From IMG/VR virus record IMGVR_UViG_3300020183_000015, positions 62,001-126,000 of that record: a stretch of 64,000 nucleotides of DNA. The stretch is one strand, 5' to 3'. Below the pieces are notes generated by a model. It had not been told where the DNA came from. It saw only the letters and a list, made by a program, of their open reading frames with translations, and did not search any database. This document shows, piece after piece, positions 1 through 64,000 of this stretch. Origin of the DNA: a virus. Position 1 is the first letter of the stretch. Every line of letters begins with the position of its first letter. A program made the translations under genes and the position numbers.

Positions 1-414
1 GATGTTCTTTATACAGGTAGAATAAACCCAATCGCAACTTTCTCTGATGTTGGTTGTGTAATTTGGGGTAACAAAACTCTACAAATTAGAGAATCAGCTC
101 TTGATAGAATCAATGTTAGAAGATTATTGTTACAAGCACGTAAGTTGATTTCAGCAGTATCTGTAAGATTATTGTTTGAACAAAACGACGCACAAGTAAG
201 ACAAGACTTCTTAAACGCTGTAAACCCAATCTTAGATTCGATTAGAAGAGACCGAGGTCTATATGACTTTAGAGTTACACTTTCTAGTGATCCACAAGAT
301 ATCGACAGAAACCAAATGACAGGTAAAATTTATATTAAACCTACACGTTCACTTGAGTTTATCGATATTACGTTCTTTATTACACCGACTGGAGCTTCTT
401 TCGAGAACATCTAA
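1..414 (+). CDS. Tail sheath protein, C-terminal part (gp18-like)
   Basis: The reading frame is already open at base 1 and ends at 414, so only the last 137 residues of a larger protein are present. The fragment contains the segment around VIWGNKTLQ and an ending in which a RRDRGLYDF stretch is followed by beta strands (KIYIKP, FIDITFFI). This is the typical C-terminal core of T4-family contractile sheath proteins. Sheath subunits polymerise around the tube and contract to drive it through the envelope. The tail tube gene follows after one intervening gene, as expected for this module. A terminator lies right after the stop. An internal TTG could be read as a start at 127, but coding clearly continues upstream. 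Confidence 0.85.
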   Translation, partial: DVLYTGRINPIATFSDVGCVIWGNKTLQIRESALDRINVRRLLLQARKLISAVSVRLLFEQNDAQVRQDFLNAVNPILDSIRRDRGLYDFRVTLSSDPQDIDRNQMTGKIYIKPTRSLEFIDITFFITPTGASFENI

Positions 415-430
415 AAAACAATGAAAAAGG

Positions 431-457
431 AAAAAGGGGGGTCTTCCCCCTTTTTTT
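431..457 (+). terminator. Factor-independent terminator after the sheath gene
   Basis: A G-run (437-441) pairs with a C-run (446-450) around a TCTT loop. The stem extends outward through A:T pairs, and a run of seven T follows at 451-457. It lies 17 bases after the sheath stop codon. Confidence 0.85.
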
Positions 458-475
458 ATTTATAGGATATTTATT
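457..475 (+). promoter_or_regulatory. TATTTAT-type motif pair before the HAD gene
   Basis: Two overlapping-type copies, TATTTATA at 457-464 and TATTTATT at 468-475, precede the ATG at 479. The first runs into the terminator T-tract and the second is unusually close to the start, so this is one of the weaker members of the motif set. Confidence 0.35.
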
Positions 476-478
476 ATT

Positions 479-1306
479 ATGGATTATAAAAAATTAGTAA
501 GAGGTATTATATCAGAAATAATACAAGACCAACTGACACCAACAATGAAGTATTATGCATTTGATTGGGATGATAATCTTATGTATATGCCAACAAAGAT
601 TTACTTAAAAGATGACAATGGTCAAAGTGTTGGTATGTCCACGGATGATTTTGCGGAGTATAGAACTGAAATTGGAAAAGAACCTTTTGATTACGATGGA
701 CATACCATTGTTGGTTTCGATAACGACGCATTTCGTGACTTTACGGTAACGGGTGATAAAAAATTTTTAGTGGATTCTATGAAAGCCCCAACGGGTCCAG
801 CATGGAGTGATTTTGTGGAGGCAGTAAATGATGGATCAATTTTTGCAATAATTACCGCAAGAGGACATACACCAAGTATATTAAAAACTGCAATATATCA
901 ACTTATTAAAAAAAATATGCACGGATTAAATAAAGATGAGTTAGTAAAAAACCTTCGAAAGTATCGTGAAATGAATGACGAGGAAGATTTGTCTGATGAA
1001 GAATTAATCCAATCTTATTTAGAAATGTGTAAGTATCATCCTGTTAGTTTCGGTGAGGGTTCGGCCGCCAATCCCGAAGAACTTAAAGTAAGTGCGATGA
1101 AACAGTTCATGGAATATGTTAGAACACTATCTCAAAGACTACAAGAAAAGGCTTACCTTAAGAACAAAATAAGTAATTACTTTGTACCTTATGTTGGTTT
1201 TTCAGATGACGACTTAAAGAATGTACAAGCAATGAAGAAACATTTTGATGACGAATCTGGTTTAGATATCTATCATACAGGAGGAGGTAAAAAAACTAAA
1301 TTTTAA
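479..1306 (+). CDS. HAD-superfamily phosphatase-like protein
   Basis: This 275-residue protein has recognisable HAD hydrolase motifs. Motif I is DWDDN at residues 29-33, with nucleophile D29 and acid/base D31. Motif II is the Thr in IITARGH (T126). An acidic motif IV, GFSDDD, is at 240-245. Between motifs II and IV lies a helical cap-like insertion of about 100 residues. HAD enzymes of this kind remove phosphate from nucleotides, nucleic-acid ends or small metabolites; the substrate cannot be read from the sequence. The gene sits alone between sheath and tube genes with its own terminator upstream. The first 20 residues form a short helix ending near an I-x-E site (IISE), which may mark it for packaging into the virion (inference). 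Confidence 0.65.
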   Translation: MDYKKLVRGIISEIIQDQLTPTMKYYAFDWDDNLMYMPTKIYLKDDNGQSVGMSTDDFAEYRTEIGKEPFDYDGHTIVGFDNDAFRDFTVTGDKKFLVDSMKAPTGPAWSDFVEAVNDGSIFAIITARGHTPSILKTAIYQLIKKNMHGLNKDELVKNLRKYREMNDEEDLSDEELIQSYLEMCKYHPVSFGEGSAANPEELKVSAMKQFMEYVRTLSQRLQEKAYLKNKISNYFVPYVGFSDDDLKNVQAMKKHFDDESGLDIYHTGGGKKTKF

Positions 1307-1377
1307 TTAAAACTAGGCTTATAAAAGTTATAACTTTAAAAATTATTGAAGTAAATAGAAAAAATTTAAAATGAATA

Positions 1378-1385
1378 TATTTATA
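1378..1385 (+). promoter_or_regulatory. TATTTATA motif before the tail tube gene
   Basis: Copy of the recurring octamer in the 112-base gap before the tube gene. It lies 41 bases upstream of the ATG at 1419, farther than usual. An A-rich leader separates the two. Confidence 0.4.
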
Positions 1386-1418
1386 ATAAAAATAAAAAGA
1401 AAAATTAAAAAATAAGAC

Positions 1419-1907
1419 ATGGCTGATTTACTAATGAAAATGCCGATTCCCTACGAACCGAAAAGGGAGAACCGTTGGATTCTAAGATTCCCTTCATCAC
1501 TTGGTATTAATGAGTGGTACGTTGAAACAACATCAAGACCGAAACTTACAATCGGTTCGACAGAGATACAGTTTTTAAATACTTCAACATATGTTGCTGG
1601 TAGATTTAATTGGCAAGAGTTAGGGGTGACATTTAGGGATCCAATTGGACCTTCAGCTTCACAAGCGGTTATGGAATGGATCCGTTTATGTGCTGAATCA
1701 GTTACAGGTCGTATGGGTTATGCAGCAGGTTACAAAAAAAATGTTGACCTTGAAATGTTGGACCCAACAGGAGTTGTTGTTGAAAAATGGATTTTAGAAG
1801 GATGTTTTCTTCTTGGTTACGATGGGGGTTCATTGTCTTATGCAACAGATGGTATTGCAAAAATTACTTGTAATATGAGAATGGACCGTTGTATTTTAGT
1901 TTATTAA
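1419..1907 (+). CDS. Tail tube protein (gp19-like)
   Basis: The 162-residue product matches the size of T4-family tail tube proteins. It has the family pattern: an N-terminal RENRWILRFPS strand, a central GVTFRDPIGPSAS turn, a VMEWIR helix, and a C-terminal strand pair containing GCFLLGYDGGSL. Tube subunits stack as hexamers inside the sheath and form the channel for DNA. Gene order (sheath, tube, chaperone, tape measure) supports the call. The ATG is preceded by an almost pure A/T leader without a Shine-Dalgarno motif. A strong terminator follows 21 bases after the stop, so the highly expressed tube transcript is probably separated from the chaperone gene. Confidence 0.88.
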   Translation: MADLLMKMPIPYEPKRENRWILRFPSSLGINEWYVETTSRPKLTIGSTEIQFLNTSTYVAGRFNWQELGVTFRDPIGPSASQAVMEWIRLCAESVTGRMGYAAGYKKNVDLEMLDPTGVVVEKWILEGCFLLGYDGGSLSYATDGIAKITCNMRMDRCILVY

Positions 1908-1928
1908 TAAATTAATATAATAATATAA

Positions 1929-1960
1929 ACCGTATACTTTACAGTGTACGGTTTTTTTTT
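1929..1960 (+). terminator. Factor-independent terminator after the tube gene
   Basis: Nine-base-pair stem, ACCGTATAC (1929-1937) with GTGTACGGT (1944-1952), hexanucleotide loop TTTACA and a run of nine T from 1952. Confidence 0.9.
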
Positions 1961-1979
1961 ACCTTTTAAAAAAAAAACT

Positions 1980-2753
1980 ATGGAAACATCAGACGAATAC
2001 AAATATGGTCAACAAGATTTTAATTTACCACACGACGTGGTACAGTTACCTTCAGGTGGGATTTTCTACCCATCCAAAAAAAAATCGGTGAAAGTTGGTT
2101 ACCTAACCGCAGCTGACGAAAATGTAATTGCAAATTTAGGTCTTAAAAAAAGTGTCAAGGAATCAATAATTCTCCCACTTCTTAGAAATAAAATTTATGA
2201 AAAAGATTTGAGACCGGAAGAACTTTTAGATTGTGACATTGAAGCAATTTTAATTTTCTTGAGAAACACATCGTTTGGACCAAGTTATGAGGCTCAACTA
2301 GAAGACCCAATGACGGGGAAAAAGTTTAATTTTGAATTTAGTTTAGAAGAATTAAATATGAAAAGAACTAAAACCCAACCAGATTCTGATGGTTTGTTCT
2401 CTGTTGAATTACCAATTACAAAAAAAATTGTAAAGTTGAAACCTCTAAACTTGAAAGATAATATTGATTTAGACAACACAATATCATCATATCCTATAGA
2501 TAGAGTTCCTCCTACCGTAACTTTAAAATTGAGTAGACAAATAGTTGAGATTAACGGAAAACGTGATTTATCTGAAATATCTGTTTTTTCAGAAAACATG
2601 CCAATTGCTGATTCTAAGTTTATAAGAAAATTTCTTAATGAAAATGAACCCGGTTTAGATTTAACCAAAACAACAACAGCCCCGTCAGGAGAAAAGGTGA
2701 ATTTCAATATCGCCTTTGGGGTGGAGTTTTTTCGGCCTTTCTTTGGAGTATAA
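1980..2753 (+). CDS. Tail assembly chaperone / baseplate hub assembly protein (gp26-like), short form
   Basis: The product is 257 residues from the ATG at 1980; an in-frame GTG at 1944 lies inside the upstream terminator and is rejected. The early motif LPSGGIFYPSKKK and the following AADENVIA and ILPLLRNKI segments are typical of the T4 gp26-like baseplate assembly chaperone family. It lies between tube and tape measure genes, exactly where tail assembly chaperones are encoded in many phages. Such chaperones coat the tape measure protein during tail assembly. The zero frame ends a few codons after a run of T (GAG TTT TTT CGG at 2724-2735). A conserved-looking segment continues in the +1 frame (see next entry). 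Confidence 0.75.
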   Translation: METSDEYKYGQQDFNLPHDVVQLPSGGIFYPSKKKSVKVGYLTAADENVIANLGLKKSVKESIILPLLRNKIYEKDLRPEELLDCDIEAILIFLRNTSFGPSYEAQLEDPMTGKKFNFEFSLEELNMKRTKTQPDSDGLFSVELPITKKIVKLKPLNLKDNIDLDNTISSYPIDRVPPTVTLKLSRQIVEINGKRDLSEISVFSENMPIADSKFIRKFLNENEPGLDLTKTTTAPSGEKVNFNIAFGVEFFRPFFGV

Positions 2754-2883
2754 AAAAAATATACTAGACGAACTTTATTTTTTATCCAAACACATGAATT
2801 TACAATATTCTGAGTTTTGGAAAGTCCCAACTTTTGAAAGAAAATATTTTATTCAAAAAATAATTGAACTACACAAAACTTGA
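2734..2883 (+). CDS. Probable +1-frame extension of the tail assembly chaperone (long form)
   Basis: The +1 frame is open from 2701 to the stop at 2881-2883, overlapping the end of the gp26-like gene. Slippage at TTT TTT C (2727-2733) would join residue 251 of the short form to 49 further residues, giving about 300 in total. The extension contains ILDELYFLSKHM and a PTFERKYFIQKIIEL ending, which resemble the second domain of phage tail assembly chaperones (recalled family resemblance, not a search). The slip site resembles the UUU-CGN +1 site of influenza PA-X: tRNA-Phe can re-pair from UUU to UUC, and CGG is a rare Arg codon here because AGA dominates. An independent start at the ATG at 2794 would give only 29 residues, so a fusion is preferred. 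Confidence 0.6.
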   Translation, partial: GLSLEYKKNILDELYFLSKHMNLQYSEFWKVPTFERKYFIQKIIELHKT

Positions 2884-2890
2884 GATAAAG

Positions 2891-2898
2891 TATTTATC
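2891..2898 (+). promoter_or_regulatory. TATTTATC motif before the tape measure gene
   Basis: Exact copy of the recurring octamer, 17 bases upstream of the ATG at 2908, followed by AAATAAAAC. Confidence 0.5.
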
Positions 2899-2907
2899 AA
2901 ATAAAAC

Positions 2908-4725
2908 ATGTTTTTCAACGACCAAGAAGATTTTAGAAAACTTTATGAAGAACAAAAGAAGAAATACCAAGGAATTGAGGAATTTATTTCAGGGGGTAAC
3001 AGAGGTATATCGTTACAACAAAATTTATTCAACTCATATGCTAGCACTGTTATTCCAACAACTAAAACAATCAGTGAAGCTTACTCAGCTGCAGTCAAAT
3101 CCCTACTAGATTTTGAAACACCACTAAAATTTACAATTGAGGAATCTAACAAAATACAAAAAGCATTTGGTTTATCTCGAGAGAGAATTGATGATTTTAA
3201 AGTATCGTTAGCTAACGCTGCCCCTGAATTATTAAGAATGGGTGTTGGTGCTGATGAGGCCAAAGATATTATAGTTGACGTTGGAAATGCGTTTGGTAAC
3301 ACTGGAGTTATTGGAAAAGAGGCAATAACAGAGTTGGCTGCAACAACAAAACTTACAGGTATTGAAACGTCAAAATTGGCGACCAATTTTAGAGAAGTCG
3401 GAATCTCAATATATGATGTAGGTGACACAATGAAAGAGGTTGCTAATTACGCAAAAAGTGTTGGTGTTTCTGTTAAAGCAGTTTCAGATGGAGTAGTTAG
3501 TAACCTTGGTAAAATGAACCTGTTCAACTTTGACAATGGAGTTAAAGGTCTTACCAAGATGGCAGCACAAGCGGCAAGACTCGGAATTGATTTGAACACA
3601 ACATTTACTTTAGCTGAAAAAGTATTTGATCCTGAAGGAGCTATCGATTTGGCGGCTTCATTACAAAGATTAGGAGTCGCTTCTAACGATTTACTTGACC
3701 CATTAAGAGCGATGGATTTGGCTCAAAACGATCCAGAGGAACTACAAAACCAATTAGTAGATCTTACTAAAACCTTCACAAAATTTAACCAAGAATCGGG
3801 TAAGTTTGAAATCCTACCTGGTGAAAAAAGAAGAATTAGAGAAATAGCGAAAGAAATGGGGATTCTTCCCGAAAAATTGGCCGAGATGTCAATTAAAGCT
3901 GCGGAGTTTGATAGAAAAATGAAGTCTATTGAATTTCCTACGGCAAACAAGGAAGAACAAGAATTAATCGCGAGCCTTTCTCAAATAAGTGGTGGTACGG
4001 CGGTTATTGAAATAGAAGGTAAAATGAAAGACGTAAGTAAACTTACATCTGACGACATTAAAAGTTTAAAAGACCAAGAGGCAGAAGCAAATAAATCAAT
4101 AGAAGAGTTGGCAAGAGATCAATTAAATCAATTAGAAGATTTGAATGCGAATGTTAGTGCTTTAGTTTCAGAGTTTGGTTTAGGTTTAGCAACCTCAAAA
4201 GAAAGTCTAAGAGCTCAAAAACTCGGAAACACAACTATAAGTAGTTTATTTAAAGAAATAGATAAAGAGTTTTCGGTTGAAAGTGTAAGGGAAACTAGTT
4301 CAAAAACACTATTTGGTCCGATTGAAGAAGTTCTAGTAAAATACGCAACTGGTAATGCAAAATTGGAGGATGTTATAAAACAATTTGAGAAATTTGGTCC
4401 GGATTTGAAAGAAATAGGACCAAAATTTGAAAAATCAGTAGTACAAATTTTGAATAATTATGGAAAAGACGTAATTAACAAGGCAAAAGAAATATACACT
4501 CCAGTAATTAATAAAATAGAAGAAGAGAATAAAAAGAAAAACGCCGCATCAGGTAATAACAGCGTAGTTACAGTAAATCATAATTTTAAATTTGAAGGAA
4601 ATCCCGAAGTACTTAATAAACTAAGTCCTAGAGAAATTACTGAAGCGACTATAACAGGATTAAAAGAAAGTAATGCTTCTGCTGCAGAACTTAAACATAT
4701 TTTGAGGACTCCTGAATTCGGATAA
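2908..4725 (+). CDS. Tape measure protein (gp29-like)
   Basis: The 605-residue protein is largely helical. It has long amphipathic segments rich in Glu, Lys, Ala and Leu, and a central part with LAATTKLTGIETSKLA and QAARLGIDLNT, patterns typical of phage tape measure proteins. T4 gp29 is 590 residues, so the size predicts a tail about as long as T4's if the same rule holds (inference). The position directly after the chaperone gene fits. Tape measure proteins set tail length and leave the tail during DNA ejection. No obvious transmembrane segment is visible. The C-terminus ends in a PREITEATITGLKES region. A candidate promoter octamer lies 17 bases upstream. Confidence 0.72.
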   Translation: MFFNDQEDFRKLYEEQKKKYQGIEEFISGGNRGISLQQNLFNSYASTVIPTTKTISEAYSAAVKSLLDFETPLKFTIEESNKIQKAFGLSRERIDDFKVSLANAAPELLRMGVGADEAKDIIVDVGNAFGNTGVIGKEAITELAATTKLTGIETSKLATNFREVGISIYDVGDTMKEVANYAKSVGVSVKAVSDGVVSNLGKMNLFNFDNGVKGLTKMAAQAARLGIDLNTTFTLAEKVFDPEGAIDLAASLQRLGVASNDLLDPLRAMDLAQNDPEELQNQLVDLTKTFTKFNQESGKFEILPGEKRRIREIAKEMGILPEKLAEMSIKAAEFDRKMKSIEFPTANKEEQELIASLSQISGGTAVIEIEGKMKDVSKLTSDDIKSLKDQEAEANKSIEELARDQLNQLEDLNANVSALVSEFGLGLATSKESLRAQKLGNTTISSLFKEIDKEFSVESVRETSSKTLFGPIEEVLVKYATGNAKLEDVIKQFEKFGPDLKEIGPKFEKSVVQILNNYGKDVINKAKEIYTPVINKIEEENKKKNAASGNNSVVTVNHNFKFEGNPEVLNKLSPREITEATITGLKESNASAAELKHILRTPEFG

Positions 4726-4740
4726 AATTTGAAAAAAGAG

Positions 4741-4748
4741 TATTTATT
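4741..4748 (+). promoter_or_regulatory. TATTTATT motif before the giant baseplate gene
   Basis: Recurring octamer 20 bases upstream of the ATG at 4761, in a short gap after the tape measure gene. Confidence 0.5.
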
Positions 4749-4760
4749 TAAAAACAAACT

Positions 4761-7700
4761 ATGTCAGAAAGTACTCTTTCATTTGCCGGTTCAGAATTTT
4801 TTAGAAATAAATTATTAACTAGAAATTTACAACCATACAATGTACCTGGTGTGTATACACCAACACAACCGGCAGTAAACTATGAGACAAATTTAACAGT
4901 ATCAAATGTTATTGATTCTGACAACACTTTAGTTTCCACAAATGTTTTTGCAGAAAATTTATATCCGCTAAATGAATATGGACCCGAAGGAGGATTTGGG
5001 GACCCAATTGGAATTAATTCGGTTGCATCGACAAATAACCCTGAAGGGACAAATCAAGGACCTTATTATCCTGTGGGTAATGATTCACCCCTAGAGTTAG
5101 TTAATGAATTTTTTATTGATGACGCCTATATTACAAATACATGGGGACCAACAGGAGGTTACAAAGATTTAGTTGTTATAACCGACATATTAGACGCGGT
5201 ACCTGGGGGTATCTATCAACCGTACTTGGGTTATTATAACACATCATCATATAGTACTTTTGATATTATATTTTACCAAGATCCTTTAGGATCAAACGGG
5301 TTGCTATCTAGCGATACCCCAATGATGAACCTTGCTGCAAAACAACTACAAGGACTATTTCAAGAGAGGATTGCATCAGAAATAATTCAAAACACTGTCG
5401 GTTTAATTAATTTAGATACAATTACAGATCCTTTTTCTGCCTCAATGTTGGCAACAGGTAAACAACCTTTTTTTGAAAAAAATTGGAAGATTACAGTACC
5501 CGAAGGACCTTTGTTAGCCACGGTATCTTTGGCAAACCGACTAACAGGAACTTATTTTCCTGTGTCTTTAATACCTGGAGATTACTTTAACGAAAACGTA
5601 AACGAGCAATTACCACAAAACATTGCGGCCCTTAGTACAATAAATAATTTTACTGGCGGATTGTTAGGTCCGATACTTAATAAGACAAGAAACCCCTCTG
5701 AAATTTTTATTGCAAATACAGGAAACGGTCAAAAATCTGTTTTATTTGCCAGTTTAGATTACAACAAATACAAACCAACTTACAACAAAGGAATATTCTT
5801 AGGGTTAACTCAAGCGGTATCCAACCTATTTAATCAAGATAATAAATCAAGTGGTGGATACTATGTTGGTAGTAGAGAGTCAGAACCGAGTCAAATTGAT
5901 TCACCACCCAACGAAGTTCCTGTAAATGAGTTCGGTCAACAACAACAATCTATTGTATATGGTCCTCAAGAATTGGGACAATTATACGAAGGTAATATAG
6001 GACAACTTCAGTTTGGTTTAGCCGGTAAATCATATACTAATGATGGAGGGATTGCAGGACAATTTGTTTGGACCTCACCAAAATACAAACCAAACGCGGG
6101 ATGGAAAGTTGGTAAAGGAGGAGACCCAAAGTTTGTAGATCAAGAATTCAATGTAGTTTCTGCTGATTATAACAAATATCAATCTACTGACGTAGACTTC
6201 AAGATAGGTTCAATACTCGATAAAACACAAAGATTGATTGAATCTGCAGATAGCGTACAAGGAGTACAAAGATTAAAACATGTAGGAAACGCGATAAATC
6301 AAGTGTCCAAAGTGTTTAATGACGGATACAAAGAAATAACAAAAGGTTCTCAAGTAATGTCCTACACTGATCAAACTACAGGACAAGAAGCAGGAATAGA
6401 GTATTGTAGAATTTTTACTAAAGATACTCCTTATTTTACGTATGCCGATTTACAAAAAACTGATGGTATAGTTGAGAGCGGAAGAAAATTTGACTATTCA
6501 ATATTCAACAACACATATAATCTCAACATCGCCCCTATCAGACAACCAGGATCAACAAACATTATTAATGGTAAGGTAAAAAAATATATGTTCTCTTTGG
6601 AAAATTTAGCTTGGAGAACTTCAGATAGACCAGGGTTTAGATACGATGATTTACCTCCCTGTGAAAAAGGACCAAACGGAGGAAGAATAATGTGGTTTCC
6701 ACCATACGATTTGAAATTTAATGACGACTCAAGACCTCAGTTTAATGAAACAACTTTTTTAGGTAGACCTGAACCAATTTACACTTATAAGAATACAAGT
6801 AGGTCAGGATCTTTAAGTTGGACAATTATTGTTGATAATCCTGCTATGTTAAACACAATTATTGAAAAACAACTTAAAGGAGTCGCCAAAGAAAGAATAG
6901 ATTCGATTATGGACTCGTTTTTTGCTGGTTGTACAAAATATGACATTTATGATTTGGGTATCAAATTTAATCAGATACCAACAAAAGATTTATACACTTA
7001 CCAACAAATTTTAAATAACCCAAGATTAACAACTGAAGAATATGCTCAAGTTTTAACAAGTATTGGAACAAATCCTGAAGGTAGTCTTGTTGAAGATAAC
7101 GCATTTGGTTCTGACGGTAATACTCTCGAATTGGGTGGAACTTCTTGGATTGAAAAAGAAACTGAAGACCCTTTTACATCTGAAGTAAAAAAATATGAAA
7201 ACTATGCGTTTTACTTTCATAATGATTTACCCGATCCAGATACAAGATTAAAAGTTGCGACCCAACCTTTTGATTTTTGGTATGACAAATATATTGCATT
7301 AAAGAGTACGTCATATGTGACTAAAGCACCCGATGAGGTTTATACTGACAATTTAAGTGCCGCGGGAGCTTACACCAAAGCTGGCATACAAAACTTTTTT
7401 GGAGATATTATTGAAGCAAATTTTGATATAATTAAAAGTGAATTTTTAGATATTATTAAAAAAATAATTATAGAAAAAAACGGAAGTGTTGAAATTGAAT
7501 TAGTTGGATCAGCATCGGCTCCTGAATCTCCAGAGTATAATGTTGACTTATCAACACGAAGAATTAGTAGCGTTATTCAATGGTTTGACAAACAATCCGC
7601 TGGAAATGGTAAAACATTTGGGGAGTATAGAACTGGAGATACCCCAAAAATTAAATTTATCACTGATGATAACGCTTTAGGAGAAACCGCCACAATCCCA

Positions 7701-9812
7701 AAAGGGCCCGAGACTGGTGATTACCCTGAGGTTACTTGTACAATAGATATAAAAGAAAAAGACGGTTCATCATATGTTGTAACAAATGCGGCACAAGTAT
7801 ACAGTATTCCTGCTATGGCTTGTAGAAGAGTTGTTATGAAAAGGATTACACCTATTCTTCCCCCGCCAGATAAAAAAGAGGATGAAGATAGTGATGATGA
7901 AAAAATTAAGATTGAGATCCAACAGACTGATGTAAAGTATACTGGATATACAAGAACAATTAAACCACAGGCAGAAGTTAACATTGAACAAAAAATAAAA
8001 GACGGAATATCAAAAAAAGTTTTAAGACATTTATTTTCTGAATGTGATTATTTTGAACTTATAAAAGAAAATAACCCTATGGTGTATGATACCATAAAAG
8101 AAAAAATAAAATACTTTAATCCTGCTTTCCACTCGATGACACCTGAAGGTCTCAATTCAAGACTTACATTTTTACAACAATGTATGAGACCTGGTCAAAC
8201 AATACCTGTTATAGGACCCGATGGTAGACCAAAATATAACGACGCTTTAAATACGGCATTTGGTTCACCACCAATTTTGGTTTTAAGGGTTGGTGACTTC
8301 TATCATACTAAGATTGTACCAACAAATTTAGGTATACAGTATGAACCTCTAATATACGACATCAATCCCGAGGGTATAGGGGTACAACCGATGATTGCAA
8401 AAATCTCAATGGGTTTCAATATAATTGGAGGAATGGGTCTTAAAGAACCTGTTGAAGAATTACAAAATGCTTTATCATTTAATTTTTATGCAAATACAGA
8501 AATATACGACGAGAGAGCAACATCAACCGACAAACAAAGTGTTGAAAAATTAGACAAATATGTTGTAAGTAAAATTGCTGCAAACCAACCTACAGTATCA
8601 CCACCAGTGAACACACAACAACCAAAAAAAGGACAATCTACTATCGGAACCTTAGGAGGTACCAATGATTCTAATTATCAGGTATTATTTACAGAGTTGG
8701 ATGCCAATTTAAAATCATACATAAATGCATATTTTGATTACATGTCAAGTGTACAACAACAAAATAATTTAGGTATTGTACAATTAGCAAACAAATCAGT
8801 AAACTATTCGAAGGGAAATTTGGCAAACCTTACCACACCAAAAGAAGTAATAATCTATGGTAAACCAAGTAACCCCGAACAATTGGTAGGAGCTTTAATA
8901 AGTAATGTTTCAAAAGATGTAAAACAAAGAGAAGACCCAATTATGAAATCGTTGAAAAACAATACAAACGAATTTAAAAATAAAGTACTTAGAGAGATAG
9001 AGGAAAAATTAATAATTCAAGTAGAAAAAAGAAGTGGTGAAATATCAAATTCTGTTAATCTTCTAATAAACACGTTTGTAACAAATCAACAGAACCTCAA
9101 CTACACTTTTAGAAAAATGGACTTAGTATGTAATAAGTTAGATGGAGTATTGGTTGACACTAATAATCCTGTTATTTACGACTTGAGTGGTGATACTTTC
9201 TTTGGGGATGCTGTTAATAAAGAAAGTATAAATTATCTTTATTTGGGTGATTTTGTTCCCGAAGCTCAAATTGCAAGTTGTTATACAATACTTAAAAAAT
9301 TTGACGATTGGGCAAAAATGAAATTGAATAGACCTGACACATTTAACGATTCTCTTACAACATTAAATTGGGATGGGTTATTAACCGATGTTGGTGGAAG
9401 TTCTAGTGAACCATCATTTACAAACGTTGAGGACGATAGATTTTATTTAGCAATGTCATCTATTTTAACAGACAAAACAAAAAAAGAAACCTTTCTAACC
9501 GAACTTTCAAACGGAGAAGAAGTTAAAAAAGAACCAAAGGTTTTGGTTGCCTTGACCAACGTTGTAAATACTTTGAGTACTAGATACACTGAGATTTTTG
9601 AAAAAGAAAAGAAATATTTTGATGATCTTAAAACATCTCAAGATTTCAAAACCTTAACTGAGTATACACTACCAGTTATACCAAACGTTGCTAAATGGAC
9701 ATCACCACCAACTGTAGACGTTGAACAGAAAAAAGTTAAAATTAAAGATCTATATGCAAATCAAAATTTGAATACGGACACAACATTTAATGGTAAAGTT
9801 ACATTTTTATAA
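4761..9812 (+). CDS. Giant baseplate/hub structural protein with internal OmpA-like domain
   Basis: This is a 1683-residue virion protein, assigned from size, context and internal motifs. Residues around 600-740 contain a FLGRPEPIYTY segment, followed by a SGSLSWTIIVDNPAM strand and a long helix. Around residue 900-960 is a beta-alpha-beta segment (VEIELVGSA, then NVDLSTRRISSVIQWF) that matches the OmpA/MotB peptidoglycan-binding fold pattern N-x-x-LS-x-x-R. The acidic ligand residue common after the strand is not conserved here. Residues around 1170-1260 contain a GIQYEPLIYDINPEGIG block and a FYANTEIYDERA end, as in baseplate proteins. It precedes the gp53-like gene. A cell-wall-binding role during infection is plausible but inferred. 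No T4 counterpart of this length is known to me. Confidence 0.6.
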   Translation: MSESTLSFAGSEFFRNKLLTRNLQPYNVPGVYTPTQPAVNYETNLTVSNVIDSDNTLVSTNVFAENLYPLNEYGPEGGFGDPIGINSVASTNNPEGTNQGPYYPVGNDSPLELVNEFFIDDAYITNTWGPTGGYKDLVVITDILDAVPGGIYQPYLGYYNTSSYSTFDIIFYQDPLGSNGLLSSDTPMMNLAAKQLQGLFQERIASEIIQNTVGLINLDTITDPFSASMLATGKQPFFEKNWKITVPEGPLLATVSLANRLTGTYFPVSLIPGDYFNENVNEQLPQNIAALSTINNFTGGLLGPILNKTRNPSEIFIANTGNGQKSVLFASLDYNKYKPTYNKGIFLGLTQAVSNLFNQDNKSSGGYYVGSRESEPSQIDSPPNEVPVNEFGQQQQSIVYGPQELGQLYEGNIGQLQFGLAGKSYTNDGGIAGQFVWTSPKYKPNAGWKVGKGGDPKFVDQEFNVVSADYNKYQSTDVDFKIGSILDKTQRLIESADSVQGVQRLKHVGNAINQVSKVFNDGYKEITKGSQVMSYTDQTTGQEAGIEYCRIFTKDTPYFTYADLQKTDGIVESGRKFDYSIFNNTYNLNIAPIRQPGSTNIINGKVKKYMFSLENLAWRTSDRPGFRYDDLPPCEKGPNGGRIMWFPPYDLKFNDDSRPQFNETTFLGRPEPIYTYKNTSRSGSLSWTIIVDNPAMLNTIIEKQLKGVAKERIDSIMDSFFAGCTKYDIYDLGIKFNQIPTKDLYTYQQILNNPRLTTEEYAQVLTSIGTNPEGSLVEDNAFGSDGNTLELGGTSWIEKETEDPFTSEVKKYENYAFYFHNDLPDPDTRLKVATQPFDFWYDKYIALKSTSYVTKAPDEVYTDNLSAAGAYTKAGIQNFFGDIIEANFDIIKSEFLDIIKKIIIEKNGSVEIELVGSASAPESPEYNVDLSTRRISSVIQWFDKQSAGNGKTFGEYRTGDTPKIKFITDDNALGETATIPKGPETGDYPEVTCTIDIKEKDGSSYVVTNAAQVYSIPAMACRRVVMKRITPILPPPDKKEDEDSDDEKIKIEIQQTDVKYTGYTRTIKPQAEVNIEQKIKDGISKKVLRHLFSECDYFELIKENNPMVYDTIKEKIKYFNPAFHSMTPEGLNSRLTFLQQCMRPGQTIPVIGPDGRPKYNDALNTAFGSPPILVLRVGDFYHTKIVPTNLGIQYEPLIYDINPEGIGVQPMIAKISMGFNIIGGMGLKEPVEELQNALSFNFYANTEIYDERATSTDKQSVEKLDKYVVSKIAANQPTVSPPVNTQQPKKGQSTIGTLGGTNDSNYQVLFTELDANLKSYINAYFDYMSSVQQQNNLGIVQLANKSVNYSKGNLANLTTPKEVIIYGKPSNPEQLVGALISNVSKDVKQREDPIMKSLKNNTNEFKNKVLREIEEKLIIQVEKRSGEISNSVNLLINTFVTNQQNLNYTFRKMDLVCNKLDGVLVDTNNPVIYDLSGDTFFGDAVNKESINYLYLGDFVPEAQIASCYTILKKFDDWAKMKLNRPDTFNDSLTTLNWDGLLTDVGGSSSEPSFTNVEDDRFYLAMSSILTDKTKKETFLTELSNGEEVKKEPKVLVALTNVVNTLSTRYTEIFEKEKKYFDDLKTSQDFKTLTEYTLPVIPNVAKWTSPPTVDVEQKKVKIKDLYANQNLNTDTTFNGKVTFL

Positions 9813-9814
9813 AC

Positions 9815-10138
9815 ATGATATATCAATATACAAATAGGTACTCAGATTTTCTAATCAATGGACAACAAACTGTTGTTCCGTTCATACCATTACAAAGTAA
9901 AAGTAGTGACATGAATCATATCTATATTGTTGGCCAATCAAGATTAGATAAAATATCACAACAATATTATAACAGTCCTTTTTTTGGGTGGTTGATAATG
10001 CAAGGTAATCCACAATATAGTGGATTGGAACAAAACATTCCTGATGGTGCAATATTGACAATACCATATCCTTTGATAGCTTCATTACAGGACTATAAAA
10101 ATGGTTTAGATAACTATTTCTTTTATTATGGTAGATAG
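9815..10138 (+). CDS. Baseplate wedge protein, gp53/LysM-like
   Basis: The 107-residue protein has a LysM-like core: IVGQSRLDKISQQYYN, then FFGWLIMQGNPQ, then IPDGAILTIP. This pattern is shared by the T4 gp53 family and P2 gpX-type tail proteins, small baseplate components that bridge hub and wedge or clamp wedge subunits. T4 gp53 is about 196 residues, so this is a shorter version. The gene starts two bases after the giant hub gene ends. Its own end overlaps the next giant gene by 11 bases, so the three are likely translated from one message. The choice between gp53 and gpX is uncertain, since both share the fold. Confidence 0.65.
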   Translation: MIYQYTNRYSDFLINGQQTVVPFIPLQSKSSDMNHIYIVGQSRLDKISQQYYNSPFFGWLIMQGNPQYSGLEQNIPDGAILTIPYPLIASLQDYKNGLDNYFFYYGR

Positions 10139-13100
10139 TAATGAAAATATTTTAGTAGAGTTTGATTATGATAACATAACGATAATTGACCCAAACAAAG
10201 TTGTTGACAATTTGGGAAACGTTAATGAAAGATTAGTTAAACAAGAAAACTTAGTTTACTACGCTAATTTAGAGTGTAGTGTTTTACCTAGAACAAAATT
10301 GGCGGTTGGTAGTTCTTTTGGTGATAACCAAAGAACAATATCCGTTGGAAAAATTAATTTTTTAAATCCAGGGTTCAAAGACTTTTTGGATACAAGATGG
10401 TCCAATGAATTAACAGGAAAAGATACTATACAAGGTAGAGGACAAAATCAACCAAGAATTACTGCGGTCAAAGAATCTGATAAGTCACCTGAGTATTACT
10501 ACACACAAAGAACTTACTCTGATGGAAAACCTGGGGCAACCGACAACGGACTTTTAGGTATGAAAGACATCAATATGAGTATGGGTCAAGATTTTCTACC
10601 TGTGGTTGAAATAACTTTAGAGGACGTAAAAGGAAGAGCCCTTTTCGAATCAGGAAATAACTCTCCTTACGCCGCCTTCTTCCAACTACCATACCCTTTA
10701 TTTACTTTAACAATGAAGGGATATTTTGGAAAGGCGGTAAAGTATCCTTTGATGTTGAAATCTTTTACTTCGAATTTTGATCCGTCGTCACATAATTTTA
10801 TTATAAGACTGAAATTCTTTGGTTACAAGTATACTTTATTGTCTGCTGTTAATTTTGGTTCTTTAACAGCGGTTCCACACATGTATAAAAATTTGGTGAC
10901 AATACCCGCAAAAATTAACGAAACAAATCAAACTGCGAAAAACACAAACCAAACTTCATTTCTGAGTAGTAAAGGTTATGAAAAAATGAGGGAAATATAT
11001 TCAGATTATAAATCAAAAGGAATGATTGCTGAAGATTTTCCTGAACTGACATTAAATCAATTGAGATATCGTTTAGATGAATTTATCAAAAAAGTTTTGT
11101 CGGAGTTTACAAAAGAAAACTTGGGAGTACTAACAGAAATAAATAATTATCTAAATTCGTTGTTGAATTACCAACAAGTTATTTATACGTACACCACAAC
11201 ATCATGGTTCAACCAATTTATGGATGTTAAAGAACCTTTTGTTCTTACCAACGGTGAAAAAATGTATCAATTCAAACCAACATTAACACCTGAAAACAAA
11301 GACAAATGGTTTTCAGAGTTGACAGGTAGAATACAAAAATATAACACACAATTGAATACTAATAGTGTTTTTGGAAAAACTCCTGGAACTTACAGCGTTG
11401 GTGGTACAATATACCCAAGTAGAATAGAGTTCTCAATCAAAGACACGACTTTTATTAGAAAGATAAATCCCGAAACGGATATTGATTGGGAAAAAACATA
11501 TAGATTAAAAAACCCAACCCAAAGTGTCTTTGGTAATTTATATCCTGAAAAAGTAAGAGCATTTAAAACTAGTAAACTTGCCGAAATTGAACTATTGAAA
11601 GGTAACTTGTTTTATTTTGAAGGACCTGGTTCTTTCATGTACATTACAACCAAAATGGGTAAACAAGTAGAAAGTTTTAAAAGAGAAATAGAAACAAGAA
11701 TAACAGAAAACCTACGTTCACAATTTAATAATAAACAATATGGTTTAGGATTTATTCCTACCGTAAGAAATATATTGGCAGTTTTCTTTTGTCAAGGAGA
11801 GGCGTTTTTAAGATTGATGGATGAAGTTCACACCAAAGCTTGGGACGTAAGACAAGAACCTTATAGAAAACAAGCAATTTTTGGAAACGCATCTACCGCC
11901 CCGAGTGTTGATATCAAAACCTCAACACAAAACGATGAACCAATATATCCTTGGCCGCAAGTCATTAGAGAAATCACCGAAGATGATAATAAAGAAAAAT
12001 TTGAAATTGTTTATCCCGGAGCTCCAGATGTTGCATTTTTATACAGGTCGTATCTTCCTGAAATTTGGCCTGAAGTACAGTTTGTTGAAGAGTTTATAAA
12101 AGGATATACTCACCGTGATGACGACTTCAAAGAGTTGAGCGATAATCAAACAAATTTATTAAACAAACCAAGAAGAGTATCTCTTAATTCAATAGATTTC
12201 CCAACATCAAATCAAATATTTCAGAACAAACAACAAGTCAAATACATGTATGAAATATATGAAAGAGTAATTCTTAACGCATACTACAGCAAATTAAATA
12301 GACAAAGTGGATATCCTTTCAGTGTTTACAACGTTGAGGCGGAAAATGAAACGTTGAATATTTTAGAAAGTCTAAGTTCCTCAAGTCCATACATGTCAAA
12401 AATATTAAAAGAATATAATATAGATCAAACCAACTTTGAAATATTCTTAAGACACATATCTAACGAAGGACAAGGGGAGAGTTGGCAAGATTTTATTAGA
12501 GGAATTTTTGTTACACCATACATTAGAAATGAAGTTGAAAACCCAAGTAGACTATTCAATCAAGACATTTTAGTCAACACAAAATCACAACCTGATATTG
12601 AGTTAACAATTGAAACAAACAAAATAAACATTGAAAAGTATATTGCCGACTCAAGTGCTAGTAACGTCTTTGACTTTACAGACATTTATCCTTTATTGGA
12701 TTTAAATTGGGATAAAAGTAATTTGGCGAATGGAGATACATTAAATGCTGCTGAAGAGGCTTTTGATACACAAAAAGTTTTGGAATACAATGACAACCAA
12801 AAAACTATTGCAAGCTTTGAAGCCGGAGAAGACCAAACAATCAAAAGACCAATATCTAACTTCAATTATTTCAATTTAACTGACGTACTACAACCTGTTA
12901 ATTTCTCATTGTTTTATACGTCAAGAACTATTCCAAAACAATTAACCACTGAAGGTAACTTAAAGTATACAAACTACAATGGATATTTAGAACCCAATCA
13001 AACAATATCAATGTTAAACACACCGTATTTTATAAATGCAATTCAAGACGGGGTTTTTAAATTTAGGTTCAGATCGGGAGAAACAAGTCCATATAAGTCT

Positions 13101-16100
13101 GCCGCGTATTTGTTTTTGGATAGTTTACCATTGGCAACAACTAAAGAAAAATTTAAGACATATGGAGAAGGTGGGGCTAGTGTTGATTTAAATTATATTT
13201 TGGCAACACTAAAAAAGTTTGGGGCAATTCATAAATTACCATACGCTTGGGTTTTAAAGTATGGTGGTATTTGGCATAGATATAAAACATGGAAAGATAC
13301 TGGAATTGACTTTTTGGATGATGTATGGAAGGACTTTAATGCGGTTAGAAACTTTGACCCAATCAATTCGGCAACAACTTACAACTACCCACTTACGGTC
13401 GGTAACAATTTATACAATATTGTTTTAGACCAAACAACAAATACCCCAACACCAAACACAAACATGAACGTTGGGTTTTACCCTCAATTAATTGACGACT
13501 TTAATGTATTTTTACAAGGGACAAAATTACTCACAGGGTCAAGTTTAGTACAAGGTGTTTGTTCAATAAGCGGTTCTGTGATGAATGTATCTACTGTAAG
13601 TAGTAATAATTTATTCATTGGTGCAATTATAACTGGTTTGGGTATACTACCAAACACAACAATTTTGAGTCAGATAGCAGGAACTACAGGTGGTATAGGT
13701 CAATATGTTGTTTCATTATCACAAAGTGCTTCGACCACACCATTTACAGTACAAAATTTAATTGTTAATGGACCGAGTTCCGTAGACATACAACAGTTGA
13801 TAAATGATGATATTTTACTTCTATTTAATAATAGTACCGCAAACATAGAAGGATCCATTGGATTTGACCCTAACAATTTGACCAGAACTTTAACACTAAG
13901 AACTTGGTCAGTTTTAGTCAAATCACAAAAAACCGATAACTATTTTGTATTCCCATCATTTGGTTATGATCAGAACCAAACGTATTCTGAATGTTTCAAA
14001 AACGGGTCTATGAGAATTGAATTATCACAAAACCCCGCAGTCTTCAATGGGTCGGTAAGATTATTTTGGAATGCACCAACTTACGGATATTACAACAACT
14101 CTTTTGTCGTTAAAAACAATCCTGACACGTATTTAAAAAACATATTGAACAACTCGAACACCCAACAAAATTTCTTGATCTCAGGACAAAAAAGTGATTA
14201 TTCTTATTTGGACGATATGTTTAGCGCTTTTGATAAGAATGTTTTAGATTTGTTTGAACTTCAATTTCTGAACTTCAGTAAATCAATTTATGATTATACC
14301 GACTTGATTCCACCAACATTACAAAATAATTTGGCGGATCTTTCTCAACCAAACTTACAAAATCTAAGTAGTACTGAAACTCCAAGCGAACAATATTATA
14401 AAAACTTCCAAGGGTTGATGAGAGAATTGTTAAAGATAAGAAATCCAATAAAAACTTCTCCAAAGGAAACACTCAATGATGTAATATCAGCACAAAACCA
14501 AGTTTTCCAAACCGTACTAAAAAACTTTTTAGAATACGATGTTGTTTTTAAATACGGAAACCCTTCAGGATTTGACAGAAAAACATTTTTCACTTTTTCG
14601 ACTCAATTTATTGAGGAACCTATAGTGTTGGATCAATACATAAAAGGTAATCTACCTGGTGACGGAACCGTTCCGAACTTATCTTTGGCAAATTCAAAAA
14701 CACAAAATCCTGATGTTTGGAAAGCTCTTGAAACATATGTAGGTTTTTCTAAAATACCACAGTTAGAATATACAAATAGTGGGTCTTATATTACTGATTT
14801 CTTTATTGATATGAATGTTGGATTTAACGAAAAAAATGTTAAAGATTTTGCACCAATTATTAAAATATTTGCCACTCAAAAACTTTTGGACCCAAACATA
14901 GATATAACATCTTTTTATTCGGGTATGGATAATTACCTATTGGCATCAAAAGAATATCTTAATAATGTCATAAGTGTTTTAATGCCAACAGTCAGAAATA
15001 CTTTACCAACAGTAATCATCAGTCCACAAGAAGGTTCGGTACGTGCAGACTTAGAAGCAGGTTTTACAGAACAGACAAGAACTGAATTGTGGGAAATGTT
15101 CAAGGCTTTGAACGACACATGGATTTCTGGTTACGACTTTTCGAACAAAACATTGTTTGAAGATGTTCTTTTAATGGACAGAGCCTCAAGAGATATTGGA
15201 GACAAAATATTAGTAGACATATTTGAGGTTAAAGAATTGATTGAAGACGGGGCTTATAAAAACACTCTTTTAGGTATGATAGAAACTATACTTAAGAACA
15301 ATAATTTTGTAACATACATGTTACCTTCTTATATTAATTTTTATAATGTACAGGACGCACAACTTAACCCAACACCGAGATTTGAAGGTACCACTGAATT
15401 TGCAAGAAATTTGTTTGGTACATATCTAAATGTGGATTACCGAGACAGTTCACCAAAATACGTTTGTGTTTACGCTAACAAACCAAGTGAACATTTGGCG
15501 ATGAATGAAAATGTTGATTATAGATATAGAGATGACGCTTTTGATCTAAGAAGGGCTAGTGACAACCCATTAGTTGAGAGTCAAGAAAATAAAACAGATT
15601 GGGCCAGATCGAATAAACTTGTTGGGTTTAATGTCGACATGACACTACAAAACCAACAAATATTTAAACAATTTGACGTGGCTCAAGATCCTGGAAAACC
15701 AACGTCTGAATCATTGGAAGTTTTGAACCAATTGGCCAATCTTTCTAAAAATAGAAGAAGCTCAACACAAAACGTTTCATTATACAATCTATACAAAAAT
15801 AGAAGTTACAGATGTTCCGTTGATATGATGGGAAATGCGTTGATACAACCAACAATGTATTTTAATGTTAGAAACATACCGATGTTTTCGGGTCCTTACA
15901 TGATAACAACTGTGAGACATAGAATTAGTGAAAATGGATTTGATACATTCTTCGAAGGAATTAGACAACCTTTTTATTCTTTACCTAAGATAGATAATTT
16001 TATACAGTCACTCAATCAAAACATATTGAAAAGTATACAACAAACCATACAACAAAATGAAACAAAAAAATTATCAGATCCAGCAACCATAGAACAAGAA

Positions 16101-16709
16101 AAGGCAAATGTGTTGTCAAACGTTGTTGCAGAAGACAAATTAACATCAAATCAAGATTGTAATTCGGAAATTAACCCGAAATATCTTGGATTTACGCAAA
16201 CCGAATTTCCTGCAGTGACAAGAACTACATTCAAACAAATGCAAACAAGTATAGGTACATTCTTAGTTAGTAAAAACTATACGGGTGACAGTCTTAAACA
16301 ATACACTAGTTTATTATTTTCTTTCCTATATGTTGATTCATCCACAAACACAGGATTTGAGACTTATGAAAATAACTATAGTACTATAGATTTAAGACAA
16401 TACTTCACAAACTACTCCAACTATTTCAACAAAAAATATTATTGTATAAACAGAGGTCAAAATGTTAACTTTCCAATAGTTAGTTTCATCGATTTGAATT
16501 CGTTTATTGATTTTGCTTTTAATAAAGTTAGTGGATTGATACAAAATACAACTCCGTCAAGTACACTAGCCGAATATTTTGCAGAACTTTATGTGACAAA
16601 ATACCCTGTACCAAGAGATCCAAAAGTTTGGACTGAAATGACTAATGAAGATAAAGCGATACTTGTTGCGAAATTTAATGATGCGATTAGAGTTTACAGA
16701 TCATTATAA
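10128..16709 (+). CDS. Giant baseplate/hub structural protein (gp27-like end)
   Basis: At 2193 residues this is the longest protein in the window. The N-terminal region has LPYPLFTLTMKGYFGKAVKYP and SFTSNFDPSSHNF stretches, seen in phage hub and wedge proteins that bind the tube. Near residues 1890-1950 a MMGNALIQPTMYF strand is followed by PMFSGPYMITTVRHRI and FEGIRQPF, resembling the late domain of gp27/VgrG-type hub proteins. The remainder is unassigned, mostly beta-rich with Asn/Gln-rich linkers. A C-terminal helical tail of about 250 residues is not shared with known hubs. It overlaps the gp53-like gene by 11 bases and is clearly part of the baseplate operon. The hub assignment is an inference from short motifs. 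Confidence 0.55.
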   Translation: MVDSNENILVEFDYDNITIIDPNKVVDNLGNVNERLVKQENLVYYANLECSVLPRTKLAVGSSFGDNQRTISVGKINFLNPGFKDFLDTRWSNELTGKDTIQGRGQNQPRITAVKESDKSPEYYYTQRTYSDGKPGATDNGLLGMKDINMSMGQDFLPVVEITLEDVKGRALFESGNNSPYAAFFQLPYPLFTLTMKGYFGKAVKYPLMLKSFTSNFDPSSHNFIIRLKFFGYKYTLLSAVNFGSLTAVPHMYKNLVTIPAKINETNQTAKNTNQTSFLSSKGYEKMREIYSDYKSKGMIAEDFPELTLNQLRYRLDEFIKKVLSEFTKENLGVLTEINNYLNSLLNYQQVIYTYTTTSWFNQFMDVKEPFVLTNGEKMYQFKPTLTPENKDKWFSELTGRIQKYNTQLNTNSVFGKTPGTYSVGGTIYPSRIEFSIKDTTFIRKINPETDIDWEKTYRLKNPTQSVFGNLYPEKVRAFKTSKLAEIELLKGNLFYFEGPGSFMYITTKMGKQVESFKREIETRITENLRSQFNNKQYGLGFIPTVRNILAVFFCQGEAFLRLMDEVHTKAWDVRQEPYRKQAIFGNASTAPSVDIKTSTQNDEPIYPWPQVIREITEDDNKEKFEIVYPGAPDVAFLYRSYLPEIWPEVQFVEEFIKGYTHRDDDFKELSDNQTNLLNKPRRVSLNSIDFPTSNQIFQNKQQVKYMYEIYERVILNAYYSKLNRQSGYPFSVYNVEAENETLNILESLSSSSPYMSKILKEYNIDQTNFEIFLRHISNEGQGESWQDFIRGIFVTPYIRNEVENPSRLFNQDILVNTKSQPDIELTIETNKINIEKYIADSSASNVFDFTDIYPLLDLNWDKSNLANGDTLNAAEEAFDTQKVLEYNDNQKTIASFEAGEDQTIKRPISNFNYFNLTDVLQPVNFSLFYTSRTIPKQLTTEGNLKYTNYNGYLEPNQTISMLNTPYFINAIQDGVFKFRFRSGETSPYKSAAYLFLDSLPLATTKEKFKTYGEGGASVDLNYILATLKKFGAIHKLPYAWVLKYGGIWHRYKTWKDTGIDFLDDVWKDFNAVRNFDPINSATTYNYPLTVGNNLYNIVLDQTTNTPTPNTNMNVGFYPQLIDDFNVFLQGTKLLTGSSLVQGVCSISGSVMNVSTVSSNNLFIGAIITGLGILPNTTILSQIAGTTGGIGQYVVSLSQSASTTPFTVQNLIVNGPSSVDIQQLINDDILLLFNNSTANIEGSIGFDPNNLTRTLTLRTWSVLVKSQKTDNYFVFPSFGYDQNQTYSECFKNGSMRIELSQNPAVFNGSVRLFWNAPTYGYYNNSFVVKNNPDTYLKNILNNSNTQQNFLISGQKSDYSYLDDMFSAFDKNVLDLFELQFLNFSKSIYDYTDLIPPTLQNNLADLSQPNLQNLSSTETPSEQYYKNFQGLMRELLKIRNPIKTSPKETLNDVISAQNQVFQTVLKNFLEYDVVFKYGNPSGFDRKTFFTFSTQFIEEPIVLDQYIKGNLPGDGTVPNLSLANSKTQNPDVWKALETYVGFSKIPQLEYTNSGSYITDFFIDMNVGFNEKNVKDFAPIIKIFATQKLLDPNIDITSFYSGMDNYLLASKEYLNNVISVLMPTVRNTLPTVIISPQEGSVRADLEAGFTEQTRTELWEMFKALNDTWISGYDFSNKTLFEDVLLMDRASRDIGDKILVDIFEVKELIEDGAYKNTLLGMIETILKNNNFVTYMLPSYINFYNVQDAQLNPTPRFEGTTEFARNLFGTYLNVDYRDSSPKYVCVYANKPSEHLAMNENVDYRYRDDAFDLRRASDNPLVESQENKTDWARSNKLVGFNVDMTLQNQQIFKQFDVAQDPGKPTSESLEVLNQLANLSKNRRSSTQNVSLYNLYKNRSYRCSVDMMGNALIQPTMYFNVRNIPMFSGPYMITTVRHRISENGFDTFFEGIRQPFYSLPKIDNFIQSLNQNILKSIQQTIQQNETKKLSDPATIEQEKANVLSNVVAEDKLTSNQDCNSEINPKYLGFTQTEFPAVTRTTFKQMQTSIGTFLVSKNYTGDSLKQYTSLLFSFLYVDSSTNTGFETYENNYSTIDLRQYFTNYSNYFNKKYYCINRGQNVNFPIVSFIDLNSFIDFAFNKVSGLIQNTTPSSTLAEYFAELYVTKYPVPRDPKVWTEMTNEDKAILVAKFNDAIRVYRSL

Positions 16710-16741
16710 ATGTGAAATGAAACTTTTTTTACAAAACTTTA

Positions 16742-16749
16742 TATTTATT
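16742..16749 (+). promoter_or_regulatory. TATTTATT motif before the 74-residue gene
   Basis: Recurring octamer 24 bases upstream of the ATG at 16766, followed by an A-rich leader. Confidence 0.45.
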
Positions 16750-16765
16750 ATAAAAACAACACAAG

Positions 16766-16990
16766 ATGAATGTAAAACTTATATTAGATAATTATTTGGG
16801 TAAAAACACCCGAGTAAGTGAAAAAGACAAAGGAAACGGATATAAAGAAGTCTGTGATTTGGACACTGGAGATTGTTACACAGTTAGAATGAAAGATGGG
16901 TTGATTGAAAGAGTAGACAATACCATGAAAACCTTCAGAAAAATTCAAGTAGAAACCAACAATGGTATAAAAACATTATTAAACGGGTAA
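16766..16990 (+). CDS. Small uncharacterised protein
   Basis: I do not recognise this 74-residue protein. It is charged and mixed alpha/beta, with two cysteines in a CDLDTGDC segment (roughly residues 30-37) and strands around YTVRMKDGLIERV. It has no signal peptide or membrane segment. It is followed one base later by the acidic protein gene at 16992, so the two are probably co-expressed from the octamer promoter upstream. Its position after the baseplate block suggests a virion or late function, but nothing in the sequence settles this. Confidence 0.6.
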   Translation: MNVKLILDNYLGKNTRVSEKDKGNGYKEVCDLDTGDCYTVRMKDGLIERVDNTMKTFRKIQVETNNGIKTLLNG

Positions 16991-16991
16991 A

Positions 16992-17681
16992 ATGGCAATT
17001 GATAAGAAAATTCTCCAAGAGATACAACGATATAGATCCATTACAAATTATATCAACGAACAAGGTGTTGAAGCTTTAGCCCCACCACCAGCACCAGACG
17101 ACGCCGCTGGAGCAATACTACCGGCAGGTGATGCGGCAACGGGAGCACCACCGGCAGAAGGGGCATTACCACCGCCACCTGTACCACCATCTACAGGAGA
17201 CACTCCCGAAATAGTTGATGTATCACAAGACGATGAAGTTGAAGAAATTGGTGCGGAGGGAAAAGAAGGTGATGAAGAAGTTGAAGAGGTAGATATTACC
17301 GATTTAATCGATACTCAAAAATCTATGTCAGATAAACAAGAAGAGTACTTCAACAACCTATTTAGTCAATTAGAAACTCTACAAAGTAAACTTGGAGAAA
17401 TGGATCAATTAGTTCAAAAATTAGACTCGCTTGAGGCCAAAGTTGAAAAATACAAACCCAAGACTCCCGAAGAAAAACTTGAACTCAGAACTCTAGACTC
17501 TGGACCATTCAAACAAAAACTTTCAGACTTTTTTGATGATAAAAAAATTGAGATGGAAAAATCAGGTAAAAATGAATACGTTTTAACTTCTGATGAGATT
17601 GATAACTATAGTCCTTCTGAAGTAGCGAAATCTTTTGACAAAGGTATAGAACCTTTTGACCCTGAAATATATTATAAATAA
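16992..17681 (+). CDS. Acidic Pro/Ala-rich coiled-coil protein, possible internal virion protein
   Basis: The 229-residue protein has a helical N-terminus (ILQEIQRYRSITNYINEQ) and a Pro/Ala-rich stretch at about residues 30-70. An acidic stretch rich in Glu and Asp follows at about 73-103. A coiled coil covers about 110-155 (heptads around FSQLETLQSKLGEMDQL), and a charged C-terminal domain closes it. The start contains two I/L-x-E sites (LQE, INE), like those cut by the T4 prohead protease in capsid-targeted proteins, so it could be a scaffold-like or internal head protein. That is inference. The prolines and alanines are GC-richer than the surroundings. A terminator follows immediately, ending the transcription unit. 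Confidence 0.55.
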   Translation: MAIDKKILQEIQRYRSITNYINEQGVEALAPPPAPDDAAGAILPAGDAATGAPPAEGALPPPPVPPSTGDTPEIVDVSQDDEVEEIGAEGKEGDEEVEEVDITDLIDTQKSMSDKQEEYFNNLFSQLETLQSKLGEMDQLVQKLDSLEAKVEKYKPKTPEEKLELRTLDSGPFKQKLSDFFDDKKIEMEKSGKNEYVLTSDEIDNYSPSEVAKSFDKGIEPFDPEIYYK

Positions 17682-17683
17682 TG

Positions 17684-17717
17684 ATTAAGGTCGATTAATT
17701 CAACCTTGATTTTTTTT
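17684..17717 (+). terminator. Factor-independent terminator
   Basis: Arm ATTAAGGT (17684-17691) pairs with ACCTTGAT (17703-17710) with one G:T wobble around an 11-base loop. A run of eight T follows. It separates the late-type genes from the gp32 unit. Confidence 0.75.
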
Positions 17718-17727
17718 GGCGACACTA

Positions 17728-17761
17728 TTTGACTATAACTTTTTATACACTTATAATTTTA
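17728..17761 (+). promoter_or_regulatory. Possible host-type promoter before gp32
   Basis: TTTG at 17728-17731 and, 22 bases on, TAATTTTA at 17754-17761 approximate the Bacteroidetes -33 (TTTG) and -7 (TAnnTTTG) elements, with one mismatch and slightly wide spacing. The gap lacks the TATTTAT octamer, in line with gp32 being expressed earlier. Weak evidence. Confidence 0.3.
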
Positions 17762-17788
17762 ACATAAACCTTTAATTTTTATTTACAC

Positions 17789-18661
17789 ATGGCGACAAAT
17801 TCATTAGACGCAGTACTTGCACAGTACGAAAAATCAACTCAGAACAGCGCTTCGAGCGGTTCTAAAATGTCTCAAGAAGACCGAATGAAAAAATATTTCG
17901 CGGCTCTTTTGAAAGACAATGAAAAACAAGGACAGAGACGAGTACGTATTCTTCCTACAACTGACGGATCTTCACCGTTCAAAGAAGTATGGTTCCACGA
18001 AATCCTTGTGGACGGTAAATACCAAAAATTTTACGATCCAGGAAAAAATGACAATGAGCGTTCACCCTTGAATGAAGTTTATGAAGAACTTATGTCAACG
18101 GGTAAAGAGGCGGATAAAGAACTTGCAAAACAATACAAAGCTCGTAAGTTTTATATTGTTAAAGTGGTTGACCGTGACAACGAACAAGACGGAGTTAAAT
18201 TCTGGCGTTTTAAACACAATTACAAACAAGAAGGGATCCTTGATAAAATTATTCCAATTTGGAAAGCAAAAGGTGACATCACAGATCCTGACACAGGACG
18301 CGATTTGATTCTTGAACTTACCAAAGCAAAAACTCCAAAAGGGGCTTTTTACACCGTAATTCAAACTGTGATGTATGATGATCCAGCGGCAATTTCTAAA
18401 GACAATGATCAGATGTCTGAATGGGTTTCTGATGAATTGACTTGGGAGGACGTATATTCTAAAAAACCTGTCGAGTATCTTGAAGCGATAGCAAGAGGAG
18501 AAACTCCACGTTGGGACTCAGAAAAAGGTGGTTACGTTTATCCAAACGATGAAACATCTGAAGTTTCTATGGGTGGTTCCACAAAGGCACAACCAAAATC
18601 AATTAATGAAGTTGATGATCCTCAAGTAAATGATGAGGTAGAAGAAGAATTACCATTCTAA
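17789..18661 (+). CDS. Single-stranded DNA-binding protein (gp32-like)
   Basis: The 290-residue protein is close to T4 gp32 (301). It has the QGQRRVRILP strand at about residues 47-57, the FWRFKHNYK strand near 138-146 and an acidic C-terminal tail ending EEELPF. Gp32-type proteins coat single-stranded DNA at forks and recruit recombinase, primase-helicase and polymerase through the acidic tail. Unlike T4 gp32, no cysteine is present anywhere, so the zinc-binding module is missing. The last residues also resemble the bacterial SSB tail (DDDIPF type), which could recruit host partners (inference). It heads the replication block and has its own terminator, consistent with high expression. Confidence 0.8.
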   Translation: MATNSLDAVLAQYEKSTQNSASSGSKMSQEDRMKKYFAALLKDNEKQGQRRVRILPTTDGSSPFKEVWFHEILVDGKYQKFYDPGKNDNERSPLNEVYEELMSTGKEADKELAKQYKARKFYIVKVVDRDNEQDGVKFWRFKHNYKQEGILDKIIPIWKAKGDITDPDTGRDLILELTKAKTPKGAFYTVIQTVMYDDPAAISKDNDQMSEWVSDELTWEDVYSKKPVEYLEAIARGETPRWDSEKGGYVYPNDETSEVSMGGSTKAQPKSINEVDDPQVNDEVEEELPF

Positions 18662-18679
18662 TTTATTAAAAAAATTATG

Positions 18680-18709
18680 ACGGGAGCAGTTTATTGTTCC
18701 CGTTTTTTT
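18680..18709 (+). terminator. Factor-independent terminator after gp32
   Basis: ACGGGAGCA (18680-18688) pairs with TGTTCCCGT (18695-18703) with one G:T wobble, loop GTTTAT, then seven T. It lies 18 bases after the gp32 stop. Confidence 0.88.
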
Positions 18710-18716
18710 ATTTATA
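18709..18716 (+). promoter_or_regulatory. TATTTATA motif before the small gene ahead of uvsX
   Basis: Copy of the recurring octamer 25 bases upstream of the ATG at 18734. It touches the preceding terminator T-tract, so base composition alone could produce it. Confidence 0.35.
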
Positions 18717-18733
18717 TTTTTAAAAAACAAATT

Positions 18734-18955
18734 ATGAACCCTTTCATGGTAGAAAAATTACAAGAAGCCCTTGTAAAAAAATATGAGGCAGAAATTGCAG
18801 ATGCAGAAGCAAGACTTTATGTTTATTTCACAAATCCTGTTGGTATTGGAGAACATCCACAACACACAGAAGAAATGGACAAATTAGTCGAACAACTCAC
18901 CGATGCAAAAGACAAATTAAAAACAATTACAAACTTTAAAATTTACGGACTATAA
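18734..18955 (+). CDS. Small helical protein upstream of uvsX
   Basis: The product is 73 residues from the ATG at 18734; a longer frame beginning at 18677 starts inside the gp32 terminator and is rejected. It is mostly helical and charged, with a probable coiled coil (MVEKLQEALVKKYEAEI and a later MDKLVEQLTDAKDKLK). It ends by sharing one base with the uvsX start (TAATG), so translation is probably coupled. I do not recognise a family. Its place between SSB and recombinase suggests a small accessory factor, but no motif supports a specific function. Confidence 0.65.
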   Translation: MNPFMVEKLQEALVKKYEAEIADAEARLYVYFTNPVGIGEHPQHTEEMDKLVEQLTDAKDKLKTITNFKIYGL

Positions 18956-19962
18956 TGGCTCTTAAGAAAAATGACTTCACTTCGATAAAGAAGAAGTTCT
19001 CTGCGGACGCAAAATATAAACCACAAAGATTTTTTGATCTTGGATCAGAATTTCTTGATGCGGTTGGATTACCTGGTCCTGCAATAGGACACCTGAATAT
19101 GTTGCTTGGTCACTCGGATACAGGAAAAACTACGGCCCTTATCAAAACTGCAGTTGACTCTCAAAAGAAGGGAATTCTTCCTGTTTTTATTATTACTGAA
19201 CAGAAGTGGTCTTTTGAACACCCCAAACTTATGGGACTCGAATGTGAGGAGGTGGTAGATGAAGAAACGGGTGAGTTGACTTGGGATGGATTCTTCTTAT
19301 TCAATAACAATTTTGATTATATTGAACAAATCACTGAATATATCAACGGTCTGTTGGACGCACAAGAAAAGGGTGAGTTGGATTATTCACTTTGTATTAT
19401 GTGGGATTCAGTTGGATCAGTTCCTTGTAAAATGACATATGAAGGTAAAGGAGGTAAACAACACAATGCAAGTGTTTTAGCAGACAAAATTGGTATGGGT
19501 ATTAACCAACGTATATCAGGATCTCGTAAAGCGGATTCTAAATACGAAAATACCTTAATCATTGTTAACCAACCCTGGGTAGAGTTACCTGACAATCCAT
19601 TTGGTCAACCTAAGATCAAGGCAAAAGGTGGTGAAGCAATTTGGTTAAACTCTTCTTTGGTTTTCTTATTTGGTAATCAAAAAGGCGCGGGTACAACAAA
19701 GATCACTGCAACAAAAGACAAGAGAACCGTAAAATTCGCTTCGAGAACAAAAGTTTCGGTTATGAAAAATCACATTAATGGTCTTGGTTTTGAAGATGGA
19801 AGAATTATTGTAACCCCACACGGATTCTTACCAGGTAAAGATACAACCGAAGAAAAAGTATCAATAGAAAGGTATAAGAAAGAATATGCTGACTATTGGA
19901 AAAATATTATCGGAGTTGATGGTGACTTCGATTTGAAAACAGAAAAAGAAGAAGTAGAGTAG
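18955..19962 (+). CDS. uvsX: UvsX-like RecA-family recombinase
   Basis: The 335-residue protein contains Walker A GHSDTGKT at residues 52-59 and a Walker B-like LCIMWDSVG strand. The later IIVNQPWVELP and KAKGGEAIWLNSS segments are typical of RecA/UvsX ATPase cores. UvsX forms filaments on gp32-coated single-stranded DNA and drives strand exchange, which T4-type phages use for recombination-dependent replication and repair. The length is slightly below T4 UvsX (391), mainly at the C-terminus. The neighbours gp32, nuclease and helicase fit a replication and recombination operon. The start codon overlaps the preceding stop. Confidence 0.88.
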   Translation: MALKKNDFTSIKKKFSADAKYKPQRFFDLGSEFLDAVGLPGPAIGHLNMLLGHSDTGKTTALIKTAVDSQKKGILPVFIITEQKWSFEHPKLMGLECEEVVDEETGELTWDGFFLFNNNFDYIEQITEYINGLLDAQEKGELDYSLCIMWDSVGSVPCKMTYEGKGGKQHNASVLADKIGMGINQRISGSRKADSKYENTLIIVNQPWVELPDNPFGQPKIKAKGGEAIWLNSSLVFLFGNQKGAGTTKITATKDKRTVKFASRTKVSVMKNHINGLGFEDGRIIVTPHGFLPGKDTTEEKVSIERYKKEYADYWKNIIGVDGDFDLKTEKEEVE

Positions 19963-19983
19963 AAATCATTTAAGTTTTAGGAA

Positions 19984-20994
19984 GTGTCCAATACATTATT
20001 AGTAGACGGGAATAATTTATTAAAGATTGGTTTTCATGGTGTTAGAGAATTCTATCACAATGGTAAACATGTTGGTGGGGTTTGGCACTTTCTAAACACT
20101 CTTCGTAAATTCTTAGAGGAACACAACTTCAATAAGGTTGTAGTTCTTTGGGATTCTAAAACCTCTTCTTCCAAAAGAAGATTGATTTATCCCAAATATA
20201 AATTAAATCGTAAAACTTCTGAATCTGAATCTAAAGAAGAATCTTTTTTAGAACAAAAACAAAGGGTTAAACAATACCTTGAAGAGATGTTTGTAAGACA
20301 AATAGAGACAGAACACGCAGAAGCCGATGACTTAATTGCTCATTACTGTAAAGTATCATTAGATGAGGACAAAACAATCTTCTCAAGTGATAGAGATCTG
20401 ACACAATTAATCAGTGAGAAAGTTTCAATTTATTCACCATCTACAAAACAATATTATAAGTCTGGAGATAAGATAAAACTACATGATGTTGAGATTCCAC
20501 ACTATAACGTTAAAATGGTCAAAATTCTTACCGGTGATAATTCAGATAACATAGATGGTATCTTTTATTTAGGTGAGAAGACATTGATCAAATTATTTCC
20601 CGAACTCCTTGAACAAAGGGTTGAATTATCTTATATTTTAGAAAAGAGTGAACAACTCTTGAATGAGGAAAAATGGAATGTTGCTCTTCAGAATCTTTTG
20701 AGTGGTAAAACAAAAGAAGGTATCTTTGGTAATGAGTTTTTTGAAATAAATAAAAAACTAGTTGACTTGGACAATCCACTTTTGAGTGAAGAAGACAAAG
20801 AGTTGGTTAGATTATATTATTCTGAGTCGATGGATCCCGACGGAAGAGGACATAGAAACTTAATCAGACTTATGATGGAGGACGGGTTTTTCAAATACTT
20901 ACCAAAGGGTGACGACGCTTGGGTTAGTTTTTTAAAACCTTTTCTCAAACTTACAAGAAAAGAAAAAACAAAATTCAGAAACAAAAAAAACTAA
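19984..20994 (+). CDS. 5'-3' exonuclease / RNase H (FEN-like, T4 Rnh type)
   Basis: The 336-residue protein begins LLVDGNNLLKIG, the first acidic motif of the FEN/5'-3' exonuclease fold. It continues with VVVLWDSKTSSSKRR, EAEADDL-type residues (AEADDLIAHYC), the FSSDRDLTQLI acidic motif and the LTGDNSDNIDG motif. Together these give the Asp cluster that binds two metals. In T4, Rnh removes RNA primers from lagging-strand fragments. The start is GTG at 19984, preceded by TAGGAA, one of the few Shine-Dalgarno-like sequences here. The gene lies between uvsX and the helicase region, which fits Okazaki-fragment processing. Confidence 0.85.
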   Translation: MSNTLLVDGNNLLKIGFHGVREFYHNGKHVGGVWHFLNTLRKFLEEHNFNKVVVLWDSKTSSSKRRLIYPKYKLNRKTSESESKEESFLEQKQRVKQYLEEMFVRQIETEHAEADDLIAHYCKVSLDEDKTIFSSDRDLTQLISEKVSIYSPSTKQYYKSGDKIKLHDVEIPHYNVKMVKILTGDNSDNIDGIFYLGEKTLIKLFPELLEQRVELSYILEKSEQLLNEEKWNVALQNLLSGKTKEGIFGNEFFEINKKLVDLDNPLLSEEDKELVRLYYSESMDPDGRGHRNLIRLMMEDGFFKYLPKGDDAWVSFLKPFLKLTRKEKTKFRNKKN

Positions 20995-21002
20995 AAAATA
21001 AA

Positions 21003-21452
21003 ATGAGAGAACAAGATATAACAAAAGTAGAATTTTTGTTAATGTGTAATGAGAACATTGTCGTTCAAAGATTTTTTAACGTTAGAGGATTCAATAAAAA
21101 CGCATCCAAATCTGAAGACTTACATTATTATATCACAAGTTTTTGTGAAGAAATGAAGTATAATTTAAAGATGAGATCAGTAATTTACATGTTGGAAAAT
21201 CAATATGAGATTATCGAAAATCCTGAGGTCTTAAATACATCAATTACAGACGGACCTGAAAAATTTAATCTGTTAATTAAGGTGGGAGACATGACAGTTT
21301 GTCATAGACAGTTTGATGCAAAACCATACCCTCCAAAGGTCAGATATACCGTAGACCTACGCCCAAAGTTAAAATCAGTACTTGCTAGGTTGACTGACAT
21401 TTTTTCAGACAAAAATTTAATTTATTTTTACCCCAAACTTATCAAAAACTAG
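21003..21452 (+). CDS. Uncharacterised protein between RNase H and helicase genes
   Basis: I do not recognise this 149-residue protein. It is mixed alpha/beta, with a VEFLLMCNENIVVQRFFNV strand pair near the start, a central helix (YYITSFCEEMKYNLKM) and a C-terminal helix. It has no membrane segment or signal peptide. Three of its four cysteines lie in the first 70 residues and do not form a zinc motif. It starts eight bases after the nuclease gene and belongs to the replication operon by position. A role as a helicase loader or replication accessory is possible only by location. Confidence 0.65.
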   Translation: MREQDITKVEFLLMCNENIVVQRFFNVRGFNKNASKSEDLHYYITSFCEEMKYNLKMRSVIYMLENQYEIIENPEVLNTSITDGPEKFNLLIKVGDMTVCHRQFDAKPYPPKVRYTVDLRPKLKSVLARLTDIFSDKNLIYFYPKLIKN

Positions 21453-21455
21453 TAC

Positions 21456-21463
21456 TATTTATC
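21456..21463 (+). promoter_or_regulatory. TATTTATC motif before the helicase gene
   Basis: Exact octamer 30 bases upstream of the ATG at 21486, in a 33-base gap. Confidence 0.45.
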
Positions 21464-21485
21464 ATTACTAAATAAAAGAAAAAAT

Positions 21486-22868
21486 ATGGCGACAGGTAAA
21501 AATTTTGAGTATCTCGGACAACAGTTTCAGTTACAATTATTAAATCAAATTATTGTAGATAAAGATTTTTCTCACTCAATAATTAATGTAATCGAGAACA
21601 ACTATTTCGAAAATAAGTATTTTAAAATCATAATTCAGATGGTTAAAGAATACTACAAAAAATTTGACCACACACCATCATTTGAAACCTTAGAACAAGT
21701 AACTAAATCCGAACTTCAACAAGAAATTGCATCAAAAATAGTTCTTGATACAATCAAAAAAATTAAGGATGTAACTATCGATGGAGTAGGTTTTGTTCAA
21801 GAAAAGGCATTGAAATTCTGTAAACAACAAGAGTTACAAAGGGTAATGACTAAAGCTCAAAAGATCATTGACGGAGGGGAGTTTGAAAACTACGACACCT
21901 TAGAAGAATTGGTTAGAGAAGCATTACTTGTTGGGAACAAAGACACATCTATGATGGACGTGTTCTCTAACTTAGAACAAGTACTTGAGGAAGATTACAG
22001 ACATCCAATTCCAATGGGAATACCAGGAATTGACAGATTGCTTAAAGGTGGACTGGCTAAGGGTGAAATTGGAGTAATTTTAGCACCAACAGGGGTAGGT
22101 AAATCTACCGTGTTAACTAAAATATCTAATCACGCTTACAATTTAGGATTTAATGTTCTACAAATCTTTTTCGAAGATAACCCAAAGGTCATTCAGAGAA
22201 AACATTTTACACTTTGGACAGGAATACATCCTGACGACTTGTCAGATCAAAAAGAAGAAGTATTTTCCAAAGTTAAAGAAATCAATGAAACGATGGAAAA
22301 TCGTTTGATTATGAAAAAACTACCGTCAGATACTATGACCATGTTGCAAATCAAAAACCAAATCAGAAAGATGGTTGCAGATGGTGTCAAAGTGGATATG
22401 ATTGTTTTGGATTACATTGATTGTGTTGTTCCTGATAAAAATTTGGGTGACGAATGGAAAAGTGAGGGATCGGTGATGAGAGCATTTGAGGCGATGTGTC
22501 ACGAAATGAATTTAGTTGGTTGGACCGCAACACAAGGGAACCGATCATCAATATCTTCAGAAGTGGTAACTACAGATCAAATGGGTGGATCAATTAAAAA
22601 GGCACAAGTCGGACACGTTATTATTTCGGTGGCTAAAACATTACAACAGAAAGAAATGAAGTTGGCAACCATTGCAATAACAAAGTCTCGAATAGGTGAC
22701 GACGGAATAGTGTTTGAAAATTGTAAATTTGATAACGCAATGATAGAGATAGACACAGAAAGTACGACAACGTTCTTGGGTCTTGAAGAACAAAAAGAAG
22801 AAAGACAACGACAAAGGGTTAAAGAGCTACTCGAAAAGAGAAAGCAAAGGGAATCTCAAACTAATTAA
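21486..22868 (+). CDS. Replicative DNA helicase (gp41, DnaB-like)
   Basis: The 460-residue protein is near T4 gp41 in length (475). It has an N-terminal helical domain followed by a RecA-type ATPase with Walker A APTGVGKST at residues 200-208, Walker B IVLDYIDC, and a TQGNRSS segment acting as the sensor region. Gp41 forms a hexamer on the lagging strand and unwinds the fork while recruiting primase. The phage primase gene lies separately at 53929. The C-terminus is charged and helical. The gene has its own octamer motif and is followed by the reductase gene after 20 bases. Confidence 0.87.
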   Translation: MATGKNFEYLGQQFQLQLLNQIIVDKDFSHSIINVIENNYFENKYFKIIIQMVKEYYKKFDHTPSFETLEQVTKSELQQEIASKIVLDTIKKIKDVTIDGVGFVQEKALKFCKQQELQRVMTKAQKIIDGGEFENYDTLEELVREALLVGNKDTSMMDVFSNLEQVLEEDYRHPIPMGIPGIDRLLKGGLAKGEIGVILAPTGVGKSTVLTKISNHAYNLGFNVLQIFFEDNPKVIQRKHFTLWTGIHPDDLSDQKEEVFSKVKEINETMENRLIMKKLPSDTMTMLQIKNQIRKMVADGVKVDMIVLDYIDCVVPDKNLGDEWKSEGSVMRAFEAMCHEMNLVGWTATQGNRSSISSEVVTTDQMGGSIKKAQVGHVIISVAKTLQQKEMKLATIAITKSRIGDDGIVFENCKFDNAMIEIDTESTTTFLGLEEQKEERQRQRVKELLEKRKQRESQTN

Positions 22869-22888
22869 CAAAAATAAATTTTACAAAA

Positions 22889-24748
22889 ATGGATATATCA
22901 CAAAGAATATTGAGTGACATTACGGTGTACATGAAATACGCCAAGTTTCTTCCTGAGAAAAACAGACGGGAAACTTGGGAAGAATTGGTAACAAGAAACA
23001 AAAAAATGCACCAAAAGAAATACCCACAAATCAAAGATGATATTGAAGAAGTTTACCAAATGGTGTACGATAAAAAAATTCTTCCTTCAATGAGATCTTT
23101 ACAATTCGGTGGAAAACCAATTGAAATTTCACCAAACCGAGTTTATAACTGTGCATACATGCCTATTGACCATTTTGATGCATTTTCTGAAACAATGTTC
23201 TTGTTGTTAGGTGGTACAGGTGTTGGATTCTCAGTTCAAAAACATCACGTAGAAAAACTACCTGAAATTAAAAAACCAAACCCAAGTAGAACAAGAAGAT
23301 ATTTGATTGGTGATAGTATTGAAGGATGGGCAGATGCAATTAAAGTTCTTATCGAATCTTATTTAGGTGTTAAATCATCAACACCAATTTTTGACTTTTC
23401 AGATATTCGTCAAAAAGGAGCCCTATTGGTTACTTCAGGTGGAAAAGCTCCTGGTCCACAACCATTAAAAGATTGTATTCATAACATTACCAAAGTATTT
23501 GAAAACAAAGTTGACGGTGAAAAACTTTCACCTATTGAAACTCACGATATTGTTTGTCATATTGCAGATGCAGTACTAGCAGGTGGTATTCGTAGAGCGG
23601 CTTTGATTTCATTATTTTCTGCTGATGATGATGAAATGATTTCTTGTAAGTCAGGAAATTGGTGGGAATCAAATCCACAAAGAGGTAGAGCAAACAACTC
23701 GGCAGTTCTTCTTCGTCACAAAGTAACTAAAGAATACTTCATGGATCTTTGGAAACGAATTGAATTGTCAGGAGCTGGAGAACCAGGAATTTACTTATCT
23801 AATGATAAGGACTGGGGGACAAACCCTTGTTGTGAAATCGGTCTTCGACCATATCAATTTTGTAACTTGTGTGAGGTAAATGCGTCTGACATTGAATCCC
23901 AAGAGGATTTTGAAAAACGAGTTAAAGGTGCCGCATTTATTGGAACACTACAAGCAGGATATACTGACTTCCATTATCTTCGTGATGTTTGGAAAAGAAC
24001 GACTGAAAAAGATGCTCTTATTGGTGTTGGTATGACAGGTATTGGATCAGGTGTTGTTTTGGGTTATGATATGAAGGCAGCCGCAATTGCAGTGAAAGAA
24101 GAAAACGAAAGAGTTGCAAACCTTATCGGTATTAACAAGGCCGCAAGAACTACTACCGTTAAACCATCAGGAACCTCATCTTTGGTTTTAGGTACATCTT
24201 CAGGTATTCACGCTTGGCATAATGATTTCTATTTAAGAAGAATTCGTGTTGGTAAAAACGAAGCAATCTATTCTTACTTAACAATCAACCACCCTGAATT
24301 AGTGGAGGATGAGTTCTTTAGACCTCATGACACTGCGGTAATTACAATCCCACAAAAGTCACCTGAAGGATCTATTCTTCGATACGAGTCAGTATTCCAA
24401 ATGCTGGAACGTGTCAAAAAGGTATCACAAGAGTGGATCAAATTTGGACACAGAGGAGGTCAAAACTCACACAACGTATCTGCTACAGTTTCAATCAAAG
24501 AAGATGAGTGGGAACTGGTAGGTGATTGGATGTGGAATAATAGAAAATTCTATAATGGACTTTCAGTATTACCCTACTCAAACCATACTTACAAACAAGC
24601 ACCTTATGAAGATTGTAGTAAAGAAGAATACGAAAAATTACTTAAAACATTAACAAATGTTGATCTCACGAAAGTAATTGAACTACAAGATAATACTAAC
24701 TTATCTGGTGAAGCCGCTTGTGCGGGTGGAGCTTGTGAAATAGTATAA
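22889..24748 (+). CDS. Class II (adenosylcobalamin-dependent) ribonucleotide reductase, monomeric type
   Basis: The 619-residue protein has the reductase barrel motifs. Near the N-terminus is VYNCAY (C88). The NPCCEI motif (residues 312-317) supplies thiyl-radical Cys C314 and Glu E316. QFCNLCEVN follows, with C325 the likely redox partner of C88. The TVKPSGTSSLVLG phosphate-binding loop is present. The end has a CAGGAC pair (C611, C616) that would shuttle electrons from thioredoxin. Absence of a small radical subunit gene nearby and the overall pattern match the monomeric B12-dependent triphosphate reductase type, though the family's usual length is about 740. It makes dNTPs for phage replication and would need host cobalamin. 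Class assignment is from recalled motifs. Confidence 0.8.
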   Translation: MDISQRILSDITVYMKYAKFLPEKNRRETWEELVTRNKKMHQKKYPQIKDDIEEVYQMVYDKKILPSMRSLQFGGKPIEISPNRVYNCAYMPIDHFDAFSETMFLLLGGTGVGFSVQKHHVEKLPEIKKPNPSRTRRYLIGDSIEGWADAIKVLIESYLGVKSSTPIFDFSDIRQKGALLVTSGGKAPGPQPLKDCIHNITKVFENKVDGEKLSPIETHDIVCHIADAVLAGGIRRAALISLFSADDDEMISCKSGNWWESNPQRGRANNSAVLLRHKVTKEYFMDLWKRIELSGAGEPGIYLSNDKDWGTNPCCEIGLRPYQFCNLCEVNASDIESQEDFEKRVKGAAFIGTLQAGYTDFHYLRDVWKRTTEKDALIGVGMTGIGSGVVLGYDMKAAAIAVKEENERVANLIGINKAARTTTVKPSGTSSLVLGTSSGIHAWHNDFYLRRIRVGKNEAIYSYLTINHPELVEDEFFRPHDTAVITIPQKSPEGSILRYESVFQMLERVKKVSQEWIKFGHRGGQNSHNVSATVSIKEDEWELVGDWMWNNRKFYNGLSVLPYSNHTYKQAPYEDCSKEEYEKLLKTLTNVDLTKVIELQDNTNLSGEAACAGGACEIV

Positions 24749-24750
24749 TA

Positions 24751-24978
24751 ATGACAGTAAGTGCATCAAACGATTGGATACAACAGTTATATGTTCAGGA
24801 GACAACAAAAAAATCTCCTGAACCTGACTTTTATAAAGATGAAAATGGTAGGTTTGTAATGACCAAATCTTTTCACATTAAAAGAGGAAGTTGTTGCGGG
24901 TCCAAGTGTAAACACTGTCCTTACAAACCAAAATACCAAAAAGGTACTCAACAAATACAAAAATCACTACTTAGGTAG
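24751..24978 (+). CDS. DUF5522-like small cysteine-rich protein
   Basis: The 75-residue protein has the motif KRGSCCGSKCKHCPY at about residues 46-60. This is nearly the signature of the short DUF5522 proteins found widely in Bacteroidetes genomes (family recalled, not searched). The five clustered cysteines could bind a metal or take part in redox chemistry. The gene starts two bases after the reductase gene, so it is probably translated from the same message and might act with it, for example in electron transfer. That link is inference. Its stop codon lies inside the terminator stem. This is a sign of gene exchange with the presumed host group. Confidence 0.65.
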   Translation: MTVSASNDWIQQLYVQETTKKSPEPDFYKDENGRFVMTKSFHIKRGSCCGSKCKHCPYKPKYQKGTQQIQKSLLR

Positions 24979-24990
24979 TGATTTTTTTTT
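24962..24990 (+). terminator. Factor-independent terminator after the reductase unit
   Basis: Perfect nine-base-pair stem AATCACTAC (24962-24970) with GTAGTGATT (24975-24983), loop TTAG, then a run of T to 24990. The stem overlaps the last codons of the preceding gene. Confidence 0.92.
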
Positions 24991-24997
24991 ATGGGTG

Positions 24998-25005
24998 TAT
25001 TTATC
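24998..25005 (+). promoter_or_regulatory. TATTTATC motif before the SGNH gene
   Basis: Exact octamer extended as TATTTATCTAATA, 21 bases upstream of the ATG at 25019 and directly after a terminator. The same extended form occurs at 62896. Confidence 0.55.
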
Positions 25006-25018
25006 TAATAAAGATGTC

Positions 25019-25768
25019 ATGAAGATTAAGATAACAGAAAGTCAATTAAAAAATATCGTTAAAAAAATACAAGATAGTAAAAACATCAATGAGTCTTGGT
25101 ATGATGACGCATTAGATTTTGTTAAGTCTTCTTATGAAACTATCGCGGGTAAAACTAAAGAAATCTTCAAAGACATAACTGGAATTAATTATGGTGATAA
25201 AGATAATGTTAAAAGTGGTGAAATACCAACAAAAAAAGAAATAGAAAAAAATATTAACAAATTCGAAAAAGACAAAGGACCCGACAATACTGACGGTAAA
25301 TTAAAAAATATAATCATAGGAGACTCAACTGTTCCCTATTTAGATAACGCGATACAAAAGGCGAGTAGGATAAATAAAAAAGGTGGAGAAAGTTCCTTGT
25401 GGTTGGGGGGTATGAGTGTAATTTGGTTGATTGGAGCCCTTAGAAAATTTCCTGTAAACACAGATGTTGAGAATGTTATTATTAGTATGGGAACTAACGG
25501 TGGATTTGGAAAATATTTGAAATACGATGTTGGTGAACTGTTCAGTTTGTTAAGAAAAAAATTCCCTAATTCGAAATTTATTGTTGTACAAGGATCTTGG
25601 GGTTGGGGATCTTTAAAAAATATTGATGAAAAAGACGTTAAAAACTATTACAAAAAGTACAAAAGAGAAGGGGCGACCGTTATTGAGCCACCAATAGGGG
25701 ATGTTGAACCACACGGAGACAGACCTGTTTATCAAAAAATCGCAAAAGTTATTGACGGAATGTTATAA
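25019..25768 (+). CDS. SGNH/GDSL-type hydrolase-like protein
   Basis: The product is 249 residues from the ATG at 25019; an upstream in-frame GTG at 24995 lies in the promoter motif and is rejected. The catalytic pattern of SGNH esterases is visible: IIIGDST (D102, S103), a GTNGG loop (G158, N160) and a late His in DVEPHGD (H232). The spacing of the last block is one residue longer than the usual D-x-x-H. Such enzymes deacetylate or de-esterify glycans and lipids. The first 25 residues (KITESQLKNIVKKI, then INES) form a helix with I-x-E sites, like capsid-targeting leaders. The gene heads the gp25/gp6 baseplate unit, so a virion role is plausible but inferred. Confidence 0.6.
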   Translation: MKIKITESQLKNIVKKIQDSKNINESWYDDALDFVKSSYETIAGKTKEIFKDITGINYGDKDNVKSGEIPTKKEIEKNINKFEKDKGPDNTDGKLKNIIIGDSTVPYLDNAIQKASRINKKGGESSLWLGGMSVIWLIGALRKFPVNTDVENVIISMGTNGGFGKYLKYDVGELFSLLRKKFPNSKFIVVQGSWGWGSLKNIDEKDVKNYYKKYKREGATVIEPPIGDVEPHGDRPVYQKIAKVIDGML

Positions 25769-25793
25769 AAACAAAAAAGATAGTTACCACAAT

Positions 25794-25827
25794 TATTTAT
25801 TCAAAATTACTATGATGTATATTTATT
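25794..25827 (+). promoter_or_regulatory. Two TATTTATT motifs before gp25
   Basis: Copies at 25794-25801 and 25820-25827 precede the ATG at 25832 by 38 and 12 bases. An ATG at 25812 between them opens no useful frame. Confidence 0.45.
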
Positions 25828-25831
25828 TGAT

Positions 25832-26290
25832 ATGTCACAAGGTATTACATACGGTATAACATTTCCATTCAGAGATTCATTTACAGGTGTGTATTTGGAC
25901 GTTTCTGATACAAACCAACAAGAGATTAGAAATTCACTAATACATTTATTATTGACAAGAAAAGGGTCAAGATATTATCTACCAAGTTTTGGTACAAGAC
26001 TTTATGAATATATTTTTGAACCCTTGGACGGACCAACATTTTCGGAGATTGAGTCTGACATAAGAGACGCGATTGGTGAGTTCATGCCTAATTTACTTGT
26101 GACCGAAATAAAAATAGAATCGGGATCGACAGGTTTAGAAAATAAAGGTTACACAATTAATGAGTATGATCAAAAGGAATTTAAAGTTTCGGGTATTTCA
26201 GAATTAGAACACACCGCTAAAATCACAATAAATTACAGAATTACAAATCAATCATTTAATGAAAGTGATTTTGTAATCATTAATATTTAA
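25832..26290 (+). CDS. Baseplate wedge protein gp25-like
   Basis: The 152-residue protein matches the gp25 fold. It starts with a GITFPFRDS segment and continues with a helix containing EIRNSLIHLLLTRKGSRYYLP, followed by FGTRLYEYIFEP (the conserved turn equivalent to the EPR region) and a final beta sheet. Gp25 is the conserved core wedge component that links baseplate and sheath and nucleates sheath polymerisation. The usual length is about 130 residues; a small insertion lies near residues 95-120. It is followed four bases later by gp6, the standard order in contractile injection systems. Confidence 0.85.
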   Translation: MSQGITYGITFPFRDSFTGVYLDVSDTNQQEIRNSLIHLLLTRKGSRYYLPSFGTRLYEYIFEPLDGPTFSEIESDIRDAIGEFMPNLLVTEIKIESGSTGLENKGYTINEYDQKEFKVSGISELEHTAKITINYRITNQSFNESDFVIINI

Positions 26291-26294
26291 TAAT

Positions 26295-28136
26295 ATGGCA
26301 GAGAAAAAAATATCCTATACAACTAGAGATTTCCAAGGCACAAGGACCGAGTTAATAAATTTCACAAGAACATACTATCCTGACCTTGTTCAAAATTTTA
26401 ATGATGCCGGAATTTTCTCGGTATTATTAGATTTGAACGCTGCGGTGACAGACAACCTACAATTTCAAATTGACAGAAGTATACAAGAGACCGTTTTACA
26501 ATTTGCACAACAAAAATCGTCAATTTATAACATAGCAAGAACCTACGGTTTAAAAATACCGGGACAAAGACCATCAGTCGCTTTGGTAGACTTTTCAATA
26601 ACTGTTCCCGCTTTTGGAGACAAAGAGGATTTGAGATATTGTGGTATACTCTCAAGAGGGTCACAGGTGAACGGTGCTGGCCAAACATTTGAGACAGTAT
26701 ACGATATTGACTTTGCTTCAGCAATAAACGTTGAAGGAACCCCAAACAGACTTAAAATCCCAAATTTTGATGCTAATGGTAACCTATTGAATTATACAAT
26801 TAAAAAAAGAGAGGTTGTTGTTAATGGATCAACAAAAGTTTTCAAAAGAGTTATCACACCCAACGACATTATACCGTATTTCCAATTATTTTTACCTGAA
26901 AAAAATGTTTTAGGTGTAACCAGTGTGATTTTAAAAGATGGAACACAATATACAACAATTCCACCCGCTCAAGATTTTATAACATTAGGTCCTGATAGAT
27001 TGTATGAAGTGAAAGCCTTAGTCGAGGATAGAGTTTTTGTTGAAGATCCAACCAAACCTTCTGACCAACCAGGAATAAAAGTTGGTAGGTACATATCAAC
27101 TTCTCAAAAGTTTATAACCGAATATACTCCTGAAGGATTTTTAAAAATGACTTTTGGTGGTGGTAATGTATCTGCTGAAGAACAACTAAGAGAGTTCGCA
27201 AGAGACGGAAAAGGAATGGATATATCAAGATACATAAATAACTTGGGACTTGGAAGTGCGCTTAAATCCAATAGTACATTATTCGTTCAATATAGAGTTG
27301 GAGGAGGATTAGCAACAAATGTTGGTGTTGACGCAATAAACCAAATCGGTACCGTAGTATTTTCTGTGAATGGTCCGTCCGAAACCATAAATAGAACTGT
27401 AATCAACAGTCTAAGATGTAATAACGTAACTGCCGCAATAGGAGGGGCAAACGCACCTACTACGGAAGATATCAGACAAATGGTATCCTTTAACTTTGCC
27501 GCTCAAAACAGAGCGGTAACCGTAAATGATTATGAGTCCGTTATTAGAACAATGCCGTCTATATTTGGTGCACCAGCAAAAGTTTCAATAGTTGAAGAAA
27601 ATAACAAAGTTAAAATTAAAATGTTGTCTTTTGATACAAGTGGAAACTTAACAGATGTTATATCTAACACCTTGAAACAAAACGTGGCTAACTACTTATC
27701 TAATTATCGGATGATCAACGACTACATTTCAATTGAAAGTGCTGAACCAATAGACTTAGCGGTTTCGTGTGATGTGGTGTTGGATAACTCACAAACACAA
27801 GGAGCTGTGGTAGCTAAAATCATTGAAATTATATCAAACTATTTCAACCCACTAACAAGACAGTTAGGACAAAATGTTGTGGTTTCAGAACTAAGAAGAC
27901 TGATACAATCTCAAAACGGGGTAATTAGTATTTCTGAAATGAAGTTTTTCAATTTAGTTGGAGGACAATATTCATCATTCGAAACTTCACAAACATATTC
28001 AGATCCAGTAACAAAAGAGATATACTTATATGCTGACGTTATTTACGCCGAACCATCTCAAATTTATCAAATTAGATTTCCAAAAAAAGATATCAACGTT
28101 AGAGTCTTGAATTATAAGACAGTTAGTTTTTCTTAG
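26295..28136 (+). CDS. Baseplate wedge protein gp6-like (baseplate J family)
   Basis: The 613-residue protein is close to T4 gp6 (660). The N-terminus (ISYTTRDFQGTRTELI, then a DNLQFQIDRS helix) and the later FNFAAQNRAVTVNDYESVI segment are typical of gp6/gpJ-type wedge proteins. A C-terminal part follows with VVSELRRLIQSQNGVISI. Gp6 forms the ring connecting the six wedges and rearranges when the baseplate opens. The gene follows gp25 closely, as in most contractile tails. A 75-base gap with an octamer motif follows before the next giant gene. Confidence 0.85.
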   Translation: MAEKKISYTTRDFQGTRTELINFTRTYYPDLVQNFNDAGIFSVLLDLNAAVTDNLQFQIDRSIQETVLQFAQQKSSIYNIARTYGLKIPGQRPSVALVDFSITVPAFGDKEDLRYCGILSRGSQVNGAGQTFETVYDIDFASAINVEGTPNRLKIPNFDANGNLLNYTIKKREVVVNGSTKVFKRVITPNDIIPYFQLFLPEKNVLGVTSVILKDGTQYTTIPPAQDFITLGPDRLYEVKALVEDRVFVEDPTKPSDQPGIKVGRYISTSQKFITEYTPEGFLKMTFGGGNVSAEEQLREFARDGKGMDISRYINNLGLGSALKSNSTLFVQYRVGGGLATNVGVDAINQIGTVVFSVNGPSETINRTVINSLRCNNVTAAIGGANAPTTEDIRQMVSFNFAAQNRAVTVNDYESVIRTMPSIFGAPAKVSIVEENNKVKIKMLSFDTSGNLTDVISNTLKQNVANYLSNYRMINDYISIESAEPIDLAVSCDVVLDNSQTQGAVVAKIIEIISNYFNPLTRQLGQNVVVSELRRLIQSQNGVISISEMKFFNLVGGQYSSFETSQTYSDPVTKEIYLYADVIYAEPSQIYQIRFPKKDINVRVLNYKTVSFS

Positions 28137-28186
28137 TAATTTATTTTTTGAATTACAGACCTACTTTTTGAAAATAGGAAATAAAC

Positions 28187-28194
28187 TATTTATC
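28187..28194 (+). promoter_or_regulatory. TATTTATC motif before the 1961-residue gene
   Basis: Exact octamer 25 bases upstream of the ATG at 28212, followed by an A-run. Confidence 0.5.
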
Positions 28195-28211
28195 AAAAAA
28201 CGAAAATTGTA

Positions 28212-31200
28212 ATGCCAAAATCAATTAGAATAAGGACTGAAGTAGGGGTTGACAAATACATAAACTTAGATTTAGAACAAGATTTTGAGTTAATAGAAAT
28301 ATTATCTTTAAAAATTCTTACAAATGATCTCTATACAAGATATTGTTCTGATTATGGTGTAATCGTTGGGCGTGTAAGTGTAAACAACGGTTACGGTGTA
28401 CCAAATGCTAGAGTATCTGTTTTTATTCCATTACAAGGTGAAGATGTAAATAATCCTGTAATTGCCGAATTATATCCTTACGTAAATCTAAGTAGTAGAA
28501 ACGAACAAGGTTATAGATATAATTTATTACCTGAAGAACCTTCTTATATTGGACACCAAGCCACAGGAACTTTCCCAACAAGGGATGATGTTCTAATGAA
28601 TTCATCCTACGTTGAGGTTTACGACAGATATTATAGATTTACAGTAAAAACAAACGAAAGTGGAGACTTCATGATTTTTGGGGTTCCGATTGGAGAACAA
28701 ACAGTTGTAATGGATGTTGATTTATCCGACATTGGTTGTTTTTCACTTTCACCACAAGACTTGATTCAAGAAGGTGTTGCAACCGAATCTCAAGTGGATA
28801 GTGCACAATTTAAAACTTCAACCAACTTAGACTCTCTACCACAAATTGTTAATTTAAATTTCAATGTTGATGTAAGACCACTATGGGGGGATTTAGATTT
28901 ATGTCAATTAGGTATTACTAGATTAGATTTTGATTTAACAAAATTTGCAAACATTGTAATTAAACCCTATGCTGTTTTTATGGGATCTCTTGTGTCGACA
29001 ACTGATGATGATTCTTTGTCAATTGCTTGTAGACCAAAAAATGATACGGGAAACTTTTGTGAGTTAATTGCAGGACCAGGACAGATCTTAGCAATTCGAC
29101 AAACAATTTTTTCAGACCAAACAGGTAAACCTGTTTTAGAAGAATATGTCTTTGAAAATGATGGAAAAATAATTGACAACAATGGTACTTTTGTTGCTAG
29201 CGTACCAATGAATCTCGATTACATAGTAACAAATGAGTTTGGAGATCAGATAATATCTAACGATCCATCGAAAGGTATTCCAACAAAAGGCAAATACAGA
29301 TTTAAGTTTAGATGGATTAACAAAGAAAAAACTTTGTCACTCAACAGATTCCAACAACAAATTGGACAACTGAAAAAAGAGGTAGGTTTATCAGATGATG
29401 AATATAGTGGTCAATATCAAAGAGCATCATTTTTAGTGCCAAATATTAAAGAGTATGGGTGGCAAAACTCAGGAGTTGACCCTCTGACATTACAAAGTCA
29501 AACAGTTACTTACTCAATACCATCACCACCTCCAATTCAACCACCATATCCAGCACAAACAGGACCAACAATTGTTATACCTAACAGTGTTGGTTGGCAA
29601 TTTGTTTTGGCAACTAATAACATCTCTTATGAGATATGGATCGACACTGGATCAGGATTTCAACCTTATTTTGGTGGAGTCGAATCAATTTTTTTACCAG
29701 CGGGTTCCCAAGTTTACATTGTAGGAACTCCTTTGAGTATAAACCCACAGACATTTACTTTTAACGAAATACCACAAGATAAATTTAACCTTTATAGGTC
29801 ATATGCATTTTCATTAGATTGGGATGACTATGCCGATTTTCAGTCGGCAATAGATTGTGAAGATACATTCTATCAATTTAATTACAACAAAGTTTATACA
29901 ACAGCATTATTTTTGGACAGGTATAAAAATGGGTTAGGAAGAGCTAAACATTTGGGTATTAAAGAAATAGATAATAGAACTTGTAAAACTGAAAACAATA
30001 CATTTCCTGTAAACGATATTATAAGAAACTTTGATTTGATATTTTTTGTATTCAATTTACTAATGATAATCATATTACCATTGGCAATTCTCATATTGTT
30101 TTTGGCACATTTTTTAGCTTGGTTGTGGCCATATATTAAAGCCGTAATAGTATTACTTTATATTTTTCTTGTGGGATATCAAGGATATCAAGCTTATTTA
30201 GCATACCAAGATTATTCGGAATGCCAGCAGAGTGCTATTGGAATAGGAGCCGTAAACCCAGCATTAGGTGCCAGCATGACTGCTGCGTGTTTACAACTAT
30301 TCCTTGCGGCATTAGGACAAGCGGCTTTCATGATTGCTGTTGTTACCGCCTTCGGGTTGTTTTTACTAGACGCTATTCGAAGGATAACATTCTTTCCAAG
30401 GATACCACTACCAATGATAAATTATCCAGATTGTGCGGCATGTGAATGTCAATGTGGAACTGCAGAATTGGATGATAATTTTAATATACAATCAGTACAA
30501 GGAGATATTAATAGTGCCGCTGAAGTAGCTTCCCAAACTCTGTCAAACCCTACCAACATACAATTGACAATTTCCGCAGGATTCTTAGCCCCTGTAGGTA
30601 TTTCTGGATCATATACTTCAACACACCCAAATTATTATCAAAATCCTCAGGGATCAACAAACGTTAATGACGGACCTTTTTATTGTGGGTTTCCGTTATC
30701 AGATTTCCAATCAATAGAATATTCTTTACAACAGGGAACAATTGATGGTAACGTCGCAGCTAGAGCCTCTCAAGATTACTTAAGGTTGTTTTCAGGATAT
30801 GACATACTTTCATCTTCGAATACAATAAAAATGACTATTAATGAGAAAGATTTAATACACGCTCCACAACCTTTCTTGTTTGCAGCAAATCAAACTTTTG
30901 GTATTAATCCTGATAGAAGATGGTTTGCATTTCCACTTTCTGAGACTTATCCACAAAGATTAAATCAATTTAATACTAGAGATAAGTATTTTTCAGGTGT
31001 AAATAGAATAAAAACCACCGTAAATCCACAAATTGTAGGATCACAACCTTTTGATGACCAAGTGATAGTGATGTTAGCAAAACCAGAAGTTTCACAACAA
31101 TTAACCCCAGGCAAAGTATTCACATTCCAAAATCCGGATTATTTTGATTTAAATTCACCAATTAGATTGGTTAACCTTACGGGGGCATCTTTTAATGATT

Positions 31201-34097
31201 TTGGAACAAACTCGATCACAGGAGTTACATTTACAGGAACCACTGGTATAACTATCAACTACGCAAACCCTTTAGTACCAAACGGATCGGTAGTCTCAAC
31301 TGCTAACATTTTCTTGACTGCAAATCCTGTTACCCAAGTTGTGTCTTTAGCAAACAATGGACCCACAACGGCAGGCGTCAATGGGTATGAACAATCTTAT
31401 CTTAGATTTCCGACCGACTTGGAATACTTTCAGGCAATCACAGGTCTTACGGTTACTAACTTTTTAAATCAGGCCAGTACCTTTAACTCCAATTTATTTC
31501 CAAAAGGATATTTGTTACATCAAATAAAGTATTTAAGACCCAATTGTGGTTTAGTAAATCCGCCAGGAACAAACTATTTTGTAGAAACCATCACAACACC
31601 AGCATTACAATTAATGCAAAATTTTGGAAACTATGAAGTTATAATTTGTACAAGAGGTGTAGATCCACACTCACAAACACAAAACATACAATACGATCTC
31701 TCAACAATTTTTGGTAATCCATCAAACACTAATGTTGTGGCTGGACCATATTACCCAAATGTTCCAATACAAGCATACCCACCGAGTATTGTGACCAACA
31801 CTTCAGAAAACCCAATTACTCATTATACACCTGATAATAATGGATATGATTTATATTTTCCATCATTATCATTTACAGTATCGCCTCAGTCCGCCATAAA
31901 TCCAAACTACACTGGATTCACTTCGAACCTACCATATTATTATTTGTCAACTGATGATGATTCAATTTATGTTGGAAACACATTTTCGCAACTTTACAAT
32001 CCTGGAGGTTTTAACTCATTCACGACGGGTTTCATTTCACAAAATATGATTTGGGTAAATAGTAATTTTGGAGTTCCATGGAATCCTGTTCCCCCATTAC
32101 CAACAACATATTTTGTTGGGGGATCCTTTATTGGAACAAATCATGACCAAGATTCTGCAAACCTATTTTCACTTAATTATTTCGGTTATTCGACATTACC
32201 CGGATTTTTAAATTTTACCAAAACACAATACTTTTGGCCCCCATTTTCAAATACCCCACTACCATTCCCAAGATTAAACTTCTTATATTCGGCTGCGTAC
32301 TACAAAGTTTATCTCACATCGCCTGTGAATTTTAGTCAAAGAAATTATCATTTGATGAGAAGTGATAGAATTCCTACATCAACAAAAGTACAAAACGGAA
32401 CCGCGGCTGAGAGTGGTTATGGTTTACATCAAAACGACAATTTTTTCTATTATGGTTTTGAAGATGAAGACGCGTCGGTGTACACTACTGGTGGAGATAT
32501 TATTGATGGATCAGGTTTAGATACTTCTAACATTATAACAGCACTTACAGAAACTTTACAATGTGAAGGGATTGTACCTTTATCTTGTTATAGCGGTGAT
32601 GGTTATACTTGGGGTATAATACCTTACAGTAAATGTTCAGTACCGGCAAATATAGTTGTAAATGGTTGTTATTGTCTTTTAAACGAAAAAGATCATCCAT
32701 TAGGCCCACCAATTACAAAAACTATTCTTGGAATTAAGTTTACAATAAGAAAACGTAAATATTTAGTCTACGGAGCATTCCAATCAGATTTAGCATTACT
32801 TTACGAATGGAAGGTTAGGTTTACAATGAATTTTGCTCTTTGTCGAGGAGTATTTGCTCAAGTATTTCAAAACAACTGGGTAAATGGGGTGTTATACATG
32901 TTCTCATTTAATACTAGAAAAATATTTGGATTTGACCCTAATCAACCATTATACAACACTCAATTTTATAAATCATACTGTGATGACGTAATAGTTTATA
33001 ATGATATAACCAACAATTTTTATTATAGATCCTCACCTTGGAACTATGTAATTTCTGAATTCATTGGAAAAAACCCACCCTCAACAAACATGTACCCTGC
33101 ATCTTTATTAAATTTGTTTCCTCCAGGGTATAACAAAAAACAAATACAATTCCCAACAACTGTAGTCGACTTGGGCCCAAGAGATAGTTTTATTAAAGAA
33201 ATTTGTTCTAATCCTGCATTTGGAAGTTACTACGCAGATCAACTTGACACGACATCATACCAAGATAACTCAAACATATTGTTATTAGGGTTCTTATCAA
33301 GATTGTTAAACCAAGAAGTTTCTAACACCATTCAACCATCTGGATCACAAAATGCGCTAAAGGAAGGTTACAGTATCACTCAATTTTTCGATAACAATAG
33401 GCAGTCTGCGAGAATAGATGGTGACATTGCACAAATGTTATCAATAAATTCAGAATGGAAAGTTTCGCCATTTATCACAGAAAATTTAGATCCCGCGACG
33501 GCAAACGATTATATTTTCTTTGGTACAGAAATACCCGGGGCTCCTACCAAACCGGTTTTTGGGGTTTTCTTTTCTTCATCAACACAAGAGTTAAGATATA
33601 GAAAAATTATGTCACCAGGTATTGAAACTTACTCACAAACTCCTTTGATTCAAGAAGTTTTTGGATATCCAAAATCTCAAGAGGTGCCTCATTACAGATG
33701 GCTAATTTCACAAAGTCCTTGGATTTTCGGAACTGAAAATAACAATTGGTATACAGATGTTTTAACTGCAGGTTTTTTCAAAAAACAATATCAAGATTTA
33801 AACTTTTTCTCACTTAATGAAAAATATTTAACACAATATAACCAATCACAAGCTGGATTTGGGTTCATAACTAACTTTGATGGTACAGTTATACCTCCAC
33901 TTCCCGAACCAAAGCCTGCTTTTCCACCGGCAGGGACATCAGGTGTTATACAAGGTCAACCGATTGGGTCACCAACACAAACAACAGGTAAACAACAATC
34001 ATTTGTCGTTGGTGCACCATACCATTTTTATTTTGGTTTGAAAAACGGAGCCACGGCAATAGATAAATTCTATAAACTTTATGTACCAGAATTTTAA
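28212..34097 (+). CDS. Giant baseplate/fibre protein with internal transmembrane block and Cys cluster
   Basis: This 1961-residue protein has several regions. Residues about 45-180 look like a carboxypeptidase-regulatory-type beta sandwich (VIVGRVSVNNGYGVPNARV, then KTNESGDFMIFGVP). Residues about 610-726 are strongly hydrophobic, with at least three possible membrane spans (around MIIILPLAILILFLAHF, YIKAVIVLLYIFLVGY and FMIAVVTAFGLFLL). A Cys cluster C-x-x-C-x-C-x-C follows at about 741-748. The rest is beta-rich and Asn/Pro/Tyr-rich. Position after gp6 suggests the place of gp7 or a connector between wedge and fibres. A membrane-seeking hydrophobic block inside a virion protein is unusual and could insert into the host envelope on contraction (inference). 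Confidence 0.6.
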   Translation: MPKSIRIRTEVGVDKYINLDLEQDFELIEILSLKILTNDLYTRYCSDYGVIVGRVSVNNGYGVPNARVSVFIPLQGEDVNNPVIAELYPYVNLSSRNEQGYRYNLLPEEPSYIGHQATGTFPTRDDVLMNSSYVEVYDRYYRFTVKTNESGDFMIFGVPIGEQTVVMDVDLSDIGCFSLSPQDLIQEGVATESQVDSAQFKTSTNLDSLPQIVNLNFNVDVRPLWGDLDLCQLGITRLDFDLTKFANIVIKPYAVFMGSLVSTTDDDSLSIACRPKNDTGNFCELIAGPGQILAIRQTIFSDQTGKPVLEEYVFENDGKIIDNNGTFVASVPMNLDYIVTNEFGDQIISNDPSKGIPTKGKYRFKFRWINKEKTLSLNRFQQQIGQLKKEVGLSDDEYSGQYQRASFLVPNIKEYGWQNSGVDPLTLQSQTVTYSIPSPPPIQPPYPAQTGPTIVIPNSVGWQFVLATNNISYEIWIDTGSGFQPYFGGVESIFLPAGSQVYIVGTPLSINPQTFTFNEIPQDKFNLYRSYAFSLDWDDYADFQSAIDCEDTFYQFNYNKVYTTALFLDRYKNGLGRAKHLGIKEIDNRTCKTENNTFPVNDIIRNFDLIFFVFNLLMIIILPLAILILFLAHFLAWLWPYIKAVIVLLYIFLVGYQGYQAYLAYQDYSECQQSAIGIGAVNPALGASMTAACLQLFLAALGQAAFMIAVVTAFGLFLLDAIRRITFFPRIPLPMINYPDCAACECQCGTAELDDNFNIQSVQGDINSAAEVASQTLSNPTNIQLTISAGFLAPVGISGSYTSTHPNYYQNPQGSTNVNDGPFYCGFPLSDFQSIEYSLQQGTIDGNVAARASQDYLRLFSGYDILSSSNTIKMTINEKDLIHAPQPFLFAANQTFGINPDRRWFAFPLSETYPQRLNQFNTRDKYFSGVNRIKTTVNPQIVGSQPFDDQVIVMLAKPEVSQQLTPGKVFTFQNPDYFDLNSPIRLVNLTGASFNDFGTNSITGVTFTGTTGITINYANPLVPNGSVVSTANIFLTANPVTQVVSLANNGPTTAGVNGYEQSYLRFPTDLEYFQAITGLTVTNFLNQASTFNSNLFPKGYLLHQIKYLRPNCGLVNPPGTNYFVETITTPALQLMQNFGNYEVIICTRGVDPHSQTQNIQYDLSTIFGNPSNTNVVAGPYYPNVPIQAYPPSIVTNTSENPITHYTPDNNGYDLYFPSLSFTVSPQSAINPNYTGFTSNLPYYYLSTDDDSIYVGNTFSQLYNPGGFNSFTTGFISQNMIWVNSNFGVPWNPVPPLPTTYFVGGSFIGTNHDQDSANLFSLNYFGYSTLPGFLNFTKTQYFWPPFSNTPLPFPRLNFLYSAAYYKVYLTSPVNFSQRNYHLMRSDRIPTSTKVQNGTAAESGYGLHQNDNFFYYGFEDEDASVYTTGGDIIDGSGLDTSNIITALTETLQCEGIVPLSCYSGDGYTWGIIPYSKCSVPANIVVNGCYCLLNEKDHPLGPPITKTILGIKFTIRKRKYLVYGAFQSDLALLYEWKVRFTMNFALCRGVFAQVFQNNWVNGVLYMFSFNTRKIFGFDPNQPLYNTQFYKSYCDDVIVYNDITNNFYYRSSPWNYVISEFIGKNPPSTNMYPASLLNLFPPGYNKKQIQFPTTVVDLGPRDSFIKEICSNPAFGSYYADQLDTTSYQDNSNILLLGFLSRLLNQEVSNTIQPSGSQNALKEGYSITQFFDNNRQSARIDGDIAQMLSINSEWKVSPFITENLDPATANDYIFFGTEIPGAPTKPVFGVFFSSSTQELRYRKIMSPGIETYSQTPLIQEVFGYPKSQEVPHYRWLISQSPWIFGTENNNWYTDVLTAGFFKKQYQDLNFFSLNEKYLTQYNQSQAGFGFITNFDGTVIPPLPEPKPAFPPAGTSGVIQGQPIGSPTQTTGKQQSFVVGAPYHFYFGLKNGATAIDKFYKLYVPEF

Positions 34098-35908
34098 TGA
34101 GTTCAGATTCAACAAGTATAATAATAGGTAGAGAAAGATTTAAAGGTGCTGTTGACGTTGACAGTTTTGTAAACCTTTCAGTTGATCAAACTACAAAATT
34201 ACTAACAGAATATGATAGGTCTGTTAATTTAAATTTGGAAAATTTGTTTGATGAAGAAAGACAAAACTCAACAATATTCAGACCATCTACAAAATATACC
34301 GTATTGTTTAGTAATGCATTAACTGGCACAACAACCTATGTACCGTTCAGAGATTATCTTTATTATACAAACGAATTACAAAATACTATAACGGCATTTC
34401 CTGGAGGTAACGTAACTGCAGTACCACCATTTCCGCCTGTTGCGTCTGCGTGGGAAGGACACCCACAATACTTCGAGTTTGACTTTATAAGAACAGACAA
34501 CAATGTTCCAGGTTACACCCAACCCCCAAACCAACACGTTTTATTTAAAAATGTAAGTGCGAGTACTTACAATTGGACACACTACGTAAGTTACCCATAC
34601 AAAAATGATTATAAAAAACAACTTCAGTTGTATAGTGGTGATACTCAAGTTTTTTGGAATTGGCAGGCATCTTTAGGAATACCATTTGTTATTGAAATTG
34701 GGTCTAACCAAAACACAAGGATAATTTCTTTCAAATGTCCTTTGATGCATGGACTTAACGCTACTGAGTATGTGGAGTTATACAATAGTTTAGGCGGACC
34801 ACTAAACTACAACGGGAACAACATATTTCAAGTGACAAGTTTAGGAGACGCTGGTTATGGGTCAGATAATTACATATTTAATATATCGAACGTAGGATTT
34901 ATTGGGGCAACATTTAACTCATCTGTGTTAGGTTTTTTCAAAAGAATTATAAATATTAACAATATAAATGAAACAAAAAGTGAATACTATGTTAGAAGAC
35001 ATAAAATAATCACCGATTTGGATTGTGCGGTTTTAACTAACTCAGGTTTTGAACAAAATATATTCAACGCAAACCCTAAATTCATGTCCTATGCACTTAC
35101 ACCAACTCAAGTTTTCAAATCGACAATTAAAGAAAATAGTCAATCTTATAATTTGACTTTTAATTGTGATATAGATGTAAGTTTGTATAGAGACAATCAA
35201 AAAAGACCAATAACACAATTATTTTTTACAACCGTTTGGAGGGGATATTTTGGGTGGACAAGAAACATGAAACAAGGTTGGCAATTTAACATACCATTAA
35301 GGACAAACGCAAATCCACAACCATGGTGGGATCAAGCAAACCTTTTGTCTTTTACTAATATACCACAATCATCATATAACTCCAACGGAACCGGTCCTTT
35401 TTTCTATAATACAACTTTAAGTTCGGGTGATACTTTGGATGGTGATTATTGTGAATGGAACGATTACGATCAAACCGAAAGAGTTATTTCTGAGTATGTT
35501 CACAAAATCAAATTTAATGGTAATTGGTTTTTAGTTTCTTCCAACTATATTCCACCATCTAATCAATACGGTTATTTTTATTCACCACACTCACCAATAC
35601 AAATAAGACAATTTTCTAGTTACGTAGAAGAAGGTAGTGCCACTGTTGTGTCAAATATACCTGATTGGGCGTATTTCTCTCAATTATCAAATAGTTTTAG
35701 ATGGAGAGATATTTACTCATATGGTATTGTGGATGAGGATGGATTGGGGGTTGATTTTCCATTTTTGAACGGAAAACATTATCCTTATGTGAATACAATT
35801 TTTAGAATTACTCCTGAAAATTACAATATTTTATCGCGATATCAACAAGGTGTGGTAGGACCAAACATAACAACAATAGAAGATCCAACAATAGATGAGT
35901 GTGAATAA
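34097..35908 (+). CDS. Uncharacterised baseplate/fibre structural protein
   Basis: The 603-residue, beta-rich protein has many aromatic residues and no recognisable enzymatic motif. The N-terminus (IIIGRERFKGAVDVDSFVNL) is followed by a region rich in Tyr, Asn and Pro. The start overlaps the previous stop by one base (TAATG), and the end overlaps the next gene by 14 bases, so it lies inside a translationally coupled structural operon. Size, composition and context suggest a wedge or fibre-attachment component. I do not recognise a T4 homologue. Confidence 0.55.
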   Translation: MSSDSTSIIIGRERFKGAVDVDSFVNLSVDQTTKLLTEYDRSVNLNLENLFDEERQNSTIFRPSTKYTVLFSNALTGTTTYVPFRDYLYYTNELQNTITAFPGGNVTAVPPFPPVASAWEGHPQYFEFDFIRTDNNVPGYTQPPNQHVLFKNVSASTYNWTHYVSYPYKNDYKKQLQLYSGDTQVFWNWQASLGIPFVIEIGSNQNTRIISFKCPLMHGLNATEYVELYNSLGGPLNYNGNNIFQVTSLGDAGYGSDNYIFNISNVGFIGATFNSSVLGFFKRIININNINETKSEYYVRRHKIITDLDCAVLTNSGFEQNIFNANPKFMSYALTPTQVFKSTIKENSQSYNLTFNCDIDVSLYRDNQKRPITQLFFTTVWRGYFGWTRNMKQGWQFNIPLRTNANPQPWWDQANLLSFTNIPQSSYNSNGTGPFFYNTTLSSGDTLDGDYCEWNDYDQTERVISEYVHKIKFNGNWFLVSSNYIPPSNQYGYFYSPHSPIQIRQFSSYVEEGSATVVSNIPDWAYFSQLSNSFRWRDIYSYGIVDEDGLGVDFPFLNGKHYPYVNTIFRITPENYNILSRYQQGVVGPNITTIEDPTIDECE

Positions 35909-36698
35909 GTTTAAAATACTACAGGATGACATTAACAAGTATTTGAACATACCTGTTGAAATGACTTGGGACTTTACAGGAAGAGATCAAGCAATTGAGG
36001 AGTATGAAAAAACAATTCTAAATGAAGTTATAGGACAACCAAAAGACTTCGAAGTTTTGAGATTTTCACACAAACCAAATCTTCAAGCATTTACAGACAT
36101 AAATTACGAGTTCAACTTTTTTGACAACACGGTACCTGTTTTAATCGCAACCCCTTTGAATTGGGCGTCTACATATTTGAATACAGGGTTTAATGTTCAA
36201 GACATATATTACTATACAAAGCCTTTTACGAAGTCGTTTTTCAAGTTGGATTTTTATGACACACCTAATGAACCAACCCAAAAAAATTATTTTACTGTAA
36301 TAATACCAGTACAACAAGGTTTAAGTCAAACGGCGTTGTTAAGTACTTTTGTACCATCTGTAGATATAAGAATACCAACCTTCAAATTAGATTTTATTGG
36401 AGACAAAGAGGGATTTTTTCTTTATTGGTTGAGAGAAAGAAATTACATCGATATAAACACATTCTACATGAGTGCTAAGTTTTTTGATGCCAGAACAGGA
36501 GTATTTGTTAGAATGACAAACAGATTACAAACTTTAATTCTACCGAACGAATTTACTTTTGATAACTCAAATTATTTTTATTACGAAGTAACTTTGGATT
36601 ATCCGTCTTTCACTTATAAAGTGAATGATGTGATTAGTAATATTGAAGTTGGAAATGCAACACAACCGATAAAATGGTATGAATATGTAAACCCATAA
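35895..36698 (+). CDS. Uncharacterised structural protein in the baseplate operon
   Basis: The 267-residue protein has alternating strands and aromatic residues and no signal peptide or membrane segment. The C-terminus (YYEVTLDYPSFTYKV) looks like a beta domain. It overlaps the preceding gene by 14 bases and shares its last base with the start of the next, so stoichiometric co-expression is likely. Function is unknown beyond probable membership of the tail. Confidence 0.55.
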   Translation: MSVNKFKILQDDINKYLNIPVEMTWDFTGRDQAIEEYEKTILNEVIGQPKDFEVLRFSHKPNLQAFTDINYEFNFFDNTVPVLIATPLNWASTYLNTGFNVQDIYYYTKPFTKSFFKLDFYDTPNEPTQKNYFTVIIPVQQGLSQTALLSTFVPSVDIRIPTFKLDFIGDKEGFFLYWLRERNYIDINTFYMSAKFFDARTGVFVRMTNRLQTLILPNEFTFDNSNYFYYEVTLDYPSFTYKVNDVISNIEVGNATQPIKWYEYVNP

Positions 36699-37873
36699 TG
36701 GAACAACAATATTATAAATTTAGAATATCACCCGAGAACATAAAAGGTGATTTAATATATGTACCGTTTACTGGCGAAACTGATATTACCACATATATTG
36801 ACCCTTGTTGTTATACAACAGCACAAACCATCAATACTTTAACAGGTACTACAGGATATTATTTACCGATGAATTTGGTTTTAAGTGGGGGAACTAATGG
36901 TAGTTCATTATTGGAATGTCTCTCGATTAATTTGTTTTTTCAACAAACAGCAATTGATATTGGATATTATTCTGTGTTTGATGGGGCTGTAATTCAAAAA
37001 GACGTTATTACAAATTTTATAATCACTGCTGACACAACAACAAACCCACTTGGGTATACATATTCTTTTTATAATACATCTAATTTAGAACTTATAAAGT
37101 TTCTCTCTTTGATTGCTTTCACGGTTGATTGGGGTGACGGGTTTACCCAACCTATAACTTCAACATTACCTTTATCACACACATATCCGGCAGGATACAA
37201 TGTGTACACTGTAAAATTGACCGCAAACTCACCTTGGGGTATATCTTACGTTGAAAAAGATGTTGTAGTTCCATTTACAGGAACTACGATACCAAACCCA
37301 AATGGTACCGCAATTTTTGTTCCTGCAGGAATTTGTAGCGGAACTCCCGTAAGTTATGATTACATTTTTAGTGGAGACTCAAATTGGGATATCAACGACT
37401 TTTATAGTTACAACTACACAACAATACCTTTTACGGTTTCGGGGTACACAACCTCAACTTTAAATGACCTTCAACAGTATGGACCCGTAACTAATTTGAT
37501 AGGTGGTAAATTTATCTACGGACCAGTCACTGGTGGTACTGGTGTAATAGGGGAGTTTTTGGGTGTTGCACCAAATGGTGAGTACACCGCATACACAATA
37601 GATAACATTGTTTACTATGATTATGCTGATTATACAATATACTTAGTTCAGTCCTCAGGATTTACTAAAAACGATCTTATACTATCGGCAATAACAAAAA
37701 ATGAAGTTCTTCTAAACGTTATAGATGAACCCCAAGTTATTACAGATGTCTATGTAGAAAGGGGAAAATATGCCCCTTTAGAGAGTATAATGAGACTTGG
37801 TGAGGTAGACAATTTGGGTGATTTGGAAAAATATGGATATAAATTCTTTAACGTTATAAAAGAACCAACTTAA
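36698..37873 (+). CDS. Structural protein with a PKD-like domain
   Basis: The 391-residue protein contains a central PKD-type motif. An AFTVDWGDGFTQ strand is followed by LSHTYPAGYNVYTVKLTA at about residues 140-175, then a strand ending KDVVVPF. PKD domains are immunoglobulin-like folds of surface proteins that mediate protein or carbohydrate contacts; they are frequent in Bacteroidetes secreted proteins. The flanks are beta-rich without recognised domains. The start overlaps the previous stop by one base. It is probably a fibre or baseplate decoration protein. Confidence 0.6.
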   Translation: MEQQYYKFRISPENIKGDLIYVPFTGETDITTYIDPCCYTTAQTINTLTGTTGYYLPMNLVLSGGTNGSSLLECLSINLFFQQTAIDIGYYSVFDGAVIQKDVITNFIITADTTTNPLGYTYSFYNTSNLELIKFLSLIAFTVDWGDGFTQPITSTLPLSHTYPAGYNVYTVKLTANSPWGISYVEKDVVVPFTGTTIPNPNGTAIFVPAGICSGTPVSYDYIFSGDSNWDINDFYSYNYTTIPFTVSGYTTSTLNDLQQYGPVTNLIGGKFIYGPVTGGTGVIGEFLGVAPNGEYTAYTIDNIVYYDYADYTIYLVQSSGFTKNDLILSAITKNEVLLNVIDEPQVITDVYVERGKYAPLESIMRLGEVDNLGDLEKYGYKFFNVIKEPT

Positions 37874-37874
37874 C

Positions 37875-37882
37875 TATTTATT
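37875..37882 (+). promoter_or_regulatory. TATTTATT motif inside the structural cluster
   Basis: Recurring octamer 23 bases upstream of the ATG at 37898, in the only real gap between 28212 and 41820. Confidence 0.45.
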
Positions 37883-37897
37883 TAAAAAAGAAACAAA

Positions 37898-38806
37898 ATG
37901 GCAACAGGTAATTATGGTACAATTAGAGGGGCGGATGTAAGTCCCGAAGATGTTGAAATAATAATGACTTATACCCCAAGTAGGGATGATACAAATAACT
38001 TTGTTTTGACAACTTTGAATGCTCAAGATATATTACGTCCATACTTTCACAATGTTGAAACAGGTGGAAACGCTGGCGTTGAGATATTGGGTGGTCTTTA
38101 TAATTTAAAATTACCCGCTACTGAGTTTAATAAATTAGGAATTTATACTTTATTAATAAGACCTGCAGAAATCAGAACAAGAATAAATGACTGTGGTGTT
38201 TTATCGGCATTACCCAATGTAAAAGGTATTGTAATTGATATAAATCAAGTACCGATACAATATAGAAACAAATTTGTAAATCAAGGTCTTGTTGGTTTCA
38301 GAGTTGAATACCTTAATCCTGATGGTACCAAAATACCTAATTTCTTTAGAATAATAACTTCGTCATTTTATTGTGAACCTGTTGTACAGAATTTGACAAA
38401 CACAACTCAAAAGTCAATCAGATATAGATATGTAGAAGGGGCAACAAACTTAATGTTTTGTACATTGTCTCCTTCATCATCACCAACGAACAAACCTAAT
38501 GCAACACCATATATTGGACAACCAAACCAAAATATTATTATTACTAACACATATTTCAATCCAATTACAACTGAAATAGAAATGGTTGACCAAGATATAT
38601 CCACATTGGCAATTGCCCTTTATGGAAATCAAACTAAGTCTATTGATGATGGTATCTATACAATATACGATTCTACAAATAATATCTACAAACAGTACAA
38701 TTTATACGAAATTAAAGATCAATTCAACAACCTATTGTATGAAGTAAGACAGGATAGAGGTATAAACATAGATTTCAGTAAGAGTTTTTCTAACATAACA
38801 GGATAA
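37898..38806 (+). CDS. Uncharacterised tail-associated structural protein
   Basis: The 302-residue protein has an N-terminal NYGTIRGADVSPEDVEI segment, a mixed beta core (GVVI-type strands around VKGIVIDINQVP) and a C-terminal region of short strands. There is no enzymatic motif. A Ser/Pro/Asn-rich loop lies near the middle. It has its own octamer promoter candidate and overlaps the next gene by one base, so it leads the 1004-residue gene. By context it is a tail or fibre attachment protein. Confidence 0.55.
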   Translation: MATGNYGTIRGADVSPEDVEIIMTYTPSRDDTNNFVLTTLNAQDILRPYFHNVETGGNAGVEILGGLYNLKLPATEFNKLGIYTLLIRPAEIRTRINDCGVLSALPNVKGIVIDINQVPIQYRNKFVNQGLVGFRVEYLNPDGTKIPNFFRIITSSFYCEPVVQNLTNTTQKSIRYRYVEGATNLMFCTLSPSSSPTNKPNATPYIGQPNQNIIITNTYFNPITTEIEMVDQDISTLAIALYGNQTKSIDDGIYTIYDSTNNIYKQYNLYEIKDQFNNLLYEVRQDRGINIDFSKSFSNITG

Positions 38807-41800
38807 TGGCAAAACAAAAATTTACCTGCCCACCACAAACTGCAAGCGGACAAGGAACATTTTCTGACAATTTAGTTGGATTACAATTACTTGATGGAGG
38901 AGGTTTCACGCAGGCGAATTTTTCATTTACAACATCGATTAGTGAAAAACAAAATAGGAATTTTGATTTAGGATCGTTTTCAAATCCAATGAACTTGGAT
39001 TCAATGAAGATTGAAAACCTAATCGAAACACAATCAATACTATCGAATAACTTCAAAGTTTATCCAAACTACGACTTAAGTCAAGTAACAAACTTTACTG
39101 AATATGGATCGTTAACAAAAAGAATCTCAACATCAGTTACCAAAATAATTAACTTCTTTCCTGCTGGTTTAGAAATTCAAAAGATTTCCTCGAAGTTTCT
39201 CACACAAACAACCGCCTTTAACTGTGTTTACAATGGACAAGAGAATGAAACGACATTCGAAATATATCTTTCATCAATCAGAAACCCATTTGACATTGAT
39301 TTTAGTCAAAATGCAACAAGAAACATTTTATTAAAAGAAATTGAGGTATCTCCTTTGAGGGACATGACAGTTAATTTCCAAAAGTATAGTTTGTATATTA
39401 ATGGTGGTGAATATCCTCTTAATTATATTTACCCAATAACCGATTCATCTATAACTTTTACAATTATTGTTGAGGGTAACCCCTTTTCAGGTAATAATAT
39501 ATCTTATGACTATTTGGTAATCAGACCAAACGATTCTCAAGTTAATAAAGTTTTCCAAGATAACTTCGATCCCGTTGAAAACTTCTTATTGAATAGAAAT
39601 GTAAGACCTATCTACACCGCAAACTTTAAAGTTGCAACAATAAATGATTCTGGTAATTATACTTACACGAACGAACTAATAACATTTCCACTTTCAGGGG
39701 TTTGGAACTTAGATATTTCTTCTCAAAACTTCGAGGTTTATTTAGAGAAATTAAGTATTTATACGACCAGTTTAGATGAATATAAAACAAACTTATTATC
39801 ACGATTTTTAACCACAGGTGCTCTAAAAGAATTTGATACACCTGATCAAAAGTTTGAAAAAGTTTTACAAATATATGGGAGAAGTTTTGACCAAACTAAA
39901 ACTTTTATCACAGCATTGTCAAACATGACAAACGTAAATTACGTTGTTAAAAATGACATACCAAATATATTACTCAAAAATTTGGCAGAAACTTTAGGTT
40001 GGAAGATTAACATTTCACCTATTTCAAACGAAGAGTTATTAAGTAGTGTGTTTTCACCAACAACAAATTTATTTCCCGGACTTTCTAAAGGTCAAACTCC
40101 TGAAGAACTCAATTATCAATATTATAGAAATTTGGTAATGAACTCCGCATACCTATTCAAATCTAAAGGTACAAGAAAATCTATAGAGTGTTTGTTGAGA
40201 TTGATAGGTGCGCCAGAAATGTTAGTCGAATTCAACGAATATGTTTATGTTGCGGATCAAAGAATCAACATGCAAGATTTTCAACAACAATATGTGTTAT
40301 TGACGGGAGGTACACTCACACAACAAATTCCAGTTCTTCAGTCAAACAATGTGTTTTCGATTTTGGGAAATAGTGTAACAGGATTCACAACAACAACCGT
40401 AACCGTTCCTGTAACAACTGAAAGACAAGACTACCCTGTTGATTTGATTGGTTGTCCACAAATGCCGGAAGTTTCTCAAAATTATTTCTTCCAAATTGGA
40501 GGAGGTTGGTTTGAGTCAACACCACAACACAGAATGCCCGAAGAAGTAAACATTACACAAAGTGTGTTTACAGGTAACAACCCAACATATCAAACCAAAC
40601 TATTACCTTTTAACTACGGTCAGTTTTATTTAGACAGATACAGATATTTCCCATACATGAGTTTGGGTTATAACCTAAGAAAAGTTGCGGACAACAAGAA
40701 AAGTTGGGCGGATTTCCAACCTGATCTAAGAAACGTATCTGATGCTAACATGAATGCTTATTACCGTACTGACGAAGAGTGTTTAGTATTGAATGTCAAA
40801 AACGTTGATATTTTTATGAATCCTTCTCAAGGGTTGGTCTACGATGTATGGCACATGTCAAGACAATATAACTTTCCAATACCAGAACAAGGTTTAAATT
40901 ACGTAGAACCAAGTCCTTGTAATATACCAAACCCCTATCCCAAAATAGGAGGTGTGGATTGGACAGTTATTCAACCAAAACCAAAACAAAAAAGTTTCTT
41001 TGAATTTGCCCAAACTTTTTGGCACAACATGATCAATGTAAGAAACAGACAATTCATAACAGATGGTAAAACAGGCGGTTACCCAACCTTATCATCAATA
41101 TATTGGAACTACTTGGAGTCACAACAATTAATAGGAGTTCAGAACGGTAACTTCAATTACCAAACAATGATCGACTATGTTAATGGATTAGGAACTTATT
41201 GGGTAAGATTAATTGAACAAATGATACCCGCCACAACAATTTGGACAACTGGTGTGAGATTAGAAAATTCAATTTTTCATAGACAAAAATTTGGATGGAG
41301 AAGACAAACAGTTTGTAAAATTTTACCACCGGCTTGTAAACCTTGTGGTATTACAACACAAGTTTTTGTACACGATTGTCCAGGATTATACATTCAATGT
41401 GGACTTTACCCGTGGACATCCAATCCTACAATACCTTCTTTTGGTTCATTATTATCTTATCTATTGAATCAGTACTACATAGACAATGGAATAAACCCTG
41501 CAGATTGTTTGGATTTAACAATACAAAGTCAGTGGTACATAGATATAAGAATTAATGGGGTTGTTATAAGTCAAGATCAATTCTTCAGTGGTTCAGGTCC
41601 TGTTGGAGTTCCGACAAACTCCGATTGGATTGATGCTTTAGAATTGGGATTAGGTAATTTACAAAGTTCTGGATATAGTTATGTTATTAATGAAAACGAA
41701 GAGGAATTCTTTGTGTTCAACAATAATTGTGTTCCGATAAACGAAGAATTTTCAGTGAATATTGGAGTTGACTTCCAAGTGAAGTGTAACGCGATAGAAC

Positions 41801-41820
41801 CTGAACTTCCAAATGAATAA
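38806..41820 (+). CDS. Large tail protein with a P2 gpI-like KGT segment
   Basis: In this 1004-residue protein, the region at about residues 345-480 resembles the gpI-type tail protein pattern. It has a helix with KFEKVLQIYGRSFDQTK, then NILLKNLAETLGW, then YLFKSKGTRKSIECLLRLIG. The KGT-plus-helix motif is typical of proteins that join baseplate wedge and tail fibres. The N-terminal 340 residues are beta-rich. The C-terminal part has several Cys residues (a CKILPPACKPCG stretch) and a final acidic end. It shares one base with the preceding gene and precedes the fibre cluster by 14 bases. It is probably the fibre connector, though the domain call rests on recalled family patterns. Confidence 0.6.
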   Translation: MAKQKFTCPPQTASGQGTFSDNLVGLQLLDGGGFTQANFSFTTSISEKQNRNFDLGSFSNPMNLDSMKIENLIETQSILSNNFKVYPNYDLSQVTNFTEYGSLTKRISTSVTKIINFFPAGLEIQKISSKFLTQTTAFNCVYNGQENETTFEIYLSSIRNPFDIDFSQNATRNILLKEIEVSPLRDMTVNFQKYSLYINGGEYPLNYIYPITDSSITFTIIVEGNPFSGNNISYDYLVIRPNDSQVNKVFQDNFDPVENFLLNRNVRPIYTANFKVATINDSGNYTYTNELITFPLSGVWNLDISSQNFEVYLEKLSIYTTSLDEYKTNLLSRFLTTGALKEFDTPDQKFEKVLQIYGRSFDQTKTFITALSNMTNVNYVVKNDIPNILLKNLAETLGWKINISPISNEELLSSVFSPTTNLFPGLSKGQTPEELNYQYYRNLVMNSAYLFKSKGTRKSIECLLRLIGAPEMLVEFNEYVYVADQRINMQDFQQQYVLLTGGTLTQQIPVLQSNNVFSILGNSVTGFTTTTVTVPVTTERQDYPVDLIGCPQMPEVSQNYFFQIGGGWFESTPQHRMPEEVNITQSVFTGNNPTYQTKLLPFNYGQFYLDRYRYFPYMSLGYNLRKVADNKKSWADFQPDLRNVSDANMNAYYRTDEECLVLNVKNVDIFMNPSQGLVYDVWHMSRQYNFPIPEQGLNYVEPSPCNIPNPYPKIGGVDWTVIQPKPKQKSFFEFAQTFWHNMINVRNRQFITDGKTGGYPTLSSIYWNYLESQQLIGVQNGNFNYQTMIDYVNGLGTYWVRLIEQMIPATTIWTTGVRLENSIFHRQKFGWRRQTVCKILPPACKPCGITTQVFVHDCPGLYIQCGLYPWTSNPTIPSFGSLLSYLLNQYYIDNGINPADCLDLTIQSQWYIDIRINGVVISQDQFFSGSGPVGVPTNSDWIDALELGLGNLQSSGYSYVINENEEEFFVFNNNCVPINEEFSVNIGVDFQVKCNAIEPELPNE

Positions 41821-41834
41821 TATAATAGTTAATA

Positions 41835-44018
41835 ATGATTGATTTAGTTAATTTTGGTCTTACAGGGGATTGTACATCATCAAACATTGGTGAAGTATAC
41901 ATTGAGGTAACAGGAACAAGCCCATCGTGGACATTTAGTGAAGTAACCACTACGGGATTTCTACCAACCTCTGCAACCACATATTTTTACTATGTAAATA
42001 ACCTACCACCAAATTATTATGTTGTTTTAATTCAAGACAGTGCTGGGGGTACACAATTAATACCTTTCTATATTTCATCAGGAACCTCAGTATCAATGTC
42101 AGTTACAGGGACAACCTGTGGTTTAGACAATGGAATTATAAACGGTTCAACAACAAACGTGTACGGACAAGGAACCTATTGGTTGTACGATTCTATGAAT
42201 AATCTTGTGACAACAGCAACATCAATCGATACCAATTACATTTTTTATGGGTTGAGTGCAGATACATATTATGTAATTGCCGATGATGGGGGTGGATGCA
42301 CTGGAATGTCAGCAACCGTCTTAGTACAACCATCAACTGAGTTTGACTTTGGATATTACGTTGTTGGAGACTCAAGTTGTGATCCTTTAGGACTAGGAAA
42401 AATATTTTTAACAGGTCTAACACCATCGAGCGCATATACTATAAATTGGATAAGTAATGTCGGGGGTCAAACAGGATCAACAATTACAGGACTTACACAA
42501 GGATTTTACTCTGTTGAGGTCACAAATTCTTTTGGTTGTATAAAAGCAAAACAAATTTTTGTACCTGACGTGCCTTTAGTGGGAATCGCATCAATTCAAG
42601 TAACAAACACACCAACATGTTTCCAAGATGACGGAATTGTTGAGGTAATTGTTACGGGAGGTACTGTACCATATTATTTTAGTGGTAGTACAGGACAAGT
42701 TGGTATTACTTTTGGTTCGTCTTTCACTTTTACAAACGTATCTAGCGGATTATTTTATGCGACAGTTACAGATGCAGGCTTATGTACCTCAATAAATTCT
42801 GTTTCAGTACAAACCCCAAATAGCTTTTCAACAGTTCAATTCAATGTTACAAACTCAACTTGCTCGACCTTGAATGGTGCGGTACAAGTTTTAATTGACA
42901 ATGGTCTACCACCTCTTAGTACATATACTTTTGTTCTTTCTGGAGACAATGGAACTTATAGTACAATTACTTCAGGACCTGCTAATCAACAATTTACGGG
43001 TTTAGAATCAGGAAATTATATGATTACCGTAACTGATGTTGCAGGATGTACATTTACAGGTTATACTACAGTAAATAACACGAATCTCTTTACATTTACC
43101 GCAAGTACAACAGGTACAACCTGTGGATTTGATAATGGGATTTGTCAGGTACTTACATCATCTGGTGGAACATTACCTTACTCATATAAACTTGTTGGAC
43201 CTTCCACACATGCTGAAAAGTACTTTAATGAGATTGGATTTTTTAATTATTTAAAGTCAGGTAATTACACATTGGAGGTTACAGATAGCGGTACGCCGCA
43301 ATGTAGTCAAATCAGATCGGTTTATATTTCACCTTCTACAGGTACTTATTTTGATCTTTATCCAATACAACCTTCAAAAGGTTATGATGGGCAAATAAGT
43401 GTACTTATTACAAGTGGAATCCCTCCATTTACATTTAGTTGGAGTGGAGATGTTTCAGGTCAGACAGGTACAATTTTGACGGGACTAACTAGTGGTGACT
43501 ATACGTTAGAGTTGACTGATAAACTTGATTGTACATACAAAAAAACCATTACTTTAAAAGGGACTAAAAATTTTGTAAATTATTCTGTATTCACAGTTTG
43601 TGAACAACAATTTCAACCAAATACAAACTTATCAAGACGAGGTATCAGACAAATGTATTGGGAAGGATTCTCAGACTTAACAACTGGTAACACCAATTGT
43701 ATTATAAATTCCGCAGTGTTTACAATACAAGTAAACATAGGTGGTGAAACGAAAGAAGTTGACTTCTACACCTCAACAGGATTCGACGACTACCCTAATG
43801 ATTTACTATGGGCCGAAACAATAATCGATACACTAAAATCTTTTGGTGGAATAGACGATGTGTCCATAGACTTGGTTCAAAATAAATTGAAAATTATTGC
43901 GGGTTGTGCCAATTTTCCTAAAAATTGTTCAGAAGAAATTTTAAATTTATTGCAAGATGAACTTGTAATTGTCAATCTAAAAATAGATTATGACATTGCT
44001 TGTGTAGAATGTGATTGA
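41835..44018 (+). CDS. Tail fibre/adhesin with SprB-type repeats
   Basis: The 727-residue protein is built mainly of repeated modules of about 75-85 residues. Each has the pattern CG-x-x-NG near the start, then GLPPYTF-like and SGNYTLEVTD-like strands, a Cys and a short linker. Clear copies include those containing GIPPFTFSWSG and TGLTSGDYTLELTD. This matches the SprB repeat found in the gliding-motility adhesin SprB and other secreted flavobacterial proteins. About six copies are visible. The C-terminal 150 residues form a different domain. A phage fibre with host-adhesin repeats suggests receptor binding at the host surface and descent from, or exchange with, host adhesins (inference). Confidence 0.7.
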   Translation: MIDLVNFGLTGDCTSSNIGEVYIEVTGTSPSWTFSEVTTTGFLPTSATTYFYYVNNLPPNYYVVLIQDSAGGTQLIPFYISSGTSVSMSVTGTTCGLDNGIINGSTTNVYGQGTYWLYDSMNNLVTTATSIDTNYIFYGLSADTYYVIADDGGGCTGMSATVLVQPSTEFDFGYYVVGDSSCDPLGLGKIFLTGLTPSSAYTINWISNVGGQTGSTITGLTQGFYSVEVTNSFGCIKAKQIFVPDVPLVGIASIQVTNTPTCFQDDGIVEVIVTGGTVPYYFSGSTGQVGITFGSSFTFTNVSSGLFYATVTDAGLCTSINSVSVQTPNSFSTVQFNVTNSTCSTLNGAVQVLIDNGLPPLSTYTFVLSGDNGTYSTITSGPANQQFTGLESGNYMITVTDVAGCTFTGYTTVNNTNLFTFTASTTGTTCGFDNGICQVLTSSGGTLPYSYKLVGPSTHAEKYFNEIGFFNYLKSGNYTLEVTDSGTPQCSQIRSVYISPSTGTYFDLYPIQPSKGYDGQISVLITSGIPPFTFSWSGDVSGQTGTILTGLTSGDYTLELTDKLDCTYKKTITLKGTKNFVNYSVFTVCEQQFQPNTNLSRRGIRQMYWEGFSDLTTGNTNCIINSAVFTIQVNIGGETKEVDFYTSTGFDDYPNDLLWAETIIDTLKSFGGIDDVSIDLVQNKLKIIAGCANFPKNCSEEILNLLQDELVIVNLKIDYDIACVECD

Positions 44019-44019
44019 T

Positions 44020-44238
44020 ATGACACAAGTATTAGTCACACAAATAACTGGAATTACTACACCGTTTAGTGGTATAGCTTGTGATGTTTACGGAAATAAT
44101 TGTGGAGATTTAGGGGTTGCAAATACAATACCGTTTTTATTTAATTTACCACCTCAATTTGATACCGCACCTGCGGTAAGATTGACACTGATTGACAACA
44201 CAGGTTGTGAAACTACAGAAATAATTTACTGTACATGA
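44020..44238 (+). CDS. Small fibre-associated protein, paralogue of the minus-strand gene at 53629
   Basis: The product is 72 residues from the ATG at 44020; a GTG nine bases upstream overlaps the previous gene. The sequence has a conserved skeleton: V-x-V-T-x-I-x-G near the start, a Cys pair in CDVYGNNC, a PFLFNLP-type strand and IDNTGCE near the end. The small protein on the opposite strand at 53629-53850 follows the same skeleton, and both stand next to a large fibre gene. It may be a fibre cap, chaperone or attachment protein. It starts one base after the preceding stop. Confidence 0.6.
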   Translation: MTQVLVTQITGITTPFSGIACDVYGNNCGDLGVANTIPFLFNLPPQFDTAPAVRLTLIDNTGCETTEIIYCT

Positions 44239-44311
44239 GACTTTTTAGAATAGTTACTGTCACACAAGTTTAACTAATTCACTTTGAAAATATTTAAATT
44301 AAATTTTGAAC

Positions 44312-45301
44312 ATGGAAAATTTAATTTTTGTGTCGGCACAGCCTGATCTTCCTTATTTTCATTGGCAAATAAAGTTATACATACATAACTTTGTAAAACA
44401 CGGTATTAACCCTAAAAATATTCATGTCATCTTAGGTATTTTACAAGGTCAAATAGAACCATCTGATGGTGCTATTGAAATTTTAAAACAAGGCGTTAAT
44501 TTACATTTTTATAAAGATGAAAGAGAAAAAAAACTTTATATCCCAAGTATAAAACCTTACCTAATACATAAATGGATAGAACAAGATGAATCAAGAGGAA
44601 AACAATTTTTCTTACATGACTCTGACATAATTTTAACAAAAGAATCAAATTTCAAAAATTTATTGAATGACGATATAATTTATCTTTCTGACACCAAAAA
44701 TTACATTGGGTACGATTACCTAAAAAGTTGTTCTACTAAATACGAAAAAAACTTTCCTAATTGTAAAACAGAACAATTAATAGACGATATGTGTGAAGTC
44801 ATTGGTGTTGATAAAGAATTAATTATCAAAAACAAAGAAAATTCAGGAGGTGCCCAATACATTATAAAAAATACAGATTCTAATTTTTGGAAAAAAGTAT
44901 ACGAAGACTCGACAGAGATGTATCACAAAATGACGATCTTTCAAAAAAGATACCCACTCAAAAAGGGTAGTGTCCAAACATGGACCGCAGAAATGTGGTC
45001 TCTATTATGGAATCTGTGGAAATTAGGACATGAAACAAAAATATCTGAAGAGTTAGATTTTGTTTGGGGAACAGACAACATTCAAAAATTTTTCGAAAAA
45101 CCAATATTACACATGGCTGGCGTGACCGAAGATATGAAATATAGAAAATTTTTTAAAGGGGATTTTATAAATAAAAATCCAATACAATTATTAAAAGAGG
45201 ACATAAATTACTTTAATTTTATCGAACCTAAAAGTATAACAATAAAATACGTCGATAACATGAAGTCTTTTATACAAAAACCAAAAATCGATTATTTATA
45301 A
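44312..45301 (+). CDS. Glycosyltransferase-like protein in the fibre cluster
   Basis: The product is 329 residues from the ATG at 44312; a TTG six bases upstream is less likely. A GT-A-type metal-binding D-x-D appears in FLHDSDIIL at about residues 103-111, preceded by a helix-rich nucleotide-binding region and followed by a late HMAGVTEDMKYRKFFKG motif. No signal peptide or membrane span is visible, so it acts in the cytoplasm. Located among fibre genes with Thr/Pro-rich linkers, it may glycosylate fibre proteins (inference). An alternative is modification of host surface glycans or DNA. It lacks the octamer motif in its 73-base leader. Confidence 0.6.
   Translation: MENLIFVSAQPDLPYFHWQIKLYIHNFVKHGINPKNIHVILGILQGQIEPSDGAIEILKQGVNLHFYKDEREKKLYIPSIKPYLIHKWIEQDESRGKQFFLHDSDIILTKESNFKNLLNDDIIYLSDTKNYIGYDYLKSCSTKYEKNFPNCKTEQLIDDMCEVIGVDKELIIKNKENSGGAQYIIKNTDSNFWKKVYEDSTEMYHKMTIFQKRYPLKKGSVQTWTAEMWSLLWNLWKLGHETKISEELDFVWGTDNIQKFFEKPILHMAGVTEDMKYRKFFKGDFINKNPIQLLKEDINYFNFIEPKSITIKYVDNMKSFIQKPKIDYL
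45293..45300 (+). promoter_or_regulatory. TATTTATA motif before the 688-residue fibre gene
   Basis: Octamer 15 bases upstream of the ATG at 45308, inside the last codons of the glycosyltransferase gene. Confidence 0.4.
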
Positions 45302-45307
45302 AGAAGT

Positions 45308-47374
45308 ATGGAAGATTGTTATATTTTATATTCTTGTGACAGGACTGAACAACCAGTAATCTCCAATGACGCCCAACTTAGTGGATATGTTGGAAATTTT
45401 GTTGCGGTTAGATTATTAGACCCAATAAATGTTCCAACAAAGTGTTATTTTGTTTTTTATTTGGGAGGATTAGATTGCCCTCCTACCTCAACCATAGCTT
45501 TAGAACCTGATATTATATGTGATTGTTCGAATTTATGTTATTTTGTTAAATACGGAACTAAATTTCAAACAACAACATACATCGATTCAAAAAACGATTT
45601 AATACTAAGAGATTTTACCACAGGTAAAACACAAAATTTTTGTTCAAAAATATATCCCGTTTTTGAAATTTCAGGTGATACACAAGTAACCGTAAAAAGT
45701 GCTTGTATTGGAGACAGTTGTCCTGCAAGTTTAGCAACCGTTAAAAACGTAAATGAATGTGACGTACTAACAATATTTCCAATGGGTGTTGATTGTATTG
45801 TTATTAATCCAAAATCGCAAGTTAGTTTTGATGGGTCTGCTCAATTAGCAATAACAGGAGGAACTCCACCTTACACAATAGAATGGGAGATAGGTAGTTT
45901 TGCTCCGGCACTAACAAACTTACCGCCAGGAGAATATAACGCAACCGTATCTGATTATTATGGTGATTTTGTAATTGACACAACATGTGTTCTAACAGCA
46001 GAAACAATCTACTATTCAGGAATGTGTTTTGTGTTAGACGGAGGAAAAGGTCAACCTGATCAATACTTTACCGTAGAATCTTCAGGTGTAGAAAATGGTA
46101 AACCAAGTTATGTAATATCAACACCACTTTTATCTTATGGTGTTGTATTTTGGGATGAGGCACAAGGAATTTGGGTGTTCTGTTTAAATTATAGTTGTGG
46201 TAACAGTACATATTACAACTACTTGGATAATAACTACGGGGACTATCCCTCAACTTACGGTACGTTTTATTGGTCGGCAGGGACAAACACAACACATAAA
46301 ATAATAGATTCTTATTTAGGACCTTGTGAACCCCCTGTAACACCTGTTTCTTACGGTCCTCTTTGCGCATTTTACCTTTTAAACACAAATGATCCTGAAA
46401 ACCCTTATACGGAAGTTTTTGTTACACTATATTATAACGGTCAAGTTAACGGACAAGCCAGTTGGCAGTCTACCGGTACAACATATGACATATATTGGAA
46501 CACAGGTTCTACACCAAACCAATGGGTTCTTACTGGATATGGCGGCACACCATCAAGTTTGGTGGCAAGTAATAATTCAGCAACACCACCTTTATCGAAT
46601 TGGTTAGTTTACGGTGACCCATCTATTGACACTATAAGCGTTTTTTCTGGGGTTTGTTCTAACACAACGACTGTTGGATTTACTGTACAAACAAACGACG
46701 CACAATGTAATTTAGGTGGAGGTAGTATTATGATAAACGCTTACGGAGGGACCCCACCTTATCTATATTCAATAGACGGAGGATTAAATTTTTATGGAAG
46801 TCCATATTTTCCAAACCTATTGGGTGGAACTTACTTAGTACAAGTTTCAGACATAAATGGAGTTAGTTCACAATCATCTGTGACCGTCGCAATATTGAAT
46901 TCAACAGTTTATCAATTAGCCTTTGGATTCAGTTTGGCAACTAACAGTTTTACAATAGCAACACCACCGTTACCTCCAGGAGTTACAATCTCTTTTCAAG
47001 TGGCACATACAAATGTATTTAATTATTCACCAAACACGTTACAAACAAGTCCAACACCACCATCATATAATAACATAGCAACCTTGATTGGTATTGGTCC
47101 TTTGGCTTTATATCAAACAATAAACAGTTTCCAAAACATTGGTGGTCCTTGTACTTCGGTATTCACACCACTAATACAAAATCAGTCGAATAGTGCTTAT
47201 TTTGCCAACCTCACATTGCCGGGGTCACAAACAATAAACGGAACAGTAACAAATACAATAGTAAACCCACCAACTGGGGATTGTGAAAATGCATCGGGAA
47301 GTTACAACATTCAAATAATTAACTTACAAATCAATAATTGTACTTGTTGTGAAGTCGAATTATTTGGAATTTAA
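45308..47374 (+). CDS. Tail fibre protein with SprB-like repeats
   Basis: The 688-residue protein has at least two SprB-like modules: one around GGTPPYTIEWE with LPPGEYNATVSDYYG (about residues 175-220), another around GGTPPYLYSIDGG with GGTYLVQVSDINGV (about 475-525). Many cysteines and Asn/Thr-rich linkers lie between. The C-terminus ends in a CTCCEVELFGI segment. No chaperone-type autocleavage domain is seen. It is probably part of the host-recognition apparatus along with the neighbouring fibres. A single octamer motif lies immediately upstream. Confidence 0.62.
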   Translation: MEDCYILYSCDRTEQPVISNDAQLSGYVGNFVAVRLLDPINVPTKCYFVFYLGGLDCPPTSTIALEPDIICDCSNLCYFVKYGTKFQTTTYIDSKNDLILRDFTTGKTQNFCSKIYPVFEISGDTQVTVKSACIGDSCPASLATVKNVNECDVLTIFPMGVDCIVINPKSQVSFDGSAQLAITGGTPPYTIEWEIGSFAPALTNLPPGEYNATVSDYYGDFVIDTTCVLTAETIYYSGMCFVLDGGKGQPDQYFTVESSGVENGKPSYVISTPLLSYGVVFWDEAQGIWVFCLNYSCGNSTYYNYLDNNYGDYPSTYGTFYWSAGTNTTHKIIDSYLGPCEPPVTPVSYGPLCAFYLLNTNDPENPYTEVFVTLYYNGQVNGQASWQSTGTTYDIYWNTGSTPNQWVLTGYGGTPSSLVASNNSATPPLSNWLVYGDPSIDTISVFSGVCSNTTTVGFTVQTNDAQCNLGGGSIMINAYGGTPPYLYSIDGGLNFYGSPYFPNLLGGTYLVQVSDINGVSSQSSVTVAILNSTVYQLAFGFSLATNSFTIATPPLPPGVTISFQVAHTNVFNYSPNTLQTSPTPPSYNNIATLIGIGPLALYQTINSFQNIGGPCTSVFTPLIQNQSNSAYFANLTLPGSQTINGTVTNTIVNPPTGDCENASGSYNIQIINLQINNCTCCEVELFGI

Positions 47375-47384
47375 TAAAAACAAA

Positions 47385-47392
47385 TATTTATA
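47385..47392 (+). promoter_or_regulatory. TATTTATA motif before the 1115-residue fibre gene
   Basis: Octamer 14 bases upstream of the ATG at 47399, in a 24-base gap. Confidence 0.45.
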
Positions 47393-47398
47393 AAATAA

Positions 47399-50300
47399 AT
47401 GGGATATATCATTAAAAATACTTCAGGTCTTGTGAACACAAGAATTACCGACACAGGTAGACAAAAACTATCTCAAGGTAATTTTAAAATTTCATATTTC
47501 CAAGTTGGGGATAGTGAAGTGTCTTATGATAAATTACCCAACTCATACAATCAAGCAAATAGTTTTGTTTTAGAACCTCAGTTTAACGCACAAAACAGTT
47601 CAGGAGCTCCACAATCAAATAAACAATATGTTAAATATCCATATTTGGTTGATCAAGGTGAAACAAACACCTACGGAATACCTTTTATGGACTCAGCAAT
47701 AGAATCTGTATACAACAGAGCAGCAATGAGGGGATTTTTTGATGGAATTACCACAGGAACAACAATAAATTGGAGGGTTTTAACCGGTGATTACTATGTT
47801 GTTACGGCAAACTACGAAGTCCCAATGAATCAATTTGTTGGCGATAACAAAATTTTATTGGAGTATTCACCTTGTAACGGTCAAAACACAAGAAAACCAA
47901 GTGTTGGTGATTTCATAACCATATTCTACGATGGGAATGGATGTAGTAATTGTTATTGTGAAAATGTTCCAACCCCAACACCAACAACATCACCAAACTC
48001 AACAGGAGTACCAGTTACACCAACCCCAACACCAAGTGCAACTGTCGGAACTATAAATTGCGCAAGCCCAACCCCGACACCTACACCAACTCATACTCCT
48101 TGTCTTAGCCCAACTCCACAACCTGCGTGTCCACCAACACCTCTTCCTGAGTGTTATATGTCGATGAACAGTTGTTATCTAATTTTGACTTATAGAATTA
48201 TTGATGTTTGTGATAATTTAATAACTCTTGATAGGAACACACCTGACTATTGTGAAATATCTCCTGATTGTTGTGCAAGAGTTATTATTTATCCACCAAA
48301 TATGACCACTCAATACGATAGTTATACCCCAAGACCACATTGGGCAGATAACGTTATTGATTTTGAATCTGTTTGTGATCTTGACCAATTCAATGTTAAG
48401 ATTTGGAATATGAATATTCCTTGGACTGAAAATCCAGCTGGATTAATATCAACACAGTATAAAGGATATCAGGACTTTGGATCTATAAATTATATTGGAA
48501 GTAAAGAATATTTTGGGTACAATAGTTCTAGTGGACAGACATCAACAGATCCTGTTTACTATTTCAATTCTTTTAGTGAAAAAATTATAGTAACACCTGA
48601 AGAACAAAAGGCGATTGCAATAATTCACTATACAAATCAAACTATTGATTTCTTCTACGGTGAAAAATTTGCACTAGAACCATACGACCCAACAAACCCG
48701 TTAGACACCATCGGTCAAGCTAGAAACTTCAAACTACACGTTCCATGGTTGATGTGGCACAAAAATAGAGAATGTTGTTTTGGTGTAACATTTTGGGTAG
48801 ATCCTCCTGGATTTGATGGAAAAGACTTGTTTCAAGTACAGTATATCAAATCAACAAAAAATTCTGATATGAATGAACCGGGATTGAGATATTACAATCT
48901 ATGGGACACGTATCCAAATGCAAACGGAATTCCAAATAGAGTCGGTAAAGTTTTTCCTGACTCACACATAGTGGTTATTGATGATGAAGAATTGGTTGCC
49001 GCGATGTCATATAAGTCAAACAGAAACTTTACATTACCTGCACCTCAACTTTCTTTAATTACACCTAATATATGTGACACAACAACCTCATTGAATGGTG
49101 TTTTGTCTAGCCATACCGAAACAATGTACATTACCTATCAATTGGAAAACGATTATTGTTTTACAAATTGGTTACATAGTAATTATTACTCAAAGATTGT
49201 CGGAAACAATAATATATGTACTCCTGATGTTAGTAAAAACGTAGCAATTAGATTTGGTCCTGAGTTTCCATGTTTGAATCAACCAGGGTATACACCAACA
49301 ACAACTACTACAACATTCCCAACCACAACTACTACAACAACAGTTAATCCACCATGTTGGGAGAATGGATTCAAATTTACATTTTTATTTGGAAGTAATG
49401 TTGTTGAGTTGTTTTTACAAAACACAGGTTCGTATCTAAATGGTCAACCAATATTTAGTGCAACTTTAGGGACTCATGCACTGAACGTTTATTGGAATGG
49501 ATTGGCTTGGATAATAATAGCGGTGGATAGTCCTGAAATTGAAACAATTCTTTTTACAACAATTGACCCAATTGGAGGATTTGATACAAATGTGACAGGA
49601 GGTGTTTTACAAGTTTCAGGCTATACAAGTTGTGGAAATGATAACACAATTTGTGCTACTATTTGTCAAATTGCTGGATCATGTTACAATGACACTTTTG
49701 TTCCTATTAATAGTGGAGGCACAACAGTTTATCTTTCTTTTACAACAAATTCACAAATATATTATAATCAAATCGCAGGAGATTGGGTGATGGAAATTGC
49801 AGGAACTGTGGAAGGAAAATTAATCGGTTTATCGCCCAATGATATACCAATAGGATCGTACATAACAAGTACATACGATTCGATTTCAACAACCCCTGGA
49901 AGTTGTCCACTTACTTGTAATTGTGTGAACTTTAGTGCTCAAACAACCACACAGGTTAATTATTTGGAGTGTAACGGAGTGTTATCTTTTATTACACTCC
50001 AAGTCGGAGACCAAATGGATGTTTGTGTTGCAAACAACATATTTAATTTGGGTCCGGGATCAGTGGTTGTTAATCATTGTACACTTCCTTGCCCAACACC
50101 AATCATGATGTCTAGTATGTCAAACATGTCATTACAAAACACTGTACAGAATTTTACTTCGTTAAATCAAAATTTTAACGTCAATCAAGTTACAACTACA
50201 ACAACAGCATGTCCAGTTTGTAATATTGAAAATGGTTTTTGGGCTACAAAATTTAAAGTTTTAGCACAAAAAGTAGTGACAGGAGAAAGACCAGATCCTG

Positions 50301-50746
50301 CAAAATGGAAAGTCATCGACTTCACAACTAAAATAGAATCTCAATTTATAAATGGTTATGTTACCGAAAAATCACTTACAGGAACAACCTTTATAATTAC
50401 ACCCGATAATTATGATTCGGCACCATACTATAAATTGAACAACTACATAAATTTAGTTCCTATTTCAGAAACAGGACCAACATTGAATTTTGGAGATGAG
50501 TATTACTTTTACGGGAATATCGAAACCGACATCCAGGCAACAATTTATGAAATGAAATATAAAATCAATTTGGGACAAACTGAGTTTTTAATCTCACAAA
50601 ACCCAAGTTGGTCGACAGCTAAACAGCCTTACATTACTGAAATTGGATTGTTTGACGATCAAAAAGACTTGTTAGTAATTTCTAAATTACAGTCACCCAC
50701 ATTAAGACAAGGAATCCAACAATACGTGGTAAAATTAGATTTGTAG
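47399..50746 (+). CDS. Large tail fibre with Pro/Thr linkers
   Basis: The 1115-residue protein begins with an attachment-like domain (GLVNTRITDTGRQKLSQGNF, then FQVGDSEVSYDKL). It then has a Pro/Thr linker of repeated TPTP units (about residues 190-243), globular beta domains, a second linker of Thr runs (about 631-648), further Cys-rich beta domains and a third short Thr run near 933. The end, EIGLFDDQKDLLVISKLQ, resembles the terminal domain of phage fibre or collar proteins that project at the baseplate. Low-complexity linkers like these are typical of extended adhesins and may be glycosylated (inference). Confidence 0.68.
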   Translation: MGYIIKNTSGLVNTRITDTGRQKLSQGNFKISYFQVGDSEVSYDKLPNSYNQANSFVLEPQFNAQNSSGAPQSNKQYVKYPYLVDQGETNTYGIPFMDSAIESVYNRAAMRGFFDGITTGTTINWRVLTGDYYVVTANYEVPMNQFVGDNKILLEYSPCNGQNTRKPSVGDFITIFYDGNGCSNCYCENVPTPTPTTSPNSTGVPVTPTPTPSATVGTINCASPTPTPTPTHTPCLSPTPQPACPPTPLPECYMSMNSCYLILTYRIIDVCDNLITLDRNTPDYCEISPDCCARVIIYPPNMTTQYDSYTPRPHWADNVIDFESVCDLDQFNVKIWNMNIPWTENPAGLISTQYKGYQDFGSINYIGSKEYFGYNSSSGQTSTDPVYYFNSFSEKIIVTPEEQKAIAIIHYTNQTIDFFYGEKFALEPYDPTNPLDTIGQARNFKLHVPWLMWHKNRECCFGVTFWVDPPGFDGKDLFQVQYIKSTKNSDMNEPGLRYYNLWDTYPNANGIPNRVGKVFPDSHIVVIDDEELVAAMSYKSNRNFTLPAPQLSLITPNICDTTTSLNGVLSSHTETMYITYQLENDYCFTNWLHSNYYSKIVGNNNICTPDVSKNVAIRFGPEFPCLNQPGYTPTTTTTTFPTTTTTTTVNPPCWENGFKFTFLFGSNVVELFLQNTGSYLNGQPIFSATLGTHALNVYWNGLAWIIIAVDSPEIETILFTTIDPIGGFDTNVTGGVLQVSGYTSCGNDNTICATICQIAGSCYNDTFVPINSGGTTVYLSFTTNSQIYYNQIAGDWVMEIAGTVEGKLIGLSPNDIPIGSYITSTYDSISTTPGSCPLTCNCVNFSAQTTTQVNYLECNGVLSFITLQVGDQMDVCVANNIFNLGPGSVVVNHCTLPCPTPIMMSSMSNMSLQNTVQNFTSLNQNFNVNQVTTTTTACPVCNIENGFWATKFKVLAQKVVTGERPDPAKWKVIDFTTKIESQFINGYVTEKSLTGTTFIITPDNYDSAPYYKLNNYINLVPISETGPTLNFGDEYYFYGNIETDIQATIYEMKYKINLGQTEFLISQNPSWSTAKQPYITEIGLFDDQKDLLVISKLQSPTLRQGIQQYVVKLDL
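47967..48141 (+). repeat. Pro/Thr-coding low-complexity repeat
   Basis: Tandem CCAACA/CCAACC-type units encode TPTPTP-like stretches in the large fibre gene. Similar units occur on the opposite strand in the 725-residue fibre gene, so the two are inverted relative to each other. Confidence 0.75.
49287..49347 (+). repeat. Thr-coding ACA/ACT repeat
   Basis: Runs of ACA/ACT/ACC codons encode two blocks of six to seven threonines separated by FP, forming a second linker in the large fibre. Confidence 0.75.
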
Positions 50747-50798
50747 TCGAAAACCTTCAAATTTCAAAAAATTATCTTATTATCTTAATAAAAAAAAT

Positions 50799-51401
50799 AT
50801 GACCAAGAATTTGAAAAACTCACCAAAAGTTTTGGGTTTGGATATATCCACCAAAACGATAGGATGGGCCTTGTTTGACATCCGATCTCAAGATCTTTTG
50901 GAACTCACACACATATCCCCAAGACCTAAAAATACGGATGATGATAAACTAAAAGAATTAATTCTTAAGTCTGAAATATTTGCAGAAAAGCTTAAACTAT
51001 ACAAAGATTTAGGTATTGTAAGAGTTGTAATTGAGGAACCACTATTAAACTCGAATAATATTTATACAATACAAACATTACTTAGATTTAATAGTTTTGT
51101 TTTTAAGGAAATCTATAATATTTTGGAAATTGTACCCGAATTTATCTCAACTTATAACTCAAGAAAGTTTGCCTTCCCCGAATTAGTTCAAGAAAATGAA
51201 AAAAAAAAGTTTGTCCTTTTTGGAGGATTACCCAAAGACATTGACAAAAAAATGATCATTTGGGAAAAGGTTGCTAAAAGAGAACCTCAAATCACTTGGC
51301 ATTATACAAGAAACAATACTTTGAAAAAGGAAAACTTTGACCAAACAGATGCCTATACTTCTGTGTTAGGGTTAATGAGATCAAAAGGAATTTGGAAATA
51401 A
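50799..51401 (+). CDS. RuvC-like Holliday junction resolvase-type nuclease
   Basis: The 200-residue protein has the RNase H-fold catalytic pattern. Strand 1 is VLGLDISTKTIGW (D15), a second acidic pair is VVIEEPLL (E79/E80), and the C-terminal helix is FDQTDAYTSVLGL (D181 and D184). This matches RuvC-type resolvases, which cut four-way DNA junctions. T4 uses the unrelated endonuclease VII for this step, so this may be the substitute that debranches DNA before packaging (inference). It stands between two fibre genes and converges with the minus-strand fibre gene. The leader is A-rich and lacks the octamer motif. Confidence 0.72.
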   Translation: MTKNLKNSPKVLGLDISTKTIGWALFDIRSQDLLELTHISPRPKNTDDDKLKELILKSEIFAEKLKLYKDLGIVRVVIEEPLLNSNNIYTIQTLLRFNSFVFKEIYNILEIVPEFISTYNSRKFAFPELVQENEKKKFVLFGGLPKDIDKKMIIWEKVAKREPQITWHYTRNNTLKKENFDQTDAYTSVLGLMRSKGIWK

Positions 51402-51450
51402 TATCTTCTGAAATAACAATAATTTAAAACATCCTACAAATGAAGATATT
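51400..51450. terminator. Possible bidirectional terminator between convergent genes
   Basis: Perfect nine-base inverted repeat AATATCTTC (51400-51408) and GAAGATATT (51442-51450) with a 33-base loop, followed by T-rich sequence on the plus strand. The loop is long for a classical terminator, so the call rests mainly on its place between two converging genes. Confidence 0.35.
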
Positions 51451-51451
51451 T

Positions 51452-53629
51452 TTATGCAATCACGTCAAATCCACATATATCAAACTTAATACCACCTAAA
51501 GCGTAGGATAATTGGTTTGATGATAATGTTAATGAATTGAAACCTGATGGAGTATAAATTGTAAAAATACCGCTTCCACTATGATATGGTAAAGAAGAAT
51601 TACCAATACAACCTGATAATGGAAACGCCTCAACTGATTGGCCAACTATCTGATAACAACAAGCGTCACACTCAGTAACCGTCATCTGAGGTTGTCCATT
51701 ATTAACACTGAATTGAACGGATTCTGTTGAAACTAAAACTCCTGTTGCGGTGTCAATTTTAAACGTATAGTCAAAAAGTCTTATTCTTACGTTGTTTACT
51801 AAACCATTGAATGTTACTGTATAACTCCAATTACCTAATAGAGTGGCACCTCCTTGAATTAAATCGGTTACAGTGATTGTTTGACTGTAACACGCTGGAG
51901 AAAACGTCTGAGGTCCAGTAAAGGTTATATCGCCAAATCCTGTTCCAGCCAATGTTATACCGTTAATAACTAAAGACTGACCAATTCTAGGAAGTGGACC
52001 ACCAATTGGACAACAATCCTCAACACAATTTTGATCAACAAAACTTATGACAAGAGCAGTAGAATTACTAATTGGAGAAAACGAAGAACACCAGTAAGAA
52101 TCACCAGGGGTTGCGGCAACGTCTATAACATTACCATTACAATCACCAACCTGAACTTCTTGATTAACAGGACCATTGTTTGTAATTAACCAAGTTGATG
52201 TTATACATTGGTTAGGGGTTGGTGTTGGTGTTGGCATAGGTGTTGGGGTCATAGACGGACAAATTGTAGGTAATTCAATTGTGTTGAATGACGCAAAACT
52301 TAGTAAACAATTAATTGCCGTACAATCGTTAGGGTATCCACAAGTCACATCAACCCAATCACCGACTGCTCCAATAGGGGTTATTGTGTCAAATGGTAGA
52401 TATGAACCTATTAAGTTTGTTGTTGTTTCTTCTGCAACCCACCTAACGTTAATTGGGTCCCAATAAATTGAATACACATATGTATTATTAAGTGGTAAAT
52501 TAGGGTAAGTCCAAGTATATGAAGGTCTTCCATTAATTATTGGACCTGCATTTACTTGTTCAGAACCACATTCAGAATTAACAACTAAACAATTGTAAAC
52601 TGGTATAGGTGTTTCTTCAGGACAATACAGACAAGCTCCCGAAGCAGAATCACCAACAACCAAAATAATCTGAATGTTATCGATACCACTTAAGTTTTGA
52701 ACAAGACCTTCAAAAATAGCACAAGTTTTAGTACCATTTATTACAACTTGGTAAACAAATCCTTCAGATAATTGATTGTTATAAGGATCTAAAACAGATT
52801 CTGTTGTGTAATAATCAAAACCTGTAAAACAATCTTTGAATTTTTTACTATCACCACAAATGATTTTTTCTGACACTCCATTAAAAATTGCACTCCCACT
52901 AAAAATACAAGGTCTAATAATTGTTGGTGATTGTGTTGGTGTTGGTGTAGGTGTTGTCGATGGACTTGGCGTCACTTTAATTCCTGAAATAGTTGCCGAA
53001 TACCCACCACACGGATTAGTTTGTGTTGGTGTAGGAGTTGGTGTAGGAGTCGGAGTCGATGTCGGAGATGCCTCGGGTACTGGAACAAAAAAACAATCAA
53101 AAATCGCCTCAAAATTAAAATCCTCACATGGATCTGTTGTAATTGGTGTTGTTTGACAAGCACCTGAGTAAAATAAACTACTGTCCAAATCAGGACATGG
53201 CGATGAAGACCCCATTGGACCAAAAAGATCACAAACTCCACCTAAAGATGAAGATAAACACCACTGTAAATTTGTGAGGTTATAATAAATAAAGTAAGGC
53301 CAAGTAGAACCCTCGAAATACACTTCATTATTGAATGTACCTGCGACTTCATATGTATCATCGTAAAAATTAGTTCCATCAACACAGTATTCATCCGCAC
53401 AATTACAAGAAGTAAAATACCTGAAACCACCCAAATAATAAAAGGCAACTACACCATTTGAATAAAACCCAGTTGTCAACTCACTTGGTGCGGTACATAG
53501 CGCACTTGTATAAAGACTTTCCCCAACAGACAAACTATTACCGTAAATTGTTATACCAACAGACGCACCACAAGCATCTGTTTTGGTTGCTTGAACTGAT
53601 GACCATAAACCTAAATTACTACAGGGCAT
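51452..53629 (-). CDS. Opposite-strand tail fibre protein with Pro/Thr linkers
   Basis: The 725-residue protein on the minus strand is Cys-rich and beta-rich, with three TPTP-type linkers at about residues 190-205, 217-231 and 459-472. The modules between them have strands and paired Cys. The style resembles the plus-strand fibre at 47399, and the shared linkers suggest common ancestry or module exchange. It starts at 53629 with its ATG overlapping the stop of the small gene upstream (TAATG), so translation is coupled. It is one of only two minus-strand genes in the window. Its role is probably receptor binding, and it may be an alternative fibre. Confidence 0.65.
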   Translation of the reverse strand: MPCSNLGLWSSVQATKTDACGASVGITIYGNSLSVGESLYTSALCTAPSELTTGFYSNGVVAFYYLGGFRYFTSCNCADEYCVDGTNFYDDTYEVAGTFNNEVYFEGSTWPYFIYYNLTNLQWCLSSSLGGVCDLFGPMGSSSPCPDLDSSLFYSGACQTTPITTDPCEDFNFEAIFDCFFVPVPEASPTSTPTPTPTPTPTQTNPCGGYSATISGIKVTPSPSTTPTPTPTQSPTIIRPCIFSGSAIFNGVSEKIICGDSKKFKDCFTGFDYYTTESVLDPYNNQLSEGFVYQVVINGTKTCAIFEGLVQNLSGIDNIQIILVVGDSASGACLYCPEETPIPVYNCLVVNSECGSEQVNAGPIINGRPSYTWTYPNLPLNNTYVYSIYWDPINVRWVAEETTTNLIGSYLPFDTITPIGAVGDWVDVTCGYPNDCTAINCLLSFASFNTIELPTICPSMTPTPMPTPTPTPNQCITSTWLITNNGPVNQEVQVGDCNGNVIDVAATPGDSYWCSSFSPISNSTALVISFVDQNCVEDCCPIGGPLPRIGQSLVINGITLAGTGFGDITFTGPQTFSPACYSQTITVTDLIQGGATLLGNWSYTVTFNGLVNNVRIRLFDYTFKIDTATGVLVSTESVQFSVNNGQPQMTVTECDACCYQIVGQSVEAFPLSGCIGNSSLPYHSGSGIFTIYTPSGFNSLTLSSNQLSYALGGIKFDICGFDVIA
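52213..52258 (-). repeat. Pro/Thr-coding repeat in the minus-strand fibre
   Basis: GGTGTTGG-type units on the plus strand encode a PTPMPTPTPTP stretch on the minus strand. It is related in sequence to the repeat at 47967 but in inverted orientation. Confidence 0.7.
52921..53072 (-). repeat. Two Pro/Thr-coding repeat blocks in the minus-strand fibre
   Basis: Blocks near 52925-52975 and 53018-53072 encode TPTPTQSP and TPTPTPTPTQ linkers. They flank one small beta module, so recombination between blocks would delete or duplicate that module. Confidence 0.7.
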
Positions 53630-53850
53630 TAAAAATGTATTACTTGATTTATTACACAGCCCGCATCGTCAATAATCTTAACCACAACACTATTCAAATT
53701 ATTATATGGAAAAGGTACGTTGAAAACATAAGGTAATTGACCTGCGTTTATAGTGGAAATATAAATGCAATTTGTAAAAATTAAATTACAAACATAGATG
53801 TCGTAATTTGGTGTTCCATTTATTGTAGATATCGTAACTTGATTGGGCAT
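53629..53850 (-). CDS. Small fibre-associated protein (minus strand)
   Basis: The 73-residue protein has the same skeleton as the plus-strand protein at 44020: an early V-x-I-S-T-I-x-G, a Cys pair in VCNLIFTNC, a PYVFNVPFPY strand and IDDAGC near the end. It leads the minus-strand fibre operon and its stop overlaps the fibre start. A TATTTATC octamer lies 15 bases upstream in the correct minus-strand orientation. Duplication of the small-protein-plus-fibre unit is likely. Confidence 0.6.
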   Translation of the reverse strand: MPNQVTISTINGTPNYDIYVCNLIFTNCIYISTINAGQLPYVFNVPFPYNNLNSVVVKIIDDAGCVINQVIHF

Positions 53851-53864
53851 TAAAAGTACTTTTA

Positions 53865-53872
53865 GATAAATA
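53865..53872 (-). promoter_or_regulatory. TATTTATC motif on the minus strand
   Basis: Read on the minus strand, the octamer runs 53872 to 53865 and lies about 22 bases before the ATG at 53850. Its orientation follows the gene, supporting a directional promoter role. Confidence 0.55.
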
Positions 53873-53906
53873 TAGAATATGAAAAAAACTTGTGAAGTTG
53901 AGAAAT

Positions 53907-53914
53907 TATTTATT
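53907..53914 (+). promoter_or_regulatory. TATTTATT motif before the primase gene
   Basis: Octamer 22 bases upstream of the ATG at 53929 (28 before 53935). Together with the minus-strand copy at 53865 it forms a back-to-back pair in a 78-base divergent gap. Confidence 0.45.
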
Positions 53915-53928
53915 ATTTCCTATATTGT

Positions 53929-54831
53929 ATGTATATGGAAGAAAATGATGCTTTAGTTGAGTTGTTAGAGTCGCTTTTGGGGGATCATGGACTCCATTAC
54001 CCCAACCGAGGCCAAATCTCCTTCAATTGCCCCGTGTGTGATGACGGAAGAAACAAACACAACCTCGAAGTAAACTACATAGAAAATGTTTTCAAATGTT
54101 GGTCTTGTGGTGATAGTGAAAATACTCACGGATCTTTAACCAAACTTTTTGACAAATATGGAAATAGAAAACAAAAAAAACTTTATTCTGTTTTCAGACC
54201 AGAGACAATAGTAAAAAGAGAAAAGAAGAAAAAAACACTAAAATTACCCGAAGGATTCACCCTCTTTAAAGACTCAAGCCCCGTTTATCCCGTAAGAAGA
54301 TCTGCTAAAAATTATTTAGATAATCGGGGAATTTCCGAATATATGATCGAAAAATATCAAATTGGATTTTGCGACAAAGGAGACCACGCAGGACGTATAG
54401 TTATACCATCATATAATTCTAACGGTGAGTTAAATTATTATATTGCGAGAAGTTGGAGTCCTATGTCTAAAGCAAAATACAAAAATCCTGAGGCAGAAAA
54501 AGACAAAATAATATTTTGGGAAAGTTTAATTGATTGGACAAAAGACATTTATTTAGTAGAAGGTGCGTTTGATGGTTTGTTTTTAGATAACGCAATCCCA
54601 ATGTTAGGTAAACACATGTCAGAACTTTTATTTGAAACAATCTACAAAAAGGCTAAGGCTAACGTTATTATTTGTTTGGATGGTGATGCGTGGGAAAACG
54701 CTGTAAAACTTTACCATGAATTAAACGGTGGAGACCTATATGATAAAATTAAAATTTTGAAACTACCAATTGATCAAGATGTTTGTGATCTTAAGGGTAG
54801 AATTGATGATTACTATACTATAATAAGATAA
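53929..54831 (+). CDS. DNA primase (gp61/DnaG-like)
   Basis: The 300-residue protein has an N-terminal zinc-binding domain (C34, C37, C57, C60, in CPVC and CWSC). A Toprim-type catalytic core follows with LVEGAFDG (E211) and CLDGDAW (D251, D253). Primases synthesise the RNA starters of Okazaki fragments and work with the gp41-type helicase, which is encoded at 21486. T4 gp61 is about 340 residues. Two in-frame ATG codons (53929 and 53935) are possible starts. The stop overlaps the next start by one base. It opens a tightly packed recombination and repair cluster running to 61335. Confidence 0.85.
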   Translation: MYMEENDALVELLESLLGDHGLHYPNRGQISFNCPVCDDGRNKHNLEVNYIENVFKCWSCGDSENTHGSLTKLFDKYGNRKQKKLYSVFRPETIVKREKKKKTLKLPEGFTLFKDSSPVYPVRRSAKNYLDNRGISEYMIEKYQIGFCDKGDHAGRIVIPSYNSNGELNYYIARSWSPMSKAKYKNPEAEKDKIIFWESLIDWTKDIYLVEGAFDGLFLDNAIPMLGKHMSELLFETIYKKAKANVIICLDGDAWENAVKLYHELNGGDLYDKIKILKLPIDQDVCDLKGRIDDYYTIIR

Positions 54832-55694
54832 TGGATTTAAAAAAAATAGCACAAGAAATACGAGATATCTTGTCTGAAAGACAAAAAGAGTTTCAGATAA
54901 CTTTTGAAGAAGAAAGTCACAAATATACTATGTTGGACGATAAAGGAAATTTAAGAAGTGATTTCCCATCAGTATCCAAAGTTATGAAGTTATTTTACGA
55001 GGAATTCCCAACAGAACAAGCTGCTTATAGTAAGGCTGGTGGAGATCCTGATGAAGCTGAAAGACTTATGGAAGAATGGGCCGAAGCAGGTAGAAAATCA
55101 ACTAACCTTGGTTCTCGTTGTCACTTCTTTTTGGAAGAACATACATTAAAAGAGTTTGGTATTGAAAAAGAAGTTCGTCAACCAATTTTTGAATGTGATG
55201 CAGAACAACTTATTAAAAGTGATACAATGATTATCACTGGAAAAAGATATATTGATCTAATTAAAGATAGAGGATGTGTCTTGATTGATACGGAAATGGT
55301 ATTAGGTCATCCTGAACTTGGGTATACTGGTCAACCCGATAAGGTTTGGTTGGTTGTTGGAACTAACGGTAAGTTGGGTATCTTAATTACTGATTGGAAA
55401 ACAAACAAACCAAAAAACTTTGCGGTTACCAAATACACTAAAAACATGAAAAAACCATTTCAGGATCTACCTGATAATGCTTTAGGTCACTACCAAACTC
55501 AATTACCTTTTTATGGTAAATTGTTACTCAAAATGTTAGAAGGAACTAAGTATGAAGGTATACCACTTTTGGGTTGTATTGTGGTTTTACTAACCGAAGA
55601 GAGGGAATTTCACGAGTACCGAGTTTCAAAGAAAACAATGAATACGATACTTGAAATGGACATGAAAGAATATTTGACTAAATCTAAAAAATAA
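54831..55694 (+). CDS. PD-(D/E)XK-type nuclease (RecB-like)
   Basis: The 287-residue protein shows the core GYTGQPDKVWLVV (D170), then ILITDWKTNK (D188, K190), then a helix with GHYQTQLPFYGKLL containing the Gln typical of RecB-family nucleases. An upstream helix carries GSRCHFFLEEH, the conserved His position. Enzymes of this type degrade or trim DNA ends in recombination. The start overlaps the primase stop by one base, suggesting a linked role in replication and recombination. A specific T4 counterpart is not apparent. Confidence 0.7.
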   Translation: MDLKKIAQEIRDILSERQKEFQITFEEESHKYTMLDDKGNLRSDFPSVSKVMKLFYEEFPTEQAAYSKAGGDPDEAERLMEEWAEAGRKSTNLGSRCHFFLEEHTLKEFGIEKEVRQPIFECDAEQLIKSDTMIITGKRYIDLIKDRGCVLIDTEMVLGHPELGYTGQPDKVWLVVGTNGKLGILITDWKTNKPKNFAVTKYTKNMKKPFQDLPDNALGHYQTQLPFYGKLLLKMLEGTKYEGIPLLGCIVVLLTEEREFHEYRVSKKTMNTILEMDMKEYLTKSKK

Positions 55695-55715
55695 ACTATA
55701 ATACAAATAAAAAAA

Positions 55716-55934
55716 ATGGAAGATGAAATTATAAAACCAAGAATCGATCTTAGACAACAAGAAACAATAAAATGTGAAAGTTGCGGATCTAAGTACTTTA
55801 AAGAAATAACAATGTTAAAAAAAGTACTCAAATTATTAACAGGAAGTCATGAAGATACACTTGTACCATTCCCAACATATATGTGTAATGATTGTGGTCA
55901 TGTGAATAAAGAATTCGAACTATTTATTGACTAA
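55716..55934 (+). CDS. Small zinc-ribbon protein
   Basis: The 72-residue protein has two CxxC pairs, CESCGS (about residues 20-25) and CNDCGH (about 56-61), separated by a helix (MLKKVLKLLTG). This makes a typical zinc ribbon. Proteins of this form occur in T4-like phages of marine bacteria (recalled). They may bind DNA or RNA polymerase, but this is not shown. It starts 22 bases after the nuclease gene and shares one base with the start of the next short gene. Confidence 0.65.
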   Translation: MEDEIIKPRIDLRQQETIKCESCGSKYFKEITMLKKVLKLLTGSHEDTLVPFPTYMCNDCGHVNKEFELFID

Positions 55935-56080
55935 TGGAAATAGGAAAAATGACGATATCTCAAGTTACCCCTTATTTGGAGAATATCGCAAAAAACTACG
56001 GATTAAAATTAAATCGGGTTAAAGAATTCAAGTTGGCAAGAATTATTTTGATAAACCTTTATTGTAGAGAAATGGTATGA
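55934..56080 (+). CDS. 48-residue uncharacterised protein
   Basis: Short coding sequence starting at ATG 55934, overlapping the previous stop (TAATG), and ending in TGA at 56080, overlapping the next start (ATGA). The peptide is basic and helical (VTPYLENIAKNYGLKLN, then a hydrophobic LARIILINLYC). Coupled overlaps at both ends argue that it is a real gene. Function unknown. Confidence 0.6.
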   Translation: MEIGKMTISQVTPYLENIAKNYGLKLNRVKEFKLARIILINLYCREMV

Positions 56081-56316
56081 CACACAAAGAATTTTATATC
56101 TGGTTAGAAGGATACCTCTATGGTAAACTCGAAAATAAACATATTGATATAACACCAATAGTTGAGAAGATGGGTGAAGTGAAAGACGAACCAAAGTTTG
56201 GTATTGCCGAACCGTATAGAGTACCCATGCCAGTAAACCCATTCCCAATCACAGACGACCCTTACAGACCGCCATATGAAGTATATTGCGGAGACAAAAC
56301 ACAATTAAATGATTAA
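56077..56316 (+). CDS. 79-residue uncharacterised protein
   Basis: The protein begins HKEFYIWLEGYLYGKL, a pattern I recall in small T4-like phage proteins, and has a Pro-rich C-terminal half (around VPMPVNPFP). No enzymatic motif or membrane span is present. It overlaps the preceding gene by four bases and the gp47 gene by eight, so it belongs to the recombination nuclease transcription unit. Confidence 0.65.
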   Translation: MTHKEFYIWLEGYLYGKLENKHIDITPIVEKMGEVKDEPKFGIAEPYRVPMPVNPFPITDDPYRPPYEVYCGDKTQLND

Positions 56317-57088
56317 AAAACTTATACACTTTTCAGATTTACACATCCGTCTCTTCAAAGACCACGATCTTTACAAGTCAATTTTAGAGAATGCTATCAA
56401 ACAATGGAGAGAATTGAATCCGGATCGTATTGTCTTTACCGGAGATTTGGTACATTCTAAAAATCAAATGACTCCTGAACTTATTGAAATGGTTAGTTGG
56501 ATTTTAACCGAATGTTCATTTGTTGCAAAAACAATTATTATTCCTGGAAATCACGACTTCTTGGTTAATAATACTGAAAGATTGGACGCACTATCACCAA
56601 TTATCAATTCACTTAATAGTAAAAATATTGTTTACTACAAAGACCGTGGTGTATATGAGGACGATAATGTTAGTTGGTGTGTATATTCACAATACCAAGG
56701 AAATATTCCACCTGACATAACAGAATCTAAAGGAACTCGAATTGGTTTATTCCATGGGCCAATCCAAGGAATGAAAACCGATCTTGGATTTGACTTTGGT
56801 GAAGAGGCGTACGATGTTGAAAAGTTTGATGGGCTTGAAACCGTATTATGTGGTGACATTCACAAACGACAAGAATTCAAGTTCAAAACAGGTAAAGGAT
56901 ATATGATCGGATCACCAATCCAACAAAATATTGGTGAGAGTATTGGACGACATGGATATGGAATTTATGATGTTGACACTAAAGAATATTTTTATGTTGA
57001 TCTACCAAACCCAAAACCTTTTATGAAATTCTCGATAAAATCATTTGAAGATATTGAAAATGGAATTGAAAAAATCCAAAATCTTTAA
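56309..57088 (+). CDS. Recombination endonuclease subunit gp47 (Mre11/SbcD-like)
   Basis: The 259-residue protein has all calcineurin-type phosphoesterase motifs: DLH (D10, H12), GDLVH (D46, H49), GNHD (N81, H82), LFHG and GDIHKRQ. Gp47 pairs with gp46 to form the Mre11-Rad50-type complex that processes double-strand ends for recombination-dependent replication. The C-terminal capping domain is shorter than in cellular Mre11, and T4 gp47 is 339 residues. The gp46 gene follows at 58472 after four small genes. The previous gene overlaps the start by eight bases. Confidence 0.87.
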   Translation: MIKKLIHFSDLHIRLFKDHDLYKSILENAIKQWRELNPDRIVFTGDLVHSKNQMTPELIEMVSWILTECSFVAKTIIIPGNHDFLVNNTERLDALSPIINSLNSKNIVYYKDRGVYEDDNVSWCVYSQYQGNIPPDITESKGTRIGLFHGPIQGMKTDLGFDFGEEAYDVEKFDGLETVLCGDIHKRQEFKFKTGKGYMIGSPIQQNIGESIGRHGYGIYDVDTKEYFYVDLPNPKPFMKFSIKSFEDIENGIEKIQNL

Positions 57089-57680
57089 TAAAGAAATAAT
57101 GCAGGCGGTGTCTGCATTTTGTGAATCCCAAGAAATTGAGGATGTTGATAATTTTATGTACTTATGCTTTAAGCAGGGTTTTGATATTAAGAAGTACGGA
57201 CTTTTAGGAAAACCACTTAATGATGGTGAAAAAGACTTAAAAATAGGTGGAGAACAAGAAAAATGGGTGGAAAAAGAGGTAATTGTTGAAAAACGAGTGG
57301 AAATACCTGTTGAGGTTATCAAAGAGGTGGAAAAAATTGTTGAGGTTATCAAAGAAGTACCTGTTGAAAAAGTTGTCACAAAAATCGAATATATTAGTGA
57401 CAAAACAACAGAAGATGAACTTGGTGAAATAATTACCAACTTGAAAAATGAAATGTCTAAAAAAGATAAAGAGTTAGATGAACTTAGACAAAATTTAGAC
57501 ATTTTAAAAGAAAATGATAAAACAAAACTCTTACAAGAAACTCTTCAGAATTTAAGAAATGAATTACATAAAAAAAATCAACAATTAATTGAATTAGAAA
57601 AAATAAACCGAGACCTTTTGAACGGTAATCAAAACCAAGCTTACCTTCTAAAGGGATCAAATTTAAAAGATAGAATATGA
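57060..57680 (+). CDS. Coiled-coil protein with VEV/PVEVIKEV repeats
   Basis: The product is 206 residues from ATG 57060, overlapping the gp47 end by 29 bases; ATG 57099 is an alternative. The N-terminal domain ends FKQGFDIKKYGLLGK. A low-complexity segment follows with repeated EKxV-E-PVEVIKEV units (about residues 70-110), and then a long coiled coil (about 115-195). Similar repeats occur in the membrane protein at 62919, so the two may interact or share an origin. Neighbouring gp47 and gp46 suggest a link with DNA repair, but the domain is not recognised as enzymatic. Confidence 0.6.
   Translation: MELKKSKIFNKEIMQAVSAFCESQEIEDVDNFMYLCFKQGFDIKKYGLLGKPLNDGEKDLKIGGEQEKWVEKEVIVEKRVEIPVEVIKEVEKIVEVIKEVPVEKVVTKIEYISDKTTEDELGEIITNLKNEMSKKDKELDELRQNLDILKENDKTKLLQETLQNLRNELHKKNQQLIELEKINRDLLNGNQNQAYLLKGSNLKDRI
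57265..57380 (+). repeat. Degenerate repeat encoding PVEVIKEV-type units
   Basis: Repeats of GTTGAGGTTATCAAAGA-like units encode alternating Val/Glu/Lys octads. Related units occur at 63826-63990. Confidence 0.65.
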
Positions 57681-58024
57681 ATATTTTAATGTGGATTATC
57701 GCAGCTTACGGAATGACAAACATTTTGGTCTATGGATCAATTTTTAACGGACTAAGAAATTGGATACATAAAAATGCCCAACCAAACGTTGGGTGGGTGT
57801 TGTTTAGACCAATTTTTACATTTGTATCAGACTTAATTCAGTGTGTCCTATGTACAAGTACTTGGGTTGGTTTTTTTCTTTCTTTGACTCTTTTTGCACC
57901 ATGGCATGAGATCATTGGACTTAATAAATATTTTTCAATATTCTTTGATGGAATGTTGTCTGCAGGTGCCGTATGGGCCATTAACAGTGTGGTTGAGTGG
58001 TTCGAAGAAAATAGACCAAAATGA
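57677..58024 (+). CDS. Small membrane protein, DUF1360-like
   Basis: The 115-residue protein has an N-terminal hydrophobic helix (LMWIIAAYGMTNILVYG), a central span with CVLCTSTWVGFFLSL (a C-x-x-C-x-x-x-W segment) and a C-terminal helix (MLSAGAVWAINSVVEWF). This arrangement resembles the DUF1360 type of phage and bacterial membrane proteins (recalled). It could sit in the host inner membrane. The start overlaps the preceding stop by four bases, and it overlaps the next short gene by four bases. Confidence 0.6.
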   Translation: MNILMWIIAAYGMTNILVYGSIFNGLRNWIHKNAQPNVGWVLFRPIFTFVSDLIQCVLCTSTWVGFFLSLTLFAPWHEIIGLNKYFSIFFDGMLSAGAVWAINSVVEWFEENRPK

Positions 58025-58173
58025 AAAAAGTAAAGTTTGTATATTCGGATACAATCCAAGAATCAATTATTTTTTATGATGATTTATTCTTAGGTGGAAA
58101 AAAAGTTGTGCAAATTTTTGAAAATGGTATTACTGGTTATACCTCAATAAAACTTGTAAAAATTATAAAATAA
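58021..58173 (+). CDS. 50-residue uncharacterised protein
   Basis: Short coding sequence whose ATG overlaps the preceding TGA (ATGA) and which ends TAA at 58173. The peptide is beta-rich and basic (KKVKFVYSD, later TSIKLVKIIK). The overlap and the next gene six bases later support it as a real member of the cluster. Function unknown. Confidence 0.55.
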   Translation: MKKVKFVYSDTIQESIIFYDDLFLGGKKVVQIFENGITGYTSIKLVKIIK

Positions 58174-58178
58174 ATAAA

Positions 58179-58469
58179 ATGGGAAAAAGAGCAAAAGAAC
58201 ACAGAAAAAAAGTTGCAAAAAGGAATGCACAAATAGAAATTCAGAAAAAAAACATGAGAAAAGTTTTTGATGATTTGTTGAAAAAACAACAAGACTTAAT
58301 GTTGAATGAAGAAAACACCAAAGTAAAAATGGGTGATAAAGAGATAAATTTTGAGGTTTTAGGTGAGGTAGAAAATAAACCAGAAAGTGGTATTAGAATT
58401 ACTTTAGATCCTGAAGAATCTGCAAAAATCAACAAAGAATTCGAAGAAGAACTACCGACAGAAGAATAA
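58179..58469 (+). CDS. 96-residue basic/acidic uncharacterised protein
   Basis: The first 40 residues are strongly basic and helical (KRAKEHRKKVAKRNAQIE), possibly nucleic-acid binding. The C-terminal half is acidic and ends EFEEELPTEE. It is followed two bases later by gp46, so it is probably translated with it. No family is recognised. Confidence 0.6.
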   Translation: MGKRAKEHRKKVAKRNAQIEIQKKNMRKVFDDLLKKQQDLMLNEENTKVKMGDKEINFEVLGEVENKPESGIRITLDPEESAKINKEFEEELPTEE

Positions 58470-58471
58470 AA

Positions 58472-60847
58472 ATGGATTTATTCAATCCACCAAAAATATT
58501 TAACTACGAAATTATGATAAAAGATTTGGACTTTTCTTCATACGAAAACCCAATTATACAAGTTGTTTGGGAAGATTTGCCAGAAAACTTTACACAAGAC
58601 AAAATAAAAAGTGTTAAACATTACTTTTCAAAAAAGTATAACACAACTAACGTAAATGTTTTAACTAAAGCAAAACAAACCCAAACTGAAGAAATGCAAT
58701 CAATTGATGTTTCAGTAAACATTAGTGATGTAAACTATCAGTTGGACTTGTTAAAAAACTTCATTGAATCAAAAGGAAACAAAGATAAGACTGATGATAT
58801 TTTGTCAATCAACAGAATGGTTGAAAACAAAATGAATGGTGATGAGGAAAACCAATCTCTTTTTAATAAGTGGTATATTAGAAACATCGAGTTCTCGAAC
58901 TTTTTATCATACGGTGAAAATCAAAAATTAGATTTTGATAAATTAAATGGTATTGTAGTGGTAGAGTCAGATCCACCAAACTTCGGTGGTAAAACCGTAC
59001 TAACGGTAGATCTTTTAATGTTCTTGTTCTTTAACGAAACAACAAAGACAACAAAGGTGGAAGAAATATTCAACAGGTTTTCGAACAAAGACAAAGTTCA
59101 TGTTAAAGGTGAAATCACAATTGACGGTGAAGAATATGTTATTGTTAGAAACATTGAAAGAAAAATGTCTAAAAAAGGGGAATGGAATGTTAAAACTGAA
59201 CTAGACTTCTTTAAAAAACTATCTGACGGAACATTATTAAACTTTACGGGAGAACAACGAAGAGAAACTGAAGCGTTTATCAAAACTTCAATTGGGACCA
59301 AAGAAGACTTTTTAATGACCATTCTAACAACAGGGTCAAACCTTGAAGAGTTGTTGGAGTCAAAACCAACGGCCCGTGGTCAGGTTCTATCAAGATTTAT
59401 GGGTCTTGAGTTTTTGAAAAAGAAAGAGGAGGTTGCTAAAGAAATCTACGGTGAATTTTCAAAACAAAAGTTGTCAAACATATATTCATCTGAACAATTA
59501 AAAGATGATATTACTACTCACGAAGAGTCAATTCAAACACTTACAACTCAAATTGAGGAAAGTCAAAAAGAATTAACAAATGTTGAGGACGCAATTACGA
59601 AAGGTAAAAACTATCGTGATGACATGTTAAAAAAGAAACATACAAATATTGATCAAGAAATTAGTAGATTAAACCCAACCAACACTCAAGAAGAAATCAA
59701 CACGATTGATTTTGAAAAGAAGGGTTACATTTCTAAAATCAACGAACTTAAAGTTGTTGAACCAAGTGAGTTTTACCATGAGGACAAACACGATGAGGTT
59801 AAAGAACAATATAATGAGGTCTACAAAGAGATCGTTCAGATTGATACAAAGATTTCATCAATCAACAAATTAAAGTCTCAAGTAGAAGGTGGAATCAAGT
59901 GTGAACACTGTGGTATTGAGTTAATGAACGCAGCAATCACAAACGCAAAGATTGCGGAGTTAGATGGATTAATCGTGCAAAAAACCACAAAAACGACACT
60001 TATGCAGGATTTATCCGACAAAGAACAAAGTTTTGTTAAATTGAAAAAAGAATTTGACGAGTACGAAAAGAACAAATTGGTTAAGGAAAAATACGAGGTA
60101 TCAGTTGAAAGTTGTGATTTGAAGATAAGTGTGTTGAAAGACAAACTTAAAAGGTGGGAAGAAATTCAAGACAAGATCCAAGAAAACCAAAAGATTGACG
60201 GACAACTAATTAAGGCCGATTTGAGACTTGAGGAACTCGAGAGAGAAAAAACAAGAATTAATACTGTAATTTCAGGAAACAAAGTTTCAATTACTTTGTT
60301 AAATGAAAAGATCGATAATAACAAAAAAATGATTGTCAAAATAAAAGACGAAGAGGAGAAGGAAAAATTTTATAAGATATACTTGGAGGCTTATGGTAAA
60401 AATGGGGTTTCTAAAATTATAATGAAAACAATGATGCCACTAATCAACTCAGAACTACAAAGACTGATGGAAGATTCTTGCTACTTCAAACTTGAAATCA
60501 GGATTAATGATAAGAATGAGGTTGAGTTCATTATGATAGATAATAGTACTGGTATTGAAAAACTTATGACAAGTGGGTCAGGTTATGAAAAGACTATTGC
60601 TTCACTAGCATTAAGATCGGTATTAACGAAGATATGTACTTTACCAAAACCAAACCTTGTCGTAATGGATGAGGTGTTTGGTAAGATCTCAAATGAAAAT
60701 TTAGAAATGGTGTCTGAATTTTTCATCAAGATTAAAGAATACTTTGAAAAAGTTTTTGTAATTTCGCATAACCCTTTAATTAACAATTGGGCGGACAACA
60801 TACTTAAAATAAAAAAAGAAAACAATGTATCAAAAATAAATTTATGA
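58472..60847 (+). CDS. Recombination endonuclease subunit gp46 (Rad50/SbcC-like) with N-terminal extension
   Basis: The 791-residue protein is longer than T4 gp46 (560). The ATPase core begins at about residue 130 (IRNIEFSNFLSYGEN) with Walker A PNFGGKT (G172-T175). Long coiled coils flank a zinc hook CEHC (C477, C480), and the ABC signature SGSG (701-704) and Walker B VVMDE (D733, E734) follow. With gp47 it forms the end-processing nuclease. The extra 130 residues before the core are not found in usual Rad50 proteins, which begin directly with the first strand; this domain is unrecognised. The stop overlaps the next start by four bases. Confidence 0.85.
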   Translation: MDLFNPPKIFNYEIMIKDLDFSSYENPIIQVVWEDLPENFTQDKIKSVKHYFSKKYNTTNVNVLTKAKQTQTEEMQSIDVSVNISDVNYQLDLLKNFIESKGNKDKTDDILSINRMVENKMNGDEENQSLFNKWYIRNIEFSNFLSYGENQKLDFDKLNGIVVVESDPPNFGGKTVLTVDLLMFLFFNETTKTTKVEEIFNRFSNKDKVHVKGEITIDGEEYVIVRNIERKMSKKGEWNVKTELDFFKKLSDGTLLNFTGEQRRETEAFIKTSIGTKEDFLMTILTTGSNLEELLESKPTARGQVLSRFMGLEFLKKKEEVAKEIYGEFSKQKLSNIYSSEQLKDDITTHEESIQTLTTQIEESQKELTNVEDAITKGKNYRDDMLKKKHTNIDQEISRLNPTNTQEEINTIDFEKKGYISKINELKVVEPSEFYHEDKHDEVKEQYNEVYKEIVQIDTKISSINKLKSQVEGGIKCEHCGIELMNAAITNAKIAELDGLIVQKTTKTTLMQDLSDKEQSFVKLKKEFDEYEKNKLVKEKYEVSVESCDLKISVLKDKLKRWEEIQDKIQENQKIDGQLIKADLRLEELEREKTRINTVISGNKVSITLLNEKIDNNKKMIVKIKDEEEKEKFYKIYLEAYGKNGVSKIIMKTMMPLINSELQRLMEDSCYFKLEIRINDKNEVEFIMIDNSTGIEKLMTSGSGYEKTIASLALRSVLTKICTLPKPNLVVMDEVFGKISNENLEMVSEFFIKIKEYFEKVFVISHNPLINNWADNILKIKKENNVSKINL

Positions 60848-61335
60848 ATCCTCAGGAACTGTTTGATATTATAAAAGATGAACCGAATAAGTTACAACTT
60901 TTATTGGACACTCTTAATCTTTTAAAAAAATCTAAAAGTTTCGAACAAGATTTGTTGACACCAGGATTTTTAAAAGAATGGTTGACATCCGAAATATTGG
61001 GTCATGAGTGTCATAAAACAAAACATGGTCCCGATGCATATTCTTTGGATGGAAGTGAAAAATACGAATACCTTTCTTGTAAAGAAGCAGGAAGTTTCCA
61101 ATTCGACAGAATACATGAAGATAACTTACATAGAATTCAAAGAAATAACTCATTCTTTTTTGCGTTATTTGACAAAGAAGACGGGTTAAAATGTGTAAAA
61201 ATTTGGAAATGTGATACCGACAAAGTGTTAGAAGAGGCAAAAGTGAAAATTTCAAGAATGTCTGAAAGTTCAAAACACATTGGATTTGGTGTTAAGTGGG
61301 TTGAAGAAAATTCACAATTAGTTTATTCTGTCTAA
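60844..61335 (+). CDS. Possible PD-(D/E)XK restriction-type endonuclease
   Basis: The 163-residue protein contains LKEWLTSEILGHECHKTKHG, then GPDAYSLDG, then YEYLSCKEAGSFQFDR. A helix-D-strand-K arrangement of this kind is typical of type II restriction endonuclease-like folds. The acidic residue before the Lys is replaced by Ser-Cys (SCK), as in some enzymes with a displaced Glu. The gene overlaps gp46 by four bases, so it is likely part of the DNA-processing unit. It could cut host DNA or act in phage recombination. It has no partner methylase nearby. The call rests on motif shape only. Confidence 0.4.
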   Translation: MNPQELFDIIKDEPNKLQLLLDTLNLLKKSKSFEQDLLTPGFLKEWLTSEILGHECHKTKHGPDAYSLDGSEKYEYLSCKEAGSFQFDRIHEDNLHRIQRNNSFFFALFDKEDGLKCVKIWKCDTDKVLEEAKVKISRMSESSKHIGFGVKWVEENSQLVYSV

Positions 61336-61345
61336 AAAATATTAT

Positions 61346-61353
61346 TATATTTG
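61346..61353 (+). promoter_or_regulatory. Host-type -7 element before the 177-residue gene
   Basis: TATATTTG matches the Bacteroidetes -7 consensus TAnnTTTG exactly, 24 bases before the ATG at 61377. A clear TTTG -33 box is not seen. This unit lacks the TATTTAT octamer, consistent with early expression by host polymerase. Confidence 0.45.
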
Positions 61354-61376
61354 TCAAAAAATAAAAAAACATATAA

Positions 61377-61910
61377 ATGAATTACTTACTTTTTGTCTAT
61401 TACGACAGTACAGTTGAAAACTCAGAAACATCCACAAATGAAATTGCAAGTAGAATTGCAGAACAAATGACATCTAAAGAAGCGAAGTTTATGTTCGGAG
61501 ATAAACACGCGATATTTCACTTTGCGTCAGACATTTCAATCGAAGAAATGTCAGGGTGGGTTGATATTATCAACTACGAGTTAGATTGTTTTCAGTATTT
61601 TTTAATTCAAAAACCAAGAAGTTCTGCATCAAATATGCCAAAAGACAACTTAGATCATTTATTATCGTTAAAGAAAACCAAACCAACAAAACTAAAACCA
61701 TTAGAACCAAAGATAAATTGGGATTTCAAACCAACAAAAGATAATGGTGAAAGTTTTATGGACATCGTAGACATAGTCATAAACTCAAAAAGACCAAAAG
61801 TTTGTAACATGACTTTGGACGAGTTACTTGACAAAATCAGCTTAGAGGGAATGGAGTCTTTGACTCAGATTGAAAAACAAAAACTGGAAGAATATTCAAA
61901 ATCAATATAA
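61377..61910 (+). CDS. Uncharacterised protein upstream of the sigma factor
   Basis: The 177-residue protein begins with a ferredoxin-like alternation (YLLFVYYDSTVENS, helix, KFMFGDKHAIFHFAS). It then has a Pro/Lys-rich linker (about residues 95-120) and a helical C-terminus (MTLDELLDKISLEGMESL) typical of small T4-like phage proteins. No catalytic motif is visible. It is separated by 10 bases from the sigma factor gene and probably shares its transcript from the host-type promoter upstream. Confidence 0.65.
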   Translation: MNYLLFVYYDSTVENSETSTNEIASRIAEQMTSKEAKFMFGDKHAIFHFASDISIEEMSGWVDIINYELDCFQYFLIQKPRSSASNMPKDNLDHLLSLKKTKPTKLKPLEPKINWDFKPTKDNGESFMDIVDIVINSKRPKVCNMTLDELLDKISLEGMESLTQIEKQKLEEYSKSI

Positions 61911-61920
61911 TTAATAATAC

Positions 61921-62721
61921 ATGAAAGACAAAACACTAGGACCTCACATCAATCAAGATGAAATACAATATTATCTTAAAGATATTAGAAAAATTAAAGT
62001 AATGACTCCTGAAAGGGAGAAAGAGTTAGCTAAACTAATGAAGTCGAATGAAACATCCACTTATCAAAGACAAAAAGTCGAAGAAGAACTATTAACGGGG
62101 AATCTACGATTTGTAATCACGGTTGCAAAACAATATCAGAATCAAGGATTAGACTTATCGGATTTGATTGCTGAAGGTAATTTAGGTCTTATGAAAGCGA
62201 TCAAAAATTTTGATTGGAATAAAGATCTTAGATTTATATCTTACGCAGTCTGGTGGGTAAAGCAATCAATAATCCAATCTCTAAATGACAATTCACGAAC
62301 AATTCGTCTTCCCGTCAATGTAGTCCAAGATTTACAGAAAGCAAAGAAAGAAGTTGAACAAACAGGAAAAAAACTTGAGGACAAGTTCGCATCTTTACCA
62401 TCAATGATTGATTTAGACATGAACATCAATGAAGATGGTGATACTCTTATAGATATGATTATCAATAGAGATGCTGACGCTCCTGACGCAGTTTTTGACA
62501 CAAAAGATTTGTTAAAAGAAAAATTGATTTCTTTGTTAGGTGTTCTTGATGACCGAGAAAAAATTATTGTGGAAGATTATTTTGGTTTGACTGGCACACC
62601 AAGAACCTTAGAAGACATTGGATCTGATTTTGGTTTAACCAAAGAACGTGTACGTCAGATTAAAGAAAAAGCCCTACGTCGATTAAGAAATGACTGTAGT
62701 GAATTGTTTGACTATCTATAA
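61921..62721 (+). CDS. Sigma-70 family RNA polymerase sigma factor (RpoD-like, region 3 shortened)
   Basis: The 266-residue protein has sigma region 1.2/2 (GNLRFVITVAKQYQNQGL, then AEGNLGLMKAIKNFD, then the -10 recognition helix FISYAVWWVKQSI) and a full region 4 with helix-turn-helix (LEDIGSDFGLTKERVRQIKEKALRRLRND). The core is close to primary sigma factors of Bacteroidetes. The segment between, normally regions 3.0-3.2, is compressed to a charged linker (about residues 143-185). T4 instead uses the minimal sigma gp55 for late genes. This protein probably redirects host polymerase to phage promoters, possibly the TATTTAT octamer (inference). A structured RNA follows in its 3' region. Confidence 0.85.
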   Translation: MKDKTLGPHINQDEIQYYLKDIRKIKVMTPEREKELAKLMKSNETSTYQRQKVEEELLTGNLRFVITVAKQYQNQGLDLSDLIAEGNLGLMKAIKNFDWNKDLRFISYAVWWVKQSIIQSLNDNSRTIRLPVNVVQDLQKAKKEVEQTGKKLEDKFASLPSMIDLDMNINEDGDTLIDMIINRDADAPDAVFDTKDLLKEKLISLLGVLDDREKIIVEDYFGLTGTPRTLEDIGSDFGLTKERVRQIKEKALRRLRNDCSELFDYL

Positions 62722-62824
62722 AAAGGGTTGAACCGAGATTACCCTTACAACTCGGCAGAAGGTGCCTGAAGTCACCAGGGTGAAACCCCCCAATCCTATC
62801 TATATGGTAGGATGAAACCACACT
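62722..62824 (+). ncRNA. GC-rich structured RNA element with predicted pseudoknot
   Basis: This stretch is far richer in G+C than its surroundings and has no coding frame. Predicted pairings by eye: AAGGGT (62723-62728) with ACCCTT (62741-62746), interleaved with CCGAG (62733-62737) and CTCGG (62751-62755), which forms an H-type pseudoknot. Further hairpins are GGTG/CACC (62761-62776), GGGT/ACCC (62778-62788) and an eight-pair stem ATCCTATC/GGTAGGAT (62793-62813). A strong terminator follows at once. It could be a 3' stability element of the sigma mRNA, a processed small RNA or a ligand-binding element. I match it to no known riboswitch or ribozyme. Confidence 0.6.
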
Positions 62825-62858
62825 CCCCCACTGGTACCGGTGGGGGTTTTATTGTTTT
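62825..62858 (+). terminator. Strong terminator after the sigma unit
   Basis: CCCCCAC (62825-62831) pairs with GTGGGGG (62840-62846), with an inner near-palindrome TGGTACCG, followed by TTTTATTGTTTT. It ends the sigma transcript and the structured RNA. Confidence 0.88.
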
Positions 62859-62895
62859 ATAGGGTTTATATTTGGTATCAAATCAGTTATTTTGA

Positions 62896-62903
62896 TATTT
62901 ATC
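62896..62903 (+). promoter_or_regulatory. TATTTATC motif before the membrane protein gene
   Basis: Exact octamer with the extension TAATAAA (62896-62910), 23 bases upstream of the ATG at 62919 and just after a terminator. Nearly identical in sequence and spacing to the one at 24998. Confidence 0.55.
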
Positions 62904-62918
62904 TAATAAACAAGTTTG

Positions 62919-64000
62919 ATGAATAAAAAATTTTTACCTTGGTTTTTATTGTTTTGTGCAATAGGACTTTCGGGAACCGCAGCCTATTACAGTGTTATAG
63001 GATTATCAATTATTTTCTCGGCAGTTGCCATTCCTGTTATTATTATGGGTTCTTTTTTAGAGATCTCAAAAATAGCAATCGCAACCTATCTCCACGATAA
63101 ATGGAAAGAAACATATGGAATATTAAAGATATATTTGACCATAGCATTAGTAACTTTATCTGTTTTAACATCGGTTGGAATTTATGGACTACTCTCGACA
63201 GGGTTTCAAAAAAACATTGCCGGTTTGGAGATCAATAACAAGAAAATAGAAAATATCGAAGTTAAAAAAACAAGATTTGAAGAAATCAAAGGCGATTATC
63301 AAAAAGAAAAAACAACCCTCGATAAAGACATAACAAGTCTTAGAACCGCACTTTCAACTAACACTACCACACAAACAGTAGATAGAACAACAGGTCAAGT
63401 CATAACAAGAGCAAACGGTGGTAATCGAAAGGCATTTGAGACACAATTAAAAGTTGCTCAGACAAATAGAGATACTTTATCTAAAAAAATTGAAGGACTT
63501 AATGACAGTATCACAAAGTTGGATTTAGAGATACTTGATCTAACTTCAAAGGAAATAGAATCTAGTGAGTTGGGTGCTATCAAATACCTTAGCGAAATTA
63601 CAGGTTGGGATGTTAAAAAAACCGCAAACTTTTTCATTTTAACTTTGATTTTTGTTTTCGATCCACTAGCAATTGCTTTGGTGATATCAACCAATCAGGC
63701 CTTCAAAAATTATAGAAGAAAAGAAGAGGAAGAGATTTTTATCGAACATGATGAGGTTGAAGTACCAGAAGGGTTATTGAGTTATGGAACTAGTGAGACA
63801 AACATTCCTGTGGAAACAGAACCGATAGTGAAATATGTAGAAGTTCCAATTGAAGTTGAAAAAATCGTTGAGGTCCCTGTTGAGGTAATCAAAGAAGTTG
63901 TTGTTGAAAAGGAAGTGATCAAAGAGGTGCCAGTTGATAGAATGGTTGAGGTAATAAGAGAAGTTCCAATAATGAAAGAGGTTGAAAAAAAATTATACAT
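62919..64000 (+). CDS. Membrane coiled-coil protein with VEV-type repeats, C-terminus beyond the window
   Basis: Starts at ATG 62919 and stays open to the window end (360 codons). Three hydrophobic segments lie at about residues 5-28, 30-58 and 71-93, a charged coiled coil at about 97-235, and a fourth span at about 237-258 (FILTLIFVFDPLAIALV). A long Val/Glu/Lys repeat region follows from about residue 300 (VEVPVEVIKEV-type units). The arrangement recalls membrane coiled-coil proteins of marine T4-like phages annotated as hypothetical (recalled). It could span the host inner membrane, with the repeats in the cytoplasm. The repeat type is shared with the protein at 57060. Confidence 0.7.
   Translation, partial: MNKKFLPWFLLFCAIGLSGTAAYYSVIGLSIIFSAVAIPVIIMGSFLEISKIAIATYLHDKWKETYGILKIYLTIALVTLSVLTSVGIYGLLSTGFQKNIAGLEINNKKIENIEVKKTRFEEIKGDYQKEKTTLDKDITSLRTALSTNTTTQTVDRTTGQVITRANGGNRKAFETQLKVAQTNRDTLSKKIEGLNDSITKLDLEILDLTSKEIESSELGAIKYLSEITGWDVKKTANFFILTLIFVFDPLAIALVISTNQAFKNYRRKEEEEIFIEHDEVEVPEGLLSYGTSETNIPVETEPIVKYVEVPIEVEKIVEVPVEVIKEVVVEKEVIKEVPVDRMVEVIREVPIMKEVEKKLY
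63826..63990 (+). repeat. Degenerate repeat encoding VEVP/IKEV units
   Basis: Successive GTTGAGGT(A/C)-like units encode IVEVPVEVIKEV-type octads within the membrane protein, matching the repeat at 57265-57380. Confidence 0.65.

Follow-up and report, generated by a model that had tools for sequence, protein, structure and literature searches.

A structured RNA family absent from Rfam is carried by many large freshwater viruses with Bacteroidota-like promoters

The DNA analyzed here (the window) is a 64,000-nucleotide part of a 133,946-base IMG/VR virus record. Direct reading of its sequence placed a G+C-rich stretch between a sigma-70 family gene (61921–62721, plus strand, 266 aa; Pfam Sigma70_r2, r4, and r1_2 above cut-off), which is a neighbor lying outside the RNA described below, and an intrinsic terminator on the same strand, composed of the hairpin CCCCCACTGGTACCGGTGGGGG (62825–62846) and a T-rich run ending at 62856. 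The downstream gene (62919 onwards) encodes a membrane protein with a weak, sub-threshold Tetraspanin match only. The small gene upstream of the sigma gene (61377–61910) matched DUF6576 above the Pfam cut-off (1.7e-11) and keeps this order in many relatives. The G+C content of the element was 0.49 over 62721–62821, and local values in 100-base segments reached 0.45–0.55, whereas the surrounding segments were mostly at 0.25–0.38. Thus, both the G+C-rich patch on which the original prediction had been built and the terminator that it had placed directly behind this patch were borne out.

The crossing complementarities and the three hairpins of that prediction were likewise present, at 62723–62817 on the plus strand. 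In particular, AAGGGT (62723–62728) is complementary to ACCCTT (62741–62746), forming the putative stem S1, and CCGAG (62733–62737) to CTCGG (62751–62755), forming S2; the two stems cross and would give an H-type pseudoknot, for which the loops TGAA, ATT, and ACAA should, by general experience, be long enough. Three hairpins follow: P3 (GGTGCCTGAAGTCACC, 62761–62776), with a bulged T62772 and an invariant GA (62768–62769) in its loop; P4 (GGG...CCC, 62778–62790); and P5 (ATCCTATC...GGTAGGAT, 62793–62813). A conserved GAAA (62814–62817; columns 100–103 of the alignment A1 described below), which is GGAA in two homologues, joins P5 to the terminator. At the place of the terminator, the homologues carry a G+C-rich hairpin and a T-run of varying sequence, positioned further downstream in L179–L184.

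Homologues were collected from viral contigs. A search with the sigma protein yielded 80 loci, in 33 of which (hand count) the element follows the sigma stop codon, and pattern searches of the IMG/VR viral contigs retrieved approximately 90 contigs (94 entries, including overlapping fetches) with 58 distinct element sequences. Single-sequence folding, which cannot show pseudoknots, was compared with 200 shuffles: the element alone folded moderately better than its shuffles (z −2.2; 7 of 200 were as good), as did the element with its terminator (z −2.8; 1 of 200); thus, single-sequence energy alone is weak evidence for the element. The proposed structure was then tested on A1, the alignment of the 58 distinct homologues. 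It paired 94.9% of the cells, compared with 87.5 ± 0.4 in shuffles, and pairing fell to 31–49% when the partners were slid along the alignment; the covariation score was 0.277, compared with 0.143 ± 0.007 in shuffles. In addition, RNAalifold independently proposed S2, P3, P4, and P5 from A1.

Pair changes were counted by parsimony on a tree of the sigma proteins, which is independent of the RNA. Pair-preserving double changes occurred at four of the six P3 pairs (11, 6, 6, and 1), with both G-C and C-G found at the loop-closing pair, and at four pairs of P5 (2, 8, 9, and 1), in which 96.2% of the A1 cells were paired. P4 showed four double changes; its outer pair was AU in 29, GU in 19, and GC in 9 of the 58 homologues, and its two inner pairs were invariant. 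As for the pseudoknot, four inner pairs of S1 were invariant among the homologues and pair 4-26 switched from A-U to U-A (6 double changes, 5 breaks). S2 was invariant in 58 of 58 distinct homologues, even though the middle three bases of each of its strands had been left free in the first search pattern, and a relaxed search for members with a changed S2 returned nothing above 17 bits, whereas even the weakest of the genuine members that were scored reached 72.5 bits. Since S2 never varies, the proposed pseudoknot rests on complementarity, invariance, and the partial covariation of S1; the invariance of S2 fits a pseudoknot without proving that S2 pairs. P3 occurs as two quite different blocks that alternate repeatedly across the tree, which suggests that the RNA has also been exchanged between phages by recombination, so that the parsimony counts are upper estimates. 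Compensatory changes in related phages had been named as the test of the original prediction, and strong covariation in three hairpins and one S1 pair was what the 58 homologues displayed; on this comparison of aligned sequences, we regard the evidence for the predicted fold as decisive.

The same conserved core could also be read as a short peptide gene (TTG AAC CGA GAT TAC CCN TAY AAC TCG GCR GAA), a reading that draws on several variable sites falling on third codon positions and on (M)NRDYP(Y/H/N)NSAE being kept in most copies. However, variation at one of these third-codon sites is explained by the pairing of S1 pair 4-26, and the peptide would have to be translated through the pseudoknot. 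The putative start codon is lost (TCG) in two loci, one of them also frameshifted, and the frame lacks a conserved stop, its length varying from 7 to 42 residues. We rejected the peptide gene on the lost starts, the frameshift, and the lack of a conserved stop, and consider it extremely unlikely.

The RNA family is new by Rfam and by the mainly open-access literature. The Rfam 15 covariance models gave no match at the gathering cut-off in the whole window; in a permissive search, the best score of the window copy was 18.5 bits, where the cut-off is 39, and the matches of two divergent homologues were all far below the cut-off. These results agree with the earlier remark that no known riboswitch or ribozyme core was recognizable. 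Self-cleaving ribozymes (hammerhead, HDV, pistol, twister, and hatchet) were likewise without a match in the Rfam searches, and the HDV topology needs hairpins inside the pseudoknot, which the phage RNA does not have. Searches with exact patterns on the conserved core, including a core 18-mer, found no homologue in prokaryote genomes of 84,980 species; none was found in 72,556 plasmids or in 50,697 annotated phages either, the latter giving one 22-base chance match. Twenty records and G000 each contained exactly one genuine copy; a further weak match lay in unrelated sequence. Of the large records that share the sigma gene, three (290,887, 274,138, and 296,330 bases) lack the RNA, whereas three of similar size (291,867, 281,269, and 272,576 bases) carry it; in the RNA-lacking record G014, the best match scored 16.7 bits and lay in unrelated sequence. 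The single copy per carrier and the absence from some large records with the same sigma gene indicate an optional single-copy cassette of jumbo-size phages, among genomes of up to approximately 296 kb.

We addressed the genomic context of the RNA in the retrieved loci, using hand counts of the context table. The sigma gene was directly upstream in 44 of 90 loci; in the remaining loci, the upstream gene came from one of several unrelated families or none was close. The divergent copies (L175, L178, and L179–L184) lie away from both the sigma gene and the membrane-protein gene, and relatives of the sigma gene without the RNA (L006 and L028) have a plain terminator only at that place. Thus, linkage to the sigma gene is not a fixed property of the RNA. 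The original prediction had offered, among other options, a regulatory element of the sigma transcript, which fails in general given the other contexts and the plain terminator kept by RNA-less sigma relatives. It had also offered an mRNA-end stabilizer, that is, a cis element of the upstream message acting as a 3′ end stabilizer or RNase-resistant cap for the sigma mRNA and for other genes that the RNA abuts. The window and 34 distinct abutting contexts fit this option, with the element no more than 17 nt behind a stop codon, no host promoter, and the terminator next. However, at least 16 distinct copies are isolated and have their own promoter, the sigma relatives without the RNA manage with a plain terminator, and the sequence is far more constrained than a stabilizing hairpin needs; since the RNA is also found behind other genes, or by itself under a promoter of its own, stabilization fails as a general explanation, and we consider a cis element of this kind quite unlikely.

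The context was also informative with respect to the gene downstream. In the window and in about half of the loci, an aptamer-like fold and a terminator precede a gene approximately 60 nt further on, an arrangement expected of a riboswitch or attenuator controlling the membrane-protein gene (62919 onwards). However, in 38 of 89 loci, the gene directly downstream lies on the opposite strand, an arrangement that speaks against an attenuator, and the membrane-protein gene is not near the RNA in L175, L178, and L179–L184. Moreover, a TATTTAT-type motif recurs just upstream of the membrane-protein gene, no conserved antiterminator was discernible by eye, and no Rfam riboswitch matched, which makes such control very unlikely. 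On the basis of these genomic contexts, the sigma-specific 3′ element and the downstream-gene attenuator were both rejected.

The copies differed in their promoters according to their distance from the upstream gene. A TAnnTTTG box was found 16–36 nt upstream of 16 of the 21 isolated copies (those more than 20 nt from the upstream gene; approximately 0.02 expected per locus), compared with none of the 34 abutting copies (Fisher p 7e-10, without correction for shared ancestry), and 13 of these 16 also carried TTTG or TTGG at the −33 distance. Among the other five isolated copies, three have a TATTTA box; the remaining two (L170 and L171) lie behind what is left of another, shortened small RNA. 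In flavobacteria, the −7 consensus published for sigma A is TAnnTTTG, located at −12 to −5 from the transcription start (PMC9723704). This housekeeping sigma box suggests that the hosts are Bacteroidota and that the carrier phages probably infect this group. Transcription from a host housekeeping promoter would also mean that the isolated copies are probably expressed early in infection. A second motif, TATTTAT, showed the strongest enrichment of all 7-mers in the 80 nt preceding the window ORFs (14 ORFs compared with 0.93 expected), and this enrichment was on the coding strand; it is probably the phage's own (late) promoter element. In the window, TATCTAT (62713–62719, plus strand), one mismatch from TATTTAT, overlaps the last sigma codons, with its end 5 nt before GGG; sigma-adjacent homologues usually have the exact TATTTAT. 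Since sigma genes that lack the RNA use these codons as well, the motif near the RNA is only suggestive; its codon choice was set aside as proof of a promoter, and TATCTAT is retained as a candidate promoter for the window copy. For the family as a whole, a promoter of its own, a terminator, and independence of context were thus observed, whereas the window copy itself has only this one-mismatch candidate promoter.

The covarying fold, the context independence, and the own promoters of isolated copies, established by computation together with the conservation, support the remaining option of the original prediction, a new phage small RNA. We proposed, with somewhat better than even confidence, that the element is a stand-alone small RNA gene of large, probably Bacteroidota-infecting phages, most likely trans-acting, with a pseudoknot recognized by a protein. 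The predicted transcript of about 130–145 nt would comprise a short variable leader, the invariant H-type pseudoknot, the three covarying hairpins, and the intrinsic terminator. It would be transcribed from whichever promoter is at hand: the host housekeeping promoter for isolated copies, and, for abutting copies as in the window, together with the upstream gene and possibly also from a phage TATTTAT-type promoter. The pseudoknot sequence is invariant, whereas P3 and P5 are free in sequence apart from their pairing; from this combination, a recognized fold is expected rather than an antisense seed. The recognizing protein might belong to the host machinery, to a host defence, or to the phage, with P3–P5 serving as a scaffold; given the host-type promoters of the isolated copies, the RNA could plausibly act on host machinery or defence early in infection. 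Base-pairing is the usual mode of bacterial small RNAs, flavobacterial ones included (PMC9723704), and the single-stranded parts (e.g., TTGAA, ACAA, CGGAA, and GAAA) could pair with host or phage mRNAs. However, conservation is concentrated in the structured pseudoknot, and no consistent common target emerged at the phage gene starts of three genomes, in which no orthologous gene start stood out and the best duplex energies were at or near the range of 20 shuffles. Thus, we consider a base-pairing small RNA possible but on the unlikely side.

We compared this proposed trans-acting RNA with known systems. RNA-based anti-CRISPRs (Racrs) are phage small non-coding RNA genes with their own promoter that act in trans by occupying a host protein, and they are recognized by similarity to CRISPR repeats (PMC10651486). 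The phage RNA likewise has its own promoter and might work like Racrs (PMC10651486); membership is not claimed, and its core 18-mer had no exact match in the 84,980 prokaryote species, in a search limited to exact matching. T4-like cyanophages carry the structured RNAs CFrI, PhotoRC-II, wcaG, and the glutamine riboswitch (PMC9964418). These resemble the present family as conserved folded elements in large aquatic myovirus genomes (PMC9964418); however, the phage RNA matches no Rfam family by covariance model, and its promoters are of the Bacteroidota type. The fold and the terminator also invite comparison with another class. In type III toxin-antitoxin RNAs (ToxI and relatives), the pseudoknot unit is repeated and a toxin gene follows on the same strand; they share with the phage RNA a small size, a pseudoknot, and an intrinsic terminator. 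However, the phage RNA is a single unit without tandem repeats, the membrane-protein gene occupies the downstream position in the window with no toxin gene on the same transcript, and c3, the protein gene most closely linked to the RNA, lies on the opposite strand and does not occur in the window's record; thus, the repeated units and same-strand toxin of this class were not found.

Partner genes were sought by co-occurrence in three RNA-bearing and three RNA-lacking large genomes. The number of genes common to the former and missing from the latter (23) was close to that with the opposite pattern (20), as expected from mere lineage differences, with no signal beyond lineage. The c3 gene lies downstream of the RNA and convergent with it on the opposite strand in 37 loci (e.g., L173, L089, and L179), and encodes a diverse family of 131–151 aa with invariant His, Arg, and Thr and an N-terminal helix, in a single copy per record. 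As a partner it was rejected, being absent from the window's record, from G000, and from most RNA-bearing records searched. No Pfam or PHROG family matched c3 above the cut-off, and Foldseek returned nothing for its model (E ≥ 0.24); with no recognized family or fold, the idea of a nuclease-like toxin was dropped.

Bacteroidota are a major group of freshwater bacteria, and to our knowledge few RNA families are known from their lytic phages. Given the supported structure, the invariant core, the promoter evidence, and the many relatives, the RNA can be tested at once in any carrier isolate. The RNA is also a marker of an accessory island, located between the sigma and membrane-protein genes, where uncharacterized phage RNAs and variable genes gather. 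A bolder proposal, which we put forward tentatively and consider rather doubtful, is that the invariant pseudoknot of an early phage RNA acts directly on a conserved machine or defence of Bacteroidota, blocking or redirecting it, and that this RNA sits in an island holding at least two further unclassified small RNAs; if true, this would be a new functional class of inhibitory phage RNA.

In related contigs, the interval between the sigma and membrane-protein genes is a variable island, in which cytosine methyltransferase-like genes (c10), zinc-ribbon-like genes (c5; both named by eye from sequence), c3, c6, and several small RNAs are present in some contigs and absent from others. RNA-A (L007:3844–3998; also in L005, L008, and L009), a second putative small RNA with copies 74–75% identical in L054–L056, L059, L063, L064, and L253, combines a promoter of the Bacteroidota type with a long closing stem (GGATGAGTAG...CTACTCAATCC). 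It lies behind the sigma gene in this island, or elsewhere, and had no Rfam match. A third, RNA-B (L007:4030–4229), likewise without an Rfam match, has a host-type promoter and a terminator, and occurs also in L084, L086, L093, L110, L111, L122, L131, L138, L142, L162, and L164 and, shortened, in L170 and L171. In several loci, RNA-B lies directly upstream of the gene family c6, which has a sub-threshold MuF_C match (E 0.02), in an order that recalls type III toxin-antitoxin loci.
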